Shown piece by piece: positions 1-64,000 of a stretch of 64,000 nt of DNA. The notes beneath the pieces were generated by a model. The model worked only from the letters and a program-made list of their open reading frames with translations, was not told where the DNA came from and ran no database searches. The DNA lies in contig NZ_BDAP01000003.1 in assembly GCF_001598915.1 (NCBI RefSeq), forward strand, positions 62,001-126,000, given 5' to 3'. The first letter of the stretch is position 1; each line of letters opens with the position of its first letter. The translations under genes and the position numbers were made by a program. This stretch comes from Williamsia muralis NBRC 105860 (GTDB lineage: Bacteria; Actinomycetota; Actinomycetes; Mycobacteriales; Mycobacteriaceae).

Positions 1-534
1 CGTGGCTGGCCGGTGTACGCGATCTCTGCCGTCTCCCACAAGGGCCTCAAGGAACTCACCTACGCACTGGCCGACATGGTGCGCCAGTACCGCATTGACC
101 ATCCGAAACCGGTTGCCAGGCGCCCGGTGATCCGCCCGATCCCCACCGACGACAACGGTTTCTCGGTGATCGCCGATCCCGATCAGCCCGGTGGTTTCAT
201 CGTGCGCGGCACGCGGCCGGAGCGCTGGATCAAGCAGACGCAGTTCGAGAACGACGAAGCCGTCGGATATCTCGCCGACCGACTCAACCGGCTCGGTGTC
301 GAGGCGGAACTGGTCAAGCAAGGCGCCGAGCCCGGCTGCCCGGTCACCATCGGAGACGTGTCCTTCGAGTGGGAACCGCAGACGCCTGTCGCGGAGGACT
401 TCCCCATGAGCGGTCGCGGCACCGATATCCGTCTGGATCGTCCGGAACGCGTCGGTGCCTCCGAGCGCAAGATCGCACGACGGCTGCGGCGCGGCCTCGA
501 TGTGGATGCCGAGGATCCGGACGAACGTGGCTAG
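1..534 (+). CDS. obg: GTPase Obg/CgtA, C-terminal part (5' end outside window)
   Basis: The reading frame is open from base 1, so this is the 3' part of a gene that starts upstream. The visible start of the piece ([17 protein letters not shown]) matches the end of the Obg G domain, where the G5 motif ISAV is followed by a helix. The rest corresponds to the variable actinobacterial Obg C-terminal (OCT) domain. Obg is a ribosome-associated GTPase acting in 50S assembly and stress control. The stop overlaps the proposed GTG start of proB, and obg-proB is the order known in mycobacteria. The product call is firm even though the G1-G3 motifs are not visible. Confidence 0.93.
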
Positions 535-1630
535 TGTTACCCGGCAACAGATTTCGGGAGCTCGCAGCGTTGTGGTCAAGATCGGCTCCTCGGCGCTGAC
601 CGAGTTGGCGACCGGCCTGGACACAGGCCGTCTCGATGCCCTCGCCGATGCGATCGAAGCGCGGATGCAGGCCGGTTCGGACGTCATCGTGGTGTCGTCC
701 GGCGCAATCGGAGCGGGTATCGCGCCGTTGGGTCTCAGGAGCCGGCCGAAGGATCTGGCCACCAAGCAGGCCGCGGCCAGCGTCGGTCAGTTGGCCCTCG
801 CGCACGCATGGAACACGTCGTTCGCCCGATACGGTCGCACCGTCGGGCAAGTTCTGCTGACGGCCCATGACATCTCGCTGCGTGCACACCACGCCAATGC
901 GCAGCGCACCCTCGATCGATTGCGGTCTCTCGGCGCGGTCGCGATCGTCAACGAGAACGACACCGTGGCAACCAACGAGATCCGCTTCGGTGACAACGAT
1001 CGGCTGGCGGCTCTGGTGGCGCACCTGGCGGGCGCTGATGCGCTGGTCCTTCTGTCCGATGTCGACGGTCTCTACGACGGGGATCCCCGCAAGGGCAATG
1101 CTTCCATGATCTCGGAGGTCGACGGCCCCGAGGACCTCGACGGTGTGATCGCCGGCACCGGTGGCGCCCTGGGGACCGGCGGCATGGCATCGAAATTGTC
1201 GGCTGCCCGCCTCGCCGCGGATGCCGGGTTGCCGGTGCTGCTGGCAGCGGCGGCCGATGCTGCCGCAGCGCTGACCGATGCCTCGGTCGGTACTGCGTTT
1301 GCGCCTCGACCGCAACGACTTTCGGCGCGCAAGTTCTGGGTGCGGCACGCCGCAGAAGCCAGTGGACGTCTGGTGCTCGATGACGGGGCGGTGCAGGCCG
1401 TTGCCACCGCGCGCCGTTCACTGCTGTCGGCCGGTATCACCGCGGTGTCGGGCCGATTCTATGGTGGCGACGTGGTCGATCTGACGGATAAGTCCGGCCA
1501 CACGATGGCCAGGGGGGTCGTGGCGTACGACGCTACCGAGGTTGCGCAGATGGTGGGCAAGTCGAAGGCCGATCTGCCCCCTGATCTACGACGGCCGGTG
1601 GTTCACGCCGATGATCTCGTCGCGGTCTGA
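527..1630 (+). CDS. proB: glutamate 5-kinase
   Basis: ProB phosphorylates L-glutamate to glutamyl-5-phosphate, the first step of proline synthesis. The protein is about 367 residues, the usual family length. An amino-acid-kinase domain ([10 protein letters not shown] near the N-terminus, [42 protein letters not shown]) is followed by a C-terminal PUA domain from about residue 275. I chose the GTG at 527, which overlaps the obg stop, because an in-frame ATG at 455 would add 24 residues without family character. The 3' end overlaps the 3' end of the convergent SIR2 gene by 45 bp. Confidence 0.94.
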
Positions 1631-2500
1631 CTCCAGCCACCCGGTTAGCACCTCCGAGCACGAACCGTCGATCTTTATGGTCGCGCACTCGTCGCCGCGA
1701 GTGTGTCCCCGGTTGACGATGGCGATCGGTTTGCCGGTACGCCTGGCGTGTCGAACAAATCTCAGCCCACTCATCACCGTCAGGGATGACCCCAGGACGA
1801 GTACCGCATCGGCGTCATCGACCATCGAATAGCCTTGCTGCACAACTGCTTTCGGGACGCTTTCGCCGAAGTAGACGATGTCTGGTTTGAGTATTCCGCC
1901 GCAGTCCGGACAGTCGAGCATCGCGAAGTCGGTGGTGTCCTCCACAACCACATCGGCGTCAGGGGCCACCTCGATGGCGCCGCGGCCACGAATCCTGCTG
2001 ACGAACTCGGCATTTGCCGGCTCCAGGAGTTCGGCAAGCCTGTGCCGGGAGACCCGGTGTTCGCAGTCGAGGCAACGAACACGCCCGTAGCTGCCGTGGA
2101 GTTCGAGCACGGCGCGGTTGCCGGCCTTGAGGTGGAGCATGTCGACGTTCTGCGTGATCACCCCGCTCACCTTGCCCCGGCGTTCCAAGGCGGCGAGTGC
2201 GCGGTGGCCCGCGTTGGGGACGGCCGCGTCCATGTGACGCCAGCCGAGGTGATTACGTGCCCAGTAGTGGCGGCGGAAGTCGCTCGAACTCAAGAACATC
2301 TCGATGGTCATCGGTGTCCGTGGGGGAGTTCCGGGGCTGCGGTAGTCCGGTATCCCTGAATCCGTCGACATCCCGGCCCCGGTCAGCGCGAGCACACGAC
2401 GTCCGTCGAGGAGCTGTGCCAGCTCGTCGATCCGTTGGGGCAGATCGGGGTCCGGTGCGGTGGGCTGGGCCGGTGTCCAGCGAATGGGGCGGGTTCGCAC
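1586..2500 (-). CDS. SIR2-family NAD-dependent protein deacylase
   Basis: About 304 residues. The Rossmann motif [17 protein letters not shown] binds [11 protein letters not shown] carries the catalytic region, and ELHGSYG supplies the catalytic histidine. A structural zinc site is formed by CLDC and CPDC pairs, and VLGSSLTV is the late NAD-binding strand. The family removes acetyl or longer acyl groups from lysines in the cytoplasm, coupling this to NAD cleavage. The GTG start at 2500 is the outermost; a later start would lose about 20 proline-rich residues. It lies downstream of ectABC on the same strand, separated by a strong stem-loop, so co-transcription is uncertain. Confidence 0.9.
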
Positions 2501-2543
2501 CTCGTCCAGAATACCCCGACCGCGACAGCACCCCGGTGACGAG

Positions 2544-2573
2544 AACTCGGCACCCCCGTCGGGGTGCCGAGTT
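2544..2573. terminator. perfect 13-bp stem-loop between ectC and the SIR2 gene
   Basis: The arms 2544-2556 and 2561-2573 are fully complementary (13 bp, GC-rich, starting aactcgg) around the tetraloop cgtc. On the plus strand the 3' arm runs into tttctt, and on the minus strand only a short ttctc follows, so it is an intrinsic terminator candidate of the weak-U-tail type common in actinobacteria. Its position, 120 bp beyond the ectC stop, suits termination of ectABC. The remaining spacer 2574-2693 shows nothing else I recognise. Confidence 0.6.
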
Positions 2574-2693
2574 TCTTGCTGGCTCGTCTCGGGTGACGGT
2601 CGGAGGGCCCGGGCATCTGACGCAATCGCACAAGCGCCAGCACAACGCTACCCAGCGAAGCCCGGGTTCAGGGCCCGCCATCCGGCGAACCGG

Positions 2694-3092
2694 TCAGGTG
2701 CCGACGGTGACCAGCGGGTAGACGCCGTTCTCGTCGTGGGTTTCGGTTCCGACCACCGGCGGATTGAACACACAGAGCATGCGAAGCTCGGTGTCAGCGG
2801 TGACCGTATGCCGTTCGTGCCCGTTGAGGAGATACATCGTGCCCGGCCCGAGCGGGTACACCTCGCCGGTCTCGCGATCGGTGAGTGTCCCGGTGCCCGC
2901 CACCAGCCACACCGCTTCGACATGATTGGCGTAGTGGAACTCGTTGACCGAACCTGCCTTGATGGTCGTCTCGTGGAAGGAGAAGCCCACTTTGTCGCCG
3001 CCGAGGACGATGCGCTTGGAGCGCCAATTTCCGTTATCCGCCTCGACATCACGTTCGGTGCCGGTGATTTCCTTGGTGGTACGTACGATCAC
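2694..3092 (-). CDS. ectC: L-ectoine synthase
   Basis: EctC closes N-gamma-acetyl-L-2,4-diaminobutyrate to ectoine, the last step of synthesis of this compatible solute. The 132-residue protein has the single cupin barrel of the family, starting MIVRTTKEI, with metal-binding positions around [10 protein letters not shown] and [12 protein letters not shown] and the second cupin motif [10 protein letters not shown]. It is the third gene of ectA-ectB-ectC, 45 bp after ectB. No ectD hydroxylase gene follows in this window; the next gene downstream is a SIR2 deacylase. Confidence 0.96.
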
Positions 3093-3137
3093 GTGTAGTC
3101 CTTTCGCGCGCTTGAGTTTTCGTCGAGTCGGGCTGGC

Positions 3138-4415
3138 TCAGGCGCTGAGCACCTCGGCTGTGGCCTGGCCGAGGATCGCCAGCCCCTGATCGAGCTCTTC
3201 GATGGTGATGGTCAGCGGCGGCAGCAACTTGACGACCTGGTCTGACGGGCCGGAGGTCTCGACGAGCAGCCCACGGTCGTACGCGAGTGCGCACACCTTG
3301 CCCGCCTTTTCGGCGTCGTCGAACACCAGTCCTTGGACCATGCCCCGACCGCGGGTCGTGATGCCCTGGTGTGCGCTGCACAGCGAGATGAACGAGTCGC
3401 GGATCCGCTCACCCTTGGCGATGACCTCGTTCTCGAACTTGTCGTCCGACCAGTAGGTCTCGATCGCTTTCTTGGCGGTGACGAAGGCGGGGTTGTTGCC
3501 GCGGAAGGTGCCGTTGTGCTCGCCCGGTGCCCACACGTCGAGGTGCGGCTTGAACAGTGTCAGGGCCATGGGCATTCCGTAGCCGCTGATCGACTTCGAC
3601 ATCGTGACGATGTCGGGCTCGATGCCGGCGATCTCGAACGAGAAGAACGGTCCGGTCCGGCCACAGCCCATCTGGACGTCGTCGACGATCAAGAGGATCT
3701 CGCGCCGCTTGCACAGTTCGGCGAGGGCCCTGAGCCACTCCGGCCGGGCCACGTTGACGCCGCCTTCGCCCTGGACGGTCTCGACGATCACGGCTGCCGG
3801 ACGGTTGAGACCGCTACCCGAGTCGTCGAGAACGCGCTCGAACCAGCTGAAGTCCTCGACGACACCATCGAAGTAGTTGTCGAACGGCATCGGAGTGGCG
3901 TGCACCAGGGGAATACCTGCGCCGGCGCGCTTCATCGAGTTGCCGGTGACCGAGAGTGCTCCCAGGGTCATACCGTGAAATGCGTTGGTGAAGTTGATGA
4001 TCGATGTACGACCGGTCACCTTGCGGGCCAGCTTCAGAGCGCTCTCGACGGTGTTGGCACCGGTGGGTCCGGGGAACTGGACCTTGTAGTCGAGTCCGCG
4101 CGGCAGCAGGATCTTGTCCTGGAATGCCTGCAGGAACTCGCCTTTCGCGACGGTGGACATGTCCAGACCGTGGGTGATGCCGTCGTTCTCGATGTAGTCG
4201 AGCAGGGCCGACTTGAGGATCGGGTTGTTGTGCCCGTAGTTCAATGCACCGGCGCCGGCGAAGAAGTCGAGGTACTGCTTGCCGTCGCGGTCGGTGAGCC
4301 ATGCGCCCTTGGCCTTGGTGAAGATTGCCGGCCAGCCGCGGCTGTAGCTACGAACCTCGGACTCGCGGGTCTCGAAGATGTTGCTGGAAAACGTTTCTTG
4401 GATGGATGCAGTCAT
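3138..4415 (-). CDS. ectB: diaminobutyrate--2-oxoglutarate transaminase
   Basis: EctB is a PLP-dependent class III aminotransferase making L-2,4-diaminobutyrate from aspartate semialdehyde and glutamate, the entry step to ectoine. Visible family features are FFAGAGALNYGHN near the N-terminus, FPGPTGANTVESALKLAR, NAFHGMTLGALS, the cofactor aspartate region IVDDVQMGCGRTG and the Schiff-base lysine in TMSKSISGYG. The ATG at 4415 is preceded by a good ribosome binding site (ggagga at 4426-4431 on the complement), so I prefer it over the upstream GTG-type extension. The protein is about 425 residues, normal for the family. Confidence 0.96.
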   Translation of the reverse strand: MTASIQETFSSNIFETRESEVRSYSRGWPAIFTKAKGAWLTDRDGKQYLDFFAGAGALNYGHNNPILKSALLDYIENDGITHGLDMSTVAKGEFLQAFQDKILLPRGLDYKVQFPGPTGANTVESALKLARKVTGRTSIINFTNAFHGMTLGALSVTGNSMKRAGAGIPLVHATPMPFDNYFDGVVEDFSWFERVLDDSGSGLNRPAAVIVETVQGEGGVNVARPEWLRALAELCKRREILLIVDDVQMGCGRTGPFFSFEIAGIEPDIVTMSKSISGYGMPMALTLFKPHLDVWAPGEHNGTFRGNNPAFVTAKKAIETYWSDDKFENEVIAKGERIRDSFISLCSAHQGITTRGRGMVQGLVFDDAEKAGKVCALAYDRGLLVETSGPSDQVVKLLPPLTITIEELDQGLAILGQATAEVLSA

Positions 4416-4462
4416 GTCTGTCGTGTCCTCCGGGTGTGCCTGAAGCACAGTAGGGTGCGAAA

Positions 4463-4476
4463 AATACAGCTGTATT
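4463..4476. promoter_or_regulatory. 14-bp perfect palindrome between ectA and ectB
   Basis: The sequence aatacagctgtatt is its own reverse complement. It lies in the 159-bp ectA-ectB gap (4416-4574), 48 bp before the ectB start, an unusually wide spacing for ectABC. It could be an operator for an internal ectB promoter or, as RNA, a small hairpin. No bound regulator can be named from sequence alone. Confidence 0.4.
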
Positions 4477-4574
4477 CCAACTGGTGCCGATGTGGCGGCC
4501 GGGTCGGTCCCGGCTCTGCCGTGAAGTGACCACGGGTAGCGGTGGTCGGATGCGGTGTTGCTAACCGCGACAGA

Positions 4575-5102
4575 TCATCTCGAGCGTCGCGGTGCGACGG
4601 CGTACAGATCTTCTGGTTCGTGGTCGTCCGGGAAGTCGGCAGGGGAGAAGAAGCTCTCCTTGGTGATGCTCATGCCGCGACGTTCGGCCAGGGCGGTGAA
4701 CAGGGCCACCGACGCCTCGTTGTCCGGACTGATCGTTGTGTGCAGGGTGGTGATGCCGCGCGGCTCCAGCCGATCCATCAACTGGGACAGCATTTTTCCG
4801 GCGAGACCGAGCCCCCGTTGGTCGGCGTCGACAGCGACCTGCCAGACCATCACCACATCGGGGAGTTCGGGGCGAAGGTAACCGGTGACAAAGCCGACGA
4901 CGCGTCCGTCCACTTCGGCGACCACCGATGTCTCGGCGTAATCCTTGCACCACAAAAGGTAGGCGTAACTCGAGTTCAGATCGAGAACTTGCGAGTCACG
5001 GGCGATTTCCCAGAGCCGGACTCCGTCGGAAACCTTTGGCGAACGAAATGCCACCGCGTCCGGCGCGGCGGTTAGGGTAGCGCTGATCTGAGTTGGGCTC
5101 AT
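4575..5102 (-). CDS. ectA: L-2,4-diaminobutyrate N-gamma-acetyltransferase
   Basis: EctA acetylates diaminobutyrate with acetyl-CoA, the middle step of ectoine synthesis. The 175-residue protein is a GNAT fold: N-terminal FRSPKVSDGVRLWEI, the substrate region LDLNSSYAYLLWCKDY typical of EctA, and the acetyl-CoA motif VAVDADQRGLGLAGKML. It is the first gene of the minus-strand ectABC operon and is divergent from rsmD across a 189-bp region holding a perfect CRP/GlxR-like palindrome. Ectoine genes normally respond to osmotic stress; here a cAMP-receptor input is suggested by sequence. Confidence 0.96.
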   Translation of the reverse strand: MSPTQISATLTAAPDAVAFRSPKVSDGVRLWEIARDSQVLDLNSSYAYLLWCKDYAETSVVAEVDGRVVGFVTGYLRPELPDVVMVWQVAVDADQRGLGLAGKMLSQLMDRLEPRGITTLHTTISPDNEASVALFTALAERRGMSITKESFFSPADFPDDHEPEDLYAVAPRRSR

Positions 5103-5171
5103 ATCGAATTTGAAGTTAACAACGTGTCACACCAAAGTCACCCGGTTGTCGAAATTGGTCGCAAAAGCGCC

Positions 5172-5233
5172 GGTATAAGCCCTGTTCAACCCCGGTTTGT
5201 GAGGTGGCTCACAAAAACTTGCAGGCTGCAAGT
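5172..5233 (-). promoter_or_regulatory. candidate CRP/GlxR-activated ectA promoter region
   Basis: A perfect inverted repeat tttgtga-ggtggc-tcacaaa spans 5196-5215 and contains TGTGA-N6-TCACA, the consensus of the CRP family including GlxR and mycobacterial Crp. Beside it, acttgca-ggc-tgcaagt (5217-5233) is a second perfect repeat. Reading toward ectA, a -10-like TATACC lies at 5172-5177; a start about 7 bp beyond would put the CRP centre near -41, the class II activator position. rsmD starts at 5292 on the other side, so its transcription might also be affected. Confidence 0.6.
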
Positions 5234-5291
5234 AGTTGGGCCGCCCGACCCGGGTTCCGGGGCCGGGCCGGACACCCGAAACAATGGACGC

Positions 5292-5852
5292 ATGACCCGC
5301 ATCATCGCCGGCTCGGCCCGCGGTCGCCGACTGTCGGTGCCCGCCGCCGGCACCCGGCCGACCACCGACCGGGTGCGGGAATCGATGTTCAACATCTTGG
5401 CGGCCCGCATCGACTTCACCGGGCTGATCGTGCTCGATCTGTTCGCCGGAAGCGGTGCGCTGGGGCTCGAGGCGTTGTCGCGGGGGGCCGAATCGGTGAC
5501 GTTCGTGGAGGCCGATGCCAAAGCGGTGAAGACCATCGAGGCGAATATCAGGGCGTCGGGGTTGTCGGGCGGGCGGGTGATCCGCCGCCGAGCGGCTGAA
5601 CATCTCGAGCGCAGCGGCGGTGCCTACGACCTCGTGCTCGCCGATCCGCCCTACGATCTGCCCGAAGATGAGGTTGCGCACCTGGTTCGGCAGCTCGCGG
5701 ACGGGGCGGTCTCCGACGGGGGACTGGTCGTGCTGGAGCGCGCTGCTCGCGCGGCTGACACCTGGTGGCCGTCCGAGTTCGATGACGTCCTCATCCGCCG
5801 GTATGGGGAAACCCGGGTCGAGGTTGCCCTGTACCGCCCGCCACATGGGTGA
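5292..5852 (+). CDS. rsmD: 16S rRNA (guanine(966)-N2)-methyltransferase
   Basis: RsmD methylates G966 of 16S rRNA using S-adenosylmethionine. About 186 residues. Family motifs are MTRIIAGSARGRRL at the N-terminus, RPTTDRVRESMFNIL, the SAM-binding loop VLDLFAGSGALGLEALSRGA and the catalytic DPPY motif (LVLADPPYDLP). The ATG at 5292 begins exactly at the conserved N-terminus; an ORF extension back to 5124 would cross the regulatory palindromes and is rejected. coaD follows 33 bp later, the usual actinobacterial pair. Confidence 0.95.
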   Translation: MTRIIAGSARGRRLSVPAAGTRPTTDRVRESMFNILAARIDFTGLIVLDLFAGSGALGLEALSRGAESVTFVEADAKAVKTIEANIRASGLSGGRVIRRRAAEHLERSGGAYDLVLADPPYDLPEDEVAHLVRQLADGAVSDGGLVVLERAARAADTWWPSEFDDVLIRRYGETRVEVALYRPPHG

Positions 5853-5885
5853 GTCGGCTGCCCGCAGGCTGATAACTTGACTCCC

Positions 5886-6365
5886 ATGTCGGGAGCTGTT
5901 TGTCCGGGTTCATTCGACCCGGTGACCTCGGGTCATCTGTTCGTCTTCGAGCGGGCTGCCGCCCGGTTCGATGAGCTGGTGATCACCGTGATGGTCAATC
6001 CGAAGAAGAGTGGTCTCTTCACGATCCCCGAACGCATTGCTCTCCTGAGGGAGACCACCTCGCACCTGCCCAACGTTCGGGTCGACAGCTGGCAGGGATT
6101 GCTCGTGGACTATGTGCGTTCGCAGGGGATGGACACGATCGTGAAGGGCCTGCGCGGCGCCGTGGACTTCGAGTACGAGCTGCCGATGGCGCAGATGAAC
6201 CGGGATCTCACCGGGGCCGAGACCATTTTCATGCTGACCGACCCGCGTCTGGCCCATGTCTCGAGCTCGCTGGTGAAGGAAGTCGCCACCCTCGGTGGAC
6301 CGGTCAGCGAGTTCCTGCCGCCGGTGGTCCACGAACAACTGCTCGCCAAACTCTCCGCTCGTTGA
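5886..6365 (+). CDS. coaD: phosphopantetheine adenylyltransferase
   Basis: CoaD transfers AMP to 4'-phosphopantetheine, the penultimate step of coenzyme A synthesis. The 159-residue protein has the nucleotidyltransferase motif [13 protein letters not shown] (T/HxGH type), [19 protein letters not shown] for substrate binding, and the ISSS-like [10 protein letters not shown] near the C-terminus. The ATG at 5886 is preferred over a TTG nine bases earlier. The spacer after it (6366-6553) has no gene; a TTGACG at 6433-6438 could be part of a promoter for the next gene but no well-spaced -10 is seen. Confidence 0.96.
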
Positions 6366-6553
6366 CCGGCCGGTCCAGGCAGGCCGCCGAGCGGGACAGA
6401 TCCTGGTTTGGTATCACGACACGCCCCGCAGGTTGACGAGTCTCAGGCGTACCAGTGGGCACAATAGTCACAGAATTAACACCAACCACTGTTTGCACGC
6501 GGGTGGGGACTTGATGGTCACCGGCCGATGTCGCGACGAGGAGTGAGGTAGCT

Positions 6554-7327
6554 GTGTACCGGGTATTCGAAGCGCTGGATGAGTTGGGCGCCATCGTCGA
6601 AGAAGCGCGCAGTGTGCCGATGACTGCGGGTTGCGTGGTCCCCAGAGGCGACGTGCTCGAATTGCTCGACGACGTCAAGGACGCGATCCCCGGTGACCTC
6701 GACGACGCGCAGGACGTCCTCGATCAGCGCGACAAGCTGATCGGCGACGCGCGGATGCGGGCCGACACCCTCGTCGGTGAGGCCACCGCGGAGTCCGATT
6801 CGTTGCTGGCGCATTCGCGTGCAGAGGCCGATCGCCTCCTGTCGGAGGCAAAAGCGCAGGCCGACCGCATGGTTGCCGAGGCGCAGTCGCACTCGGGACA
6901 ACTGCTCGCGGACGCCACTGCCGAAGCCGAACGGGTGGCATCGGCGGCCCATCGTGAGTACGAGTCCGTGACCGGTCGTGCGCACGCCGAGGCCGAACGC
7001 ATGATCGCCTCGGGCAACGCGAACTACGAGCGCTCGGTGGCCGAGGGCATCGCCGAGCAGCAACGGCTCGTCTCCGAGACCGAGGTGGTCCAGGCTGCCC
7101 GTGCCGAGTCCGAGCGGGTCATCGACGCGGCACACGTCGAGTCCGATCGTCTGCGCGGCGAATGCGACATCTACGTGGACAACAAATTGGCCGAGTTCGA
7201 GGAACTCCTCACCGGGACGATCCGCTCGGTCAATCGTGGTCGGCAACAGCTCCGGACAGGCGCAGGCGTGCACGACTACGCCGAGCATGTTCACCGTGGG
7301 GATTTCGGCACCGGAATGGCGGTCTGA
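6554..7327 (+). CDS. DivIVA-like coiled-coil protein of unknown role
   Basis: About 257 residues starting at GTG. After a short N-terminal part (VYRVFEALDELGAIVEEA), nearly the whole protein is a repetitive alanine/glutamate-rich coiled coil with heptad-like units such as AEADRLLSEAKAQADRMVAEA. This resembles the M. tuberculosis Rv2927c family that sits at the same place, upstream of the DUF177-rnc-fpg genes. DivIVA/Wag31-type proteins scaffold polar growth and septation; a similar cytoskeletal or cell-division function here is an inference. No signal peptide or membrane segment is seen. Confidence 0.75.
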   Translation: MYRVFEALDELGAIVEEARSVPMTAGCVVPRGDVLELLDDVKDAIPGDLDDAQDVLDQRDKLIGDARMRADTLVGEATAESDSLLAHSRAEADRLLSEAKAQADRMVAEAQSHSGQLLADATAEAERVASAAHREYESVTGRAHAEAERMIASGNANYERSVAEGIAEQQRLVSETEVVQAARAESERVIDAAHVESDRLRGECDIYVDNKLAEFEELLTGTIRSVNRGRQQLRTGAGVHDYAEHVHRGDFGTGMAV

Positions 7328-7405
7328 CCACCGCGTCTTGATCGGCGGCGCGGCGCGGCGTCAGGATTGTCGCATGCAGTGATCAGGGGCGTATCGTGGT
7401 TCCCT

Positions 7406-7993
7406 GTGTCGCAGCGTGAGAGTAATTCAACCCGCCACGATCGCCCCGCCACCGGCCCGTTCAGTCTGGACATTCGCAGTCTCGGACGACGTGCCGGTTC
7501 GATGCAGGAGGTGCATCGTGCCATCACCTCTGCCCCTCGCATCGGGCTGGACATGATCGCGATCCCGGCCGGCAGTGACATCGACCTCGACTTGCGGCTC
7601 GAAGCCGTGTCCGAGGGTGTTCTGGTCACCGGGTGCGTCAGTGGTGAAACCGAAGGGCAATGTGTTCGCTGCCTGGAGCCGATCGCGGGAACGTCGAGCG
7701 TCTATCTGACCGAACTGTTCGCCTATCCGGACAGTGTGACCGACGAGACCACCGACGCCGACGAGGTACATCGCATCGTCGATGACACCATCGATCTCGA
7801 ACAGGCCATCGTCGACGCGGTGGCGCTCGACCTCCCCAATACGCCGCTGTGCTCGCCTGACTGCCCCGGGCTGTGTCCCGAATGCGGTGTACGCCTGGCC
7901 GTTGCGGACCCCGGCCATCACCACGACAAGATCGACCCGCGGTGGGCTGGTCTTGCCGCGAAGTTCGCCGAGGAACCCGAGTCGAAGAAGTGA
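7406..7993 (+). CDS. YceD/DUF177 domain protein
   Basis: About 195 residues. The N-terminal part ([15 protein letters not shown]) and a central CVRCLEP motif, followed by [13 protein letters not shown] near the C-terminus, are typical of the DUF177 (YceD-like) family. In many bacteria this gene accompanies rpmF and is linked to 23S rRNA processing or ribosome assembly; the paired cysteines suggest metal binding. I chose the GTG at 7406; a TTG at 7367 is possible. Its stop overlaps the rnc GTG start by 4 bp, so the two are translationally coupled. Confidence 0.85.
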
Positions 7994-8724
7994 CCGAAAC
8001 CGACCGTGGTGCCGCGCAAGTGCACTCCGATCATGCCTATCTGCTTGCCGCACTGGATATTTCCCTGTCCGATGAGATGCTCACCCTGGCTCTGACCCAT
8101 CGTTCCTACGCGTACGAACACGGTCGCCTGCCGACCAACGAACGGCTGGAGTTCCTCGGTGATTCGGTGTTGGGGGTGGTGATCACCGAGCAGCTGTACC
8201 GCACCCATCCCGATCGCCCCGAAGGCGAGCTGGCCAAGATCCGGGCGAGTGTGGTGAACATGCACGCCCTCGCCGATGTCGCGCGTGGACTCGGACCCGG
8301 CGGGCTGGGAGCTCACCTACGTCTGGGCCGCGGTGAAGAGATGACCGGTGGCCGGAACAAGGCCAGCATCCTGGCCGACGGCATGGAGGCGTTGATCGGT
8401 GCGGTCCATCTCGAGCACGGTCTCGAAACCGCTCGCGCGACCGTCCTGAAGCTTTTCGAGCCGGCACTGAACCGGTCTGCCGCCCTGGGCGCCGGACTCG
8501 ACTGGAAGACCTCGTTGCAGGAACTGACCGCCGAGAAGGGACTGGGGGTGCCTGCCTACCAGATCACCTCGACCGGACCGGATCATTGCAAGGAGTTCAC
8601 CGCGACGGTGGTTGTCGCGGGTGACCCGATGGGGTCAGGAGTCGGGCGGACCAAGAAAGAAGCCGAGCAACTCGCGGCCTCGACGGCCTGGAAGGCGATC
8701 TCCGGATCCGGAGACGATGCCTGA
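7990..8724 (+). CDS. rnc: ribonuclease III
   Basis: RNase III cuts double-stranded RNA, including rRNA precursors. About 244 residues. The signature [12 protein letters not shown] holds catalytic acidic residues, with the second acidic cluster at [12 protein letters not shown]-terminal double-stranded RNA-binding domain begins around residue 167 ([14 protein letters not shown]) and ends with [14 protein letters not shown]. The GTG at 7990 overlaps the previous stop; the reading frame is open further upstream but that part is a shadow of the DUF177 gene. fpg starts inside its last codons. Confidence 0.95.
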
Positions 8725-9604
8725 ACTGCCCGAGGTGGAGGTCGTTCGGCGCGGTCTGCTCGCCCACGTGGTCGGTCGGCGCATCGTCTCCGTTGACGTC
8801 CTGCACCCAAGGGCGGTCCGGCGGCATCTGGGCGGTCCACTCGACTTGACCGGCCTGCTGTCCGGGGCGACCGTCACGGCTGCGCGTCGTCGCGGCAAAT
8901 ACCTGTGGCTGCAAGCGGACCCGTCCGGTGGCGCCGACGCACTGGCTCTTGTCGTGCACCTGGGAATGAGCGGTCAGATGCTGGTGCAGGCCGCCGGTGC
9001 CGAGGACGAGAAACACCTGCGAATCCGGGCGACACTCGACGATGGCAAGGAACTCCGGTTTGTCGACCAACGCACATTCGGCGGCTGGATGGTCGACGAC
9101 CTGGTCGAGCTGCCGTCTCATCGTTCGACCACCGGAGGGCCAGGGCCGGCGTCGATCACGCACATCGCGCCCGATCCGTTTGACCCGGACTACGACCCCG
9201 ATGCCGTTGTCCGGCTGCTCAAGGCCAAGCACACCGAGGTCAAACGTGCGCTGCTGGATCAGACCGTGGTGTCGGGTGTGGGCAACATCTATGCCGACGA
9301 GGCATTGTGGCTCAGCAAGATTCATGGCAGGCGGCTCACCGACAAGTTGAGCGCCAAGGCATTACGGTCGGTGCTCGACAACGCCAAGGACGTGATGGAG
9401 CGAGCACTCGATCAAGGTGGTACGTCATTCGACGCCTTGTACGTCAACGTCAACGGACAGTCGGGCTACTTCGAACGCTCACTGAACGCCTACGGGCGTG
9501 AAGGGGAGGCCTGTCGTCGTTGCGGCGCGACGATGCGCCGAGAGGCGTTCATGAACCGCAGCTCGTTCAGTTGCCCACGCTGCCAGGTGCGTCCACGCAT
9601 CTAG
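8717..9604 (+). CDS. mutM: formamidopyrimidine-DNA glycosylase (Fpg/MutM)
   Basis: Fpg removes 8-oxoguanine and formamidopyrimidines from DNA and nicks the strand. The 295-residue protein starts [14 protein letters not shown], giving the catalytic Pro2 and Glu3 after removal of Met. RRRGKYLWL carries the conserved lysine, [10 protein letters not shown] the helix-two-turn-helix, and the C-terminal zinc finger is CRRCG with CPRCQ. The start overlaps rnc by 8 bp. In M. tuberculosis the next gene is an OsmC-like protein; here about 8.7 kb of nitroreductase and kdp genes intervene. Confidence 0.96.
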
Positions 9605-9632
9605 ACCGTGATGGCTAGGGCATCATCGGGGC

Positions 9633-10277
9633 ATGACCCTGGATCTGACACCCGATGAATTGCTCACCACCACCCGAACGGTACGTAAACGCCTGGACCT
9701 GACGCGGCCGGTGCCCATCGAACTCGTCCGTGAATGTCTGGAGGTCGCGTTGCAGGCGCCGTCGGGTTCCAATTATCAGGGCTGGCAATGGCTGGTGATC
9801 ACCGACCCGGAGCTGCGCGCGGCAGTCGGCCGGATCTACGGCGAATTGACCGAGGAGTATCTGAACTCTCGCCATTCGGCCGCGGCTTTGTTCGCCGATG
9901 ACCCGAACCGGGCGCCGGTTCAGCAGCGAGTCGGCGGCAGTGTGGCGTGGCTGGGTGAGCACATGGGCGAGGTGCCCGTTCTTGTCATCCCGTGCATCAA
10001 GGCGGGCAAGACCTTGCCGCCGGACAATCAGGCCGGATTGTGGGGCTCCCTGCTGCCCGCCGCGTGGAGCTACTGCCTGGCGGCGCGCGCTCGTGGCCTC
10101 GGAACAGCCTGGACCACACTGCATCTGCAACGTGAGGCCGAGGTGGCCGACCTGCTGGGCGTGCCGGCGGGATTTCACCAGGCGGCATTGATCCCGACGG
10201 CGTACTACACGGGTGAGACCTTCAAGCCGGCGCCGCGAGAACCGCTCGACAATGTGATCCACTTCGACCGGTGGTGA
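9633..10277 (+). CDS. nitroreductase family flavoprotein
   Basis: About 214 residues of the FMN-dependent nitroreductase fold. TRTVRKRLDLTRPV is the N-terminal FMN-binding RxxRxF-like segment, ALQAPSGSNYQGWQW the typical APS(G/P)SNxQPW motif, and GSLLPAAWSYCLAARARGLGTAW the helix that stacks on the dimer partner and flavin. Such enzymes reduce nitro groups, quinones or related substrates with NAD(P)H; the physiological substrate here is unknown. It stands 28 bp after fpg and 186 bp before the kdp operon on the same strand, so it may be read with fpg. Confidence 0.85.
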   Translation: MTLDLTPDELLTTTRTVRKRLDLTRPVPIELVRECLEVALQAPSGSNYQGWQWLVITDPELRAAVGRIYGELTEEYLNSRHSAAALFADDPNRAPVQQRVGGSVAWLGEHMGEVPVLVIPCIKAGKTLPPDNQAGLWGSLLPAAWSYCLAARARGLGTAWTTLHLQREAEVADLLGVPAGFHQAALIPTAYYTGETFKPAPREPLDNVIHFDRW

Positions 10278-10463
10278 GCCGGCGGTCCGGGCCATGGCGA
10301 AGAACCTCGGCCCGGAAGCGGGACGCCGTAAAAAACTCGTGAAGACCGCAGGTCGCAGCGTCGAAAGACCGTTAACGCCGTCGATCTGATCGGGCGACGG
10401 ATACATGCTTGCACCACCAGCCGGACTCGTCGAAGTAGTCCGGCACGTGTGCAGGAGTGGAAC
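10278..10463 (+). promoter_or_regulatory. 186-bp leader/promoter region of the kdp operon
   Basis: No gene is supported here. A 7-bp stem (ccggact 10421-10427, agtccgg 10437-10443) with a 9-nt loop lies 20 bp before the first small kdp reading frame and just upstream of its ribosome binding site (aggag at 10453-10457). The region must carry the kdp promoter if KdpE regulates locally, but I could not identify a KdpE operator or a known riboswitch by eye. Confidence 0.35.
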
Positions 10464-10556
10464 GTGGCAGATCTTGCCTTCATGGCAGCGGTTTTCGGGA
10501 GTTTTGCGTTGTGCCTCGTCGTGGTGCGGGTGGTCGCGGCGCGGGGTGACCGATGA
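10464..10556 (+). CDS. 30-residue membrane peptide preceding KdpF
   Basis: The frame reads V/M-ADLAFMAAVFGSFALCLVVV followed by RVVAARGDR: one hydrophobic segment with a positively charged cytoplasmic tail. A ribosome binding site (aggagtgg) precedes the GTG, and the stop overlaps the kdpF ATG (atga), strong signs of a real coupled gene. Similar tiny single-span peptides occur before kdpF in other actinobacteria as I remember them, with no assigned role. It may stabilise the Kdp complex or act as a coupling leader; that is inference. Confidence 0.65.
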   Translation: MADLAFMAAVFGSFALCLVVVRVVAARGDR

Positions 10557-10651
10557 CCGCCGAGGGCGTGACCAATGTGGTGCTCGTGGTCGTCGCCATC
10601 GCCGTGGTGCTGTACCTGGCTGTCGCTCTCGTGTGTCCCGAGAGGTTCTGA
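10553..10651 (+). CDS. kdpF: K+-transporting ATPase subunit KdpF
   Basis: The 32-residue peptide begins MTAEGVTN, contains one transmembrane helix (VVLVVVAIAVVLYLAVAL) and ends in CPERF, close to the family ending RPERF. KdpF stabilises the KdpFABC complex in the membrane. It starts inside the stop of the preceding 30-codon gene and ends 3 bp before the kdpA GTG. Confidence 0.85.
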   Translation: MTAEGVTNVVLVVVAIAVVLYLAVALVCPERF

Positions 10652-10654
10652 CCC

Positions 10655-12378
10655 GTGGACTCCACAATGGCCGCAGTTGCTCAGGTGGGCATCGTCATCC
10701 TCATCTTGGCCGCCGCGTACGTGCCGCTCGGTGACTACATGGCACGGGTGTTCCGGAGCAGCCGCGACCTCGCTCCTGAACGACTCATCTACCGACTGGC
10801 GCGGATCGACTCGGCACGTCAGCAGACCTGGGTCGGCTATGCGGTCGCCGTACTTGCCTTCTCGTTCATCAGCGTTGTGTTCCTCTATGTCCTGCAACGG
10901 GTCCAGGGGATCCTGCCGTTCGGAGACGGCCGTCCGGGTGTCAGCCCGGCGATGGCCTTCAACACAGCCATCTCGTTTGTCGCCAACACCAACTGGCAGT
11001 CGTATTCGCCTGAAGTGGTGATGGGAAATCTGACGCAGATGATCGGTCTGGCCGTCCAGAACTTCCTGTCGGCCGCAGTCGGGCTGGCGGTCGCCATCGC
11101 GCTGATACGCGGCATCGTCGCCGCGGGCGGGGGCAAACTGGGCAACTTCTGGGTTGATCTGGTGCGCGGCACACTACGGATCTTGTTGCCGTTGGCCGGG
11201 CTGATGGCGCTTGTGTTGCTGACCCAGGGAGCGGTCCAGTCGCTGCGGAGCGGCTTCGACTTCGTAGGTCTCGACGGCTCGAACGGCCATAGCGTGATCG
11301 GCCCCTTCGCGTCCCAGGAAGCCATCAAGATGCTGGGCACCAACGGCGGCGGAACGCTCGCGGCCAACTCCGCCCATCCGTTCTCCAATCCGACACCCTT
11401 GAGCAATGTCGCCGAGGTGATCGCGTTGCTGATCATCCCCGTGTGCCTCACCCGCACCTACTCGACTCTCGTCGGCGACCGCAGGCAGGGTGTGACCATC
11501 CTGGGTGTCATGTCCGTCATCTGGGCGTCCATGCTCGCACTCGTGTGGTTCTTCGAGTCGAAGACCAACGGCGTTGCAGCCCAGGCGGCCGGCGCGATGA
11601 TGGAAGGCAAGGAGCAGCGGTTCGGCGTGGCCGGCTCGGCACTGTTCGCCGTCTCCACCACAGGAACCTCGACCGGCGCCGTCGATTCGGCACATGACAG
11701 CTTTTCGGCTGCCGGTGGCGGCGCACTGATCTGGAACATGTTGCTCGGCGAGGTCGCTCCGGGCGGTGTCGGCTCCGGGCTCTACGGCATGCTGATCCTG
11801 GCCATCATCGCGGTGTTCGTCGGTGGCCTACTGGTGGGCCGCGGTCCGGAGTTCCTGGGGAAGAAGATCGGCCAGGGCGAGATCACCATGGCTGCGTTGT
11901 ACGTGCTGGTGATGCCCGCTCTGGTGCTCGTCGGAACGTCCATCACCGTCATCCTCGAGTCCACCAGCACTTTTCAGGGCAATGCAGGTGACCCCGGCAC
12001 CCCGGGTTCGGTGCACGGCTTCTCCGAGGTGCTGTACGCCTACGCCTCAGCTGCGAACAACAATGGCAGCGCCTTCGGTGGTCTCACGGTCACCAGCGAC
12101 TGGTTCCAGACCTCCTTGGGGCTGGCCATGCTGCTTGGCCGCTTCCTCCCGATGATCTTTGTGCTCGCACTCGCCGGCCGCCTCGCGGCTCAACGACGAC
12201 CTGCGGCACCCGAGTCCTCTTCCGGGGGCGCAGTGGCGGTTCGGACTCGGGATCGGGTGGCGACGCTGCCCACCCACGGGCTGCTGTTCGGCGGATTACT
12301 CACCGGCACGGTACTTCTCGTTGCCGGACTCACATTCTTCCCAGCGATGGCGCTGGGACCGATCGCAGAGGCATTGGC

Positions 12379-12382
<4 letters not shown>
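10655..12382 (+). CDS. kdpA: K+-transporting ATPase subunit KdpA
   Basis: KdpA is the potassium-selecting membrane subunit of the high-affinity KdpFABC pump, related to K+ channel-like transporters. About 575 residues with roughly ten membrane helices. The four pore-loop regions are visible, including [54 protein letters not shown] and [16 protein letters not shown], whose glycines line the selectivity filter. The GTG start at 10655 follows kdpF directly. The kdpB start overlaps its stop (atga). Confidence 0.97.
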
Positions 12383-14487
<2,105 letters not shown>

Positions 14488-14489
14488 TT

Positions 14490-15119
14490 GTGATGAAGCT
14501 CGGTACGACATGGATCAGACAGAGCGTGGTTGCAGTGGCCGTACTGGTGATGATGACGGTGATACTCGGCGTGGTGTACCCGGCAGTGGTGTGGGGAGTC
14601 TCGCGTATCGACCGGTCGAGCGCCGAGGGTTCGGTGGTCACCGACAGCGCCGGCTGCAGGGTCGGCTCCGCCCTGATCGGGATCGATCCGCAGGCCGAAC
14701 CCGGCCGGCCCGACGGTTACCTGCATGCGCGGGTGCTGGGGGCGGCCGATGATCCCATGGCCCCGGGCGACCCTGCTGCGTCTGCGGCGAGCAACCAGGG
14801 GCCGTCCAGCGTCACATTGGCGGGGTGGATCGAGTCACGGCGGGCGATCATCGCCGAACGCGAGGACGTGCGTCCCGATCAGGTGCCGGTCGACGCGGTG
14901 ACCGGTTCCGGTTCGAGCCTGGACCCGCACATCAGCCCGGCCTATGCCGATATCCAGGTGCCCCGCCTGGCGCGCGTGCACGGAATGCCCCCCGAAGAGG
15001 TGCGCGAGGTGATCAGCAGTCACACCGAGGGCAGGCAGTTCGGTGTCCTCGGGGAACCGCGGGTCAACGTGCTGGAAGTCAACCTCGCGCTGGGGCTGAC
15101 CGCACCCAACTGCGGCTAG
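14490..15119 (+). CDS. kdpC: K+-transporting ATPase subunit KdpC
   Basis: KdpC is the single-span subunit that stabilises ATP binding in KdpFABC. About 209 residues with an N-terminal helix (VVAVAVLVMMTVILGVVYPAVVWG) and family motifs GYLHARVLGAADD (instead of the usual Y/FxRPS), ASNQGPSS, PVDAVTGSGSSLDPHISP and the ending EPRVNVLEVNLAL. Two starts are possible, GTG 14490 and ATG 14493, immediately adjacent. It is placed 2 bp after kdpB and 6 bp before kdpD. Confidence 0.95.
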   Translation: MMKLGTTWIRQSVVAVAVLVMMTVILGVVYPAVVWGVSRIDRSSAEGSVVTDSAGCRVGSALIGIDPQAEPGRPDGYLHARVLGAADDPMAPGDPAASAASNQGPSSVTLAGWIESRRAIIAEREDVRPDQVPVDAVTGSGSSLDPHISPAYADIQVPRLARVHGMPPEEVREVISSHTEGRQFGVLGEPRVNVLEVNLALGLTAPNCG

Positions 15120-15125
15120 GGTCGA

Positions 15126-17657
15126 ATGATGGCGCCCACCACTCGTAGAGGAACCCTGGAGGTGTTCCTGGGATGCGCCCCCGGCGTGGGCAAGACGTAC
15201 GAGATGCTGGCGCAGGCGCACACGCTCGCGGACGAGGGCGTCGATGTGGTTGTGGCAGTTGTCGAATCGCACGGCCGGACCGCAACGGAAGCGATGGTCG
15301 ACGGTCTCGAGGTGATCGCGCGCACGGAGTACGAATACCGCCAGACCACGTTGTCCGAGATGGATCTGTCCGCGGTCCTCCAGCGCAGGCCCCAGGTGGT
15401 GCTCGTCGACGAGCTCGCCCACACCAACGCGCCGGGGTCGGTGAACCGCAAACGATGGCAGGACATCGAGGCTCTGCGGGATGCGGGGATCGACGTGCTC
15501 TCCACCATCAACATCCAGCATCTGGAGAGTCTGAACGACGTGGTCGCACAGATCACCGGCGTCGTCCAGCGTGAGACCGTACCCGACGACGTGGTTCGCG
15601 GCGCCGACCAGATCGAACTGGTGGACATCTCGCCACAGGCTCTGCGACAACGACTTTCGGCCGGCAAGGTGTACCCCAGCGATCGTGCCGGCGGTGCGCT
15701 GGCCAGCTACTTCCGCCAGGGGAACCTGACGGCGCTGCGTGAACTCGCGTTGCTGTGGCTGGCCGACCAGGTCGACGACTCACTGGCCGCCTACCGGTCG
15801 GCGCACGCGATCACCGACACCTGGGAGGCCCGCGAGCGGGTCGTGGTGGCCATCACGGGCGGCCCCGAATCGGCGACCCTGCTTCGCCGGGCCAGTCGGA
15901 TCGCGTCGCGGTCCAGTGCCGAACTGCTCGTCGTGCACGTGGTGCGCGGCGACGGCCTCGCCGATCCGGCGTCGGTTGACCTGGCCGGGCTGACCGACCT
16001 GGCCAAGGGGTTCGGCGCGCAGGTGCACACCGTTGTCGGAGACGATGTACCGGAGACGCTGCTCGAGTTCGCCCGCGGTGTCAACGCAACCCAGCTGGTC
16101 TTGGGTACCTCTCGCAGATCCCGGTGGCAGCGCTTGCTCGACGAGGGCGTCGGCAACACTGTCGTCCGCGAGTCGGGCAAGATCGACGTGCACATGGTGA
16201 CCCATGAGGTGGCAGGCACTCGCAACCGGCTCGACATCCGCCAGTCCCGCTTCCACCACCCGCTGAGCTGGGTCGCCGCCGTGGTGGTTCCGGCGATGGC
16301 CGCCGGGGTGCTCGCGCTGCTCGACCGGTGGTTGGGACTGGCGAGTGATTCGGCGCTGTTCTTCGTGGTGGTGCTGGCGGTCTCGATGCTGGGGGGCATC
16401 GGCCCGGCAGCGCTGTCGGCCATCGTCTGCGGCTTGCTGCTGAACTTCCTGTTCACGACACCCCGGTACAGCTTCACGATCAACGAGACGGACAACCTCA
16501 TCACCATCGTCGTCATGTTGGTGATCGCGGTTGCCGTTGCCGCTCTTGTCGATTCGTCCACCGTCCGGCGTACCCAAGCCCGCCGCGCAGGGCGCGAGGC
16601 GGAGTTGCTCGCCACCTTCGCCGGTGCCGTGCTCAGCGGTGAAGAGCCAGACGGACTCCTCGAACGCGTCCGCGAGACCTACGACCAGCGGGCCGTCAGT
16701 GTGGTCCGAACAGATGGCCGCGGGCCAGGTGTGGTGGAGGCCGCAGTGGGAGCCGACCCGCCGGCGCACCCCGACGAGGCCGATACCGTCTGCGCTGTGC
16801 CCGGGGGAGAGTTCGCCTTGCTCCTACGAGGCCCCACCCTCGGCGGTGGGGACCGACGAGTACTCGCTGCGGTCGCCATCCAGGCGGCGGGTGTGGTCAG
16901 ACAACGCGCGCTGGCCACCGAAGCGGCTGCAGCCAAGGCTCTCTCGGCCACCGACCAGCTCCGGCGTGCGCTCCTGTCGGCGGTCAGCCACGACCTGCGC
17001 ACACCGCTCGCCGCGGTGAAGGCGTCGGTGTCGAGTCTCCGGAGCACCGACGTGGCGTTCAGCGCGGACGACACAGCGGAGCTGTTGGCCACCATCGAGG
17101 AGTCGACCGACCAGCTCACCGACGTGGTCGACAACCTCCTCGATTCCTCACGACTGGCGGCAGGTGTGGTCAGCCCCGACACGCGGACGGTGTACGTCAC
17201 CGAGGCCGTCGAACGTGCAATCGCCGGTATCGCGCGGTCGGATCGGGTGGGCGCCGAGCGGATCACGTTCAGCGACAACGAACTCTCGGCCCACGCCGAT
17301 CCGGGACTGCTCGAACGGGTACTCGTGAACGTGGTGGACAACGCCTTACGCCACAGTGGGCCCACAGCTCCCGTGTCCATCGAGGCTGCGCTGACGGGAG
17401 ATGATCCGGCGCGGTGCGAGATCTCTGTGATCGACCACGGGCCGGGCGTCGCTGCGAACGACAGGGACAAGATGTTCACCGCGTTCGGGCGCCTCGGCGA
17501 CCGGAACACCGGCGGTGGGGTCGGACTGGGGCTCTCGGTTGCACAGGGATTCGTCCAGGCCATGGACGGGACGATAGAAGCCGTCGACACCCCTGGTGGG
17601 GGACTCACGATGGTGATCGGTCTGCAGACCGGACCACCCGGACAGGTGCGGTCATGA
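15126..17657 (+). CDS. kdpD: osmosensitive K+ channel sensor histidine kinase KdpD
   Basis: About 843 residues. The N-terminal KdpD sensor domain has the Walker A-like CAPGVGKTYEML and VDELAHTNAPGS, which in other KdpD proteins binds nucleotides. A universal-stress-protein-like domain follows (VVVAITGGPESATLLRRA). Four membrane helices occupy about residues 380-480, then a GAF-like stretch, and the dimerisation/phospho-acceptor motif VSHDLRTPLAAVKAS with His near residue 622. The ATPase domain shows DNALRHS, DHGPGV and GVGLGLSVAQGF. It senses K+ limitation or turgor and phosphorylates KdpE. The stop overlaps the kdpE ATG. Confidence 0.97.
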   Translation: MMAPTTRRGTLEVFLGCAPGVGKTYEMLAQAHTLADEGVDVVVAVVESHGRTATEAMVDGLEVIARTEYEYRQTTLSEMDLSAVLQRRPQVVLVDELAHTNAPGSVNRKRWQDIEALRDAGIDVLSTINIQHLESLNDVVAQITGVVQRETVPDDVVRGADQIELVDISPQALRQRLSAGKVYPSDRAGGALASYFRQGNLTALRELALLWLADQVDDSLAAYRSAHAITDTWEARERVVVAITGGPESATLLRRASRIASRSSAELLVVHVVRGDGLADPASVDLAGLTDLAKGFGAQVHTVVGDDVPETLLEFARGVNATQLVLGTSRRSRWQRLLDEGVGNTVVRESGKIDVHMVTHEVAGTRNRLDIRQSRFHHPLSWVAAVVVPAMAAGVLALLDRWLGLASDSALFFVVVLAVSMLGGIGPAALSAIVCGLLLNFLFTTPRYSFTINETDNLITIVVMLVIAVAVAALVDSSTVRRTQARRAGREAELLATFAGAVLSGEEPDGLLERVRETYDQRAVSVVRTDGRGPGVVEAAVGADPPAHPDEADTVCAVPGGEFALLLRGPTLGGGDRRVLAAVAIQAAGVVRQRALATEAAAAKALSATDQLRRALLSAVSHDLRTPLAAVKASVSSLRSTDVAFSADDTAELLATIEESTDQLTDVVDNLLDSSRLAAGVVSPDTRTVYVTEAVERAIAGIARSDRVGAERITFSDNELSAHADPGLLERVLVNVVDNALRHSGPTAPVSIEAALTGDDPARCEISVIDHGPGVAANDRDKMFTAFGRLGDRNTGGGVGLGLSVAQGFVQAMDGTIEAVDTPGGGLTMVIGLQTGPPGQVRS

Positions 17658-18346
17658 GTGACAAGATCCGGGTGCTCGTGGTCGACGACGAGCCGCAGAT
17701 ATTGCGCGCACTGCGCATCAATCTCAAGGCGCGAGGGTTCGACGTGACCACCGCCGCAAGCGGTACGGGTGCGTTGACCGCTGCGGCACAGACCAATCCG
17801 CACGTGGTGATCCTCGACCTGGGCCTACCGGACATCGACGGTTTCGAGGTGCTCGCCGGCCTACGTGGATGGACCGATGTCCCGGTCATCGTGCTGTCGG
17901 CGCGTAGCGATTCCTCCGAGAAGGTGCAGGCATTGGACGCCGGCGCCGACGATTACGTGACCAAACCCTTTGGGATGGAGGAGTTCCTGGCCAGGCTTCG
18001 GGCCGCGGTGCGCCGAGGCACGTCGCCGGTGCGAGAAGCCGAGCGCCCTGTGGTGGAAGCGGCATCGTTCACGGTGAACCTGCGTACCAAGCAGGTGACC
18101 CGCGCAGGGCAGGCCGTACACCTGACCCCGACCGAATGGGGGATCTTGGAAATGCTGGTGCGCAACGAGGGGAAACTCGTCGGACAGCCCGAGATCCTCA
18201 ACGAGGTGTGGGGCCCGGCGTACCGAGGCCAGACGCACTACCTGCGGGTGTATCTGGCGGGGTTGAGGAGAAAACTCGAGCCTGATCCCACCCGTCCTCG
18301 CCACCTGCTCACCGAAGCGGGGATGGGTTACCGCTTCGTCCGCTGA
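17654..18346 (+). CDS. kdpE: two-component response regulator KdpE
   Basis: The 230-residue OmpR/PhoB-type regulator has a receiver domain (RVLVVDDEPQILRAL with acidic pair, phospho-acceptor in HVVILDLGLPDIDGFEVL, VLSARSD, and lysine in DYVTKPFGMEEF) and a C-terminal winged helix ending RKLEPDPTRPRHLLTEAGMG. It should activate the kdp promoter upstream of 10464 when phosphorylated by KdpD. Its ATG overlaps the kdpD stop. The position at the end of kdpFABCDE makes the operon self-contained. Confidence 0.97.
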   Translation: MSDKIRVLVVDDEPQILRALRINLKARGFDVTTAASGTGALTAAAQTNPHVVILDLGLPDIDGFEVLAGLRGWTDVPVIVLSARSDSSEKVQALDAGADDYVTKPFGMEEFLARLRAAVRRGTSPVREAERPVVEAASFTVNLRTKQVTRAGQAVHLTPTEWGILEMLVRNEGKLVGQPEILNEVWGPAYRGQTHYLRVYLAGLRRKLEPDPTRPRHLLTEAGMGYRFVR

Positions 18347-18401
18347 CCGGGCCTGATCGGTGGGCGGAATTGCACGCGGGCGCTCCGTGTTTAATTCGTA
18401 C

Positions 18402-18845
18402 ATGACCGTCACCGAACCAGTCACCACGGACCAGCAGACCACCGAGTTGTGGGTGGAGCGCACCGGAACGCGCCGCTACACAGGGCGCAGCAGTCGCGGG
18501 GCCGAGGTCCTGATCGGCTCCGCTGATGTCGATGGCGTCTTCACCCCCGGCGAGTTGCTCAAGATCGCTCTGGCCGCGTGCACCGGGATGAGCTCGGACA
18601 AACCGCTGTCCCGTCGCCTCGGCGACGACTACGACGCGACCGTTCGCGTTTCCGGGGACGCCGATCGTGACAACGAGGTGTATCCCCGCCTCGAGGAGGT
18701 CCTCGAAGTGGACCTGTCCGAACTGGAACCCGAGGCCGCGGAGCGACTTCTTGTTGTGGTGCAGCGTGCGGTCGATGCGGTGTGCACGGTGGGGCGCACC
18801 CTCAAGGCCGGCACCGAGGTCGATCTGCGCATCGATACGGAGTAG
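18402..18845 (+). CDS. OsmC-family peroxide-reducing protein
   Basis: About 147 residues. OsmC/Ohr proteins reduce organic hydroperoxides by a cysteine pair; the two cysteines are here in AACTGMSSDKPL and DAVCTVGRTLKAG. The ATG at 18402 is preferred over an in-frame start 42 bp earlier. The gene is the neighbour of acyP and smc, as its homologue Rv2923c is in M. tuberculosis, so it belongs to the backbone and not to the inserted kdp module. Confidence 0.9.
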   Translation: MTVTEPVTTDQQTTELWVERTGTRRYTGRSSRGAEVLIGSADVDGVFTPGELLKIALAACTGMSSDKPLSRRLGDDYDATVRVSGDADRDNEVYPRLEEVLEVDLSELEPEAAERLLVVVQRAVDAVCTVGRTLKAGTEVDLRIDTE

Positions 18846-18848
18846 CCG

Positions 18849-19151
18849 ATGGCTTCCGATTCACCCGGCGACGCCGCCGACACCATCAGGCTCACCGCGT
18901 GGGTCCACGGGCACGTCCAGGGTGTCGGATTTCGTTGGTGGACCCGGGCCCGGGCTCTCGAACTGGGGTTGGTGGGTTCGGCGACCAATCACTCCGACGG
19001 CCGGGTGCTGATCGTCGCCGAAGGCCCGGAGGCTGCCTGTGGGCAGTTGATCGACCTCATCGAGGCAGGTCAGAGTCCTGGTCGCGTCGACACCGTCGTG
19101 GTGGATCGGAGCGCGCCGCGCGGTGGGTTGTCCGGATTCGTCGAACGGTGA
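18849..19151 (+). CDS. acyP: acylphosphatase
   Basis: The 100-residue protein contains the signature VHGHVQGVGFRWWTR, whose arginine binds the phosphate of the acyl phosphate, and GSATNHSDGRVLIVAEG, holding the catalytic asparagine. The family hydrolyses carboxyl phosphates such as 1,3-bisphosphoglycerate. It is 3 bp downstream of osmC and followed by smc, a conserved mycobacterial arrangement. Confidence 0.93.
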   Translation: MASDSPGDAADTIRLTAWVHGHVQGVGFRWWTRARALELGLVGSATNHSDGRVLIVAEGPEAACGQLIDLIEAGQSPGRVDTVVVDRSAPRGGLSGFVER

Positions 19152-19210
19152 ACCGGCTCGCGGTCGGGCCTGGTCCAGTTGTCGCCGGGTACTGGGTACG
19201 CTGAAGCGCT

Positions 19211-22200
19211 GTGCACCTCAAGAGCCTGACCCTGAAGGGCTTCAAGTCCTTTGCGTCGGCAACCACTCTGCGTTTCGAACCGGGGATCACCTGCGTGGTC
19301 GGTCCCAACGGTTCGGGCAAGTCGAACGTCGTCGACGCGCTCACGTGGGTGATGGGGGAGCAGGGAGCGAAGGCGCTGCGCGGCGGCAAGATGGAGGACG
19401 TCATCTTCGCCGGCACCTCCGGTCGCGCCCCACTCGGGCGGGCCGAGGTGACCCTCACCATCGACAACTCCGATGGTGCACTGCCCATCGACTACTCCGA
19501 GGTGTCGGTGACCCGCCGGATGTTCCGCGACGGGGCCGGTGAGTACGAGATCAATGGCAGTTCGTGCCGTCTGATGGACGTGCAGGAGCTCCTCAGCGAC
19601 TCCGGCATCGGTCGCGAGATGCACGTGATCGTGGGACAGGGACGCCTCGCCGCGATCCTGGAGTCGCGACCGGAGGAACGCCGGGCGTTCATCGAAGAAG
19701 CTGCCGGCGTTCTCAAACACCGCAAACGCAAGGAAAAGGCCGTCCGCAAGCTCGACGCGATGCAGGCCAACCTGGCACGGCTCGGTGACCTGACCGCGGA
19801 ATTGCGCCGCCAACTCAAGCCGCTCGGTCGCCAGGCCGAGGTCGCCCGCCGTGCCCAGACAGTCCAGGCAGACCTGCGTGACGCCCAATTGCGGCTTGCG
19901 GCAGACGATCTCGTGACCCGACGCTCCGAACTCGCCGAGCAGAGCACCAGTGAAGCCGAACTGCGCCGTCAGCAGGACGAGTACGCGCACCAACTCGATG
20001 AACTGAACGCTCAGGTGAGTGAGAACGAGGAACACCTGGCTCAGATCGTGCCCGCGGCGAACGAGGCCGGTCAGGCGTGGTTTGCCTTGTCGGCGTTGAC
20101 CGAACGCGTCGGCGCCACGTGCCGGATCGCCGACGAGCGCAGCCGGTACCTCAGTGAACCCGTGCAGGCCGACTCCGGTCGCGACCCCGATGAACTCGAG
20201 CGCCAGGCAGCTGTCGCAGCGGAGGAAGAGACGGCACTGGCCGACGCGGTCGACGACGCGGCGCTGGTGCTCGACGAAGCCAAAGAGACTCTCACCGACC
20301 GGGAGCAGGCCGCGGCCGCTGCGACGCAGGCCCACCTCGCCGCGGTACGGGCAGTCGCCGACCGACGCGAAGGGCTGGCCCGACTGGAGGGCCAGGTCGA
20401 CAATCTGCGCACGAAGGTCGAGTCGATCGATGCCGAGACCACACGCCTCGGTGCTGCCATCGACAACGCGGCCGCCAGAGCCGAAGCGGCACAACAGGAG
20501 TTCGAGGCCACCCAGGCCACCATCGCCGAACTCGACGCATCCGAACTCGGGCTCGACGAACATCATGAGCGCAGCGTCGCCGCGCTGAACCAGGCCAACG
20601 AGCGGGTGGCAGAACTACAGGCCGCAGAGCGGGCAGCAGAACAGCAGGTCACCTCGCTCAAGGCGCGCATCGATGCCCTCGCTGTGGGACTCGAACGCAA
20701 GGACGGCGGAGCCTGGCTGCTGGAGAACCGAGGCGGGTCGCTACTCGGCCCCATGTCGTCGCTCCTCAAGGTCGCCGACGGCTACGAAGCTGCGGTTGCC
20801 GCGGCGATGGGTCCGGCCGCCGACGCGGTAGCGACCGCCGATCTGCCGACCGCCCGCACCGCGTTGTCGGCGTTGCGAGAGAACGAAGGTGGCCGAGCCG
20901 CGGTGCTCATCGGCGGGCTGGAGCCGGCAGGCCGGGGGACCGGATCGCTGCCGCCAGGTGCCACTTGGGCGCTCGATGTGGTCTCGGCACCCGCCGAACT
21001 GCGCGGCGCACTGGAACTGCTCCTCGGATACACCGTCATCGCCGACACCATCGACACCGCTGAACTCGTGCTCGACGCTGCCAAACCCGCTGTGCCACAT
21101 CTCGGTACACTCCGGGTGGTCACCGCCGACGGCGACCTCATCGGCGCCGGCTGGCGCAGTGGCGGCACCGGCGATCGACCGTCGACCATCGAGGTGCAGT
21201 CGGCGATCGATTCTGCCGCCGCCGAACTCCAAGGCGCCCAGCGGCGCAGCGAGGAACTGGTGGCGGCACTGGCCGGCGCCCTGACGCAGCAGACCGACCG
21301 TCGTGAAACGGCTGAACAGGCGTTGGCAGCTCTGCATGAATCCGATGCCCAGCTCGGTGCGGTCTACGAGCAACTGGCCAGGCTCGGCCAGACCGCGCGA
21401 GCAGCCCAGGAAGAGACGACCCGCCTCGTCGGTCAGCGTGCCAAGGCAGAACAGGGCCGAGCCGAGGCCATGGCCAAACTCGCCGAGTCGGAGGAGAGGC
21501 TGAGGCTCGCGCGCGACGACAGTGCTGTCGGCGACGAGGGCGACGACCTTCCTGACAGCGACCGCGACACCACTGCGGCTGCGGTCGCGGCGGCCCGCTC
21601 GGTGGAGATGGAAGCTCGACTGGCACTGCGCAGTGCCGAGGAGCGACTGTCGTCGGTGCGAGGCAAAGCGGATTCGCTGCGCCGCGCCGCCCGCGCCGAA
21701 CGGGAGGCGCGGGCAAGGGCCGAACGCCAGAATCGTGCCCGGCGCCATGCCGCCGACGTGGCCGAGGTGGTTCTCGAACAGGGGAAACTGATCGCCGCGC
21801 GGCTCGACATCGCCGTGGCGCAAGCTCAGTCCCATCGCGACCGGCTGGAAGCCGAGCGAGCGTCGCGAACGCAGGCGCTTGATGTCGCCAAGAAGGCTGC
21901 GGCAGAGGTCGGGACCCAGCTGGCCGCACTGCGGGACGCGGTGCATCGCGACGAGGTGGCCAAGGCCCAGGTGTCGATGCGAATCGAACAGCTCGAAGAG
22001 CAGATCATGTCCGACTTCGCCATCAGTCCTGACGACCTGGTCGCCGAGTACGGTCCCGATGTCGCCCTGCCGCCGACCGATCTCGAGATCGCCGAGTACG
22101 AACAGGCCAAGGAACGCGGAGAGATCGTCGTGGCCCCGGCCCCCCTCCCGTACGACCGCGCCACCCAGCAGGCCCGTGCCAAGAAAGCGCAGCGGGACCT

Positions 22201-22828
22201 GAACACACTGGGCAAGGTCAACCCGCTGGCACTCGAAGAGTTCGCTGCGCTCGAAGAGCGCTACAACTTCCTCTCGACCCAACTCGAGGACGTCAAGAAG
22301 GCCCGCCAGGACCTGCTCGATGTGGTGCAGGACGTCGACAACCGCATTCTGCAGGTGTTCAGCGAGGCCTACGCCGATGTCGAGCGGGAGTTCGTCGAAG
22401 TCTTCAAAACCCTGTTCCCCGGCGGCGACGGGCGACTCGTGCTGACCGACCCGTCCAACATGCTGACCACCGGAATCGAGGTGGAGGCACGGCCACCGGG
22501 CAAGAAGGTGAAGCGTCTGTCTTTGCTGTCAGGTGGGGAGAAGTCACTGACGGCGGTGGCGATGCTGGTGGCGATCTTCCGCGCCCGACCGTCGCCCTTC
22601 TACGTGATGGACGAAGTCGAAGCCGCATTGGACGACACGAATCTGCGCCGGCTGATCACGCTGTTCGAGCAGCTACGCGAGAAGTCGCAGCTCATCGTGA
22701 TCACGCACCAGAAGCCCACGATGGAAGTCGCCGATGCCCTCTATGGCGTGAGCATGCAGGGAGACGGCATCACCACGGTGATCTCGCAACGCATGCGTGG
22801 GCAAGATGTGGGTGCCCCGGCCGGCTGA
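19211..22828 (+). CDS. smc: chromosome segregation protein SMC
   Basis: About 1205 residues, full length for SMC. The N-terminal ATPase half begins [16 protein letters not shown] with Walker [10 protein letters not shown]; two long coiled coils (about 160-500 and 680-1010) flank the hinge around [21 protein letters not shown]. The C-terminal half has the ABC signature [10 protein letters not shown] and Walker [17 protein letters not shown] with ScpAB compacts and segregates the chromosome. The GTG at 19211 sits at the conserved N-terminus. smc ends 18 bp from the convergent egtD. Confidence 0.97.
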
Positions 22829-22846
22829 TGTCCGGTTGGGCCGGGT

Positions 22847-23827
22847 TCACCCGACCCTGGCCAGCATCACCGAGAAGTCGCCCGCATGGTCGGTCCAGGT
22901 GTGAGTGTGCTCGAGTCCTTGGCGCGCCATTTCCTGGTGCAGCACATCGAGGTCGAACTTGGTGCTGATCTCGGTGAGGATCTCAGCCCCTGCCGGTAAC
23001 TCCCACGTTCGTTCGATGGCGCCGAAATGGGCGACGACATTCCGACGGGCACGCAACCACATCTCGATGCGATGTTCGGGGGGATTCCATCGGGCGATGT
23101 GCTCGAAGTCGTCCACGTACAGCCCTTGGGCGTCCAACCCGGTGCGCAACACCTCGATGACGTTGCGATTGAAGTCGGCGGTCACCCCGGCCCGGTCGTT
23201 GTAGGCGGCGATGAGCCGACCGGTGTCCTTGATGAGGTCGGCGCCCAGGAGGAAGTAGTCGCCGGATTTCAGGGACCGCGCGATCCGACCGAAGAAGCTC
23301 GCCCGTTGGGTCTCGTCCAGATTGCCGATGGTCCCGCCGAGGAAGATGGCCATTCGCGGCCCGGGGTACGTGGACAGAGTCAGGTCGGGGTCGTTGAAGT
23401 CGCCGTGCAGTGGCTGCACCGAGATGGAGGGGAACTCGGCGGCGATCTGTTGTGCCGACGACGTGAGCATCTCCACGCTGACATCGAGGGGCACGTAGGT
23501 GAAACCGTCGTCGGGAGACGCCGCGTCATGCGCACCGGCGAATGATTGCAGGAGTAGCCGCGTCTTCTCGGACGTTCCCGAACCCAGTTCGATCATCGTG
23601 CGGGCGCCGGTTGTCGAGACGATCTCCGATCGATGCCGATCGAGGATCTCGGTTTCTCGGCGCGTCGGGTAGTACTCGGGCAGGCGAGTGATCTCGTCGA
23701 ACAGTTCGCTGCCCCGTTTGTCGTACAACCAGCGCGCAGGCAGCACTGGTGGCTGCTGCCACAGGCCGGCTACGGCATCTTCGACGAGCCGCGGATTGAT
23801 GGCCTCGCGTGACTCGGACACTGTCAT
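22847..23827 (-). CDS. egtD: L-histidine N-alpha-methyltransferase EgtD
   Basis: EgtD trimethylates histidine to hercynine with SAM, the first committed step of ergothioneine synthesis. About 326 residues. Family features are LPEYYPTRRETEIL, the SAM-binding ELGSGTSEKTRLLL, PLDVSVEML, FLGGTIGNLD and the substrate-binding region AAYNDRAGVTADFNRNVIEVL. The ATG at 23827 overlaps the TGA of egtB, so the two genes are coupled. No egtA, egtC or egtE is adjacent; those steps would have to be encoded elsewhere. Confidence 0.94.
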   Translation of the reverse strand: MTVSESREAINPRLVEDAVAGLWQQPPVLPARWLYDKRGSELFDEITRLPEYYPTRRETEILDRHRSEIVSTTGARTMIELGSGTSEKTRLLLQSFAGAHDAASPDDGFTYVPLDVSVEMLTSSAQQIAAEFPSISVQPLHGDFNDPDLTLSTYPGPRMAIFLGGTIGNLDETQRASFFGRIARSLKSGDYFLLGADLIKDTGRLIAAYNDRAGVTADFNRNVIEVLRTGLDAQGLYVDDFEHIARWNPPEHRIEMWLRARRNVVAHFGAIERTWELPAGAEILTEISTKFDLDVLHQEMARQGLEHTHTWTDHAGDFSVMLARVG

Positions 23828-25059
23828 CTCGCCAACCGCAGTCCGCTGAAGGCCCACCGGGACGCGGCGGGGAAGAAGTTTCGGTAGGTGGCTCGCTGAT
23901 GGCCCACGGGTGTCACAGCGCTTGCTCCGCGCAGCACGTGCTGGTCGCTCATGAACTTCCCGTTGTATTCGCCTACGGCCCCGTTCGCCGGAACGAAACC
24001 GGGGTAGGGGAGATACGCGCTCGCCGTCCATTCCCAGACGTCGCCGATCATCGTGGCGCCTGCGGCGCGCGGATGACACCGACCGGGGTCCAACAGCGTG
24101 CCCTGCGGGGGAGCGAGCGTCAACGCGGCTGCCTCCCACTCGAACTCGGTGGGCAGGCGTGCTCCGGCCCACCGCGCAAACGCGTCTGCCTCGTAGAAGG
24201 AGACGTGCAGAACCGGTTCGGCATCGACCACCGGCCTACGCCCCGACAATGTGAACGTGGTCCACGTACCGTCGTCGAGACTCCAGTAACCGGGCGCGTT
24301 CTGTCCGGTGGTCTGGACGTTGGCCCATCCGTCCGACAGCCACAGCTCCGAACGCCGGTAGCCGTCGTCGGCCATGAACTCGCGCCATTCGGCGTTGGTG
24401 ACAAGCCGGTTGGCGATTTGGAAGTCCTGGAGGAACACGGTGTGTCGTGGACCTTCGTTGTCGTAGGAGAAGCCGGATCCCGAGGCGCCGATGTCGGTGA
24501 GACCCCCGGACACCGAATGCCACTGCAGGGCAGTTGCTTCAGCAGGCTGCCCGTCGGGTGCCCGCTCGACGTATTGCGGCGCGAACGGATGGGTCGAGAA
24601 CAGATGCTTGATGTCCATCAGCAGGAGTTCTTGATGCTGCTGTTCATGGTTGCAGCCGAGTTCCACCAGGCGGAGCGCTTCCTCATCGAGTCGGCCATCC
24701 GTCATCGCCGACACCACCGCGGCATCGACGTACTCCCGGTATCTGGTCACTTCCTCCACACCGGGGCGGGTCACCAGACCTCGGTGCGGGCGAGGGTGCC
24801 GCGCCCCGACGGCCTCGTAGTAGCTGTTGAACAGATATCGGAACGTCTCGTCGTACACCGTGTAGTCCGGGTCGGTTCGCAGGATGAACTCTTCGAAGAA
24901 CCAGGTGACGTGCGCCCGATGCCATTTCGCCGGGCTCGCGTCGGTCATCGACTGCGGTACCTGGTCTTCCGGGGACAACGGATCAGTCAACGCATCGGTG
25001 AGGCCTCTGACGTCGAGAAAGTGGGAGGTGAGGGCGGATTGGTCGACCGTGATGCTCAT
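23824..25059 (-). CDS. egtB: hercynine oxygenase EgtB
   Basis: EgtB is the iron(II) enzyme that joins hercynine to gamma-glutamylcysteine (or cysteine) as a sulfoxide. About 411 residues: an N-terminal DinB-like domain with candidate iron ligands in KWHRAHVTWFFEEF and NHEQQHQELLLMD, then a formylglycine-generating-enzyme-like domain (RLVTNAEWREFM, RLPTEFEWEAAAL, GDVWEWTASAY, VLRGASAVTP). The ATG at 25059 with a good upstream gggagac-type site is chosen; the frame extends 900 bp further upstream only as a shadow of ftsY. It leads the egtB-egtD pair. Confidence 0.93.
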   Translation of the reverse strand: MSITVDQSALTSHFLDVRGLTDALTDPLSPEDQVPQSMTDASPAKWHRAHVTWFFEEFILRTDPDYTVYDETFRYLFNSYYEAVGARHPRPHRGLVTRPGVEEVTRYREYVDAAVVSAMTDGRLDEEALRLVELGCNHEQQHQELLLMDIKHLFSTHPFAPQYVERAPDGQPAEATALQWHSVSGGLTDIGASGSGFSYDNEGPRHTVFLQDFQIANRLVTNAEWREFMADDGYRRSELWLSDGWANVQTTGQNAPGYWSLDDGTWTTFTLSGRRPVVDAEPVLHVSFYEADAFARWAGARLPTEFEWEAAALTLAPPQGTLLDPGRCHPRAAGATMIGDVWEWTASAYLPYPGFVPANGAVGEYNGKFMSDQHVLRGASAVTPVGHQRATYRNFFPAASRWAFSGLRLAR

Positions 25060-25157
25060 GTTCGTCTCCTGGGAAGGGTCAGGGCGCAATGAGTATGGAG
25101 GAAGTGTCTGACAATCACGGTACGCGGTGACCTTGTCGTGACCCTCGCAATTTCGCC

Positions 25158-25259
25158 CAGAGACGAAGCGGAGCGGAGCTCGACTCTTGGGCAGAGACGA
25201 AGCGGAGCGGAGCTCGACTGTCGGGCAGAGACGAAGCGGAGCGGAGTCGGGTTCTGTGG
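25158..25259. repeat. 34-bp tandem repeat, three copies
   Basis: Three head-to-tail copies start at 25158, 25192 and 25226, each with the core gacgaagcggagcggag; copies 1 and 2 differ at a few bases of the 3' part and copy 3 diverges more after the core. They fill most of the 282-bp spacer between the divergent egtB and ftsY genes (25060-25341). Repeats this short and contiguous are not a CRISPR array. Role unknown. Confidence 0.85.
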
Positions 25260-25341
25260 CAGAGGGGATGTGAGACAACGTGGCCCGCATTGGGGGGTGC
25301 TGGTCGAACCACTCGGCGCGGTGGCCTGGCAGACTGAGCGC

Positions 25342-26862
25342 GTGAACACCACCGCCGTTATCGCGATCGTCGTTGTCGTAGTCGTGCTGCTGCTCGCCCT
25401 GGTGGCGACCGGTTTGGTGCTGTTTCGGCGACGGCGAATCTCGCTGCGCGACAGTGCCGATCGCACCCCGTCGGACGGGTCGCGGCAGGTCGACAAGTCC
25501 GGTGGGTACAAGGCCGGGGGAGGTTTCTCCTTCACGCAGGGCGGAGCGACCGCGCTGGCCGAACCGCCGAAGGCCGGTGACACGCCGACCATCGAGCGCA
25601 CCGACACCGACGGTCAGCCCGGTGTCGGCGACGATGCCGCGATTCCCCGTGACGCGCCCAAGCGGGGTTACACCAACGTCCCTCTTCCTGAGCCGAAGAT
25701 CGACGAACCTCAGTCGCCGACCGTCGATGAACAGCCCGCGACAGAGGTCGAGGCCGCAGAACCGACCGTCATCGAGCCCGACATCGTCGACCCGGCGATC
25801 GTCGAACCGGAGGTCGTGGAACCGGCCATCGTCGAGGATTCGGTAGTCGAGACGCCTCTGCGCGAGCCGCTCGCGCCCGCGGAGCCGATCTCGGACACAA
25901 CCGTCGAACCCGCGCCGCCCGGCCAGGTGCTCGACGACATCGCCCCCACCGCCGGCCGTCTGGGTCACCTGCGGGGCCGGCTCTCACGGTCACAGAACGC
26001 GTTCGGCAAGAGCATGCTGGGCCTGCTCGGTGCAGGCGACCTCGACGAGGACTCCTGGGAGGAGATCGAGGACACGCTGCTTCTCGCGGACATCGGGACG
26101 TCGGTGACCATGGCCGTCGTCGAGGAGCTCAGAACTGCACTGGCCGCCAACCCCGTCAACAACGCTGCCGAGGTCCGTGCGTTGCTCCGCCGAGTGCTGA
26201 TCGGGCAGATCGAGCCCGACCTCGACCGGTCCATCCGTGCCCTTCCCCACGCGGGCACCCCGTCGGTGCTGCTGGTCGTCGGTGTGAACGGCACCGGTAA
26301 GACCACCACAACCGGCAAACTCGCGCGTGTTCTCGTCGCAGATGGCCGCCGGGTACTGCTGGGGGCCGCGGATACGTTCCGCGCCGCCGCAGCCGACCAG
26401 CTGCAGACCTGGGCCGAACGAGTCGGCGCCGAGGTCGTTAGAGGTAAAGAGGGAGCGGATCCGGCGGCGGTGGCATTCGATGCCGTTGCCAAGGGCGTGG
26501 CCGAAGGCGTCGACGTGGTCATGATCGACACTGCCGGCCGACTGCACACCAAGACCGGCTTGATGGATGAGCTCGGCAAGGTCAAGCGGGTCGTGGAGAA
26601 GAAGGCCGCCGTCGACGAGGTCCTGCTGGTCCTAGACGCCACCACAGGTCAGAACGGTCTCGCGCAGGCAAAGGTGTTCGCCGACGTCGTGTCCATCACC
26701 GGTGTGGTCCTCACGAAGCTGGACGGCACCGCCAAGGGTGGCATCGTCTTCCACGTACAGCGTGAACTGGGTGTGCCGGTCAAGCTCGTCGGACTCGGGG
26801 AGGGCGCAGATGATCTCGCGCCATTCGAGCCAGAAGCGTTCGTGGACGCCCTGCTGGGCTGA
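25342..26862 (+). CDS. ftsY: signal recognition particle receptor FtsY
   Basis: FtsY docks ribosome-SRP complexes to the membrane. About 506 residues from GTG 25342: an N-terminal membrane helix (VIAIVVVVVVLLLALVATGL), a long acidic, proline-rich linker of about 170 residues with repeated VEP/IVEP units, then the NG GTPase domain with GVNGTGKTTTTGKL (G1), DTFRAAAADQL, DTAGRLHTK (G3), TKLDGTAKGG (G4) and GLGEGADDL. The frame is open upstream to 25138 across the tandem repeat, which is not considered coding. ffh, its partner, lies 4.5 kb downstream. Confidence 0.96.
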   Translation: MNTTAVIAIVVVVVVLLLALVATGLVLFRRRRISLRDSADRTPSDGSRQVDKSGGYKAGGGFSFTQGGATALAEPPKAGDTPTIERTDTDGQPGVGDDAAIPRDAPKRGYTNVPLPEPKIDEPQSPTVDEQPATEVEAAEPTVIEPDIVDPAIVEPEVVEPAIVEDSVVETPLREPLAPAEPISDTTVEPAPPGQVLDDIAPTAGRLGHLRGRLSRSQNAFGKSMLGLLGAGDLDEDSWEEIEDTLLLADIGTSVTMAVVEELRTALAANPVNNAAEVRALLRRVLIGQIEPDLDRSIRALPHAGTPSVLLVVGVNGTGKTTTTGKLARVLVADGRRVLLGAADTFRAAAADQLQTWAERVGAEVVRGKEGADPAAVAFDAVAKGVAEGVDVVMIDTAGRLHTKTGLMDELGKVKRVVEKKAAVDEVLLVLDATTGQNGLAQAKVFADVVSITGVVLTKLDGTAKGGIVFHVQRELGVPVKLVGLGEGADDLAPFEPEAFVDALLG

Positions 26863-26993
26863 TCGCCGAATGGTTCCCGCTTCGTAGACGTCGACACAAG
26901 GTTGCCGACTTCTCCGATTTGCGTAGATTTCGGTCGCATCGTTCGGAGAGCCACCTGCGACGACATCTGGACGAAACACGGCTCCCAGCTCCG

Positions 26994-27031
26994 TTAACAC
27001 AGCGGCAACGTGCTATCGCCACCACGGAAAC
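26994..27031 (+). promoter_or_regulatory. candidate GlnR box upstream of amt
   Basis: Half-sites spaced exactly 11 bp apart read ttaac (26994), gcaac (27005), tcgcc (27016) and gaaac (27027). The actinobacterial GlnR consensus is gTnAC-n6-GaAAC-n6-GtnAC-n6-GaAAC; the first, second and fourth half-sites match well and the third poorly. GlnR controls amt-glnB-glnD in related bacteria, which supports the call. The rest of the 247-bp spacer (26863-27109) has no gene. Confidence 0.4.
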
Positions 27032-27109
27032 ATGGAGCAAGCAACCTTCTCGACAGGTCAACGGTGCGGCAAGAATGCCGCGGCGGGAACAGCTCGAGGA
27101 GGACTGAAG

Positions 27110-28510
27110 GTGGCGGATTATCCCGTTATGGATTTGCCGGATACAGGTGATACGGCATGGATGTTGGCGAGCTCCGCGCTCGTATTGCTGATGACGCCTG
27201 GTTTGGCGTTCTTCTACGGTGGCATGGTCCGTGCGAAGAGCGTTCTCAACATGCTCATGATGAGCGTGATCTCGATGGGCATCGTCACGGTGCTCTGGTC
27301 GTTGTACGGCTTCTCCGTCGCGTTCGGAGAGGACAAGGGCAACTTCATCGGTGACCCGACGCAGTACTTCGGTCTCGATGGGGTCATCAGCGGGAACGCG
27401 GCCTCGGAAGTTCTGGCCGACCCGGCCACCGGCACCGAAGCCGCCGATGCCGTCACCATCCCGATGTTCGGCACGATCCCGCTCGCACTGTTTGTTGCCT
27501 TCCAGCTGATGTTCGCCATCCTCACCGTGGCCCTGGTTTCCGGCGCGGTCGCGGACCGCATGAAGTTCAGCGCCTGGGCCGCCTTCACCGCGCTGTGGTC
27601 GACCTTCGTCTACTTCCCGGTGGCTCACTGGGTGTTCGCGTTCGACGGCTACACCGGTGAGACCGGTGGCTGGATCGCCAACAAGCTCAAGGTGATCGAC
27701 TTCGCCGGTGGCACCGCGGTCCACATCAACGCCGGTATCGCCGGTCTGGTTCTCGCGGTCATCCTCGGCAGGCGTCAAGGCTGGCCCGGTACCCCGATGC
27801 GCCCGCACAACCTGCCGTTCGTGATGCTCGGCGCCGGCCTGCTCTGGTTCGGCTGGTACGGATTCAACGCCGGTTCGGCGGTGTCCGCCAACGGAACTGC
27901 GGCGAGCACCTTCTTGACCACGACCATCGCCACGGCAGCGGCAATGCTCTGCTGGTTGCTCGTTGAGCGGATCCGTGACGGTCACGCCACCACACTCGGC
28001 GCGGCGTCGGGCATCGTTGCCGGCCTCGTTGCCATCACCCCGGCCTGTAGCGCCGTGAACACCTGGGGCGCCTTGATCATCGGCGCGGTCGCAGGCATCC
28101 TCTGTGCGCTGGCCGTCGGTCTCAAGTACAAGCTCGGCTACGACGACTCGCTCGACGTCGTCGGTGTCCACCTCGTCGGTGGCCTTGTCGGCACCATCCT
28201 GATCGGGTTCGTCGCGGTCGCCGACACCTACTCCGGTGTGGACGGTCTGTTCTTCGGCGGCGGCGTCGACCAGCTCTGGCGCCAGGTCGTCGGTGCGCTC
28301 GCAGTGCTCGCCTACTCGGCGGTTGTCACCGCAATCATCGCGCTCATCTTGAAGTTCACCATCGGTCTCAAACTCGACCCCGAAGCCGAGTCCGAGGGTG
28401 CCGACGAATCCGAACATGCTGAATCCGCGTACGATTTTGCATCACTGGGCGGGTCCAGCACGCAATTTGGTCACAGCGTTCCAGTGGCCGCAACGGCCAA
28501 GGAGGGATGA
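27110..28510 (+). CDS. amt: ammonium transporter Amt
   Basis: About 466 residues with eleven membrane helices typical of Amt/Rh channels. Family motifs are LMTPGLAFFYGGMVRAKS, DFAGGTAVHINAGIAGLV with a pore histidine, WFGWYGFNAGSA and GALIIGAVAGIL, plus VVGVHLVGGLVGTI holding the second pore histidine. It imports ammonium and is gated by the PII protein encoded 5 bp downstream. The GTG at 27110 follows gaggagg (27096-27102). A shorter cytoplasmic tail rich in acidic residues ends the protein. Confidence 0.95.
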   Translation: MADYPVMDLPDTGDTAWMLASSALVLLMTPGLAFFYGGMVRAKSVLNMLMMSVISMGIVTVLWSLYGFSVAFGEDKGNFIGDPTQYFGLDGVISGNAASEVLADPATGTEAADAVTIPMFGTIPLALFVAFQLMFAILTVALVSGAVADRMKFSAWAAFTALWSTFVYFPVAHWVFAFDGYTGETGGWIANKLKVIDFAGGTAVHINAGIAGLVLAVILGRRQGWPGTPMRPHNLPFVMLGAGLLWFGWYGFNAGSAVSANGTAASTFLTTTIATAAAMLCWLLVERIRDGHATTLGAASGIVAGLVAITPACSAVNTWGALIIGAVAGILCALAVGLKYKLGYDDSLDVVGVHLVGGLVGTILIGFVAVADTYSGVDGLFFGGGVDQLWRQVVGALAVLAYSAVVTAIIALILKFTIGLKLDPEAESEGADESEHAESAYDFASLGGSSTQFGHSVPVAATAKEG

Positions 28511-28515
28511 TCTAA

Positions 28516-28854
<339 letters not shown>

Positions 28855-28860
28855 GACACA

Positions 28861-31398
28861 GTGCCATTCGTACGTGGCGGTCGCGGTCCTGCCTCCGAGG
28901 ATCCCTCGGGTGCAGGACCGCAGCCGTCTCATCTGACACCTGCTGCGGCGACCGATCTGGTGACGGCCCGCAAGCAACTGCTCAGCCGGGTGGACGGGCA
29001 CAAGCGCGTCGACGCCCCGGCTTTACGCCGGGTCCTGGTGGACCTGCACGACTTCTGGCTCGCCACGAAGGCGGCCGAGATCGGGATCAAACCGGGTAGT
29101 GGCTTCGCCATCGTCGCGGTCGGGGGCCTGGGCAGACAAGAGCTACTTCCGCACTCGGATCTGGATCTGATCCTGCTCCACGACGAGATGGATCCGGCGC
29201 TGGTCGCCGAGACCGCGGATCAGATCTGGTATCCGCTCTGGGACGCCCACATCAAGCTCGACCACAGTGTGCGCACCGTCCCGCAGGCACTCCAGGTGGC
29301 TGCGAGTGACATGACCGCGGCGCTGGGCCTGCTGGAGGCCCGGCACATCGCCGGCGACGAGGAGCTCTCGAAGCTACTGATCGGCGGAGTGCGGCAGCAG
29401 TGGCGCACCGACATCCGCTCACGATTTCCTGCGCTGGTCGACCAGGCGCGAGAACGGTGGCGGCGCAGTGGCGACATCGCGCACCGCGCCGAGCCCGACC
29501 TCAAGTACGGTCGCGGCGGTCTACGTGATGTGCACATGCTCGACGCGTTGGCGATCGCCCAGCTCACCGACGGTATGGCGACGTTGCGCCCGGACTCACC
29601 CGGTGGCGGGCTGCGACAGGCGTACACCCGATTGCTGGACGTACGAACTGAACTCCACCGGATCACCGGGCGACCCCGTGAACAGCTCCGGGCCCAAGAT
29701 GCCGACGAGATCGGCGCCGCACTGCGCATCGGGGACCGGTTCGATCTCGCACGAACCATCAGCGACAGCGCGCGTACCATCAGTTACGCCGTGGACGTCG
29801 GTTTACGGACGTCGTCCAACTCGCTTCCGCGCAAAGGGCTTTCGAAACTCCGCCGATCTCCGATCCGTCGTCCGCTGGACGAGGGGGTGGTCGAGCACAA
29901 CGGCGAGGTGGTCCTCGCGCGCAGTGCCCTGCCCAGCAAGGACCCGGGCCTGATCTTGCGGGTTGCCGCAGCATCCGCCCGGACCGGGCTGCCGATGGCT
30001 GCGTCCACGCTCGCCCGGCTTGCTGATTTCGCGCCCGAGCTGCGTGAACCGTGGCCCGCCGATGCCCTCTCGGACCTGCTCGTCCTGCTCGGCACGGGGC
30101 CGCACATGATCGCCCCCATCGAAGCGCTCGACCGAACCGGCCTGTGGGGCAGGCTGATCCCCGAATGGGGAGCAGTGCGAGATCTCCCGCCTCGCGACCC
30201 CATCCACACCTGGACCGTGGATCGGCATCTCGTCGAGACCGCCGCCAACGCGGGTTCCATGACGACGCGGGTGTCGCGGCCTGACCTTCTTGTCCTCGGC
30301 GCGCTCATCCACGACCTCGGCAAGGGACGCGGCGCCGACCACAGCGTTGTCGGCGCCGAGTTGGCGAACCAGGTGGGCAACCGTATCGGCCTGTGGCCCG
30401 ACGACGTCATGATCCTGTCGATGATGGTCCGGTACCACCTGCTGCTACCGGAGGTGGCCACCCGTCGAGATCTTGATGACCCGGCGACGGTGCAGGGTGT
30501 GGTCGACACCCTCGGCGGGTCGAAGGTGCTGCTGGAATTGCTCGCAGCCCTGGCCGAGGCCGATTCGCTGGCCACCGGACCCGGCGTCTGGGGTGACTGG
30601 AAGTCCTCACTCATCGGGGAACTCGTGCGCCGATGCCTGCGCCTGCTCGACCGAGGTGAGCTGCCGGTTCCCGAACCGCTCACCGCCGAGTTGACCGAGC
30701 TCGCCGAGGCCGGCGGTGTCAGTGTCGAACTCGTGTCCACCGACAATCCGCACACGTTCTCGGTCACGATGATCGCACCGGAGCAGCCGGGATTGCTGTC
30801 GCGGATGTCCGGCGTGCTGGCGTTGCGGGGTCTGCGTCTGCTCAGTGCCTCGGTACAGACCCATGCGGGCAGTGCCGTCAACACCTTCCTGGTGTCACCG
30901 CTGTTCGGTGAGCCTCCCGAGGTCGGTCTGCTCCGACAGCAACTCATCCAGGCGGTCGACGGTGGCATCGACGTGATCGCCCGGCTCGATGTGCGTGAGC
31001 GTGAGACACCCGTGCCGACCCCGCCCGAGCAGGTGGGCGGGTCCGAGGACGCGTCCGTTCCGGCCGTGCCCGCGCTCTTCGCCCAGGCCCCTCCGAAGGT
31101 GCTCTGGTTCGACGGATACGACGACAACAGCGTGATCCTGGAACTGAGGGCCAGTGACCGGCTCGGTCTGCTGGCGCGGGTGAGTGCCGTGCTCGAACAC
31201 CACGGTGCGAACATCACCTGGGCCAAGGTCGCCACCCTCGGCGGTTCGGTGGTCGATTCGTTCTGCATACGTCTGCCGGGCGACGGATCCTCCACTCGGG
31301 ATCGGCTCGAGGCGTCGATCCTGGCGGTGGTACCGCCACCGGCGCCGCCACGCGAACCAGAGGAGGACTCCGGTAAATCCGGGGTGCCGATAGGCTAG
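28861..31398 (+). CDS. glnD: PII nucleotidyltransferase GlnD
   Basis: About 845 residues. The N-terminal nucleotidyltransferase has GGLGRQELLPHSDLDLILLHD, the middle carries an HD phosphohydrolase domain (ALIHDLGKGRGADHSVVGAEL) and the C-terminal quarter has two ACT domains (starting around TFSVTMIAPEQPGLLSR and ELRASDRLGLLARVSAVLEHHG) that sense glutamine. It modifies and demodifies the PII protein encoded just upstream. In actinobacteria the modification is adenylylation. GTG start at 28861; an internal start could shorten the N-terminus by about 20 residues. Confidence 0.95.
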   Translation: MPFVRGGRGPASEDPSGAGPQPSHLTPAAATDLVTARKQLLSRVDGHKRVDAPALRRVLVDLHDFWLATKAAEIGIKPGSGFAIVAVGGLGRQELLPHSDLDLILLHDEMDPALVAETADQIWYPLWDAHIKLDHSVRTVPQALQVAASDMTAALGLLEARHIAGDEELSKLLIGGVRQQWRTDIRSRFPALVDQARERWRRSGDIAHRAEPDLKYGRGGLRDVHMLDALAIAQLTDGMATLRPDSPGGGLRQAYTRLLDVRTELHRITGRPREQLRAQDADEIGAALRIGDRFDLARTISDSARTISYAVDVGLRTSSNSLPRKGLSKLRRSPIRRPLDEGVVEHNGEVVLARSALPSKDPGLILRVAAASARTGLPMAASTLARLADFAPELREPWPADALSDLLVLLGTGPHMIAPIEALDRTGLWGRLIPEWGAVRDLPPRDPIHTWTVDRHLVETAANAGSMTTRVSRPDLLVLGALIHDLGKGRGADHSVVGAELANQVGNRIGLWPDDVMILSMMVRYHLLLPEVATRRDLDDPATVQGVVDTLGGSKVLLELLAALAEADSLATGPGVWGDWKSSLIGELVRRCLRLLDRGELPVPEPLTAELTELAEAGGVSVELVSTDNPHTFSVTMIAPEQPGLLSRMSGVLALRGLRLLSASVQTHAGSAVNTFLVSPLFGEPPEVGLLRQQLIQAVDGGIDVIARLDVRERETPVPTPPEQVGGSEDASVPAVPALFAQAPPKVLWFDGYDDNSVILELRASDRLGLLARVSAVLEHHGANITWAKVATLGGSVVDSFCIRLPGDGSSTRDRLEASILAVVPPPAPPREPEEDSGKSGVPIG

Positions 31399-31402
31399 AG
31401 GG

Positions 31403-32983
31403 ATGTTCGACTCCCTCTCCGGCCGGTTGGCCGATGTACTGACCGATCTGCGCGGCAAGGGCAAGCTGTCCGACGCGGACATCGACCGTACTTGTCGCGA
31501 GATCCGTCTCGCCCTGCTCGAAGCAGACGTCTCGCTCCCGGTGGTCCGCGGATTCATCAGCCGCATCAAGGAACGCGCGAAGGGCGCCGAGGTCTCGGGT
31601 GCCCTGAACCCGGCCCAGCAGGTCGTCAAGATCGTCAACGAGGAACTCGTCACCATCCTCGGCGGCGAGACCCGCCGGATCCGGTTCGCGAAGACACCGC
31701 CGACGGTGATCATGCTGGCAGGTCTGCAGGGTGCCGGTAAGACGACGCTCGCGGGCAAACTGGCGTTCTGGCTCAAGAAGCAAGGGCACACGCCCATGCT
31801 CGTGGCCTGTGACCTCCAACGTCCCGGCGCTGTCACCCAGCTGCAGATCGTCGGTGAACGGGCCGGGGTACCGGTGTTCGCGCCCCACCCCGGCACCAGC
31901 GTCGGCGGCACCGGCGAGCTCGGTGTGTCCTCGGGCGACACCCTGTCCGAGCCGGTCGAGGTGGCCCGCGCGGGCGTCGCCGAGGCCAAGACCAAACTTC
32001 ACGACATCGTGATCGTCGACACCGCGGGCCGGCTCGGTATCGACGAAGAGTTGATGCGTCAGGCCAAAGGCATCCGGGACGCCGTACAGCCCGACGAGGT
32101 GCTGTTCGTCCTCGACGCGATGATCGGTCAGGACGCGGTGGCCACCGCAGAGGCGTTTGCCGAAGGCGTCGACTTCACCGGCGTGGTGTTGACCAAACTC
32201 GACGGCGATGCGCGCGGCGGTGCCGCGCTGTCGGTCCGGGAGATGACCGGCCGTCCCATCATGTTCGCCTCGTCCGGCGAGAAACTCGAAGACTTCGACG
32301 TCTTCCATCCCGACCGCATGTCGAGTCGGATCCTCGGTATGGGCGACGTGCTCAGTCTCATCGAGCAGGCCGAAGAGCATTGGGATGCCCAGCAGGCCGA
32401 GGCCGCGGCCACCAAGATCACGCAGGGCGAGCTCACCCTCGAGGACTTCCTCGAGCAGATGTTGATGATCCGGAAGATGGGGCCGATCGGCAACCTGCTG
32501 GGCATGTTGCCCGGTGCCGGTCAGATGAAAGACGTGCTGTCGCAGGTCGATGACAAACAGCTCGACAAGGTGCAGGCCATCATCCGGGGCATGACGCCCG
32601 CCGAGCGCGAGAACCCCAAGATCATCAACGGCTCCCGGCGCGCCCGGATCGCCAACGGTTCGGGTGTCACCGTCAGCGACGTGAACCAACTGGTCGACCG
32701 CTTCTTCGATGCGCGAAAGATGATGTCGCAGATGGCCGGCCGGATGGGCGGGATGCCCGGCGGGAACCGGAAGGTCAACCGGAAGAAGGGCAAGAAGGGC
32801 AAGAAGGGCGGACGGGGCCCGACACCTCCCAAGGTGCGCGGCGGTATGCCCGGGATGGGTGGCATGCCGGGCATGCCGGCCGGGTTCCCGGACCTGTCGA
32901 ACATGCCCGCCGGTCTTGACCAGTTGCCGCCCGGACTCGAGGGGATCGACGTCAGCCAGTTCCAGCGGCCGAAGAAGAAGTAG
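31403..32983 (+). CDS. ffh: signal recognition particle protein Ffh
   Basis: Ffh binds 4.5S RNA and signal peptides and brings nascent membrane proteins to FtsY. About 526 residues: N domain (MFDSLSGRLADVLTDLRGKG), G domain with GLQGAGKTTLAGKL, DTAGRLGID, TKLDGDARGGAAL, and a methionine-rich M domain (QMLMIRKMGPIG, MTPAERENPKIINGSRRARIA). The tail is rich in Gly/Met/Lys repeats (GGMPGMGGMPGMPAGF), as in other actinobacteria. It begins 4 bp after glnD. Confidence 0.96.
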   Translation: MFDSLSGRLADVLTDLRGKGKLSDADIDRTCREIRLALLEADVSLPVVRGFISRIKERAKGAEVSGALNPAQQVVKIVNEELVTILGGETRRIRFAKTPPTVIMLAGLQGAGKTTLAGKLAFWLKKQGHTPMLVACDLQRPGAVTQLQIVGERAGVPVFAPHPGTSVGGTGELGVSSGDTLSEPVEVARAGVAEAKTKLHDIVIVDTAGRLGIDEELMRQAKGIRDAVQPDEVLFVLDAMIGQDAVATAEAFAEGVDFTGVVLTKLDGDARGGAALSVREMTGRPIMFASSGEKLEDFDVFHPDRMSSRILGMGDVLSLIEQAEEHWDAQQAEAAATKITQGELTLEDFLEQMLMIRKMGPIGNLLGMLPGAGQMKDVLSQVDDKQLDKVQAIIRGMTPAERENPKIINGSRRARIANGSGVTVSDVNQLVDRFFDARKMMSQMAGRMGGMPGGNRKVNRKKGKKGKKGGRGPTPPKVRGGMPGMGGMPGMPAGFPDLSNMPAGLDQLPPGLEGIDVSQFQRPKKK

Positions 32984-32997
32984 CGGTAGGGGGCGCG

Positions 32998-34074
32998 ATG
33001 TCATTGCCGCAGTTGCACTTTCGCGGACGTAGCGTCGGCTCCGGTGAACCCGTCGAGTTCTGGGTCGATGGCGGGGTCATCACGAGGACTCCCGTCGCCG
33101 GGGCCACCACGATCACCGATGGCGGATGGATCATGCCGGGACTGGTGGACGCGCACAACCACGTGGGGATCGCGCCCGGTCTCGGCGTCACCATCGAACA
33201 GGCCCGGTCATTTGCTCACCAGGATCTGCGGGCGGGAGCAACGCTGATCCGGGAGGTCGGCTCACCGCTCGACACCCATCCACTCGATGACGACCCGACC
33301 TGCCCCCGATTCATTCGCGCCGGGAAACACATCGCGCGACCCAAACGGTATCTGCGCGACTACGGCGTTGACCTCGACGACGTGACAGATCTGCCGGCTG
33401 AGGTCGCTCGTCAGGCCCGCGCGGGCGATGGGTGGGTCAAACTCGTCGGCGATTGGATCGACCGGGACCTCGGCGACCTCGCGCCGCTGTGGCCCGATGA
33501 AGTGCTTCTCGAAGCCGTCTCGGTTGCTCACGACCTCGGCGCGAAGGTCACCGCCCACGTCTTCGGCGCACAGGCGTTGCACGGTCTGATCGACGCCGGG
33601 ATCGACTGCATCGAACACGGCACAGGACTCGACGACCACCTCATCGCACGCATGGCCGAACGCAATATCGCCTTGGTGCCGACCATGATCCAGGTGGAGA
33701 ACTTCCCGTCGATCGCCGACGGGGCAGATCGTTTCCCCGCCTACCAGAAGCACATGCGAAAGCTGTATGCCGACGCCCCGGCGACCTTCGCCAAGGCCAT
33801 CGAGGCCGGGGTTGCCGTGTACGCAGGCACCGATGCGGGCGGGTTCGTCGAACACGGCCGCATCGTCGACGAGATCGTGGCTCTGTCGAAGGTGGGTCTG
33901 AGCCCGGCGCAGGCCATCGACGCCGCATGCTCGGCGGCGCGCACCTGGCTCGATGCCGGCGTCCTCACCGATGGTGATCGTGCAGATGTCCTTGTGCTGG
34001 AAGCGGATCCACTCGACGATCTCGCCGCGCTGCGTGCGCCCGCGGCCATCGTCTGCGGTGGGCACGTGGTCTGA
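32998..34074 (+). CDS. amidohydrolase family protein
   Basis: About 358 residues of the metal-dependent hydrolase superfamily: the strand-1 motif VDAHNHVG (HxH), HVFGAQALHGLIDAGIDCIEHGTGL with metal-binding histidines and the late aspartate in GTDAGGF. The C-terminal ending (DVLVLEADPLDDLAAL) returns to the composite beta-sandwich. The closest type is imidazolonepropionase/prolidase-like amidohydrolases. It stands after ffh as Rv2915c does in M. tuberculosis. The substrate is unknown. Confidence 0.85.
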   Translation: MSLPQLHFRGRSVGSGEPVEFWVDGGVITRTPVAGATTITDGGWIMPGLVDAHNHVGIAPGLGVTIEQARSFAHQDLRAGATLIREVGSPLDTHPLDDDPTCPRFIRAGKHIARPKRYLRDYGVDLDDVTDLPAEVARQARAGDGWVKLVGDWIDRDLGDLAPLWPDEVLLEAVSVAHDLGAKVTAHVFGAQALHGLIDAGIDCIEHGTGLDDHLIARMAERNIALVPTMIQVENFPSIADGADRFPAYQKHMRKLYADAPATFAKAIEAGVAVYAGTDAGGFVEHGRIVDEIVALSKVGLSPAQAIDAACSAARTWLDAGVLTDGDRADVLVLEADPLDDLAALRAPAAIVCGGHVV

Positions 34075-34094
34075 TCTGAGGGTTTGCGAGCGTG

Positions 34095-34670
34095 TCACGA
34101 GGTGGCGCGGACGTGCGCTCGCTCGCCTTGTGTGCCGAAGAGGCACAGCATCTCGGCAGCCTCGGTCCCGGCGGCTCCCATCCAGTGCGGAACGTGGGTG
34201 TCGAATTCGGCCGCTTCACCGGCCTTGAGCTCGAGGTCCTGCTCTCCCAGGATCAGCCGGACCCGTCCGGACAGTACATAGAGCCACTCGTAACCCTCAT
34301 GCGTTTGCGGAGTGGGAACCTGGGGGCCGTGCGCGGGCGGGATGATCTGTTTGAAGGCCTGGATACCGCCGGCCCGCCGGGTCAGCGGAATGAAGGTGCG
34401 ACCATGCCGTTTGATCGGACGCAGATGGATCCGGGGATCACCGGTCGCCGGCGCCCCGACGAGTTCGTCCAGCGGAATGCCGTGCACCTTGGCCAGTGGC
34501 AGCAGCAATTCGAGTGTGGGCTTGCGGCCTCCGGATTCGAGCCGTGACAGGGTGCTCTCCGAGATGCCGGTGGCCTCGGACAGATCGGCGAGGGTGATGT
34601 CACGTTCCTTGCGCAGTGCTCGCAATCGTGGGCCGACCGTAGTGAGGGCTTGTTGTAGTTCGTCTTCCAT
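34095..34670 (-). CDS. XRE-family regulator with C-terminal cupin domain
   Basis: The 191-residue protein has an N-terminal helix-turn-helix (LRKERDITLADLSEATGISESTLSRLESG) shown here only in part as ITLADLSEATGISESTLSR, then a cupin sensor domain with HEGYEWLYVLSGRVRLILGE. These regulators usually respond to a small ligand or metal in the cupin and repress a neighbouring gene. It is divergent from a flavin oxidoreductase and the 73-bp spacer contains a palindrome likely to be its operator. Confidence 0.9.
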   Translation of the reverse strand: MEDELQQALTTVGPRLRALRKERDITLADLSEATGISESTLSRLESGGRKPTLELLLPLAKVHGIPLDELVGAPATGDPRIHLRPIKRHGRTFIPLTRRAGGIQAFKQIIPPAHGPQVPTPQTHEGYEWLYVLSGRVRLILGEQDLELKAGEAAEFDTHVPHWMGAAGTEAAEMLCLFGTQGERAHVRATS

Positions 34671-34692
34671 GCCTCGACATCGTCGTCCTCGT

Positions 34693-34707
34693 TTGCCGAT
34701 TCGGCAA
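34693..34707. promoter_or_regulatory. palindromic operator candidate between regulator and oxidoreductase
   Basis: ttgccga-t-tcggcaa is a perfect 7-bp inverted repeat with one central base. A second looser copy of the half-sites (ttgccg at 34714-34719, ttcgg at 34725-34729) follows. It lies 23 bp from the regulator start and 37 bp from the oxidoreductase start, where a shared autoregulatory operator would be expected. Confidence 0.5.
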
Positions 34708-34743
34708 GGATTATTGCCGGGCGATTCGGGGTAGTCGCGGGGT

Positions 34744-35703
34744 ATGACTACTGGGGAGCAGCTTCTCGGCGAATACGAGGTCGTCGTCGTGGGCGGCGGC
34801 GCAGCGGGACTGAGTGCTGCCCTGGTGCTGGGTCGCTCCCGGCGGTCGGTCCTTGTCCTCGACTCGGGCCAACCCCGGAACGCTCCCGCTGCCGGGGTGC
34901 ACGGGCTGCTGACCCGAGACGGGATCTCGCCGGAAGAGTATGTGGCGATCGGGCGTGAAGAGGTCCGGAGCTACGGCGGACACGTGGTGGATGCGAAGGC
35001 GCAGGCCGTCAGAGGCGATGTCGATCACGGCTTCGTGGTCGTTCTGGGCGACGGTCGAGAGGTGCGAGCCCGTCGGGTGCTCGTCACCACAGGCCTCATG
35101 GACGAACTGCCCGACATACCCGGTGTGTCCGAGCAATGGGGGAGAGGCGTTCTGCACTGTCCCTACTGCCACGGTTGGGAGGTTCGTGACCAGGCGATCG
35201 GCGTGCTGGCCGTCACCGAGCAGGCCGCGCACCAGGCGTTGTTGTTCCGGCAGTGGAGTGCCGACGTCATCTTGTTCGTCAACGACTCCGTGCGACCAAC
35301 CGATGAGGAATCGGCACAGCTCGCGGCCCGGGGTGTCCGCGTCGTCGAGGGCCGAGTTGCGGCAGTCGAGTCGTCTGACGGGCGGTTGACCGGGGTGCGG
35401 ATGGCGGACGGGACGGTTTGTGAGCGGGAGGTGATCGTGGTGATGCCCCGGTTCATCGCGCGCGCCGACTTCCTCGTCGACCTGGGTCTGACTCTCACCG
35501 ACCACCCCAAGGGGGCCGGGCGGTACATCGAGGCGGATGAGACCGGTCTGACCAACGTCCCCGGGGTGTATGTCGCGGGCAACGTGGCGAACCTGATGGC
35601 TCAGGTCGGTGGTGCGGCGGCCGACGGTGCGGTTGCGGCGTCCGCGATCAACATGGAACTTGTCACCGAGGACGCCCGCGCCGCCGTCGCGGCTGCGGGC
35701 TGA
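34744..35703 (+). CDS. thioredoxin-reductase-like NAD(P)/FAD oxidoreductase
   Basis: About 319 residues. The FAD motif EVVVVGGGAAGLSAAL near the N-terminus, a redox-active disulfide CPYC in LHCPYCHGWEV, a second Rossmann segment (DQAIGVLAVTEQAAHQAL, degenerate GxGxxA) and the late FAD motif VPGVYVAGNVA are visible. The CPYCHGWE version differs from the CATC of true thioredoxin reductase and is typical of the GliT-like/ferredoxin-thioredoxin-reductase-like dithiol oxidases. Its NADPH motif looks poorly conserved, so it may use oxygen or another electron partner. Likely controlled by the divergent cupin regulator. Confidence 0.85.
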   Translation: MTTGEQLLGEYEVVVVGGGAAGLSAALVLGRSRRSVLVLDSGQPRNAPAAGVHGLLTRDGISPEEYVAIGREEVRSYGGHVVDAKAQAVRGDVDHGFVVVLGDGREVRARRVLVTTGLMDELPDIPGVSEQWGRGVLHCPYCHGWEVRDQAIGVLAVTEQAAHQALLFRQWSADVILFVNDSVRPTDEESAQLAARGVRVVEGRVAAVESSDGRLTGVRMADGTVCEREVIVVMPRFIARADFLVDLGLTLTDHPKGAGRYIEADETGLTNVPGVYVAGNVANLMAQVGGAAADGAVAASAINMELVTEDARAAVAAAG

Positions 35704-35891
35704 CAGACCCATCGTCGGTGTGGTGTTCCCGACGGATTTCTTTTCGGGGCCATCCCTCTGGCAGAATGGGACGCTGGTTCGCCGGACCCGGCTAGACACC
35801 GACCGGCGGTCACACCACCGAACAGCAAAACCGGGCGCCCCAACGAGGGGGCGTCGCCGAATTGCACTGTGACCATAGAAGGAAGTAACTC
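35704..35891 (+). promoter_or_regulatory. 188-bp rpsP leader region
   Basis: No gene is supported. A short GC stem (cgcccc 35836-35841 with ggggcg 35848-35853) lies about 40 bp before the rpsP GTG, and a purine-rich site (gaaggaag at 35878-35885) is the ribosome binding site. A promoter for the rpsP-rimM-trmD operon is expected here but I could not assign its -10 and -35 with confidence. Confidence 0.3.
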
Positions 35892-36368
35892 GTGTCTGTC
35901 AAGATCAAGCTCACCCGCCTCGGCAAGATCCGTAATCCCCAGTACCGCATCGTCGTCGCCGACGCCCGCACCCGTCGCAACGGCCGGGCCATCGAGACCA
36001 TCGGTCGTTACCACCCCAAGGAAGAGCCGAGCCTGATCGAGGTCGACTCCGAGCGTGCGCAGTACTGGCTGGGAGTCGGCGCACAGCCGACCGAGCCCGT
36101 TGCAGCACTGCTGAAGATCACCGGTGACTGGCAGAAGCACAAGGGACTGCCGGGCGCCGAGGGCACGCTGCGTGTTGCCGAGCCCAAGCCCAGCAAGCAG
36201 GACCTGTTCAACGCCGCACTCGCCGCCGCTGACAACGGACCGTCCGCCGAGGCCACCACACCGAAGAAGAAGGCCGCCAAGAAGGCTGACGATTCCTCGA
36301 AGGCCGACGCCCCCAAGGCAGAGGCAGCCGCTGCCGACGAGGCCCCAGCCGAGGCCGCTGACAAGTGA
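35892..36368 (+). CDS. rpsP: 30S ribosomal protein S16
   Basis: About 158 residues from GTG 35892. The S16 core is at the N-terminus ([30 protein letters not shown], seen in parts as [38 protein letters not shown]). The C-terminal 70 residues form a lysine/alanine-rich tail typical of actinobacterial S16, longer than the about 80-residue E. coli protein. It leads the rpsP-KH-rimM-trmD operon. Confidence 0.96.
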
Positions 36369-36607
36369 GTGTTGTCGTCGCCGACGCCGTCGAACACCTC
36401 GTTCGCGGCATCGTTGCCAACCCCGACGACGTCCGCGTCGAACTGGTCACCGGACGGCGAGGACGTTTTGTCGAGGTTCACGTGAATCCCGAGGACCTCG
36501 GTAAGGTCATCGGTCGCAATGGCCGCACAGCCACTGCTCTGCGCACTCTGGTCACCGGAATCGGTGGCCGGGGCGTTCGTGTCGACATCGTCGACACCGA
36601 CCGCTGA
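36365..36607 (+). CDS. KH-domain RNA-binding protein (YlqC/KhpA type)
   Basis: The 80-residue protein contains the KH GxxG loop in [16 protein letters not shown]. KhpA-type proteins bind RNA together with KhpB and influence cell division and sRNA regulation in Gram-positive bacteria. GTG start overlapping the rpsP stop by 4 bp. The homologue Rv2908c occupies the same place between rpsP and rimM in M. tuberculosis. Confidence 0.93.
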
Positions 36608-36630
36608 CGCAGGACCGAAAAAGCGACGAG

Positions 36631-37155
36631 ATGGACCTGGTAATCGGCCGCGTCACCAAAACGCACGGCGTGCGCGGTGAACTGGTGGTCGACGTCCGCA
36701 CCGACGATCCGGAAGAGCGCTTTGCCATCGGGCAGAAGCTGCGAGGCCGTCTGTCCACCGGTAAGAACACCTTCGTCGAGAACAGCTACACGGTGACAGC
36801 CGCCCGGAACCACTCCGGGCGGCTGTTGCTGTCTGTTGCCGAGGTCGGGGACCGCGACTCCGCCATGGCGCTACGCGGACTGCTGTTCTTGATCGACGCC
36901 GACGAGGTTTCGTCCGGCGACGATCCGGACGAGTTCTATGACCATGAACTGCAAGGGGTTCCGGTGCGCACCGTCGATGGCGACGACGTCGGTGTGGTCG
37001 CCGATGTGGTGCATCTGCCCGCCGGTGACCTGTTGTCGGTGACCACTGACGAAGGCCGCGAGATCCTGATCCCGTTTGTCACCGCAATCGTGCCGACGGT
37101 GAGCCGGAGCCTGATCGAAATCGACCCACCCGACGGTCTGCTGGATCCGGAATGA
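36631..37155 (+). CDS. rimM: 16S rRNA processing protein RimM
   Basis: RimM assists 30S head assembly by binding S19. The 174-residue protein starts MDLVIGRVTKTHGVRGELVV, the typical RimM N-terminal barrel, and has a C-terminal PRC-barrel (EFYDHELQGVPVRTVDG, DLLSVTTDEGREILIPFV). Its stop overlaps the trmD ATG (atga). Confidence 0.95.
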   Translation: MDLVIGRVTKTHGVRGELVVDVRTDDPEERFAIGQKLRGRLSTGKNTFVENSYTVTAARNHSGRLLLSVAEVGDRDSAMALRGLLFLIDADEVSSGDDPDEFYDHELQGVPVRTVDGDDVGVVADVVHLPAGDLLSVTTDEGREILIPFVTAIVPTVSRSLIEIDPPDGLLDPE

Positions 37156-37862
37156 CCGACGAGGCGGGGCCTGCCATCCGTATCGGGGTGGTCTCGATCT
37201 TCCCCGACTATCTCGAGCCCATGCGAATGGCATTGCTGGGCAAGGCGATCGACAGGGGGATCGTCGCACTCGACACCTACGATCTGCGCGACTGGACGCA
37301 CGACGTACACCGCGCCGTCGACGATTCCCCCTATGGGGGCGGGCCTGGAATGGTCATGAAGCCCACGGTGTGGGGACCCTGTCTCGACGACGTGTGTCCA
37401 GACGACGCGCTTCTCGTGGTGCCCACTCCCGCAGGCGTCCCTTTCACCCAGGCAACCGCGCAGGAGTGGAGCCGCGAGAAGCACATCGTCTTCGCCTGTG
37501 GCCGGTATGAGGGGATAGATCAGCGGGTGATCGATGACGCCGCCAAACGCGTTCGTGTGCAGGAGGTCTCGATCGGCGACTTCGTCCTCATCGGGGGTGA
37601 GGTGGCCGTCATGGCGATGGTGGAGGCCACCGTTCGCCTGATCGACGGCGTACTGGGAAACGCGTCCTCGCATCAGCAGGACTCGTTCTCCGACGGCCTC
37701 CTGGAAGGGCCCAGTTACACCAGGCCGCCGGTGTGGCGCGGGCTCGAGGTACCCGAGGTCCTCCGCGGCGGCGACCACGCCAAACAGCAACAGTGGCGCC
37801 GCGAACAATCCCTCGCCCGCACAAGAGAGCGTCGACCCGACCTCCTACCTCCTGAGCAGTAG
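37152..37862 (+). CDS. trmD: tRNA (guanine(37)-N1)-methyltransferase
   Basis: TrmD methylates G37 of tRNAs to prevent frameshifting. About 236 residues of the SPOUT class. Motifs: VVSIFPDYLEPM, DDSPYGGGPGMVMKP, the knot segment FACGRYEGIDQRV, and SIGDFVLIGGEVAVM. It closes the coupled rpsP operon; a 77-bp gap follows before the YbaB-like gene. Confidence 0.95.
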   Translation: MTDEAGPAIRIGVVSIFPDYLEPMRMALLGKAIDRGIVALDTYDLRDWTHDVHRAVDDSPYGGGPGMVMKPTVWGPCLDDVCPDDALLVVPTPAGVPFTQATAQEWSREKHIVFACGRYEGIDQRVIDDAAKRVRVQEVSIGDFVLIGGEVAVMAMVEATVRLIDGVLGNASSHQQDSFSDGLLEGPSYTRPPVWRGLEVPEVLRGGDHAKQQQWRREQSLARTRERRPDLLPPEQ

Positions 37863-37939
37863 GACCACACCGCGCTGCCACCGATCGAGCGTTGGCCACC
37901 CGATTCGGGTTAACATCTGCGACGCGAGGGGGGACGTTG

Positions 37940-38290
37940 ATGGGGATCGAGCCCGGGCAGGTGGATATCGGCAACAGCGCGTTGGCGGCTGTGCTGATCG
38001 AGGTGGATGAACAGCGCGACCGTCTTCGTGTGCTGTCCGAGGAGATGCGCGGGACAACCGTCGAGGCGACATCAAAGGACCGCCTCATCACGGTGGTGAT
38101 CAACGCGCGGGGATTGCTCACCGACCTGTCGATCGACCCCCTGGCGATGCGACGTTACCGCGCTGGCCAGCTCGCCGATGAGATCGCTCTCCTGGTGCGG
38201 CGCGCTGACGACGAGCTCACCGAACGAAGGAACCGGTTGGCCGGGGAACTCGTCCAATACCAAGGCCCAGGGTATTCGGATCTTTACTGA
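37940..38290 (+). CDS. YbaB/EbfC-like nucleoid protein
   Basis: About 116 residues, with the fold pattern of YbaB/EbfC proteins: an N-terminal helix, three strands (VEATSKDRLITVVINARGLLTDLSID, visible as GTTVEATSKDRLITVVIN) and a long C-terminal helix (ADEIALLVRRADDELTERR). Canonical YbaB is encoded by recR; additional copies in actinobacteria are often found next to WXG100 or ESX-associated genes, as here. The ATG at 37940 is chosen. DNA binding is a family inference. Confidence 0.7.
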   Translation: MGIEPGQVDIGNSALAAVLIEVDEQRDRLRVLSEEMRGTTVEATSKDRLITVVINARGLLTDLSIDPLAMRRYRAGQLADEIALLVRRADDELTERRNRLAGELVQYQGPGYSDLY

Positions 38291-38332
38291 CGGCGGCCGG
38301 GTTGAGGGATGCGGCAGCGGGGGAGCAGGCCA

Positions 38333-38659
38333 ATGTACGGAACCGGATCGTTTCGGCTCGATGACGCAGCGGCGCGTGCAGGTGCTGATGAGTTCGCTTC
38401 GCTGATCGGCGAGATCGACTCGATCCGCGAAGAAGTTGCTGCCGTCGACGCCGAGCTGAGGGCACGCTGCTCGTCCCACGTCGGTGGCGCCATCTTCATG
38501 GTCGGCGCAGCGCACCTCTCACACGCGACCGCATCGGTTCTGGATCAGCTCCGACTATCCCTGGCGGACCATGCCGACGACATCGGCCGCGCATGCACCG
38601 ACCTGCAGTCCGCCGATCTCGGCGTGCCCCTTCCTGCACCTGGAGCCGAGCGGTGCTGA
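38333..38659 (+). CDS. WXG100/EspC-like small helical protein
   Basis: About 108 residues, mostly two predicted helices separated near residue 50 (ARCSSHVGGAIF). The pattern, with DDAAARAGADEFASLIGE at the start and a second helix ASVLDQLRLSLADHADDIGR, resembles EspC-type ESX secretion-associated proteins; a strict WxG turn is absent. No signal peptide. It lies between a YbaB-like gene and a larger EspA/toxin-like gene whose GTG start overlaps its stop. Secretion by a type VII system is an inference; no ESX core gene is in the window. Confidence 0.55.
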   Translation: MYGTGSFRLDDAAARAGADEFASLIGEIDSIREEVAAVDAELRARCSSHVGGAIFMVGAAHLSHATASVLDQLRLSLADHADDIGRACTDLQSADLGVPLPAPGAERC

Positions 38660-39672
38660 CCACGCCGGGTGAGCAGGTCGAACGGCTCCTGCGCGATGCC
38701 TGGCCGGCGATCGACCCAGACATGATCGGTCGGTCGGTTGAACGGTATCGTGTTGTGGCGCAACGGCTTTTCGCCCTGCAGTCCGCCATCGAGGCGACTA
38801 CCGCAGAGGTCGCCGCCGCAATGGACGGCCGGACAGGCAGCGCCCTGGCGGCGAAGGCGACTGCCCTCGCGGACCACGCGGCAACGGCAGCGCATCTGGT
38901 CGGCGCCGAATCAGACCTCGCAGCCCGATTCTCCGACTTGGTGGTACTGACCCACGAGCGACTCACCGTGGCCGCGGCAATGGCGGATCGAGACCTGCAG
39001 GCGGCGCAGGTGGTAGATGTGACGACGGGCGACATCACCGCGGCCATGGGCGCCGAACACGCCGCTGCCACCGTGCTGGCCGCCGTCGCCGGCGATTTCG
39101 AATCCGGTAGTCGCGAACTCGCTGACACCGCTGCGGCCCACGCCGCTGAGCAGCGTGACAGCGAACACGGCCAGACAACGGGCAACGCCGCCGGCGCACC
39201 GATGATGCCCGGCGCCCTGATGGGGGCAGGCTCGGCAATGGCCGCGGCAGCCGGGAAGATGCGCGGCGGCGACCTGCCCTCTGCCACGGATGTCTCGGCC
39301 GCAGACGTCTCGATGTTGCAGACCCGGGCCGCGCATCTGTCCTCGATGCAGCCACCCGAGGTGGCCCCATGGATCCGAATCGCCGTGGGACTCGGGCAAG
39401 ACCACGACGGACGCCGCGTGGTCGTGGTGGGTACCAGTGAACCCGGCGGCTACCTTCGGCCGGGGACGGTGCCCGAACCGAACGAGGTCGTCGTCGGTGA
39501 CGGCAGGTCCCCTGAACTGGTGATCGTCGACTATCTCGCCGCCCGGGACCTCGTCCCGTTGGCGGTCTGCGCCGCCACACCTCCCACTCCCGAGGTCCGC
39601 TCACAGCTCACAGATGCCGGTGTCACCACATCGTCGGGCGACGAGGGTACCGGCCAGGGGGACGGGCAATGA
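38653..39672 (+). CDS. type VII-associated protein with degenerate deaminase-like C-terminus
   Basis: About 339 residues from GTG 38653. Residues 1-160 are alanine-rich helices without tryptophan-rich motifs, similar to the helical leaders of ESX substrates. A Gly/Ala/Met linker (GAPMMPGALMGAGSAM) follows. The last 90 residues (VVVVGTSEPGGYLRPG, NEVVVGDGRSPELVIVDYL, PLAVCAATPPTPEV) look like a deaminase domain of polymorphic toxins, in which HAE and CPxC bind zinc. Here the histidine and both cysteines are replaced, while the glutamate remains, so it would not be catalytic. Domain assignment is from memory and tentative. Confidence 0.5.
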   Translation: MLTTPGEQVERLLRDAWPAIDPDMIGRSVERYRVVAQRLFALQSAIEATTAEVAAAMDGRTGSALAAKATALADHAATAAHLVGAESDLAARFSDLVVLTHERLTVAAAMADRDLQAAQVVDVTTGDITAAMGAEHAAATVLAAVAGDFESGSRELADTAAAHAAEQRDSEHGQTTGNAAGAPMMPGALMGAGSAMAAAAGKMRGGDLPSATDVSAADVSMLQTRAAHLSSMQPPEVAPWIRIAVGLGQDHDGRRVVVVGTSEPGGYLRPGTVPEPNEVVVGDGRSPELVIVDYLAARDLVPLAVCAATPPTPEVRSQLTDAGVTTSSGDEGTGQGDGQ

Positions 39673-40103
39673 GTGCTCACCGCATCGATGTCCTGGCCTC
39701 GGGGGTTGCCGGACTCGTGGATCGGGTGAACCCCCGGCACATCAGCCGAACCGGCCTACTCGCTGCGGTGATGGCCCTCGACGCTGCGTCGGTACGTACC
39801 GAGGGTCCGGTCACCGACGCGCTGAGCTGCTGGCGAAACGGCAGACCGCTGAGCCCGGCACAGAAGCTGGCCATCGCATCCCTTCGAGGGCGGTTCGATG
39901 CGGCAGCTTTTGCAGCGTCTCATGCGGGCCGGTCAGCCGAGTACCGGACAGAGTTCGCGCGAGCGCGAGCGCTTGCAGCAGTGGAGTTCGGAACCGCGGG
40001 CACGGGGCGGGAAGGGCTCCGCGAAGTGGTGTGTGAGGCGGCCGCAGCGATGGGGTCGACGTCTTTGGTCGCAAACCTCCTGCGCGACCACGTCGGCGAC
40101 TAA
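39669..40103 (+). CDS. unknown protein coupled to the type VII-like cluster
   Basis: About 144 residues, all-alpha by appearance, alanine-rich (LLAAVMALDAASVR, LSPAQKLAIASLRGRFDAAA). No signal peptide, membrane segment or motif is recognised. Its ATG overlaps the stop of the preceding gene (atga), so it is made together with the deaminase-like protein. A chaperone or partner role would suit the position but nothing in the sequence proves it. Confidence 0.6.
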   Translation: MSAHRIDVLASGVAGLVDRVNPRHISRTGLLAAVMALDAASVRTEGPVTDALSCWRNGRPLSPAQKLAIASLRGRFDAAAFAASHAGRSAEYRTEFARARALAAVEFGTAGTGREGLREVVCEAAAAMGSTSLVANLLRDHVGD

Positions 40104-40112
40104 TCTCAGCGG

Positions 40113-41090
40113 ATGGGCCATTGGTTCCGAGAATCGATCATCGACAACGGCCGATTGCCGCTCTTCATGGCGTACATCGGCTTCATCCTCGGGTTTCTCG
40201 GAATCCGGATCAGCGTCCGACTGATCCGTGCCGAGGTCAGCTGGTGGTTCAACAACGTCACCCCCGGTGGCATGCACATCCATCACGTCGTCTTCGGGAC
40301 CGTGCTGACGATGCTGTCGGGGCTCGGGCTGATAGCGCTCGCTATCAACGGGTCACAGACCACCCTGTCCATCTTCGCCGCGCTGTTCGGTATCGGTGCC
40401 GCGCTGGTGCTCGACGAGTTCGCGCTCATCTTCTATCTGAGGGATGTGTACTGGGCAGAAGAGGGCCGCGCGTCGATCGACGCTGTCTTCGTGGCGGTCG
40501 CGGTGATGGGACTGGTTCTCCTCGGGTTCCACCCGCTCGACTGGGCGGGTGTCGACACTGCGGACGTGGTGTCGATCGTGGTGGCCGTCGTCTATTCCGC
40601 GTTTGTGCTCCTGCTCGCAGGGGTCGTGCTGCTCAAGGGCAAGATTTGGACAGGGCTGATCGGACTGTTCATCTTCCCTCTTCTTCTGGTGGCGTCGATA
40701 CGACTCGCACGCCCGACGTCGCCGTGGGCACGTTGGCGTTACACAAAACGCCCGAAGAAGATGAACGCCGCGGTGAAACGCGAGCGGCGGGTGCGCAGGC
40801 CCTTGATCCGCGCGAAGATCTTTCTTCAGGACCTCATGGCAGGCAAACCCGACGTTGCGCACGCGAAGTCCGGCGCCGAGGCGGAACTGGACGCCACCGT
40901 GCACGCGGCACCGGCCCCGGGCGAATCGGGGGAGCTGGTGCTCGCCGCCGCGATTTCGTCCGTCGGGGGTGGTTCTGGCACAATTGACCAGTTGCCGTTT
41001 GACGGTCAGACGCCGGGCCTGCCCGAGTCGGCTGATTCGTCGCGGAGACCACACGAATCGGAGCACGAACCGGTCGAGCCGCACACCTGA
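40113..41090 (+). CDS. multi-pass integral membrane protein of unknown function
   Basis: About 325 residues. Six or seven hydrophobic segments occupy residues 17-200, including [16 protein letters not shown] and [20 protein letters not shown] histidine cluster ([11 protein letters not shown]) sits near the start of the second segment, and [14 protein letters not shown] between helices is strongly polar for a membrane protein. The C-terminal 120 residues are a basic then acidic cytoplasmic tail. Histidine/acidic residues inside the membrane hint at metal binding or an enzyme, but no family name can be given. Confidence 0.7.
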
Positions 41091-41155
41091 ATTGTCCAGG
41101 ACGAAAGCCGCCAGGTTCCTCTACTCACGCCATCAGCAAGATTGGAACCGACATC

Positions 41156-41497
41156 ATGAACACACTGGATTTCTTGGACAACAAGTCCCTGCGCGACGAC
41201 ATCCCCGACTTCCGCGCCGGAGACACCCTCAACGTCCACGTCAAGGTCATCGAGGGCTCCAAAGAACGTGTCCAGGTGTTCAAGGGCGTCGTGATCCGTC
41301 GTCAGGGCGGCGGCATCCGTGAGACCTTCACCGTTCGCAAGGTGTCGTTCGGTGTCGGTGTGGAGCGCACCTTCCCCGTGCACAGCCCGAACATTGCCAA
41401 GCTCGAGGTCGTCACCCGCGGCGATGTCCGCCGGGCGAAGCTGTACTACCTGCGCGACCTGCGCGGCAAGGCAGCCAAGATCAAAGAAAAGCGCTGA
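41156..41497 (+). CDS. rplS: 50S ribosomal protein L19
   Basis: The 113-residue protein carries the L19 pattern: [55 protein letters not shown] and the end [20 protein letters not shown]19 sits at the 30S-50S interface. Backbone order rplS-lepB-rnhB is retained from here. Confidence 0.97.
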
Positions 41498-41514
41498 CCT
41501 ACTAGGCTTGCGGC

Positions 41515-42399
41515 GTGGTAAACACCCCCCGCAATCCTGAGGGTTCAGACCCTTACAGCGACGAGCCGTACGACAGTCGGCACGCAGACCCGGACCGTGT
41601 GGCCGACCCCGATCGGCAAGCACGTCCGTGGCGCCGGATCGACGGCACCGCCGATGTCGCACCGAAGAAGAAGGCGTCGCTGCTACGCGAGACCGCGATC
41701 ATCCTGATCTGTGTGCTCGCGCTGACGTGGGTTCTCCAGACGTTCATCGGACGGCAGTACGTGATCCCGTCCGAATCGATGGAGAACACGCTGCACGGCT
41801 GCACCGGATGCACCAACGACCGGATCGTCATCGACAAGTTGGTGTACCGGTGGAGCGACCCCGAGGCCGGCGACGTCGTGGTGTTCAAAGCACCCACGTC
41901 ATCGTGGGACCAGGGCTGGAAATCGCCGCGGTCGTCCAACACGGTCATCCGCGGCGCCCAGAACGCCATGTCGTGGTTCGGGTTCGCCCCGCCGGACGAG
42001 AACAACCTCGTCAAGCGAATCATCGCCACGGGCGGTCAGCGGGTGGAGTGCCGCAACGCGGATCGCACCGGCGTCAAGGTGAACGGTCAGCCCCTCGACG
42101 AGCCGTACATCGACCTGAAGCTTCAGGAAGAGAACGCTCAGATGCGCCCCGGCGACCTCAAAGACGATACGGGTCAGCTCAATTCGTGCTTCGGCGCAGA
42201 CTTCGGCCCGATCGACGTACCCGAGGGGTTCGTCTGGGTGATGGGCGACAACCGCGGTAATTCGGCCGACTCCCGGTATCACCAGGACGACGAATTGCGT
42301 GGCATGGTGCCCGTCGACGACATACGCGGCAAAGTCCGCTACATCATCTACCCGTTCTCGCGCATCGGCGGTGTCGACTCCGTCGACCCCCAGAAGTAG
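41515..42399 (+). CDS. lepB: signal peptidase I
   Basis: LepB removes signal peptides from secreted proteins outside the membrane. About 294 residues: a long charged cytoplasmic N-terminus, one membrane helix ([19 protein letters not shown]), the catalytic serine in [12 protein letters not shown] and the catalytic lysine in [13 protein letters not shown]; the box E motif is [18 protein letters not shown] start at 41515. It is co-directional with rplS and rnhB. Confidence 0.95.
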
Positions 42400-42406
42400 G
42401 CAACCG

Positions 42407-43081
42407 GTGGCGACCACCTGGCCACCTCGTGTGGTGATACGGCGAGCCGCCGGCTTGCGCACCCTTGAAGCAGCGCTGTACCGCAGCGGGCTCGGGCCCG
42501 TCGCCGGCGTGGACGAGGCAGGGCGCGGAGCGTGTGCCGGACCACTGGTGGTCGCTGCGTGCATCCTCAAGCCGACGCAGCTGATCTCTCTCGCCGATCT
42601 CGATGACTCGAAGAAGCTGACGGCGAAGACCCGCGACAAGTTGTACAAGTCCGTGACCCGGCACGCTGTTGCCTGGAGTGCAGTGGTCATCGACGCAGAC
42701 GAAGTCGACCGGCTGGGTATCCATGTGGTCAACATCGAGGGAATGCGGCGAGCCGTCGCCGGGCTCGGTGTCCAGCCGGGCTATGTGCTGTCGGATGGTT
42801 TCCGGGTTCCAGGGCTCACCGCGCCCTCCCTGCCGGTGATCGGAGGCGACGGCGCGGCCGCGTGTATCGCCGCCGCCAGCATCATCGCGAAGGTCACCAG
42901 GGACAGGATCATGGTCGACATGGACACGTCGTTGCCCGGATATGGGTTCGCTGTCCACAAGGGCTACAGCACCGAGATGCACATGCAGTGTCTCGACGAG
43001 CTCGGCCCGTCCCCACAACACAGGATGTCGTATCGCAATGTGCGGCTACGGGTGCGCGTGGGCGAGACCGCAGGACGTTAG
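42407..43081 (+). CDS. rnhB: ribonuclease HII
   Basis: RNase HII cleaves RNA of RNA-DNA hybrids and single ribonucleotides in DNA. About 224 residues. The catalytic segment is [15 protein letters not shown], with [16 protein letters not shown] and the later [12 protein letters not shown] and HKGYSTEMH motifs. I chose GTG 42407, just after the lepB stop; the frame extends upstream only through lepB. The next gene follows 9 bp later. Confidence 0.94.
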
Positions 43082-43090
43082 GCTGAGGGA

Positions 43091-43414
43091 ATGAGCGCCG
43101 AAGATCTCGAGAAGTACGAAACCGAGATGGAACTGTCCCTGTACCGCGAGTACAAGGACATCGTCGGTCAATTCACCTACGTGGTCGAGACAGAACGTCG
43201 GTTCTATCTGGCCAACGCGGTCGAGATGGTGCCCCGAAATGCGGACGGCGAGGTCTACTTCGAGGTCCGTATGAGTGACGCCTGGGTCTGGGACATGTAC
43301 CGCCCTGCTCGGTTCGTGAAACAGGTACGGGTGATCACGTTCAAGGACGTCAACATCGAGGAATTAGAAAAGCAGGATCTGCGTCTGCCCGAGGACGGTG
43401 TGCTCGGCGACTAG
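43091..43414 (+). CDS. DUF2469 family protein
   Basis: The 107-residue protein (MSAEDLEKYETEMELSLYRE, FTYVVETERRFYLANAV, WVWDMYRPARFVKQVRVITF) is an actinobacterial conserved protein found next to rnhB, as Rv2901c in M. tuberculosis. Function unknown. Its stop overlaps by 4 bp the stop of the convergent MFS gene; it is the last backbone gene before the glycolipid-type locus. Confidence 0.9.
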   Translation: MSAEDLEKYETEMELSLYREYKDIVGQFTYVVETERRFYLANAVEMVPRNADGEVYFEVRMSDAWVWDMYRPARFVKQVRVITFKDVNIEELEKQDLRLPEDGVLGD

Positions 43415-45117
43415 CGGGGTACGGCTTCGGTTCGTCGCAGCAGGAGGCTGATCATCGCGAGGGCAAGAGCGGTTGCCGCGATCGCCCACAAGATGATCGA
43501 CAGTGCAGCGAGAAATGAGTGCGCGGCGGCTTCCCGTGCGGCGGTCTTGAGTTCTGGTGCGGCAGCAGCGGCCACCGTGGCTCGCACATCGCCCGGTGTC
43601 GCCGGCTTCTGAGCGTCGGTTGCACCGCACCCAGGCGGGGTCTGTTCCGGATGTGCCGACGACAGCTGCAGATTCGCGCACCGAGAGAACTCATCGACCA
43701 CCACTGGCCGGAACGGGGGAGCCACCGAGGTGGTCTCCAAGCCCCGCGACAGTGAAGAGGCGGCCTGATCCACCGCCGACGGTGATTGTGCGGCAACCTG
43801 ATTGAAGAACGCGATGCTGATCACGGCTAGCCCGATCGAGCACCCGATCTGCTGGATGGTGGGAATGGAACCGGATGCCGAGCCCACATTGGATTCGGTG
43901 GTCCCGGACAAGATGGTCGCCTGCAGTGGCGCGACGAACAAACCGGTGCCCACACCGCCGATCAGCAGTGGCGTCACGAGCACCGCGATGTCCAGTGAGC
44001 CACCCGCAGGATCGATGATCATGGCGGTCCAGCCGAGACACACTGCGAACGCGACCATTCCCAGCGCCAGGGTGCGGGCACCGATGCGACCGACCAAGAT
44101 GGGGGAGATCAACGAACCCACGGCGGCACCGACCGCGAAAGGGAAGGTCAATACGCCTGTTCGAAGCGCCGAGTAGCCGAGACCGAATTGGGCTGCGATG
44201 GACACGGTGAAAAAGAACGCGGCGAAGACGCTGAAGAACGCCAGCGACAACACGGCGCCGACCGTGAAGTTCCGGTTGTGGAACAGATCGAGTCGCAGCA
44301 GGGGGCTGCCGCCGCGGCGCTGGAGTCGGCGCTCGTAGAACACGAATGCCGTCAGGAGCACGATCGAGACGACAAGCATCACGAGAAGCCATATCGGCCA
44401 GTCTTTCTCGCGCCCGAGCGCCAAGGGATAGATGAGGAGGAAGAGTCCCGCGCTCGAGAGCACCATCCCCGTCACGTCCAACGGCTCCCGTTCGCCGGGT
44501 TTGACGTCCGGCAGATAGCGAAAGGCGAGGACGCAGGCAATCATTCCTAGCGGCAGGTTGACGAGGAAAATAGTTCGCCAGCCCAGGTCGAAGATGTCGG
44601 CGGCGATGAGACCGCCCCCGAGCATGGGGCCCAGCATCGCTGCCACCCCCGCGGTGGCGCCGTACATCCCGAACACCACGCCGTGTTTGACCCGCGGGAA
44701 CAACACGGAGATGATCGCGATCGTCTGTGCCGACGCCGCCGCGGCGCTGACGCCTTGTGCGCCGCGTAGCGCAATCAACTCGGTTGCCCCGGTGGCGGTT
44801 CCGCACAGTACCGACGTCACGGTGAAGCCGGCGAGTGCAATCAGGAACACCCGGCGCCTGCCGAACATCTCACCCAGACGTGAACTCGTCATCAGGGTGC
44901 AGGCGAACGCAAGCGTGTACACCGTGGCGACGAGGAGCTGCGCCGAATAGGACGCGTCCAGGTCGGTGGCCAGACTCGGCAGTGCGATGTTGACGATGGT
45001 GGTGTCCACCATCTGCATGAACACCGCGATCAGGCAGGCTGCAAATGCCAGCCAGGCCCGCCGCGGGGCGATCTCGGCCTGTTGTGGCTGTAGCGCAACA
45101 GATTCCGGTAGAGACAC
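43411..45117 (-). CDS. DHA2-type MFS transporter, copy 1
   Basis: About 568 residues with about 14 membrane helices, the number typical of the DHA2 drug/H+ antiporter subfamily. Visible markers are IVNIALPSLATDLDAS (motif D1-like), RLGEMFGRRRVFLIAL (motif A) and GATAGVAAMLGPMLGGGLIA (motif C of exporters). A large extracellular loop near the C-terminus contains cysteines (FSRCANLQLSSAHPEQTPPG). GTG start 2 bp after the papA-like stop, so it forms a two-gene operon with it. A second paralogous pair lies 3 kb away. It probably exports the product of the acyltransferase. Confidence 0.88.
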   Translation of the reverse strand: MSLPESVALQPQQAEIAPRRAWLAFAACLIAVFMQMVDTTIVNIALPSLATDLDASYSAQLLVATVYTLAFACTLMTSSRLGEMFGRRRVFLIALAGFTVTSVLCGTATGATELIALRGAQGVSAAAASAQTIAIISVLFPRVKHGVVFGMYGATAGVAAMLGPMLGGGLIAADIFDLGWRTIFLVNLPLGMIACVLAFRYLPDVKPGEREPLDVTGMVLSSAGLFLLIYPLALGREKDWPIWLLVMLVVSIVLLTAFVFYERRLQRRGGSPLLRLDLFHNRNFTVGAVLSLAFFSVFAAFFFTVSIAAQFGLGYSALRTGVLTFPFAVGAAVGSLISPILVGRIGARTLALGMVAFAVCLGWTAMIIDPAGGSLDIAVLVTPLLIGGVGTGLFVAPLQATILSGTTESNVGSASGSIPTIQQIGCSIGLAVISIAFFNQVAAQSPSAVDQAASSLSRGLETTSVAPPFRPVVVDEFSRCANLQLSSAHPEQTPPGCGATDAQKPATPGDVRATVAAAAAPELKTAAREAAAHSFLAALSIILWAIAATALALAMISLLLRRTEAVPR

Positions 45118-45119
45118 TG

Positions 45120-46544
45120 CTATGTCGCCAGGGCCGCCACCGACGGGCTGTAGTCGCCGTGCGCAGCAATGGTGGTGAAGATCTCCGACAGCCGGTCGAC
45201 GTACAACTTGATCGAAGCGTGTGCCTCATCGGTGTCCGGGAAGAGAAGACTGATCGTCGTCGCGTCGTTGAAGCGGTTGATCCAGAGGAAGACTTCTTCT
45301 GAGCTTCCCCGGTTACCGAACAGCCCGGTGTTGATGGCGTCGAACAGGTCGACGCCCGGCAGCTTTCGGACGTCGATGTACGAGACCATCGGCACCGACC
45401 ATCCAGGGTCGACATTGACCCCGTGGTCTGGTCCGGCAAGTTGCAGCACGCGGTGGAACGAGACGTCGGTCAGCTCTTTGCCCGAGTCGTACGAGGCCTG
45501 AGCGGCTCCGACGATGGACGTGAAGGTCGAGGATTCGCCGACGGTGACCGGCACGGGGATGAGACTGGTGAACCAGCCGATCGAGCTGAACTCGGCGGGG
45601 GTGGAGCGTGTGCTCTTGGGGGTCAGGCCGAAGTAGTTCGACGCTCCGGTGAACTCATAGCTGGCCAGAGCGGCAACCGCGAGCACTCCGGGGGTGAATG
45701 CGGCGCCGTGGTCACGGCACACGGTCGCGAACTTCTCGGCATCGGCTTCGCTGAACAACGTCGTCGACAGGTGGGCGGTGCGCGCATAGCCGGCACTGGC
45801 GACGCCCAGGTCGAGTGGGAAGGTCGGGAGCCGACCCGCGTTCGAGTGGACCAGATCGATCCAGCGCTGGACGTGAGGCGACTCCAACGTCAACGCGGCA
45901 GAGCCCGCGCGTTCTCTGGCGCAATATTCGACATAACTGCCGACGTCGGCCAGACCGCTCGGTGTTCCCTGGCTCTCACTCGAATACAGCTGCAGGAGTT
46001 CGACAACGGTGAGTGCGGAGGAGATGCCGTCGGTCACCAAGTGGTCGAACGCCGCGTACAAAGTGAAACCGGTCTCGTGTTCGATGGTGCCGAATGTGAA
46101 GCAATCCCAGTTGAACGGTCCGGGAGTCTCGGTCTCGACGTGCGCGCGAATTGCGTCGGGGGAGTCGAACTCGCCGTGTGGGGTGGGTCGGAAGTCGATG
46201 ACGCTGGGGTCCACCACATGCCGAACGATCGATCCGTCGGTTTCGGATGAGAACCAGCTGTGGAAGGTGTCGTGGCGCCGGAGGAACGTGTTGATCGTCC
46301 GGGTCATGGCATCGACGTCGAGCGGAGTCTGAAAGTCGAACGCCACCAGGCACAATCGGGAGAACCGGAAGCCCACTGTCTCGTTCCGGGCGGCGGTCAG
46401 AAGATACTCTTCTTGCTGATGTGAGGCCGGGGTGGGATGCACCGGAGCGCCCTTCGCCTCATCCAGCGAGGCCGGGGACGCAACCCAGCTCGTGAGTCGG
46501 CCCGTGGCTGGTTCCCACTCGTTGATCAGACCGAAATTGACCAT
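45120..46544 (-). CDS. PapA-like acyltransferase (condensation-domain protein), copy 1
   Basis: About 474 residues. The catalytic motif HLVTDG (HxxxDG, His168, Asp172) and segments VASPASLDEAKGAPVHPTPA, LRRHDTFHSWFSS and STPAEFSSIGWFTSLIPVPV are characteristic of the polyketide-associated PapA1/2/3 acyltransferases that acylate trehalose-type lipids. No carrier domain is present. The ATG at 46544 is preceded by a ggag ribosome binding site; the frame opens 147 bp further upstream but into AT-rich intergenic DNA. Paralogous to the protein at 49799-51235. Confidence 0.85.
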   Translation of the reverse strand: MVNFGLINEWEPATGRLTSWVASPASLDEAKGAPVHPTPASHQQEEYLLTAARNETVGFRFSRLCLVAFDFQTPLDVDAMTRTINTFLRRHDTFHSWFSSETDGSIVRHVVDPSVIDFRPTPHGEFDSPDAIRAHVETETPGPFNWDCFTFGTIEHETGFTLYAAFDHLVTDGISSALTVVELLQLYSSESQGTPSGLADVGSYVEYCARERAGSAALTLESPHVQRWIDLVHSNAGRLPTFPLDLGVASAGYARTAHLSTTLFSEADAEKFATVCRDHGAAFTPGVLAVAALASYEFTGASNYFGLTPKSTRSTPAEFSSIGWFTSLIPVPVTVGESSTFTSIVGAAQASYDSGKELTDVSFHRVLQLAGPDHGVNVDPGWSVPMVSYIDVRKLPGVDLFDAINTGLFGNRGSSEEVFLWINRFNDATTISLLFPDTDEAHASIKLYVDRLSEIFTTIAAHGDYSPSVAALAT

Positions 46545-46969
46545 GTTCAGCTCCTGTCGAAGTAGCGCAAAAGCGCACTGGTGGCCGGGGCGAATGGTGA
46601 AACGCTGCAATGACTGCGAGCAGGCGGCTTTCTGTGTGCGGCAATTCGCAACACAAAATGCCAAATGCATTTCAAGTAATTTGTTCGACATCCGCGCTAC
46701 GACGTCTGAAAGACGCCTCGGCCCGACCCTTTGTCGCGTTGTCGTGCACCCGTGAAACTACAGCGAAGATTAGCGGATGACAACAGCTGTTGAGAAATAA
46801 AGATCTAACACAACAAAAAATCTTCCTTAAGATCTATGCGGGTTGTACCGTCTGCGTCCCGTGGCGCAGTGGCGCCGTGGTTGGATGTGCCAAAGTCGTG
46901 GCGGCGCCATGGGTTCTGACGTGCCCAACTGTCGGGTGAACCCTGTGTGCCGCACCAGAGAGGATTCTC
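46545..46969. promoter_or_regulatory. AT-rich divergent region between papA-like gene and mycolyltransferase gene
   Basis: No gene is supported in these 425 bp. The composition drops around 46640-46850 (stretches such as acaacaaaaaatct). A perfect 12-bp palindrome caacagctgttg lies at 46781-46792, and two agatct palindromes follow at 46801-46806 and 46831-46836 within similar flanks. It should contain the divergent promoters of both flanking transcripts. Confidence 0.45.
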
Positions 46970-48040
46970 GTGAAGTGGCACATCGGTGGTACACCTCGTC
47001 TCGCAAATCGAAATGTAGAAACCGCTGTTGTCACATTTGTGGCGGCCGTATTGGTCTTGACAGTATTCGGCCCGGGATCGGCAATTGCCGAACCTGACGG
47101 CCAACCAATTGTCGGCGACACGACATCGGCCGACGGTTCTCGGGTGGTGAACACGGTCGAACAGGTCGACGGGGTCGTGGACGTGACCGTGAGGTCGGCC
47201 GCGATGGGGGCGGACCTGATGGTCAAGGTGCTGCCGGCACAGGACCGGTCGAGTCCTGCGCCCACGATGTACCTGCTCAACGGAGCAGCTGGTGGCGACG
47301 GTGGAAGCAGCTGGTTCGATCAGACCGACATCGCATCTTTCTTCAAGGGCCGCAACGTGAATGTGGTGGTACCGATGGGTGGGGCGGCGAGTTACTTCGC
47401 GGACTGGCGCAATGACGACCCGAAACTCGGTCGCCAGAAGTGGGCCACCTATTTGACCGAGGAGCTACCGCCGCTGATGGATGCGCTCCTGAACGGCAAC
47501 GGGCGCAACGCGATCGCGGGCATCTCGATGGCCGGGACCTCGGTGTTCCAGCTGGCCCTGAAGTCCCCTGATCTGTACCGCGCCGTCGGATCGTACAGCG
47601 GTTGCGCAATGACCAGCGACCCCGAAGGCCAGGCCTACGTCCGACTGACCGTCGAGATCCGTGGCGGCGGGAACACGGTGAACATGTGGGGCCCGCCGAC
47701 CGATCCCGAGTGGGTTCGCAACGACCCGTATGTGAACGCGGAGAAGTTGCGCGGCAAAGCCATCTACATCTCGAACGGTACGGGTCTGCCCGGCCAGTAC
47801 GACGTGATCGACGGGCCCGGCATCAACGGAAACGGATCCAAGCTCGCCGAGCAGATCGCGGTCGGCGCGGTCATCGAGACGGCTACCAACCGCTGCACAC
47901 TCAAGATGCGTGACCGACTGCAGCAGTTGGGGATTCCCGCCACAGTCGATCTGCGATCAACCGGCACCCACAGCTGGGGTTACTGGCAAGACGATCTCCA
48001 CAAGTCCTGGCCGATGATCAACGCGGCCCTGACCCGATAG
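46970..48040 (+). CDS. secreted antigen-85-like mycolyltransferase/esterase
   Basis: About 356 residues from GTG 46970. Residues 1-40 form a signal peptide with a hydrophobic core and AIA just before the predicted cleavage at Glu41. The alpha/beta-hydrolase domain has the nucleophile elbow GISMAG (Ser186) and a late catalytic histidine in GTHSWGYW (His334), with NMWGPPTDPEW as in mycolyltransferases of the antigen-85/corynebacterial family. Such enzymes transfer mycolic acids between trehalose lipids and cell wall. Convergent with MFS copy 2, whose 3' end overlaps its own by 23 bp. Confidence 0.85.
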   Translation: MKWHIGGTPRLANRNVETAVVTFVAAVLVLTVFGPGSAIAEPDGQPIVGDTTSADGSRVVNTVEQVDGVVDVTVRSAAMGADLMVKVLPAQDRSSPAPTMYLLNGAAGGDGGSSWFDQTDIASFFKGRNVNVVVPMGGAASYFADWRNDDPKLGRQKWATYLTEELPPLMDALLNGNGRNAIAGISMAGTSVFQLALKSPDLYRAVGSYSGCAMTSDPEGQAYVRLTVEIRGGGNTVNMWGPPTDPEWVRNDPYVNAEKLRGKAIYISNGTGLPGQYDVIDGPGINGNGSKLAEQIAVGAVIETATNRCTLKMRDRLQQLGIPATVDLRSTGTHSWGYWQDDLHKSWPMINAALTR

Positions 48041-49802
48041 CCGGCGTCGGGGCTGACTGTGCGGCCGACTGGCGGTCGATCTGACGTCGTCGGTGGTTGC
48101 GCAGAGCGAGGGTCAATCCGGCGAGTGCCACCGAGATCGCCGCCAGGGTCCACAGAACGGCGGTGAAGGCCGCCAAGAAGGTGTGCGAGGCTGCCTGGCG
48201 GGCCGCTGCGCTGACGTCCGGTTCGGCTTGGGCTGCGACCGCGGAACGAGGCCCGTCCGCGTATGGCTGGATGGCATCATCTGCGCCGGGACACCCCGGT
48301 CCGGGGGTGTCCGGGTGTGCTGAACCCAACTGGGCAGTGGCACAGCGACCGAACTCGCGAACGACAAACGGTCGCGCGAGTGGAGCAACCTCGGACGTGC
48401 CGAGACTGTGCGACAGACTGGTCTGCGCCTCCTGCACAGCCTGTTCCGATTGCGCGACCACTGCTGCGAAGAAAAGCAGGCTGATCACCGCCATCCCCAC
48501 GGATGCTCCGATCTGCTGGACGGTGGGGATGGTCCCCGAGGCGGAACCGACAGTCCGCTCTGAGGTGTCCGAGAGCATCGTCGCCTGCAACGGCGCGACG
48601 AACAGTCCCATGGCCACGCCGCCGACGGCCAACGGGAGGATGATCGACGACACCTCGATGCCGGCGGCGGGGTCGATGATCACGGCCGTGTAGACGAGTG
48701 ACCCGCTGAACAAGACGGCTCCCGTCGTCAGCGTCAGTGCCCCGATCCTTCTGACGAGCAGCGCCGAGACAACCGAACCGACTGCGGCGCCGATGGCAAA
48801 AGGGAGGGTGAGCAGACCGGTCCGCAACGGTGAGAATCCAAGGCCGAATTGTGCGGTCACCGAGACGGTGAAGAAGAATGCGGCAAACACACCGAAGAAC
48901 AGCAGCGACAGGACTGATCCGACGGCGAACGACCTACTGGTGAACAGCTGGAGGTCCAGCAGGGGATAGCCGCCCCGTCTGCCGAGGCGGTGCTGGTGAA
49001 CGATGAAGAGGCACAGCACCACCACGGACCCCACCAGCATCCACAAATGCCAGGTCGGCCAACCCCTCTCGCGCCCCATGGCCAGTGGGAGAACGAGCAG
49101 GAACAATCCGGTCGTCGACAGCGCGACTCCCGGGAGATCGAGGCCCGGACGGGTGGTGGCATGAAGGGCCGGAAGACATCGATGGCCGACGACGCAGGCG
49201 ATCAGGCCGAGGGGGAGGTTGACGAGGAAGATCATGCGCCAGCCAAGACCCCACACGTCTGCTGAGATGAGGAGACCCCCGAGCGTCGGTCCGAGCATGG
49301 CGGCGACTCCGGCCGTCGCGCCATAGATGCCGAACACCGCTGGATGCCGGGACTTGGGGAACGAGGCCGAGATGATGGCGATGGTCTGGGCCGATGCCAG
49401 TGCCGCGCAAGCGCCCTGAACGGCTCTCAACACGATGAGTTCTGTTGCGCCGGTTGCGGTCCCGCACAGCACAGATACCACCGTGAACCCCGCGAGAGCG
49501 CCGATGAACAGTCGTCGACGGCCCCACCGTTCGCCCAGGCGAGAAGCGGTCAGAAGAAAGCACGCGAAAGCCAGTGTGTACGCGCTCAGTACAAGTAATT
49601 GCTCGCCAGACGATGCGTGGAGTCCGGACCCGAGACTGGGCAGGGCAATGTTCACGATCGTCATGTCGACCATCTGCATGGACACTGCGATGAGACAGCA
49701 GGCCAGAGCAGGCCACGATGCTCTCCGCGAAGATGCCCCCCGTGGATCTTTTGTGCAACAAGGAGTGGTGACGGGAGCAGGAAGCGGCGCTCGTGGTCTC
49801 AA
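48018..49802 (-). CDS. DHA2-type MFS transporter, copy 2
   Basis: About 594 residues and 14 predicted helices, clearly paralogous to copy 1: shared blocks include LIAVSMQMVDMTIVNIALPS, GTATGATELIVLRAVQG and YGATAGVAAMLGPTLGGLLI. The C-terminal extracellular loop again has cysteines (FGRCATAQLGSAHPDTPG). Only a TTG start (49802) is available before the conserved part; it overlaps the stop of the papA-like gene (ttga), consistent with coupling. The 3' end overlaps the convergent mycolyltransferase gene. Confidence 0.86.
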   Translation of the reverse strand: MRPRAPLPAPVTTPCCTKDPRGASSRRASWPALACCLIAVSMQMVDMTIVNIALPSLGSGLHASSGEQLLVLSAYTLAFACFLLTASRLGERWGRRRLFIGALAGFTVVSVLCGTATGATELIVLRAVQGACAALASAQTIAIISASFPKSRHPAVFGIYGATAGVAAMLGPTLGGLLISADVWGLGWRMIFLVNLPLGLIACVVGHRCLPALHATTRPGLDLPGVALSTTGLFLLVLPLAMGRERGWPTWHLWMLVGSVVVLCLFIVHQHRLGRRGGYPLLDLQLFTSRSFAVGSVLSLLFFGVFAAFFFTVSVTAQFGLGFSPLRTGLLTLPFAIGAAVGSVVSALLVRRIGALTLTTGAVLFSGSLVYTAVIIDPAAGIEVSSIILPLAVGGVAMGLFVAPLQATMLSDTSERTVGSASGTIPTVQQIGASVGMAVISLLFFAAVVAQSEQAVQEAQTSLSHSLGTSEVAPLARPFVVREFGRCATAQLGSAHPDTPGPGCPGADDAIQPYADGPRSAVAAQAEPDVSAAARQAASHTFLAAFTAVLWTLAAISVALAGLTLALRNHRRRQIDRQSAAQSAPTPAIGSGPR

Positions 49803-51235
49803 CCTGTCACCTGACGAACACCTGGGCTGGGTGCGTAGTCGCCCTCGGAGATGATCGTCTTGAAGATCTGCCGTACCCGGTCCACATAGATGTCCACCGA
49901 TGCCCGGGCCTGCGCGGTGTCAGGGAACAGCAGGCTCATGGATGTCTCATCGGCGAATCGATTGACCCACGTGTACACCTCGTCCGATGTACCGCGGTTA
50001 CCGTAGAACCTCGCGTTGATGGACTCGAACTCGGAGACGCCCGGTAGTCGACGTGCGTCCATGATCGAGACCATCGGCACCGACCATCCGGGTTCGGTCC
50101 TGACGCCGAGGTCGGGTTCATCGGAGACGAGTTCGAGCACCCGGTGGAACGAGACGTCGGACAGTTTGCGTCCGGCCAGGTAGGCAACCTGTGCTTGGCG
50201 AACCAGGGTTTTGAACGTCGACGACTCATCGATGTCGATCGGCACGGGAATCAGACTGGTGAACCAGCCGACCGCGCTGAACTCCGCAGGAGTCGTCCGT
50301 GTGCTCTTGGGCGTGATCGCCAGATAACGACCATCGCCTGTGAACTCGTGCGCAGCGAGGCCGGCGACGGTGAGTACCGCCGCGATGAACCCTGCGCGGC
50401 TGTCCCGGCAGATCCGGACCAGTGTCTTCGCGTCCTGTTCGTCGAACAATGTGACCGTCAGGTGTGCGCTCCGCGCGTTTTCTGTACTTTCCTGGCCGAG
50501 GTCCAGCGGAAAGGTCGGGAGGCGGCCACCATTGGCCTGGACGAGTTCGATCCATCGCTGCACAGGCGAGGAGTCCAGCGACAGCTGAGCCGATGCTGTT
50601 CGTTCCCGATGGCAGTAATCGATGTAGCTGCCGGGCGGAGCGAGATCGTTGTCGCGGCCGAGCCGCGCATTGTCATAGAGGGCAATGGCGTCGACAAGTG
50701 AAATCGCCTGTGAAATCGGGTCGGAGTGCAGGTGGTCGATGGCGGCATACATGGTGAACCCGCAGTCGTGTTCGATGGTGCCGAATGTGAAGCAATCCCA
50801 CTCGAATGGGCCCGGCGTCTCACGTTGTACCAGTTCCCTTATCTCGTCAGGGTCCCCGATGACATCGTGGTGATGCGGAATGAAATCGATTGTCGTGGGA
50901 TCGATGACCCGGCGGACGACGGAGTCATCGGGTTCGATGGAGAACCAACTGAGGTGAGTGTCGTGCCGCCGGAGAAAAGCGTTGACGGCGGTGGTCATGG
51001 CGGCGTGATCAAGCGTGTGATCTTGATCGAAGGTGCCGACATACAGCCGCGACGACCTGATCTGCGAGTTCTGCCGACAAGCTGCAGTCCGCAGATACTC
51101 TTCCTGTTGGTGTGAGGGTGGCGTGGGGTGGATGGGCGCCTGCTGTGCCTGTGTGATCGATGCCAGTGACGCCGACCAAATGGTCACTCTGCCAGCGGGT
51201 GGCTTCCAATCATCGATGAGACCGAAATTGACCAT
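49799..51235 (-). CDS. PapA-like acyltransferase (condensation-domain protein), copy 2
   Basis: About 478 residues, colinear with copy 1 from MVNFGLIDDWKPPAGRVTIW onward, including LRRHDTHLSWFS and STRTTPAEFSAVGWFTSL. The catalytic motif reads HLHSDP (His168, Asp172, but Pro in place of Gly173). His and Asp are the essential pair in PapA-type enzymes, so activity is still possible but altered acceptor or donor preference is likely. The ATG at 51235 aligns with copy 1. Coupled to MFS copy 2 downstream. Confidence 0.85.
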   Translation of the reverse strand: MVNFGLIDDWKPPAGRVTIWSASLASITQAQQAPIHPTPPSHQQEEYLRTAACRQNSQIRSSRLYVGTFDQDHTLDHAAMTTAVNAFLRRHDTHLSWFSIEPDDSVVRRVIDPTTIDFIPHHHDVIGDPDEIRELVQRETPGPFEWDCFTFGTIEHDCGFTMYAAIDHLHSDPISQAISLVDAIALYDNARLGRDNDLAPPGSYIDYCHRERTASAQLSLDSSPVQRWIELVQANGGRLPTFPLDLGQESTENARSAHLTVTLFDEQDAKTLVRICRDSRAGFIAAVLTVAGLAAHEFTGDGRYLAITPKSTRTTPAEFSAVGWFTSLIPVPIDIDESSTFKTLVRQAQVAYLAGRKLSDVSFHRVLELVSDEPDLGVRTEPGWSVPMVSIMDARRLPGVSEFESINARFYGNRGTSDEVYTWVNRFADETSMSLLFPDTAQARASVDIYVDRVRQIFKTIISEGDYAPSPGVRQVTG

Positions 51236-51696
51236 GTCATCTCCTGGACGTCCTGGGCCGAAAACGCGGAGGCAGTCAAAAGGCGCCGACAAATCATGCC
51301 GACTGTAGTGCTGCGTTTTTGGCTCGAGACGTCGTATTGTCCGTAATGTCTACGCCCCCGAAGACAATTCGATGTCATTGTGCTCTGAGTGCCTAACAGC
51401 GACGCGGCTCTCGTCGATGACGGTACAGATTCCCTGGTGGTCGGGCAACCGGAATGCTCAGAAACTATTGCGTGTGAACGATCCTTTTCATACAGATGCA
51501 TTTTCCAAAAGTGCGGATCTGTTCGCAATTGAACCCGTTGGGAATGTCAGGTCCGCTGCCATTCGGTCGATATTCACGATGCGTAATTGCCTATTGCATT
51601 CATGGTTTGTCCACAGTGTGTGGTTTGTGCACAGGGTGGTGGTGGTCGGCGTGTTGTGGGGTCTGTGGGTGGGTGTTGGTTTGGGATGTTTTCGGT
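51236..51696. other. 461-bp intergenic region between papA-like copy 2 and yraN
   Basis: The left part (51236-51600) is of lower GC than its surroundings and presumably holds the promoter of the minus-strand papA/MFS pair; no gene is supported. From about 51601 the composition becomes strongly G and T rich on the plus strand and continues so into yraN and comM. Confidence 0.5.
51607..51633 (+). promoter_or_regulatory. two DnaA-box-like sequences
   Basis: ttgtccaca (51607-51615) equals the actinobacterial DnaA box consensus and ttgtgcaca (51625-51633) differs at one base. They are in the same orientation with 18 bp between starts, 64 bp before the yraN ATG. This is not an origin context; a titration or regulatory site, or chance in a G/T-rich block, are alternatives. 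Confidence 0.35.
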
Positions 51697-52077
51697 ATGG
51701 ATCAGTCAGGTGGGGGTGTGCGTCGTTCGCGGCGTGAGGTGGGTCAGTTGGGGGAGGACGCCGCGGCGGAGTATCTCGTGGGTTTGGGGTGGGTCCTGGT
51801 GCAGCGGAATTGGCGTTGTCGTTATGGGGAGTTGGATGTGATCGCGGTTGATGGTGATGCGTTGGTGGTGGTGGAGGTCAAGACGCGGACCGGGTCGTTG
51901 TACGGCGATGTGGCGGAGGCGGTGACGGTGGCCAAGTATCAGCGGATGCGCCGGTTGGCTGGGGTGTGGCTGCGTGAGCAGGGGCGGCGTTGGCCGGTGG
52001 TGCGTTTTGATGTGGTTGCTGTGCAACTCGATTCGAAGGACTGTGTGTCGATTTCGCATTTGCGTGGGGTGTTCTGA
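51697..52077 (+). CDS. YraN/UPF0102 family nuclease-like protein
   Basis: About 126 residues with the PD-(D/E)xK-like pattern RRGEVGQLGEDAAAEYL-type start (here REVGQLGEDAAAEYLVGLG), RCRYGELDVIAVDGDALVVV and EVKTR. The family is related to Holliday junction resolvases, role unproven. I chose ATG 51697. The codons favour third-position T and G in contrast to nearly all other genes here, a trait shared with the first part of comM. Backbone neighbour Rv2898c-Rv2897c in M. tuberculosis. Confidence 0.88.
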   Translation: MDQSGGGVRRSRREVGQLGEDAAAEYLVGLGWVLVQRNWRCRYGELDVIAVDGDALVVVEVKTRTGSLYGDVAEAVTVAKYQRMRRLAGVWLREQGRRWPVVRFDVVAVQLDSKDCVSISHLRGVF

Positions 52078-52078
52078 G

Positions 52079-53626
52079 GTGAAGTTGGGGCGGGTGCGGT
52101 CGGTGGCGATCAATGGTGTCGAGGGTGTGGTGGTGGAGATCGAGGCGTCGATCGGTCAGGGTCTGCCGGGTGTGCATCTGGTGGGGCTGGGGGATGCGGC
52201 GTTGAAGGAGGCAAAAGATCGCGTGCGTGCGGCGATCACCAACACTGCCGCGGCGAGTAAGGGTGGGGACGAGGGCGCTGTTGCGAAGTGGCCGGAGGGT
52301 CGTATCACGTTGGCGTTGTCGCCTGCGACGTTGCCCAAGTCGGGGTCGATGTACGACTTGGCGTTGGCTTTGGCGGTGCTGGCGGCGGGGAATGATTATG
52401 CGCCTGCGTATTTGGAGAAGTCTGTGTTCTTGGGTGAGTTGGCGCTCGACGGGCGGGTTCGGCCGGTGCGTGGGGTGTTGCCTGCGGTGGTGGCGGCTCG
52501 GCAGGCGGGTTTCACTCATGCGGTTGTGCCGTTGGGCAATGTTGCCGAGGCGGGGTTGGTGTCGGGGATCGAGGTGGGTGGGGCGAGTCATCTGCGGGAG
52601 GTGCTTGCCTGGCTCAAGGGATCGTTTGTGCTGGACACGGTGGGTCCGCGGGAGCCGGTCCGGTCGGTGGTGGCGGGGCCGGATCTGTGTGATGTGGTGG
52701 GTCAGGATGAGGCGCGGTATGCGATGGAGGTTGCTGCTGCGGGGGCGCATCATCTGTTGTTGACGGGGCCGCCGGGGATTGGGAAGACGATGCTGGCGCG
52801 GCGGTTGCCGGGGATCTTGCCGCCGTTGAACGAAGCTGAGGCGTTGGAGGTCACGGCGATTCATTCGATTGCCGGTGGGTTGCCGGCTGATCATCCGTTG
52901 ATTCGTGATGCGCCGTTCATCGCTCCGCATCACTCGACGACGGTGACTGCGATGATCGGCGGTGGTACGGGGATGGCCAAACCCGGTGCGGTGTCGCGGG
53001 CGCACCGCGGCGTCCTGTTCCTCGACGAGTGCGCAGAGCTTGGTGTCAAGGTGCTCGAGACGCTGCGAACTCCGTTGGAGGACGGCGAAGTTCGAGTGGC
53101 ACGACGCGACGGGGTCGCTCGATTCCCTGCTCGCTTCCAGCTGATCCTGGCGGCCAACCCATGCCCGTGCGCTCCGGCGAACGACGTGGATTGTGTGTGC
53201 TCACCTACTGCACGTCGTCGCTATCTCGGCAAGCTGTCTGGGCCACTCATGGATCGGGTGGACATCCGGGTTCGGATGGATCCTCCCGGGACAGCGGCGC
53301 TGGCGGGCGGGCCCGCGGAATCGAGTGCTGTTGTCCGCGAGCGTGTGATGGCGGCGCGGGCCGCTGCTCGCGAACGCTGGCTGGCCCACGGGTGGCAGAC
53401 GAATGCCGAGGTGCCGGGTTCGGTACTGCGGCGGGGCGATTTTCGCTTGCCGGGTTCGGTGGTCAGGCCGATCGAACTGTTTCTGCGAGACGGGCGGGTG
53501 ACGGCACGCGGAGCCGACCGGGCACTTCGCCTGGCGTGGACGCTCGCCGATCTCTCCGGAGCTGACCAGCCGACCGAAAACCATGTGGCGCAGGCATTGA
53601 TGTTCCGCGACCGCGGATACAACTGA
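52079..53626 (+). CDS. comM: ComM-like Mg-chelatase-family AAA+ ATPase
   Basis: About 515 residues from GTG 52079. An N-terminal Lon-like domain (GVEGVVVEIEASIGQGLPG) precedes a Mg-chelatase-type ATPase with Walker A GPPGIGKTMLARRLPG, Walker B VLFLDECAEL, ILAANPCPCA and the C-terminal lid (LPGSVVRPIELFL). ComM is a branch-migration helicase that helps integrate transformed DNA in other bacteria. Codon usage changes abruptly at about 52,970: before it codons end mainly in T or G, after it in C or G like neighbouring genes. dprA follows 9 bp later. Confidence 0.93.
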   Translation: MKLGRVRSVAINGVEGVVVEIEASIGQGLPGVHLVGLGDAALKEAKDRVRAAITNTAAASKGGDEGAVAKWPEGRITLALSPATLPKSGSMYDLALALAVLAAGNDYAPAYLEKSVFLGELALDGRVRPVRGVLPAVVAARQAGFTHAVVPLGNVAEAGLVSGIEVGGASHLREVLAWLKGSFVLDTVGPREPVRSVVAGPDLCDVVGQDEARYAMEVAAAGAHHLLLTGPPGIGKTMLARRLPGILPPLNEAEALEVTAIHSIAGGLPADHPLIRDAPFIAPHHSTTVTAMIGGGTGMAKPGAVSRAHRGVLFLDECAELGVKVLETLRTPLEDGEVRVARRDGVARFPARFQLILAANPCPCAPANDVDCVCSPTARRRYLGKLSGPLMDRVDIRVRMDPPGTAALAGGPAESSAVVRERVMAARAAARERWLAHGWQTNAEVPGSVLRRGDFRLPGSVVRPIELFLRDGRVTARGADRALRLAWTLADLSGADQPTENHVAQALMFRDRGYN

Positions 53627-53635
53627 GGGGACAAC

Positions 53636-54775
53636 ATGCTCGACGACAACACACGACTCGACTGGGCATACCTCGCCGGGGTGGCCGAGCCACCGAACGC
53701 CGCTCTGCACAAGCTGATTGCGGAGGTGGGCGTGACCGAGGCGGCGCGCGCGGTGTCACGGCAGTCGGTGCCGCCCGGCCACGAAGAAGTGCTGCGGGCG
53801 ACGGCGGCTCGCCACCAGGTCAACACCGCCGAGGAAGACCTGTCCGCGATCGCCCGACTCGGTGGCAGGCTCGTGACCCCAGCCGACGACGAGTGGCCCG
53901 GCTGGCAGCTTCTCGCGCTGGGCCGGGCGGACACCGCGGCCAAAGGCGGTGAGCCCTTGGCGCTGTGGGCCCGTGGCCCGGCAAGGCTCGACGCCGCCGT
54001 CGACCGCTCGGTGGCGTTGGTCGGTTCGCGGGCGGCGTCAGGCTATGGCGAGCACGTCACGTCGTCACTCACCGGCGGTCTCGTCGGCGAACGGTGGTCG
54101 GTGATCTCCGGAGGTGCCTACGGCATCGATGGCGTGGCGCACCGGTGTGCGTTGGCCGCGGACGGGACCACGGTGGCCGTGCTCGCATGCGGACTCGACC
54201 GTGACTACCCGGCCGGTCACGCCAGGTTGATCGCCGAGATCGCTCGCACCGGAGTGGTGGTCAGCGAATACCGCCCGGGCACATCGGCGGCCAAGCATCG
54301 CTTCTTGACCCGGAACCGTCTGGTGGCGGCACTGTCGCGGGCCGTCGTCGTGGTGGAGGCAGGCGGGCGCAGCGGCGCGGCCAACACAGCCGCGTGGACT
54401 CGGAAGCTGGGGCTGCCTCTCGGTGCGGTGCCAGGACCGGTCACATCGGCGACTTCCATCGGATGCCACCGGATGATTGCCGACGGTGTGGCGCAACTGG
54501 TGACCAGTTCAGGCGACATCATCAGGCTGGCCGAGCCCGACGGTGTGACGGGTTCGGAAGCCCGCGCGTCGTCAGTGCGACCGACCGACGGCCTCGACGA
54601 AACCCAGCAACGAACCTACGACGCGGTGCCGGCGCGTGGATCACTGACCATCGGCGAAATTGCTTTTACCAGTGGACTCGACGTCCGCCAAGTGCGCTCT
54701 GCGCTGGCCGTCCTGGAAACGCGAGGCCTGCTGAGCACCAACGGATCCGGGTGGAGACTGGCCGGATCGCGGTGA
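53636..54775 (+). CDS. dprA: DNA-processing protein DprA
   Basis: DprA loads RecA on incoming single-stranded DNA. About 379 residues: N-terminal helical part (LDWAYLAGVAEPPNAALHKL), the Rossmann-like core with SVALVGSRAASGYGE, VISGGAYGIDGVAHR and FLTRNRLVAALSRAVVVVEAG, and a C-terminal winged-helix (TIGEIAFTSGLDVRQV). Together with comM it forms the recombination pair of the backbone. The stop lies 5 bp from the convergent SDR gene. Confidence 0.94.
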   Translation: MLDDNTRLDWAYLAGVAEPPNAALHKLIAEVGVTEAARAVSRQSVPPGHEEVLRATAARHQVNTAEEDLSAIARLGGRLVTPADDEWPGWQLLALGRADTAAKGGEPLALWARGPARLDAAVDRSVALVGSRAASGYGEHVTSSLTGGLVGERWSVISGGAYGIDGVAHRCALAADGTTVAVLACGLDRDYPAGHARLIAEIARTGVVVSEYRPGTSAAKHRFLTRNRLVAALSRAVVVVEAGGRSGAANTAAWTRKLGLPLGAVPGPVTSATSIGCHRMIADGVAQLVTSSGDIIRLAEPDGVTGSEARASSVRPTDGLDETQQRTYDAVPARGSLTIGEIAFTSGLDVRQVRSALAVLETRGLLSTNGSGWRLAGSR

Positions 54776-54780
54776 GTACC

Positions 54781-55620
54781 TCAGGGCCGCCGGGGAACGC
54801 CGATGACGGTTCGTAGGAGCAGATCGGCGACCGCGGTCGGTAGAGCCCCCACCATTGTCGCCTGAACCTTGTTCGCAGCGCCGACCACATAACGGGCCCG
54901 CGGCCGCCGCGCCGTCAAGGCGGATTCGATGGTGGCGGCAACAGCGTCTGCAGGAACCGCCACCTTCTGCGAGAGGGGAATCGACTTGCGGTATCCGGCA
55001 ATGTGTTTGGCGTAGAGAGCACGGTGTTCGCGCGACATGTCACTCACCAGGTCTTCGAGAGTGGATTCGGCGTCGCGCCAGATGTCGGTGTCGGTCTGGC
55101 CTGGTTCGATCAGCACGACGGGGATCTTCCACGGCCGCACTTCCATTCGCAGCGCGTCGGCCATACCCTCGAGAGCGAACTTCGACGCGTTGTAGGCACC
55201 CGTCATCGGGGTGGCGATCCGGCCGCTGACCGACGACACGAACAGCACTCGTCCACGGGAGGCCCGGAGCCGGGGCAGCAACGCGCGGGTGACGGCATGC
55301 TGGCCGATGACGTTGACATCGAGTTGGTGTCGGAGCTGTTCGGGTGAGACGGCTTCCACCGGACCGCCGACGACGATGCCGGCATTGTTGACAACCGCGT
55401 CCAGCTCGGCAGGCAACACGCGGTCCAGGTCTGCCACGTGGTCGGCGTCGGTGATGTCGAGGACGACGGGTGTGATCAGTCCGGGTGCCAATGCGCGTAA
55501 TTCGGCGCCGGCGGCGTCGTCACGCACTCCCGCGAATACGTTCCAGCCCGCATTCGCGAGGCGCTGCGTGGTCGCGCGTCCGATACCGCGGGAGGCGCCG
55601 GTGATCAATATGGTGGGCAT
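54781..55620 (-). CDS. short-chain dehydrogenase/reductase
   Basis: About 279 residues. The cofactor motif TILITGASRGIGRATTQRL at the N-terminus, NNAGIVVGG, and the active-site YNASKFALEGMADALR (YxxxK) with upstream serine in FVSSVSGRIATP are all present. Gly-rich motif without a basic residue directly after suggests no firm NAD/NADP choice. The ATG at 55620 begins exactly at the Rossmann strand. Substrate unknown; it is not found at this point of the M. tuberculosis order, so it is a local insertion between dprA and the viuB-like gene. Confidence 0.9.
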   Translation of the reverse strand: MPTILITGASRGIGRATTQRLANAGWNVFAGVRDDAAGAELRALAPGLITPVVLDITDADHVADLDRVLPAELDAVVNNAGIVVGGPVEAVSPEQLRHQLDVNVIGQHAVTRALLPRLRASRGRVLFVSSVSGRIATPMTGAYNASKFALEGMADALRMEVRPWKIPVVLIEPGQTDTDIWRDAESTLEDLVSDMSREHRALYAKHIAGYRKSIPLSQKVAVPADAVAATIESALTARRPRARYVVGAANKVQATMVGALPTAVADLLLRTVIGVPRRP

Positions 55621-55706
55621 GGCAGCGACGGTATATCGGATCGGCCAACTTAGGGTCACCTACCTTTCCGGTACCGTTGGTTCGAATGCGATGAGAGGAC
55701 CAACGC

Positions 55707-56555
55707 GTGGCCAAGAAGCTCAACACCATGACGGTGCAACGGACCGAACAGCTCACCCCCCACATGGTGAGGGTGTATCTCGGCGGTCCCGGGTTCGACG
55801 AGTTCACACCTGTGGACGACACCGACATGTACGTCAAGATCCTGTTCCCGCCCGAGGGCGTCCGGTATCCCGAACCGTTCGACCTCGAGCGGATCCGGGA
55901 GGAGTTCGAGCCAGGTCAACAACCGGTCCTGCGGACGTACACGGTGCGAAGGGTCGACACGGTGGCCCGCGAAGTGGCGATCGATTTCGTGGTGCACGGC
56001 ACCGAAGGGCTCGCGGGGGCATGGGCGGCATCCACACAGCCAGGCGATGTGGTGCGGTTCTTGGGCCCTGGCAGTGGATACCGCCCCAGAACCGACGTCG
56101 ACTGGCATCTGCTCGCTTCTGATGAAGCAGGATTGCCGGCGCTTGCCGCAGCCCTGGAATCGATGCCCGATGGCGCGGTCGTGAAGGCCTTCATCGAGGT
56201 CGCCGGGCCGGACGATCACGTCGACATCGCAGCCCCCGACACCGCGGAGATCACCTGGTTGCACCGGGGTGGTTCGTCGGATGAGGTGGGGGACGACAAA
56301 GCCGGCGCCAACGCTCCCATCGTCGCGGCCGTCAAACAGGCAGAGTGGCTGCCGGGCACGGTTCAGGTCTTCATCCACGGCGAAGCAGAGGCGGTCATGC
56401 ACAATCTGCGCGCCTATGTCAGGAAAGAGCGCGGCGTCCCGGCATCGCACGCTTCCATCTCGGGGTACTGGCGTCGTGGACGGACAGAAGAGGGTTTCCG
56501 GCAATGGAAAGCCGAACTCAAAAAGAAGGAAGAGGCCGCCGGCAGCGCAGTCTGA
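55707..56555 (+). CDS. viuB: siderophore-interacting FAD reductase (ViuB type)
   Basis: About 282 residues from GTG 55707. The flavin-binding segment RTYTVRR (RxYTxR) and VDFVVHGTEGLAGAWAAS, with LLASDEAGLPALAAALE for NAD(P) binding and FIHGEAEAVMHNLRAYVR plus ISGYWRRGRTEEGFRQW at the end, define the siderophore-interacting protein family. Such proteins reduce ferric siderophores in the cytoplasm to release iron. The homologue Rv2895c lies between dprA and xerC in M. tuberculosis. Confidence 0.92.
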   Translation: MAKKLNTMTVQRTEQLTPHMVRVYLGGPGFDEFTPVDDTDMYVKILFPPEGVRYPEPFDLERIREEFEPGQQPVLRTYTVRRVDTVAREVAIDFVVHGTEGLAGAWAASTQPGDVVRFLGPGSGYRPRTDVDWHLLASDEAGLPALAAALESMPDGAVVKAFIEVAGPDDHVDIAAPDTAEITWLHRGGSSDEVGDDKAGANAPIVAAVKQAEWLPGTVQVFIHGEAEAVMHNLRAYVRKERGVPASHASISGYWRRGRTEEGFRQWKAELKKKEEAAGSAV

Positions 56556-56608
56556 CCCGTTGATGCCCGCGCACGGGTGCGATCGGGACACAAAAGCTGC
56601 ACGGTCGG

Positions 56609-57568
56609 GTGTGGCGTCTTGCAGTAGAGGTCCGAGATCGCTTGGCTGAGTCGGTGAGTGCCGCGATCATCGACGAGTACGAGAGCTATCTGCGCCTCGA
56701 ATGCGGGCACAGCGACCACACCGTGCGCGCCTACCTCGGTGACATCCGGTCGCTGATCAGTTTCGCGGGTGCCCGCGGCATCGCTCCGACGGCAATCGAT
56801 CTGGGCCTGCTGCGTGCCTGGCTCGCGGCACACAGCAAGGCGGGGGCAGCCCGCACCACCATCGCGCGCCAGGCTTCGTCGGCAAAACGCTTCACGGCCT
56901 GGGCAACCCGCGAAGGCATCCTTGCCGCAGATCCGGGCACCCGACTCCAGGCCCCCCGGGCTCATCGCACCCTTCCGGGGGTGTTGAGCGCGGAGCAGGC
57001 GGAAGCGGCCATGCAACCGGCGCGCGCCGAAGATCCGCAGAACCCGTCCGACCCGGCTGACCCCATCGGCCAGCGGAACCGACTGATCGTCGAATTGTTG
57101 TACGCCACAGGCATTCGGGTGGGGGAGCTGTGCGGCCTGGATATCGGGGACGTCGACACGGGACGCAACGTCGTCAGGGTCATCGGTAAGGGCAACAAGG
57201 AACGGACGGTGCCGTTCGGCGCCCCCGCAGCCGCCGCGTTGGACACGTGGCTGAGATCAGGGCGGCCGGCGCTGGCGAAACCCAAGGCGGGCAACGCATT
57301 GCTCGTCGGGGCCAAGGGCGGACGACTTGATCAGCGGATGGCCCGCACGGTGGTCCACCAGATACTGCGGAGTCTGCCCGACACCCCTGACCTCGGCCCT
57401 CACGGATTGCGCCACAGTGCGGCAACCCATCTCCTCGAAGGAGGCGCCGACCTTCGCGTGGTGCAGGAACTGCTGGGCCACGCGAGTCTTGCGACAACGC
57501 AGCTGTACACGCACGTCAGTGTCGAACGTCTTCGTAAGGTCCACGATCAGGCGCACCCCAGGGCTTGA
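56609..57568 (+). CDS. xerC: tyrosine recombinase XerC
   Basis: XerC with XerD resolves chromosome dimers at dif. About 319 residues at most. The N-terminal SAM-like domain ([20 protein letters not shown]) precedes the catalytic domain: Arg in [11 protein letters not shown], Lys in [12 protein letters not shown], HxxR in [17 protein letters not shown], then [14 protein letters not shown] with the second His and Tyr nucleophile. Starts at GTG 56609 or at GTG 56654; the latter gives a more typical N-terminus. Its place before rpsB matches the backbone, arguing against a phage integrase. Confidence 0.92.
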
Positions 57569-57580
57569 GGGCCGCCCGCC

Positions 57581-58135
57581 TCACGCGTCGCCTGTCTCGA
57601 GGGGCTTCAGGCGCACCCGCACAACGCCGAGCAAGGCCAGCGGATCGAGGTATGTTGCCGACGCTCCGGCTCTGCGACGGGCGCCCCAATGCAGGCACGG
57701 GCGAGCGCAGCCCTCATGGCCGGGCTCGAGCACACCGATCGGCGAGCCGCGGGCCACCGGCATACCGGCGCGCACCGAGGACTTCACCGGTTCGTACGTG
57801 GTCAACAAACCGTCCGGGTGCCGGATCGACACCACCGGCTTTCCCGCGACGGGACCCGCGAAATGCACCACCCCGTCGCCTGCCGAATAGACGGTGGCGC
57901 CTGCCGCCGCGGCAAGGTCGACACCGCGGTGACCGGGCAGCCAGCGCTGCGTGGGCGGCTCGAAGGTGCGTAGCACTTGTGGGGTCGGAATCAGCGGCCA
58001 GGTGAACCCGCGCGACGGAGCCGAGGCGGGTGCGGCGCGTGCTGTCGGCTGCGACTGCAGCGCGAGCAGTGGTACGGCGGCCATGATCACGCCCAACAGC
58101 GCTGCCGCGCGGCACAGTGCCCACCAGAAAGCCAT
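57581..58135 (-). CDS. secreted M23-family peptidase-like protein
   Basis: About 184 residues with a signal-type N-terminus (AALLGVIMAAVPLLALQSQP) and a LytM/M23 domain. The first zinc motif is GHRGVDLAAAAGA (HxxxD); the second, normally HxH, reads CLHWGARR, so one expected histidine is replaced by cysteine. Other mycobacterial homologues in this position have a similar CLHWG, as far as I recall. It may be a regulator of amidases or a weak peptidase. It is convergent with xerC. Confidence 0.8.
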   Translation of the reverse strand: MAFWWALCRAAALLGVIMAAVPLLALQSQPTARAAPASAPSRGFTWPLIPTPQVLRTFEPPTQRWLPGHRGVDLAAAAGATVYSAGDGVVHFAGPVAGKPVVSIRHPDGLLTTYEPVKSSVRAGMPVARGSPIGVLEPGHEGCARPCLHWGARRRAGASATYLDPLALLGVVRVRLKPLETGDA

Positions 58136-58476
58136 GGATCCGAGCCTGCTGGATGTGTCAGCCGATCGCGCGATGACCTGCGAAGATGTGCATGAAGGAT
58201 CTTTCTGTCCACAACGCTCGCCGAGGCCTTGACATCGGGCCCGCTTGGGTACGGGAAGCGATTTCGTGTCGGGCCCTCACGCGCGTAGACTCATGTGGCG
58301 CTCTCGCTGCGGCGGGAGTGACTTCGCGCGTCTGCAGTCGGCCAGCGTCATGCCGGCCGAGACAGCGTGTGGGCAGTCCTCGTCGGTGATCGTTCTTCAC
58401 CGGGGGTTCCACACGTGCCAGGCGCCAGGGCCGACGACCAACCGGGCGCCGGCATGAACTGCAATGAAAGTGAATT
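58136..58476 (+). promoter_or_regulatory. 341-bp rpsB upstream region
   Basis: No gene is supported. A -10-like tagact lies at 58286-58291, giving a leader of about 180 nt before rpsB; the -35 (ttcgtg near 58263) is weak. Ribosomal protein S2 leaders often carry autoregulatory RNA structure, but I could not define a fold by eye. The region is also the 5' side of the divergent M23 gene. Confidence 0.3.
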
Positions 58477-59316
58477 ATGGCTGTCGTAACCATGAAGCAG
58501 CTGCTGGACAGCGGCGCTCATTTCGGGCATCAGACCCGTCGTTGGAATCCGAAGATGAAGCGATTCATCTTCACCGATCGCAACGGCATCTACATCATCG
58601 ACCTGCAGCAGACGCTGACGTACATCGACAAGGCGTACGAGTTCGTCAAGGAGACGGTTGCCCACGGTGGCACCATCCTCTTCGTCGGAACCAAGAAGCA
58701 GGCTCAGGAATCCATCGCCTCCGAATCGCTGCGCGTGGGCATGCCCTACGTGAACCAGCGCTGGCTCGGCGGCATGCTCACCAACTTCTCCACCGTGCAC
58801 AAGCGCCTCCAGCGCCTCAAGGAACTCGAGGCCATGGAGCAGACCGGCGGTTTCGAAGGTCGCACCAAGAAGGAAATCCTCATGCTCACGCGTGAGATGA
58901 CCAAGCTGGATCGCACCCTCGGTGGTATCCGGGACATGTCGAAGGTCCCTTCGGCCATCTGGGTTGTCGACACCAACAAGGAGCACCTCGCGGTCTCCGA
59001 GGCTCGCAAGCTGAACATCCCGGTGATCGCCATCCTCGACACGAACTGCGATCCGGACCTCGTCGACTACCCGATCCCGGGTAACGACGACGCCATCCGC
59101 AGCGCCGCACTCCTCACCCGCGTCGTCGCTTCGGCGGTCGCCGAGGGCTTGCAGGCTCGCGCCGGTCAGAGTGCCGATGCCGACGCCAAGCCCGAAGGTG
59201 GCGCCACCGAGCCGCTGGCCGAATGGGAGCAGGAACTGCTCACCCAGGCGACCACACCGGCCGCAGGCACCGAGGAAGCTGCCCCGGCGCAGGCCGAAAC
59301 CCCCGCGCAGGCCTGA
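58477..59316 (+). CDS. rpsB: 30S ribosomal protein S2
   Basis: About 279 residues. Family blocks include [67 protein letters not shown] and [22 protein letters not shown]-terminal Ala/Glu/Thr-rich extension of about 50 residues is common in actinobacteria. Followed 54 bp later by tsf. Confidence 0.97.
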
Positions 59317-59370
59317 TCCCTCCGGCTTTCGCATCACCCCCGACACAATCGACAGGAGGCTCGCCCACCC

Positions 59371-60195
59371 ATGGCGAATTACACCGCCGCTGACGTCAAG
59401 CGGCTCCGTGACCTCACCGGCGCGGGCATGCTCGACTGCAAGAACGCGCTGGCCAACAACGACGGCGATTTCGACAAGGCCGTCGAAGAACTGCGGATCA
59501 AGGGCGCCAAGGACGTCGGCAAGCGTGCCGAGCGGTCCACCGCCGAAGGTCTGATCGCCGCCAAAGACGGTGCGATGATCGAGATCAACTCCGAGACGGA
59601 CTTCGTGGCCAAGAACGACGAGTTCCAGGCGCTGGCCGCTCAGGTTCTCGACGCTGCTGTCGCCGCCAAGACGTCCGACGTGGAGGCCCTCAAGGCCACC
59701 AGCGTCGGCGACAAGACGGTCGACGAGCTGATCCAGGAGCTCTCCGCCAAGATCGGCGAGAAGCTGGTCTTGAACCGGGTCTCGTACCACGAGGGCAATG
59801 TGGCGTCCTACCTGCACAAGCGGGCTTCGGATCTCCCGCCTGCCGTCGGCGTCCTGGTGGAGTACACCGGCGACACCCCCGAGGCTGCGGAAGCTGCTCG
59901 TGGAGCAGCCATGCAGGTTGCTGCGTTGCGCGCCAAGTACGCCTCGCGCGACGAGGTGCCCGAGGACGTGGTCGCTTCCGAGCGTCGCATCGCCGAGCAG
60001 ACCGCTCGCGAGGAGGGCAAGCCCGAACAGGCACTGCCCAAGATCGTCGAAGGCCGGCTCAACGGATTCTTCAAGGACGTCGTGCTGGTCGACCAGCCGT
60101 CGGTCCAGGAATCCAAGAAGACGGTCAAGGCCGTCCTCGACGAGGCAGGGGCGCAGGTTGTGTCCTTCACTCGTTTCGAGGTCGGACAGGCCTGA
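59371..60195 (+). CDS. tsf: translation elongation factor Ts
   Basis: EF-Ts exchanges GDP for GTP on EF-Tu. About 274 residues: UBA-like N-terminus ([19 protein letters not shown]), the core [26 protein letters not shown] and [20 protein letters not shown]. An intrinsic terminator follows 12 bp after the stop, so rpsB-tsf is a closed unit. Confidence 0.97.
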
Positions 60196-60206
60196 GTTTT
60201 CATGAG

Positions 60207-60247
60207 AGAACCCCGTGCGAATCAATCGATTCGCCGGGGTTCTTTTG
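60207..60247 (+). terminator. intrinsic terminator after tsf
   Basis: Arms agaaccccg (60207-60215) and cggggttct (60235-60243) extend inward to gcgaatc (60217-60223) and gattcgc (60228-60234) with one bulged base and an aatc loop, a 16-bp stem followed by a T run that begins within the arm. This is the clearest classical terminator in the window and separates rpsB-tsf from pyrH-frr. Confidence 0.88.
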
Positions 60248-60343
60248 TGCTCGTTTAGGATTGGGCCGGACCCGGGACGCATCCCGGACCCGCCGGCACC
60301 AGTAGCCCGCCGCGCCCACAATCGCTCCATGGAGGAACGCCAC

Positions 60344-61075
60344 ATGACCGACGACGCCACAGCTCAACGCGCCGGGTTCAAACGGGTTGTCCTGAAGCTG
60401 GGCGGCGAGATGTTCGGCGGCGGCAAGGTCGGTCTCGACCCCGACGTCGTCTCCACCGTCGCCGACCAGATCGCCGAGGTGGTTAACACCGGTGTACAGG
60501 TGGCCGTGGTGATCGGCGGCGGAAACTTCTTCCGTGGCGCCGAACTTCAGCAGCGGGGTCTCGAGCGCGCCCGGTCCGACTACATGGGCATGCTCGGCAC
60601 CGTCATGAATTGCCTTGCGCTACAGGACTTCCTGGAGAAGCGCGGCGTCGTCACCCGAGTGCAGACAGCCATCACGATGGGGCAGGTCGCCGAACCGTAC
60701 ATTCCGCTGCGTGCCCAGCGGCACCTGGAGAAGGGCCGTGTCGTCATCTTCGGGGCAGGCATGGGAATGCCGTACTTCTCCACGGACACCACCGCTGCCC
60801 AACGCGCCCTCGAGATCAAGGCCGAGGTGGTTCTCATGGCCAAGGGCGTCGACGGCGTGTACTCTGCCGATCCCAGGATCGACCCGGACGCCACCCTGTA
60901 CCGCGAGATCACCCACCGTGAGGTGCTCGAACAGGGCCTCAAGGTCGCCGACGCCACCGCATTCAGTCTCTGTATGGACAACCAGATGCCCATCCTGGTC
61001 TTCAACCTGCTCGAGCAGGGCAACATCGCCCGTGCGGTCGCAGGTGAGAAGATCGGAACACTGGTCAGCACCTGA
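60344..61075 (+). CDS. pyrH: uridylate kinase
   Basis: PyrH phosphorylates UMP to UDP. About 243 residues: [13 protein letters not shown] (phosphate-binding), [48 protein letters not shown] and [14 protein letters not shown]. The ATG at 60344 has ggagg at 60330-60335 upstream; the frame extends back to 60215 through the terminator and this is rejected. Confidence 0.96.
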
Positions 61076-61090
61076 CCCGCGACTCGGCCC

Positions 61091-61112
61091 GCCCGTCGTT
61101 GCGGAGACGGGC
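61091..61112 (+). other. stem-loop between pyrH and frr
   Basis: gcccgtc (61091-61097) pairs with gacgggc (61106-61112) around an 8-nt loop, 15 bp after the pyrH stop. No T run follows, so it is more likely an RNA processing or stability element in a pyrH-frr transcript than a terminator. Confidence 0.3.
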
Positions 61113-61151
61113 CGGCCGCGGCACCACCACCACACGACAACGGAGGACACC

Positions 61152-61709
61152 ATGATCGACGACGCGCTGCTCGACGCCGAGGAAAAAATGGAGAAGGCCG
61201 TCATTGTGGCCCGCGACGACATGGGTTCGGTCCGAACCGGCCGGGCGAACCCGGCGATGTTCAACCGCGTCACCATCGACTACTACGGTGCGCCCACCCC
61301 GATCACGCAGGTGTCGTCCATCAACACCCCGGAGCCGCGCATGGTGGTGATCAAGCCATACGAGCAGTCGTCTCTGGGTCTGATCGAAACAGCGATCCGC
61401 AACTCCGACCTCGGTGTCAACCCGACCAACGACGGCAACATCATTCGGGTCGCGATTCCCCAGCTGACCGAAGAACGACGTCGTGAACTCGTCAAACAGG
61501 TCAAATCCAAGGGTGAGGACGCCAAGGTGTCCATCCGTAACGTGCGTCGCAAAGCGGTCGATGAACTCAAACGCATCCAAAAAGACGGCGAAGCCGGTGA
61601 GGATGAGGTGACCCGGGCCGAAAAGGATCTGGACAAGACCACCTCGACGTACGTCGCGCAGGTCGACGAATTGGTCAAACACAAGGAAAGCGAACTGCTC
61701 GAGGTCTAG
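61152..61709 (+). CDS. frr: ribosome recycling factor
   Basis: RRF with EF-G splits post-termination ribosomes. 185 residues, standard length. Features: [78 protein letters not shown]. The ATG at 61152 has a good cggaggac ribosome binding site. cdsA begins 7 bp after the stop. Confidence 0.97.
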
Positions 61710-61716
61710 TCATCCG

Positions 61717-62628
61717 ATGACGACTTCACGCAGTTCCAGGGGAGCAGGGCAGACGGTGACCGACACAGATCGGCCGCAGGACACACCAGGACCGCAGCCC
61801 AAGGGCTCCAGCTCGCGGGCCGGCCGGAACCTCCCGGCGGCCATCGGGGTCGGGGGCGCTCTCGGTGTGTCGCTGATCCTGATCCTCACCTTCGTCCCCG
61901 AGGTCTGGTTCCCGGTCGTGGCGGTGGCCATCGCGGTCGCCAGCTGGGAGGTCACCAAACGATTCCGAGATGCCGGTATCAAGGTCGCGCTGATCCCGAT
62001 CCTCGTGGGCGGACAGGCGATCATCTGGGTGAGCTGGCCCTGGGGGATCACCGGATCAGTGGTGGCCTTCGCCGCGACGGTCCTGGTCTCGATGATCTGG
62101 AAACTGCTCTCGCAGGGATTGCAGGCGGCGCCTCAGAACTACCTCCAGGACCTCGCCGGCACCACGTTGGTGCTCGCCTGGCTGCCGTTGATGGGCGCCT
62201 TCGGCGCCTCGATGGTGCTCGAAGAGCACGGTGCGGCGAGAGTCTTCACGCTGATGATCGTCGTCGCCTGTTCCGATATCGGCGGGTACATCGCGGGAGT
62301 CACCTTCGGGCGGCACGCCATGGTTCCCGCGATCAGCCCGAAGAAGTCGTGGGAGGGCATGGCCGGATCCATGCTTTTCGGCATCGTCGGCGCCGTACTC
62401 ACCGTCACCTACCTCGTCGACTCCCACTGGTGGATCGGACTGATCCTCGGGCCGGTGCTGGTCGTGTGCGCCACACTCGGCGATCTCGTGGAGTCACAGG
62501 TCAAGCGTGATCTCGGTATCAAGGACATGGGCACGCTGCTGCCAGGACACGGCGGGATCATGGACCGACTCGACTCGGTGCTGCCGTCGGCCTTCGTGGT
62601 GTGGGCCGTGCTGGGCGCGCTGCTCTGA
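61717..62628 (+). CDS. cdsA: phosphatidate cytidylyltransferase
   Basis: CdsA makes CDP-diacylglycerol, the precursor of phospholipids including phosphatidylinositol and cardiolipin. About 303 residues with about eight membrane helices and the C-terminal signature SQVKRDLGIKDMGTLLPGHGG-type pattern (VKRDLGIKD, LPGHGGIMDRLDS). The N-terminal 40 residues are a polar cytoplasmic extension. Backbone position after frr as in M. tuberculosis. Confidence 0.95.
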   Translation: MTTSRSSRGAGQTVTDTDRPQDTPGPQPKGSSSRAGRNLPAAIGVGGALGVSLILILTFVPEVWFPVVAVAIAVASWEVTKRFRDAGIKVALIPILVGGQAIIWVSWPWGITGSVVAFAATVLVSMIWKLLSQGLQAAPQNYLQDLAGTTLVLAWLPLMGAFGASMVLEEHGAARVFTLMIVVACSDIGGYIAGVTFGRHAMVPAISPKKSWEGMAGSMLFGIVGAVLTVTYLVDSHWWIGLILGPVLVVCATLGDLVESQVKRDLGIKDMGTLLPGHGGIMDRLDSVLPSAFVVWAVLGALL

Positions 62629-62673
62629 TCGCTCACCCGCCGCGGACTCAACCGTGGTCGGTGAAAACCGGGT

Positions 62674-63078
62674 TCAGGGCCGGGCCTTCTTCACCGCCCG
62701 GCGAACCTGCAACATCCGAAGACTCCCGATGATCGCGGTGATGACTGCGCCGAGGATCGCCGCGACGAGCAGGCTCACGCCGAGCGGCAGGTTCACACTC
62801 CAGAAGAAGAGATCGACCTGCTGCTTGTCGAGGTTCTGCAATATGAAGATCAGCAGCACGAGGGTCACCAGGACACCGATGATGAGCCCGACCCAGGCTG
62901 CGCGGGTACGGGTGTGCTTCACGTCGTCGAGCGCTTTGCGCCGCTCTTCCTCGCGGTGGTCGGCGGCGGGGACATCGCTGCCGGTGTAGTCCGGGGGAGG
63001 CGCGCTGCCGGTGGTGGCCGGGTCGTACGCGGGTTCCTGCGGGTAACCCTCGGGCTGTTGGTAAGTCATGTGTTCCAT
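62674..63078 (-). CDS. LapA-domain (DUF1049) small membrane protein
   Basis: About 134 residues. A proline/tyrosine-rich N-terminus of about 55 residues precedes two membrane helices (AAWVGLIIGVLVTLVLLIFI and LGVSLLVAAILGAVITAIIG) joined by a short loop with DLFFWSVNLPL, the LapA/DUF1049 pattern. In E. coli LapA works with LapB in lipopolysaccharide control; the role in mycolata is unknown. Starts at ATG 63078 or 63069. It is convergent to cdsA and divergent from rlmN. Confidence 0.8.
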   Translation of the reverse strand: MEHMTYQQPEGYPQEPAYDPATTGSAPPPDYTGSDVPAADHREEERRKALDDVKHTRTRAAWVGLIIGVLVTLVLLIFILQNLDKQQVDLFFWSVNLPLGVSLLVAAILGAVITAIIGSLRMLQVRRAVKKARP

Positions 63079-63177
63079 GGTGCGTCAGCGCGCACCGAAC
63101 GACAATGACGGTGATCGAATTGGCATCATCACCGGGCCGAATTGGCTTCTGTGGCCCCAGTCCGTCACCCTTGTGTT

Positions 63178-64000
63178 ATGACAAGTCCGCTGCCGCTGGT
63201 GTTCGACGCGCCCAAACGGGGCAAGCCGCCGCAGCATCTGGCCGACCTCGACGCGGCCGGCCGGGTCGCCGCAGTGACAAAACTGGGCTTACCCAAGTTC
63301 CGGGCCGACCAGTTGGCCCGCCAGTACTACGCCCGTCTCAACGCCGACCCGGCCGAGATGACGGACCTGCCTGCAGCGATGCGTGAATCCGTCGGTCAGG
63401 CTCTGTTCCCGCAGCTGATGACGGTGGTTCGCCACATTGCCTGTGACGACAACACCACGCGCAAGACCCTGTGGCGACTTCATGACGGCACGCTTCTCGA
63501 GTCGGTGTTGATGCGGTATTCCGATCGCACCACTCTGTGCATCTCGAGTCAGGCCGGCTGTGGCATGGCCTGCCCGTTCTGCGCGACGGGTCAGGGCGGC
63601 CTCGACCGCAATCTCTCCACCGCAGAGATCGTCGACCAGGTGCGCGCCGCCGCCCGGTCCATGCGTGACGGGGAGCTCGGCGACCCCGGGCGTCTCTCCA
63701 ACGTCGTCTTCATGGGAATGGGCGAACCGCTCGCGAACTACAAGCGGGTCATCGACGCCGTCCGGCGCATCACGTCACCGGCTCCCGAAGGCCTCGGGAT
63801 CTCGCAGCGATCGGTCACGGTGTCGACCGTGGGTCTGGCGCCCGCCATCCGGCGGATGGCCGACGAAGGACTGACCGTGACCCTCGCGGTGTCACTGCAC
63901 ACCCCCGACGACGAACTGCGCGACACCCTGGTTCCGGTGAACAACCGGTGGTCGGTGCGCGAGGTACTCGACGCGGCCCGCTACTACGCGGACTCCACCG
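63178..64000 (+). CDS. rlmN: dual-specificity RNA methyltransferase RlmN (3' end outside window)
   Basis: RlmN is a radical-SAM enzyme that methylates C2 of A2503 in 23S rRNA and A37 in some tRNAs. The visible 274 residues begin [18 protein letters not shown], contain the N-terminal helical domain ([19 protein letters not shown]), the radical-SAM cluster motif [19 protein letters not shown] (CxxxCxxC) and downstream [16 protein letters not shown] and [16 protein letters not shown]. The frame is open to the last base, so the C-terminal quarter with the second catalytic cysteine lies outside. ATG at 63178. Confidence 0.96.

Follow-up and report, generated by a model that had tools for sequence, protein, structure and literature searches.

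Among described glycolipid pathways, those most similar to the locus analysed here are the DAT/PAT and sulfolipid (SL) pathways of Mycobacterium tuberculosis. In the DAT/PAT model, as given in excerpts of the published account (PMC4183827), PapA-mediated acylation occurs inside the cell--PapA3 acylating trehalose at positions 2 and 3--and is followed by transport and then by trans-esterification outside. A further counterpart, likewise taken from an excerpt (PMC8396431), is succinoyl trehalose lipid synthesis in Rhodococcus sp. SD-74, in which the PapA-related acyltransferase TlsA acts in making a glycolipid, as is proposed below for the present locus. As far as the partial sources describe them, the M. 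tuberculosis systems (PapA3/MmpL10/Chp2 for DAT/PAT; PapA1 and PapA2/MmpL8/Chp1 for sulfolipid) combine a PapA protein, an exporter and a trans-acylating enzyme. The same combination is found in the module described here, except that an MFS protein stands in place of MmpL and an Ag85/Cmt-type enzyme in place of Chp, and that, in many relatives, the module includes a second glucosyl-3-phosphoglycerate synthase (GpgS) gene, termed here GpgS2.

The glycolipid of Nocardia otitidis-caviarum is a 2,3-diacyl glucosyl-glyceric acid. Its glucosylglycerate head group (PMC2581804, in the part available) belongs to the product line begun by GpgS; no genes for this lipid were found among the papers that literature searches listed.

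Here a module of five genes from Williamsia muralis NBRC 105860 is considered against this background. The window (that is, the whole stretch of DNA analysed) comprises 64,000 nt of contig NZ_BDAP01000003.1, of which the module occupies positions 43411-51292. The reading favoured here, to which a probability of about one half is assigned on the basis of sequence and gene neighbourhood, is that this module would make and export a single acylated glycolipid, with no polyketide synthase (PKS) taking part, and that the ancestral head group of this lipid would have been glucosylglycerate.

Organization of the module

As a preliminary description of this DNA had reported, two minus-strand PapA-MFS units are placed around a plus-strand gene of the Ag85/Cmt type; all five genes are open frames. 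In unit A, PapA1 (45120..46544, minus strand; 474 aa from the sequence MVNFGLI, with the frame open to 46691) is followed by MFS1 (43411..45117, minus strand; 568 aa), which starts 2 bases past the PapA1 stop; in unit B, PapA2 (49799..51235, minus strand; 478 aa from MVNFGLI, with the frame open to 51292) is followed by MFS2 (48018..49802, minus strand), whose TTG start overlaps the PapA2 stop. The MVNFGLI block, correctly noted earlier as common to both PapA proteins, is a possible start in each and has a GGAG stretch ahead of it in each. Between the units lies the Cmt-like gene (46970..48040, plus strand), which encodes a putative secreted acyl(mycolyl)transferase; this gene and MFS2 have their last 23 bases in common, and an intergenic region (46545..46969) separates the Cmt-like gene from the divergent PapA1.

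The left border (41515..43081, plus strand) consists of a signal peptidase (Peptidase_S26) gene and a gene that we take to be rnhB; the right border (51496..54775, plus strand) consists of a UPF0102 gene, presumably yraN, followed by what we take to be comM and dprA. Relatives are referred to below by group: g1 (Williamsia), g9 (Gordonia), g18 (the Williamsia maris group), g22 (Nocardia) and f2 (another family). The left-border genes also adjoin the module in g1, g18 and g16 relatives, and the right-border genes in g1 and g18 relatives.

The proposal that the two units are paralogous is borne out by identities of 58% between PapA1 and PapA2 (471 aligned positions) and of 63% between MFS1 and MFS2 (545 positions), a level of divergence that rules out recent tandem copying. 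In the M. tuberculosis SL, DAT and PAT loci PapA is accompanied by PKS and MmpL genes, whereas a ketosynthase query obtained no match at 1e-3 across the 64-kb window--in agreement with the earlier statement that no polyketide synthase is present--and no MMPL domain was found among the seven window proteins scanned.

The module in relatives

The neighbourhoods of 59 PapA-clade loci were read, with adjacency defined as within 1.5 kb and linkage to GpgS or a ketosynthase as within 8 kb. A same-strand MFS gene is adjacent at 50 of these loci and a divergent Cmt gene at 38, the latter spanning six genus-level groups; a ketosynthase is linked at 13, all of which are Nocardia loci and none of which has an adjacent Cmt. 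The arrangement, when sought in close relatives, was found to be kept, the module set occurring in Williamsia, Gordonia, Nocardia and their kin. The five-gene form first described is narrower than this: in full it was seen only in Williamsia g1, and what is conserved is a Cmt gene beside a PapA-MFS pair.

The doubling of this unit is a Williamsia elaboration, and either copy can decay. Seven g1 genomes have the module; two of them (G092 and G040) lack unit B, a third (G119) has it in broken form, and in the other four (G000, G010, G131 and G059) it is open. The damage in G059 affects unit A instead: PapA1 is split over two frames, and the remaining 2.6 kb of contig gives no more for MFS1 than a weak match of 48 residues, although unit B is intact. 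Although the genomes that lack or have broken unit B might suggest a duplication leftover without a role of its own, as might its motif (both PapA proteins have HxxxD, but unit B reads HLHSDP and not HxxxDG, as in the HLVTDG of unit A), this is unlikely given the four genomes in which unit B is open, its integrity where unit A has decayed, and the presence of Pro at the same place in M. tuberculosis PapA2, whose structure (6aef) aligns there as HLCVDP. Unit B may instead be an old paralogue, probably working on another position or intermediate, or with another acyl chain. In the PapA tree, units A and B are sister sets within g1 (support 94/92, not starred); unlike these, MFS2 does not lie beside MFS1 in the MFS tree.

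Acyltransferases and exporters

Both PapA proteins match the Pfam Condensation family (9.6e-23 and 2.9e-22). PapA1 matches 6aef at 8.3e-89 and its next match, an NRPS domain, at 6e-4, which excludes NRPS condensation domains as nearest kin and sustains the original PapA-type assignment; the grouping with unrelated condensation domains for which a check had been proposed is not what the sequences indicate. In a tree, the PapA proteins of units A and B fall together with g29 proteins of the PapA type (Mycobacterium, at a guess) and apart from the C6 cluster. Given PapA-type acyltransferases and an arrangement that recurs in relatives, neither of the two outcomes named in the preliminary description as fatal to its proposal has been encountered.

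The Cmt protein of the window matches PF00756 at 4.1e-32 and the Cmt1 structure at about 5e-71; it has a single N-terminal hydrophobic peak (a putative export segment) and retains its Ser and His motifs, with GISMAG and THSWGYW being present. Across 43 collected Cmt-type rows, the Ser pattern occurs in 41 and the His pattern in 33: the His pattern is missing from eight Gordonia rows, and both patterns are missing from L127 and L129, two Nocardia rows that are distant second matches. Support is weak (67/39) for the module Cmt proteins as a single clade separate from eight paralogues of the W. muralis genome.

MFS1 and MFS2 match Pfam MFS_1, and each shows the 14 hydropathy peaks expected from their description as 14-helix DHA2 exporters, as judged by simple hydropathy only. 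Scores against TIGR00711 (DHA2/EmrB) are 238.8 bits for MFS1 and 214.8 for MFS2, the latter falling under the curated cut-off of 230.2. The best solved match is EfpA (1e-43); the nearest solved relatives also include a putative triacylglyceride transporter of the Rv1410 type, matched at just 1.7e-26. Rv1410 is an MFS lipid transporter that, in the available part of PMC10576003, is described as having extended helices 11 and 12; the module proteins have instead a long segment separating the last two hydropathy peaks (98 residues in MFS1, where it carries two Cys, and 92 in MFS2).

Since DHA2 proteins are often drug exporters, and since the W. muralis genome encodes 26 other DHA2-like proteins, it could be argued that these MFS proteins export drugs or small molecules, that the PapA product is an acylated small molecule and that Cmt is linked by chance. 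This is quite improbable: a divergent Cmt is retained at most loci and in six groups, a putative lipid transporter is among the solved structures matched, and in a tree built with 18 of the 50 module MFS proteins collected, a single branch divides these from the 26 others (SH-aLRT 99).

GpgS linkage and the predicted glycolipid

GpgS2 belongs to the module in many relatives. Counted at a threshold of 1e-50, two GpgS genes are present in 26 of the 251 family genomes; a PapA-clade gene is present in 48, including all 26 of these, so that two GpgS genes occur in 26/48 genomes with a PapA-clade gene versus 0/203 without one (counts that ignore kinship). The extra gene lies within 8 kb of PapA in 24 of the 26; by locus, GpgS is linked at 24 of 59, all among the 38 loci with Cmt and none among the other 21. 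In the two exceptions (G121 and G250) the second GpgS is distant from PapA, and none of the other module genes queried occurs within 20 kb. No GpgS2 was found in the W. muralis window or at any of the 11 g1 loci read, and the single GpgS of the W. muralis genome lies outside the module; GpgS2 is likewise missing at 2 of 11 g9 loci, at 4 of the 7 Cmt-bearing g18 loci and at the single g16 locus. All three motif patterns are matched by 22 of 28 distinct module-type GpgS proteins, at least one pattern being failed by six (three from g18 and those of G. namibiensis, N. vinacea and G250).

In family f2, two GpgS genes occur in 2 of 24 genomes, and the same two carry PapA-MFS-GpgS2, with a secreted lipase in place of Cmt; their PapA nests within the g6 PapAs. 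A GpgS tree first grouped GpgS2 apart (99/95; 30 module rows, including two duplicates, versus 24). A single origin of GpgS2 is nevertheless not supported: with four f2 GpgS proteins as outgroup two changes are required, and GpgS2 forms one clade in 0/200 bootstrap trees.

Might the head group be trehalose throughout, as in the Rhodococcus succinoyl trehalose lipids, with PapA a TlsA orthologue and GpgS2 a neighbour having a separate role? The nearest solved homologue of PapA1 is named a trehalose-2-sulfate acyltransferase, and Gordonia strains are listed with trehalose lipids (PMC9009618, in part). TlsA may be orthologous to the module PapA, in a comparison confined to published E-values: TlsA finds a four-papA cluster at 8e-70 to 8e-30 (PMC8396431, excerpt), and window PapA1 matches the four-papA cluster of its own genome at a similar distance (4e-71 to 1.8e-34). 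GpgS also acts in other pathways, such as that for methylglucose lipopolysaccharide (PMC2581804, in part), and its product therefore need not be the acyl acceptor. Yet GpgS copy number and position track the module, GpgS2 accompanies PapA-MFS in f2 as well, and in reading the loci no gene for trehalose was noticed next to the module; a trehalose head throughout is thus possible but rather unlikely. That many relatives encode a GpgS within the module favours glucosylglycerate over trehalose as the ancestral head group. For Williamsia the head may be either of the two: because the modules read there lack GpgS2, the head would come from the housekeeping GpgS, or a different acceptor would now be used.

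Under the favoured glucosylglycerate reading, a dedicated GpgS2, to judge from its linkage, would have provided the ancestral head; PapA, by homology to PapA2 and PapA3, would transfer acyl groups from acyl-CoA to the sugar head in the cytoplasm; the DHA2-type MFS protein would carry or flip the acylated glycolipid over the inner membrane, taking the place of MmpL in M. tuberculosis; and the secreted Ag85/Cmt-type enzyme would trans-acylate the exported lipid outside, adding a further acyl or mycolyl group. The acylated-glycolipid system first envisaged thus holds up as regards its PapA-type enzymes, separate MFS branch, lack of a ketosynthase and conservation, and gains a probable ancestral head group, for which GpgS in relatives points to glucosylglycerate over trehalose. 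Its standing as a system not yet described is held more cautiously, TlsA being a possible relative.

A broader and more tentative proposal, which we consider less likely than not, is that the synthesis and export of the orphan glucosylglycerate-headed glycolipids of nocardioform actinobacteria are encoded by GpgS2, PapA, MFS and an acyltransferase acting beyond the cytoplasm, either Cmt or a secreted lipase--a PKS-free and MmpL-free counterpart of the mycobacterial acyltrehalose pathways--and that this set is mobile between families, with Williamsia having lost the dedicated head-group enzyme and doubled the acylation and export arm. If so, genes would be assigned to a little-studied class of envelope glycolipids whose chemistry is known but for which the literature search yielded none; MFS proteins could replace MmpL in PapA pathways; a second GpgS, as is suggested here, could serve as a genomic marker predicting the lipid; and environmental organisms would offer a small, PKS-free system for studying glycolipid acylation, export and finishing outside the membrane.

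Gene layout and protein identities

Five genes occupy positions 43411-51292 of the window, in a host genome (G000) of 5.54 Mb: MFS1 and PapA1 (unit A) and MFS2 and PapA2 (unit B) are encoded on the minus strand and, between the two units, a Cmt-like gene on the plus strand, all as open frames. Both units are tightly packed: the end of PapA1 is followed after 2 bases by the start of MFS1, and the TTG of MFS2 overlaps the stop of PapA2. That the units are paralogous, as the preliminary description had proposed, is borne out by identities of 58% between the two PapA proteins and 63% between the two MFS proteins.

The acyltransferases had also been assigned to the PapA type, and this assignment stands: PapA1 matches the solved M. 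tuberculosis PapA2 (6aef) at 8.3e-89, and NRPS condensation domains far more weakly. The HxxxD motif of unit A reads HLVTDG and that of unit B HLHSDP; because 6aef likewise has a proline there (HLCVDP), the proline of unit B is not by itself a sign of a dead enzyme. Both MFS proteins are DHA2/EmrB-like (MFS1 above and MFS2 below the NCBIfam cut-off) and have 14 hydropathy peaks each, the last preceded by a long stretch; solved sequences matched by MFS1 include EfpA (1e-43), a putative triacylglyceride transporter (1.7e-26), EmrB and an antiseptic resistance protein. The Cmt-like protein, whose solved matches are Cmt1 (about 5e-71) and Ag85 proteins, retains both GISMAG and THSWGYW and has a single N-terminal hydrophobic peak. 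Elsewhere in G000 there are 8 other Cmt matches (at 0.001) and 26 other MFS matches (at 1e-20). The genome also carries a separate four-gene papA-like cluster with an adjoining biotin carboxylase gene (G000:C6:224351-231558, locus L044), which resembles the four-papA cluster of Rhodococcus sp. I2R as presented in an excerpt of PMC8396431.

Conservation, duplication and proposed transfer

A draw of 251 genomes of the family was searched with PapA, and 67 of these yielded a match at 1e-90 or better. The matches are separated by an E-value gap: 48 genomes match at 6.8e-135 or better, versus 19, belonging to a group guessed to be Mycobacterium and to one other genus-level group (g23), whose best is 6.3e-102. 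Loci were taken from all 48 PapA-clade genomes (59 PapA genes, including the window's two), together with six outgroup loci. The arrangement is indeed kept in relatives: a divergent Cmt gene lies within 1.5 kb of PapA at 38/59 loci, spread over six groups (Williamsia, 7/11; Gordonia, 11/11; the Williamsia maris group, 7/10; Nocardia, 5/19; and two further genus-level groups, g16, 1/1, and g6, 7/7). A same-strand MFS gene occurs within that distance at 50/59 loci and both genes at 36/59; within 8 kb of PapA, GpgS occurs at 24/59 and a ketosynthase at 13/59. The module is real and conserved, and belongs with the PapA glycolipid pathways, as a variant.

All 13 ketosynthase loci (L119 and L121-L132) are from Nocardia, and in each the neighbour of PapA is a polyketide synthase (about 2,140-2,350 aa); a related MFS gene lies within 1.5 kb at nine, and an adjacent Cmt gene at none. 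Nocardia therefore has two kinds of PapA locus, the second PKS-linked, within the same PapA clade. One gene tested at L125, among these loci, is MMPL.

In three W. maris group genomes there is an additional PapA-clade gene that has no Cmt, MFS or GpgS next to it (L087, L090, L098). In Gordonia amicalis NBRC 100051 (L038) the PapA match consists of two segments separated by about 9.3 kb. L029, a record bearing the name Kitasatospora arboriphila NRRL B-24581, appears to be a Williamsia under the wrong title: of the 8 window genes with a match there, 7 are 96-99% identical, and the UPF0102 gene 84%. PapA relatives at 31-32% identity lie on two contigs titled as alphaproteobacterial MAGs (L041, L042).

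Williamsia unit B is joined to Williamsia unit A in the PapA tree (74 rows; 94/92, not starred); in the MFS tree, MFS2 falls outside the group made up of the W. maris group copies plus MFS1 (SH-aLRT 92), so that the duplication of the unit may predate the genus. The module is present in 7 of the 9 Williamsia genomes drawn, and of these seven, unit B is open in four (G000, G010, G131 and G059), broken in G119 and absent from G092 and G040. G059 (L085) is the reverse of G119: unit B is whole and unit A damaged, with PapA1 spread over two frames and, in the remaining 2.6 kb, no MFS1 found beyond a weak 48-residue match. Thus either unit can be the one retained. In the two Williamsia genomes without PapA, only an MFS piece (G076) or only Cmt (G106) is left between the same borders.

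In a draw of 298 genomes of the order, PapA was matched at 1e-110 in eight, of which two (G251 and G278) belong to another family, f2. Their loci (L212 and L213) comprise PapA-MFS, a divergent gene in Cmt's place (at L213 a secretory lipase, PF03583) and GpgS beyond that gene; a secretory lipase also lies beside MFS, in addition to Cmt, at two g6 loci (L109 and L112). The f2 PapAs nest within those of g6 (SH-aLRT 99), a placement that we read as transfer.

A second GpgS and the head group

When the 1065 genes predicted mechanically in the neighbourhood of the loci were sorted into families, a fourth recurring family emerged, adjoining Cmt, whose NCBIfam name is glucosyl-3-phosphoglycerate synthase (GpgS). 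Of six examples scored against the cut-off of 262 bits, four reach 400-418 bits and that of the W. maris group 262.5, while that of G. namibiensis fails at 222; a solved GpgS matches the family at 5.4e-116. The DxD, GGR and HRNRP patterns are all passed by 22/28 distinct module-type copies, the failures being three W. maris group copies (DxD and HRNRP), G. namibiensis (GGR and HRNRP), N. vinacea (DxD) and G250 (HRNRP). Those three W. maris group copies, open frames beside Cmt (L100:7192-8184, L102:7162-8121 and L103:12310-13269), are possibly non-catalytic or decaying.

At 1e-50, with up to eight candidates scored per genome, 233/251 family genomes have GpgS and 26 have two copies. All 26 fall among the PapA-clade genomes (26/48 versus 0/203 others; p = 1.7e-22 from a plain table that ignores kinship). 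In 24 of them PapA and the second copy are no more than 8 kb apart; in G121 and G250 the second copy lies away from PapA, yet clusters with G143's module copy. G000 itself carries a single GpgS, which is not in the module. Two copies were likewise found in 2/24 f2 genomes searched, namely G251 and G278 (any GpgS in 18/24), and their module copies group with GpgS of the window's family, apart from f2 housekeeping copies. In the tree that includes f2 sequences, the second GpgS does not form a single clade: copies from Gordonia and the W. maris group join the housekeeping copies of the window's family (97/93). The explanation is either two separate recruitments of GpgS or a tree distorted by long branches; the link of the second GpgS with the module would hold in both cases.

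In the published DAT/PAT model, as given in an excerpt of PMC4183827, PapA3 acylates trehalose positions 2 and 3 inside, transport follows, and the last step is trans-esterification outside by Chp2, with Ag85 enzymes cited as a parallel. Each of these steps has a candidate protein in the module: PapA would act inside, MFS would transport and the Cmt-like protein would act outside. Among the matches listed in a literature search, in which subscription journals were thinly covered, no description of a PapA-MFS-Cmt or GpgS-PapA gene set was found in titles or the beginnings of abstracts. A trehalose head group is possible for the Williamsia module, which is without the second GpgS. Pommier and Michel reportedly described a 2,3-diacyl glucosyl-glyceric acid; because the product of GpgS is the phosphorylated precursor of the glucosylglycerate head group, the ancestral module may have made a product of this kind. 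The glucosylglycerate link is the part of the module finding that is worth following.
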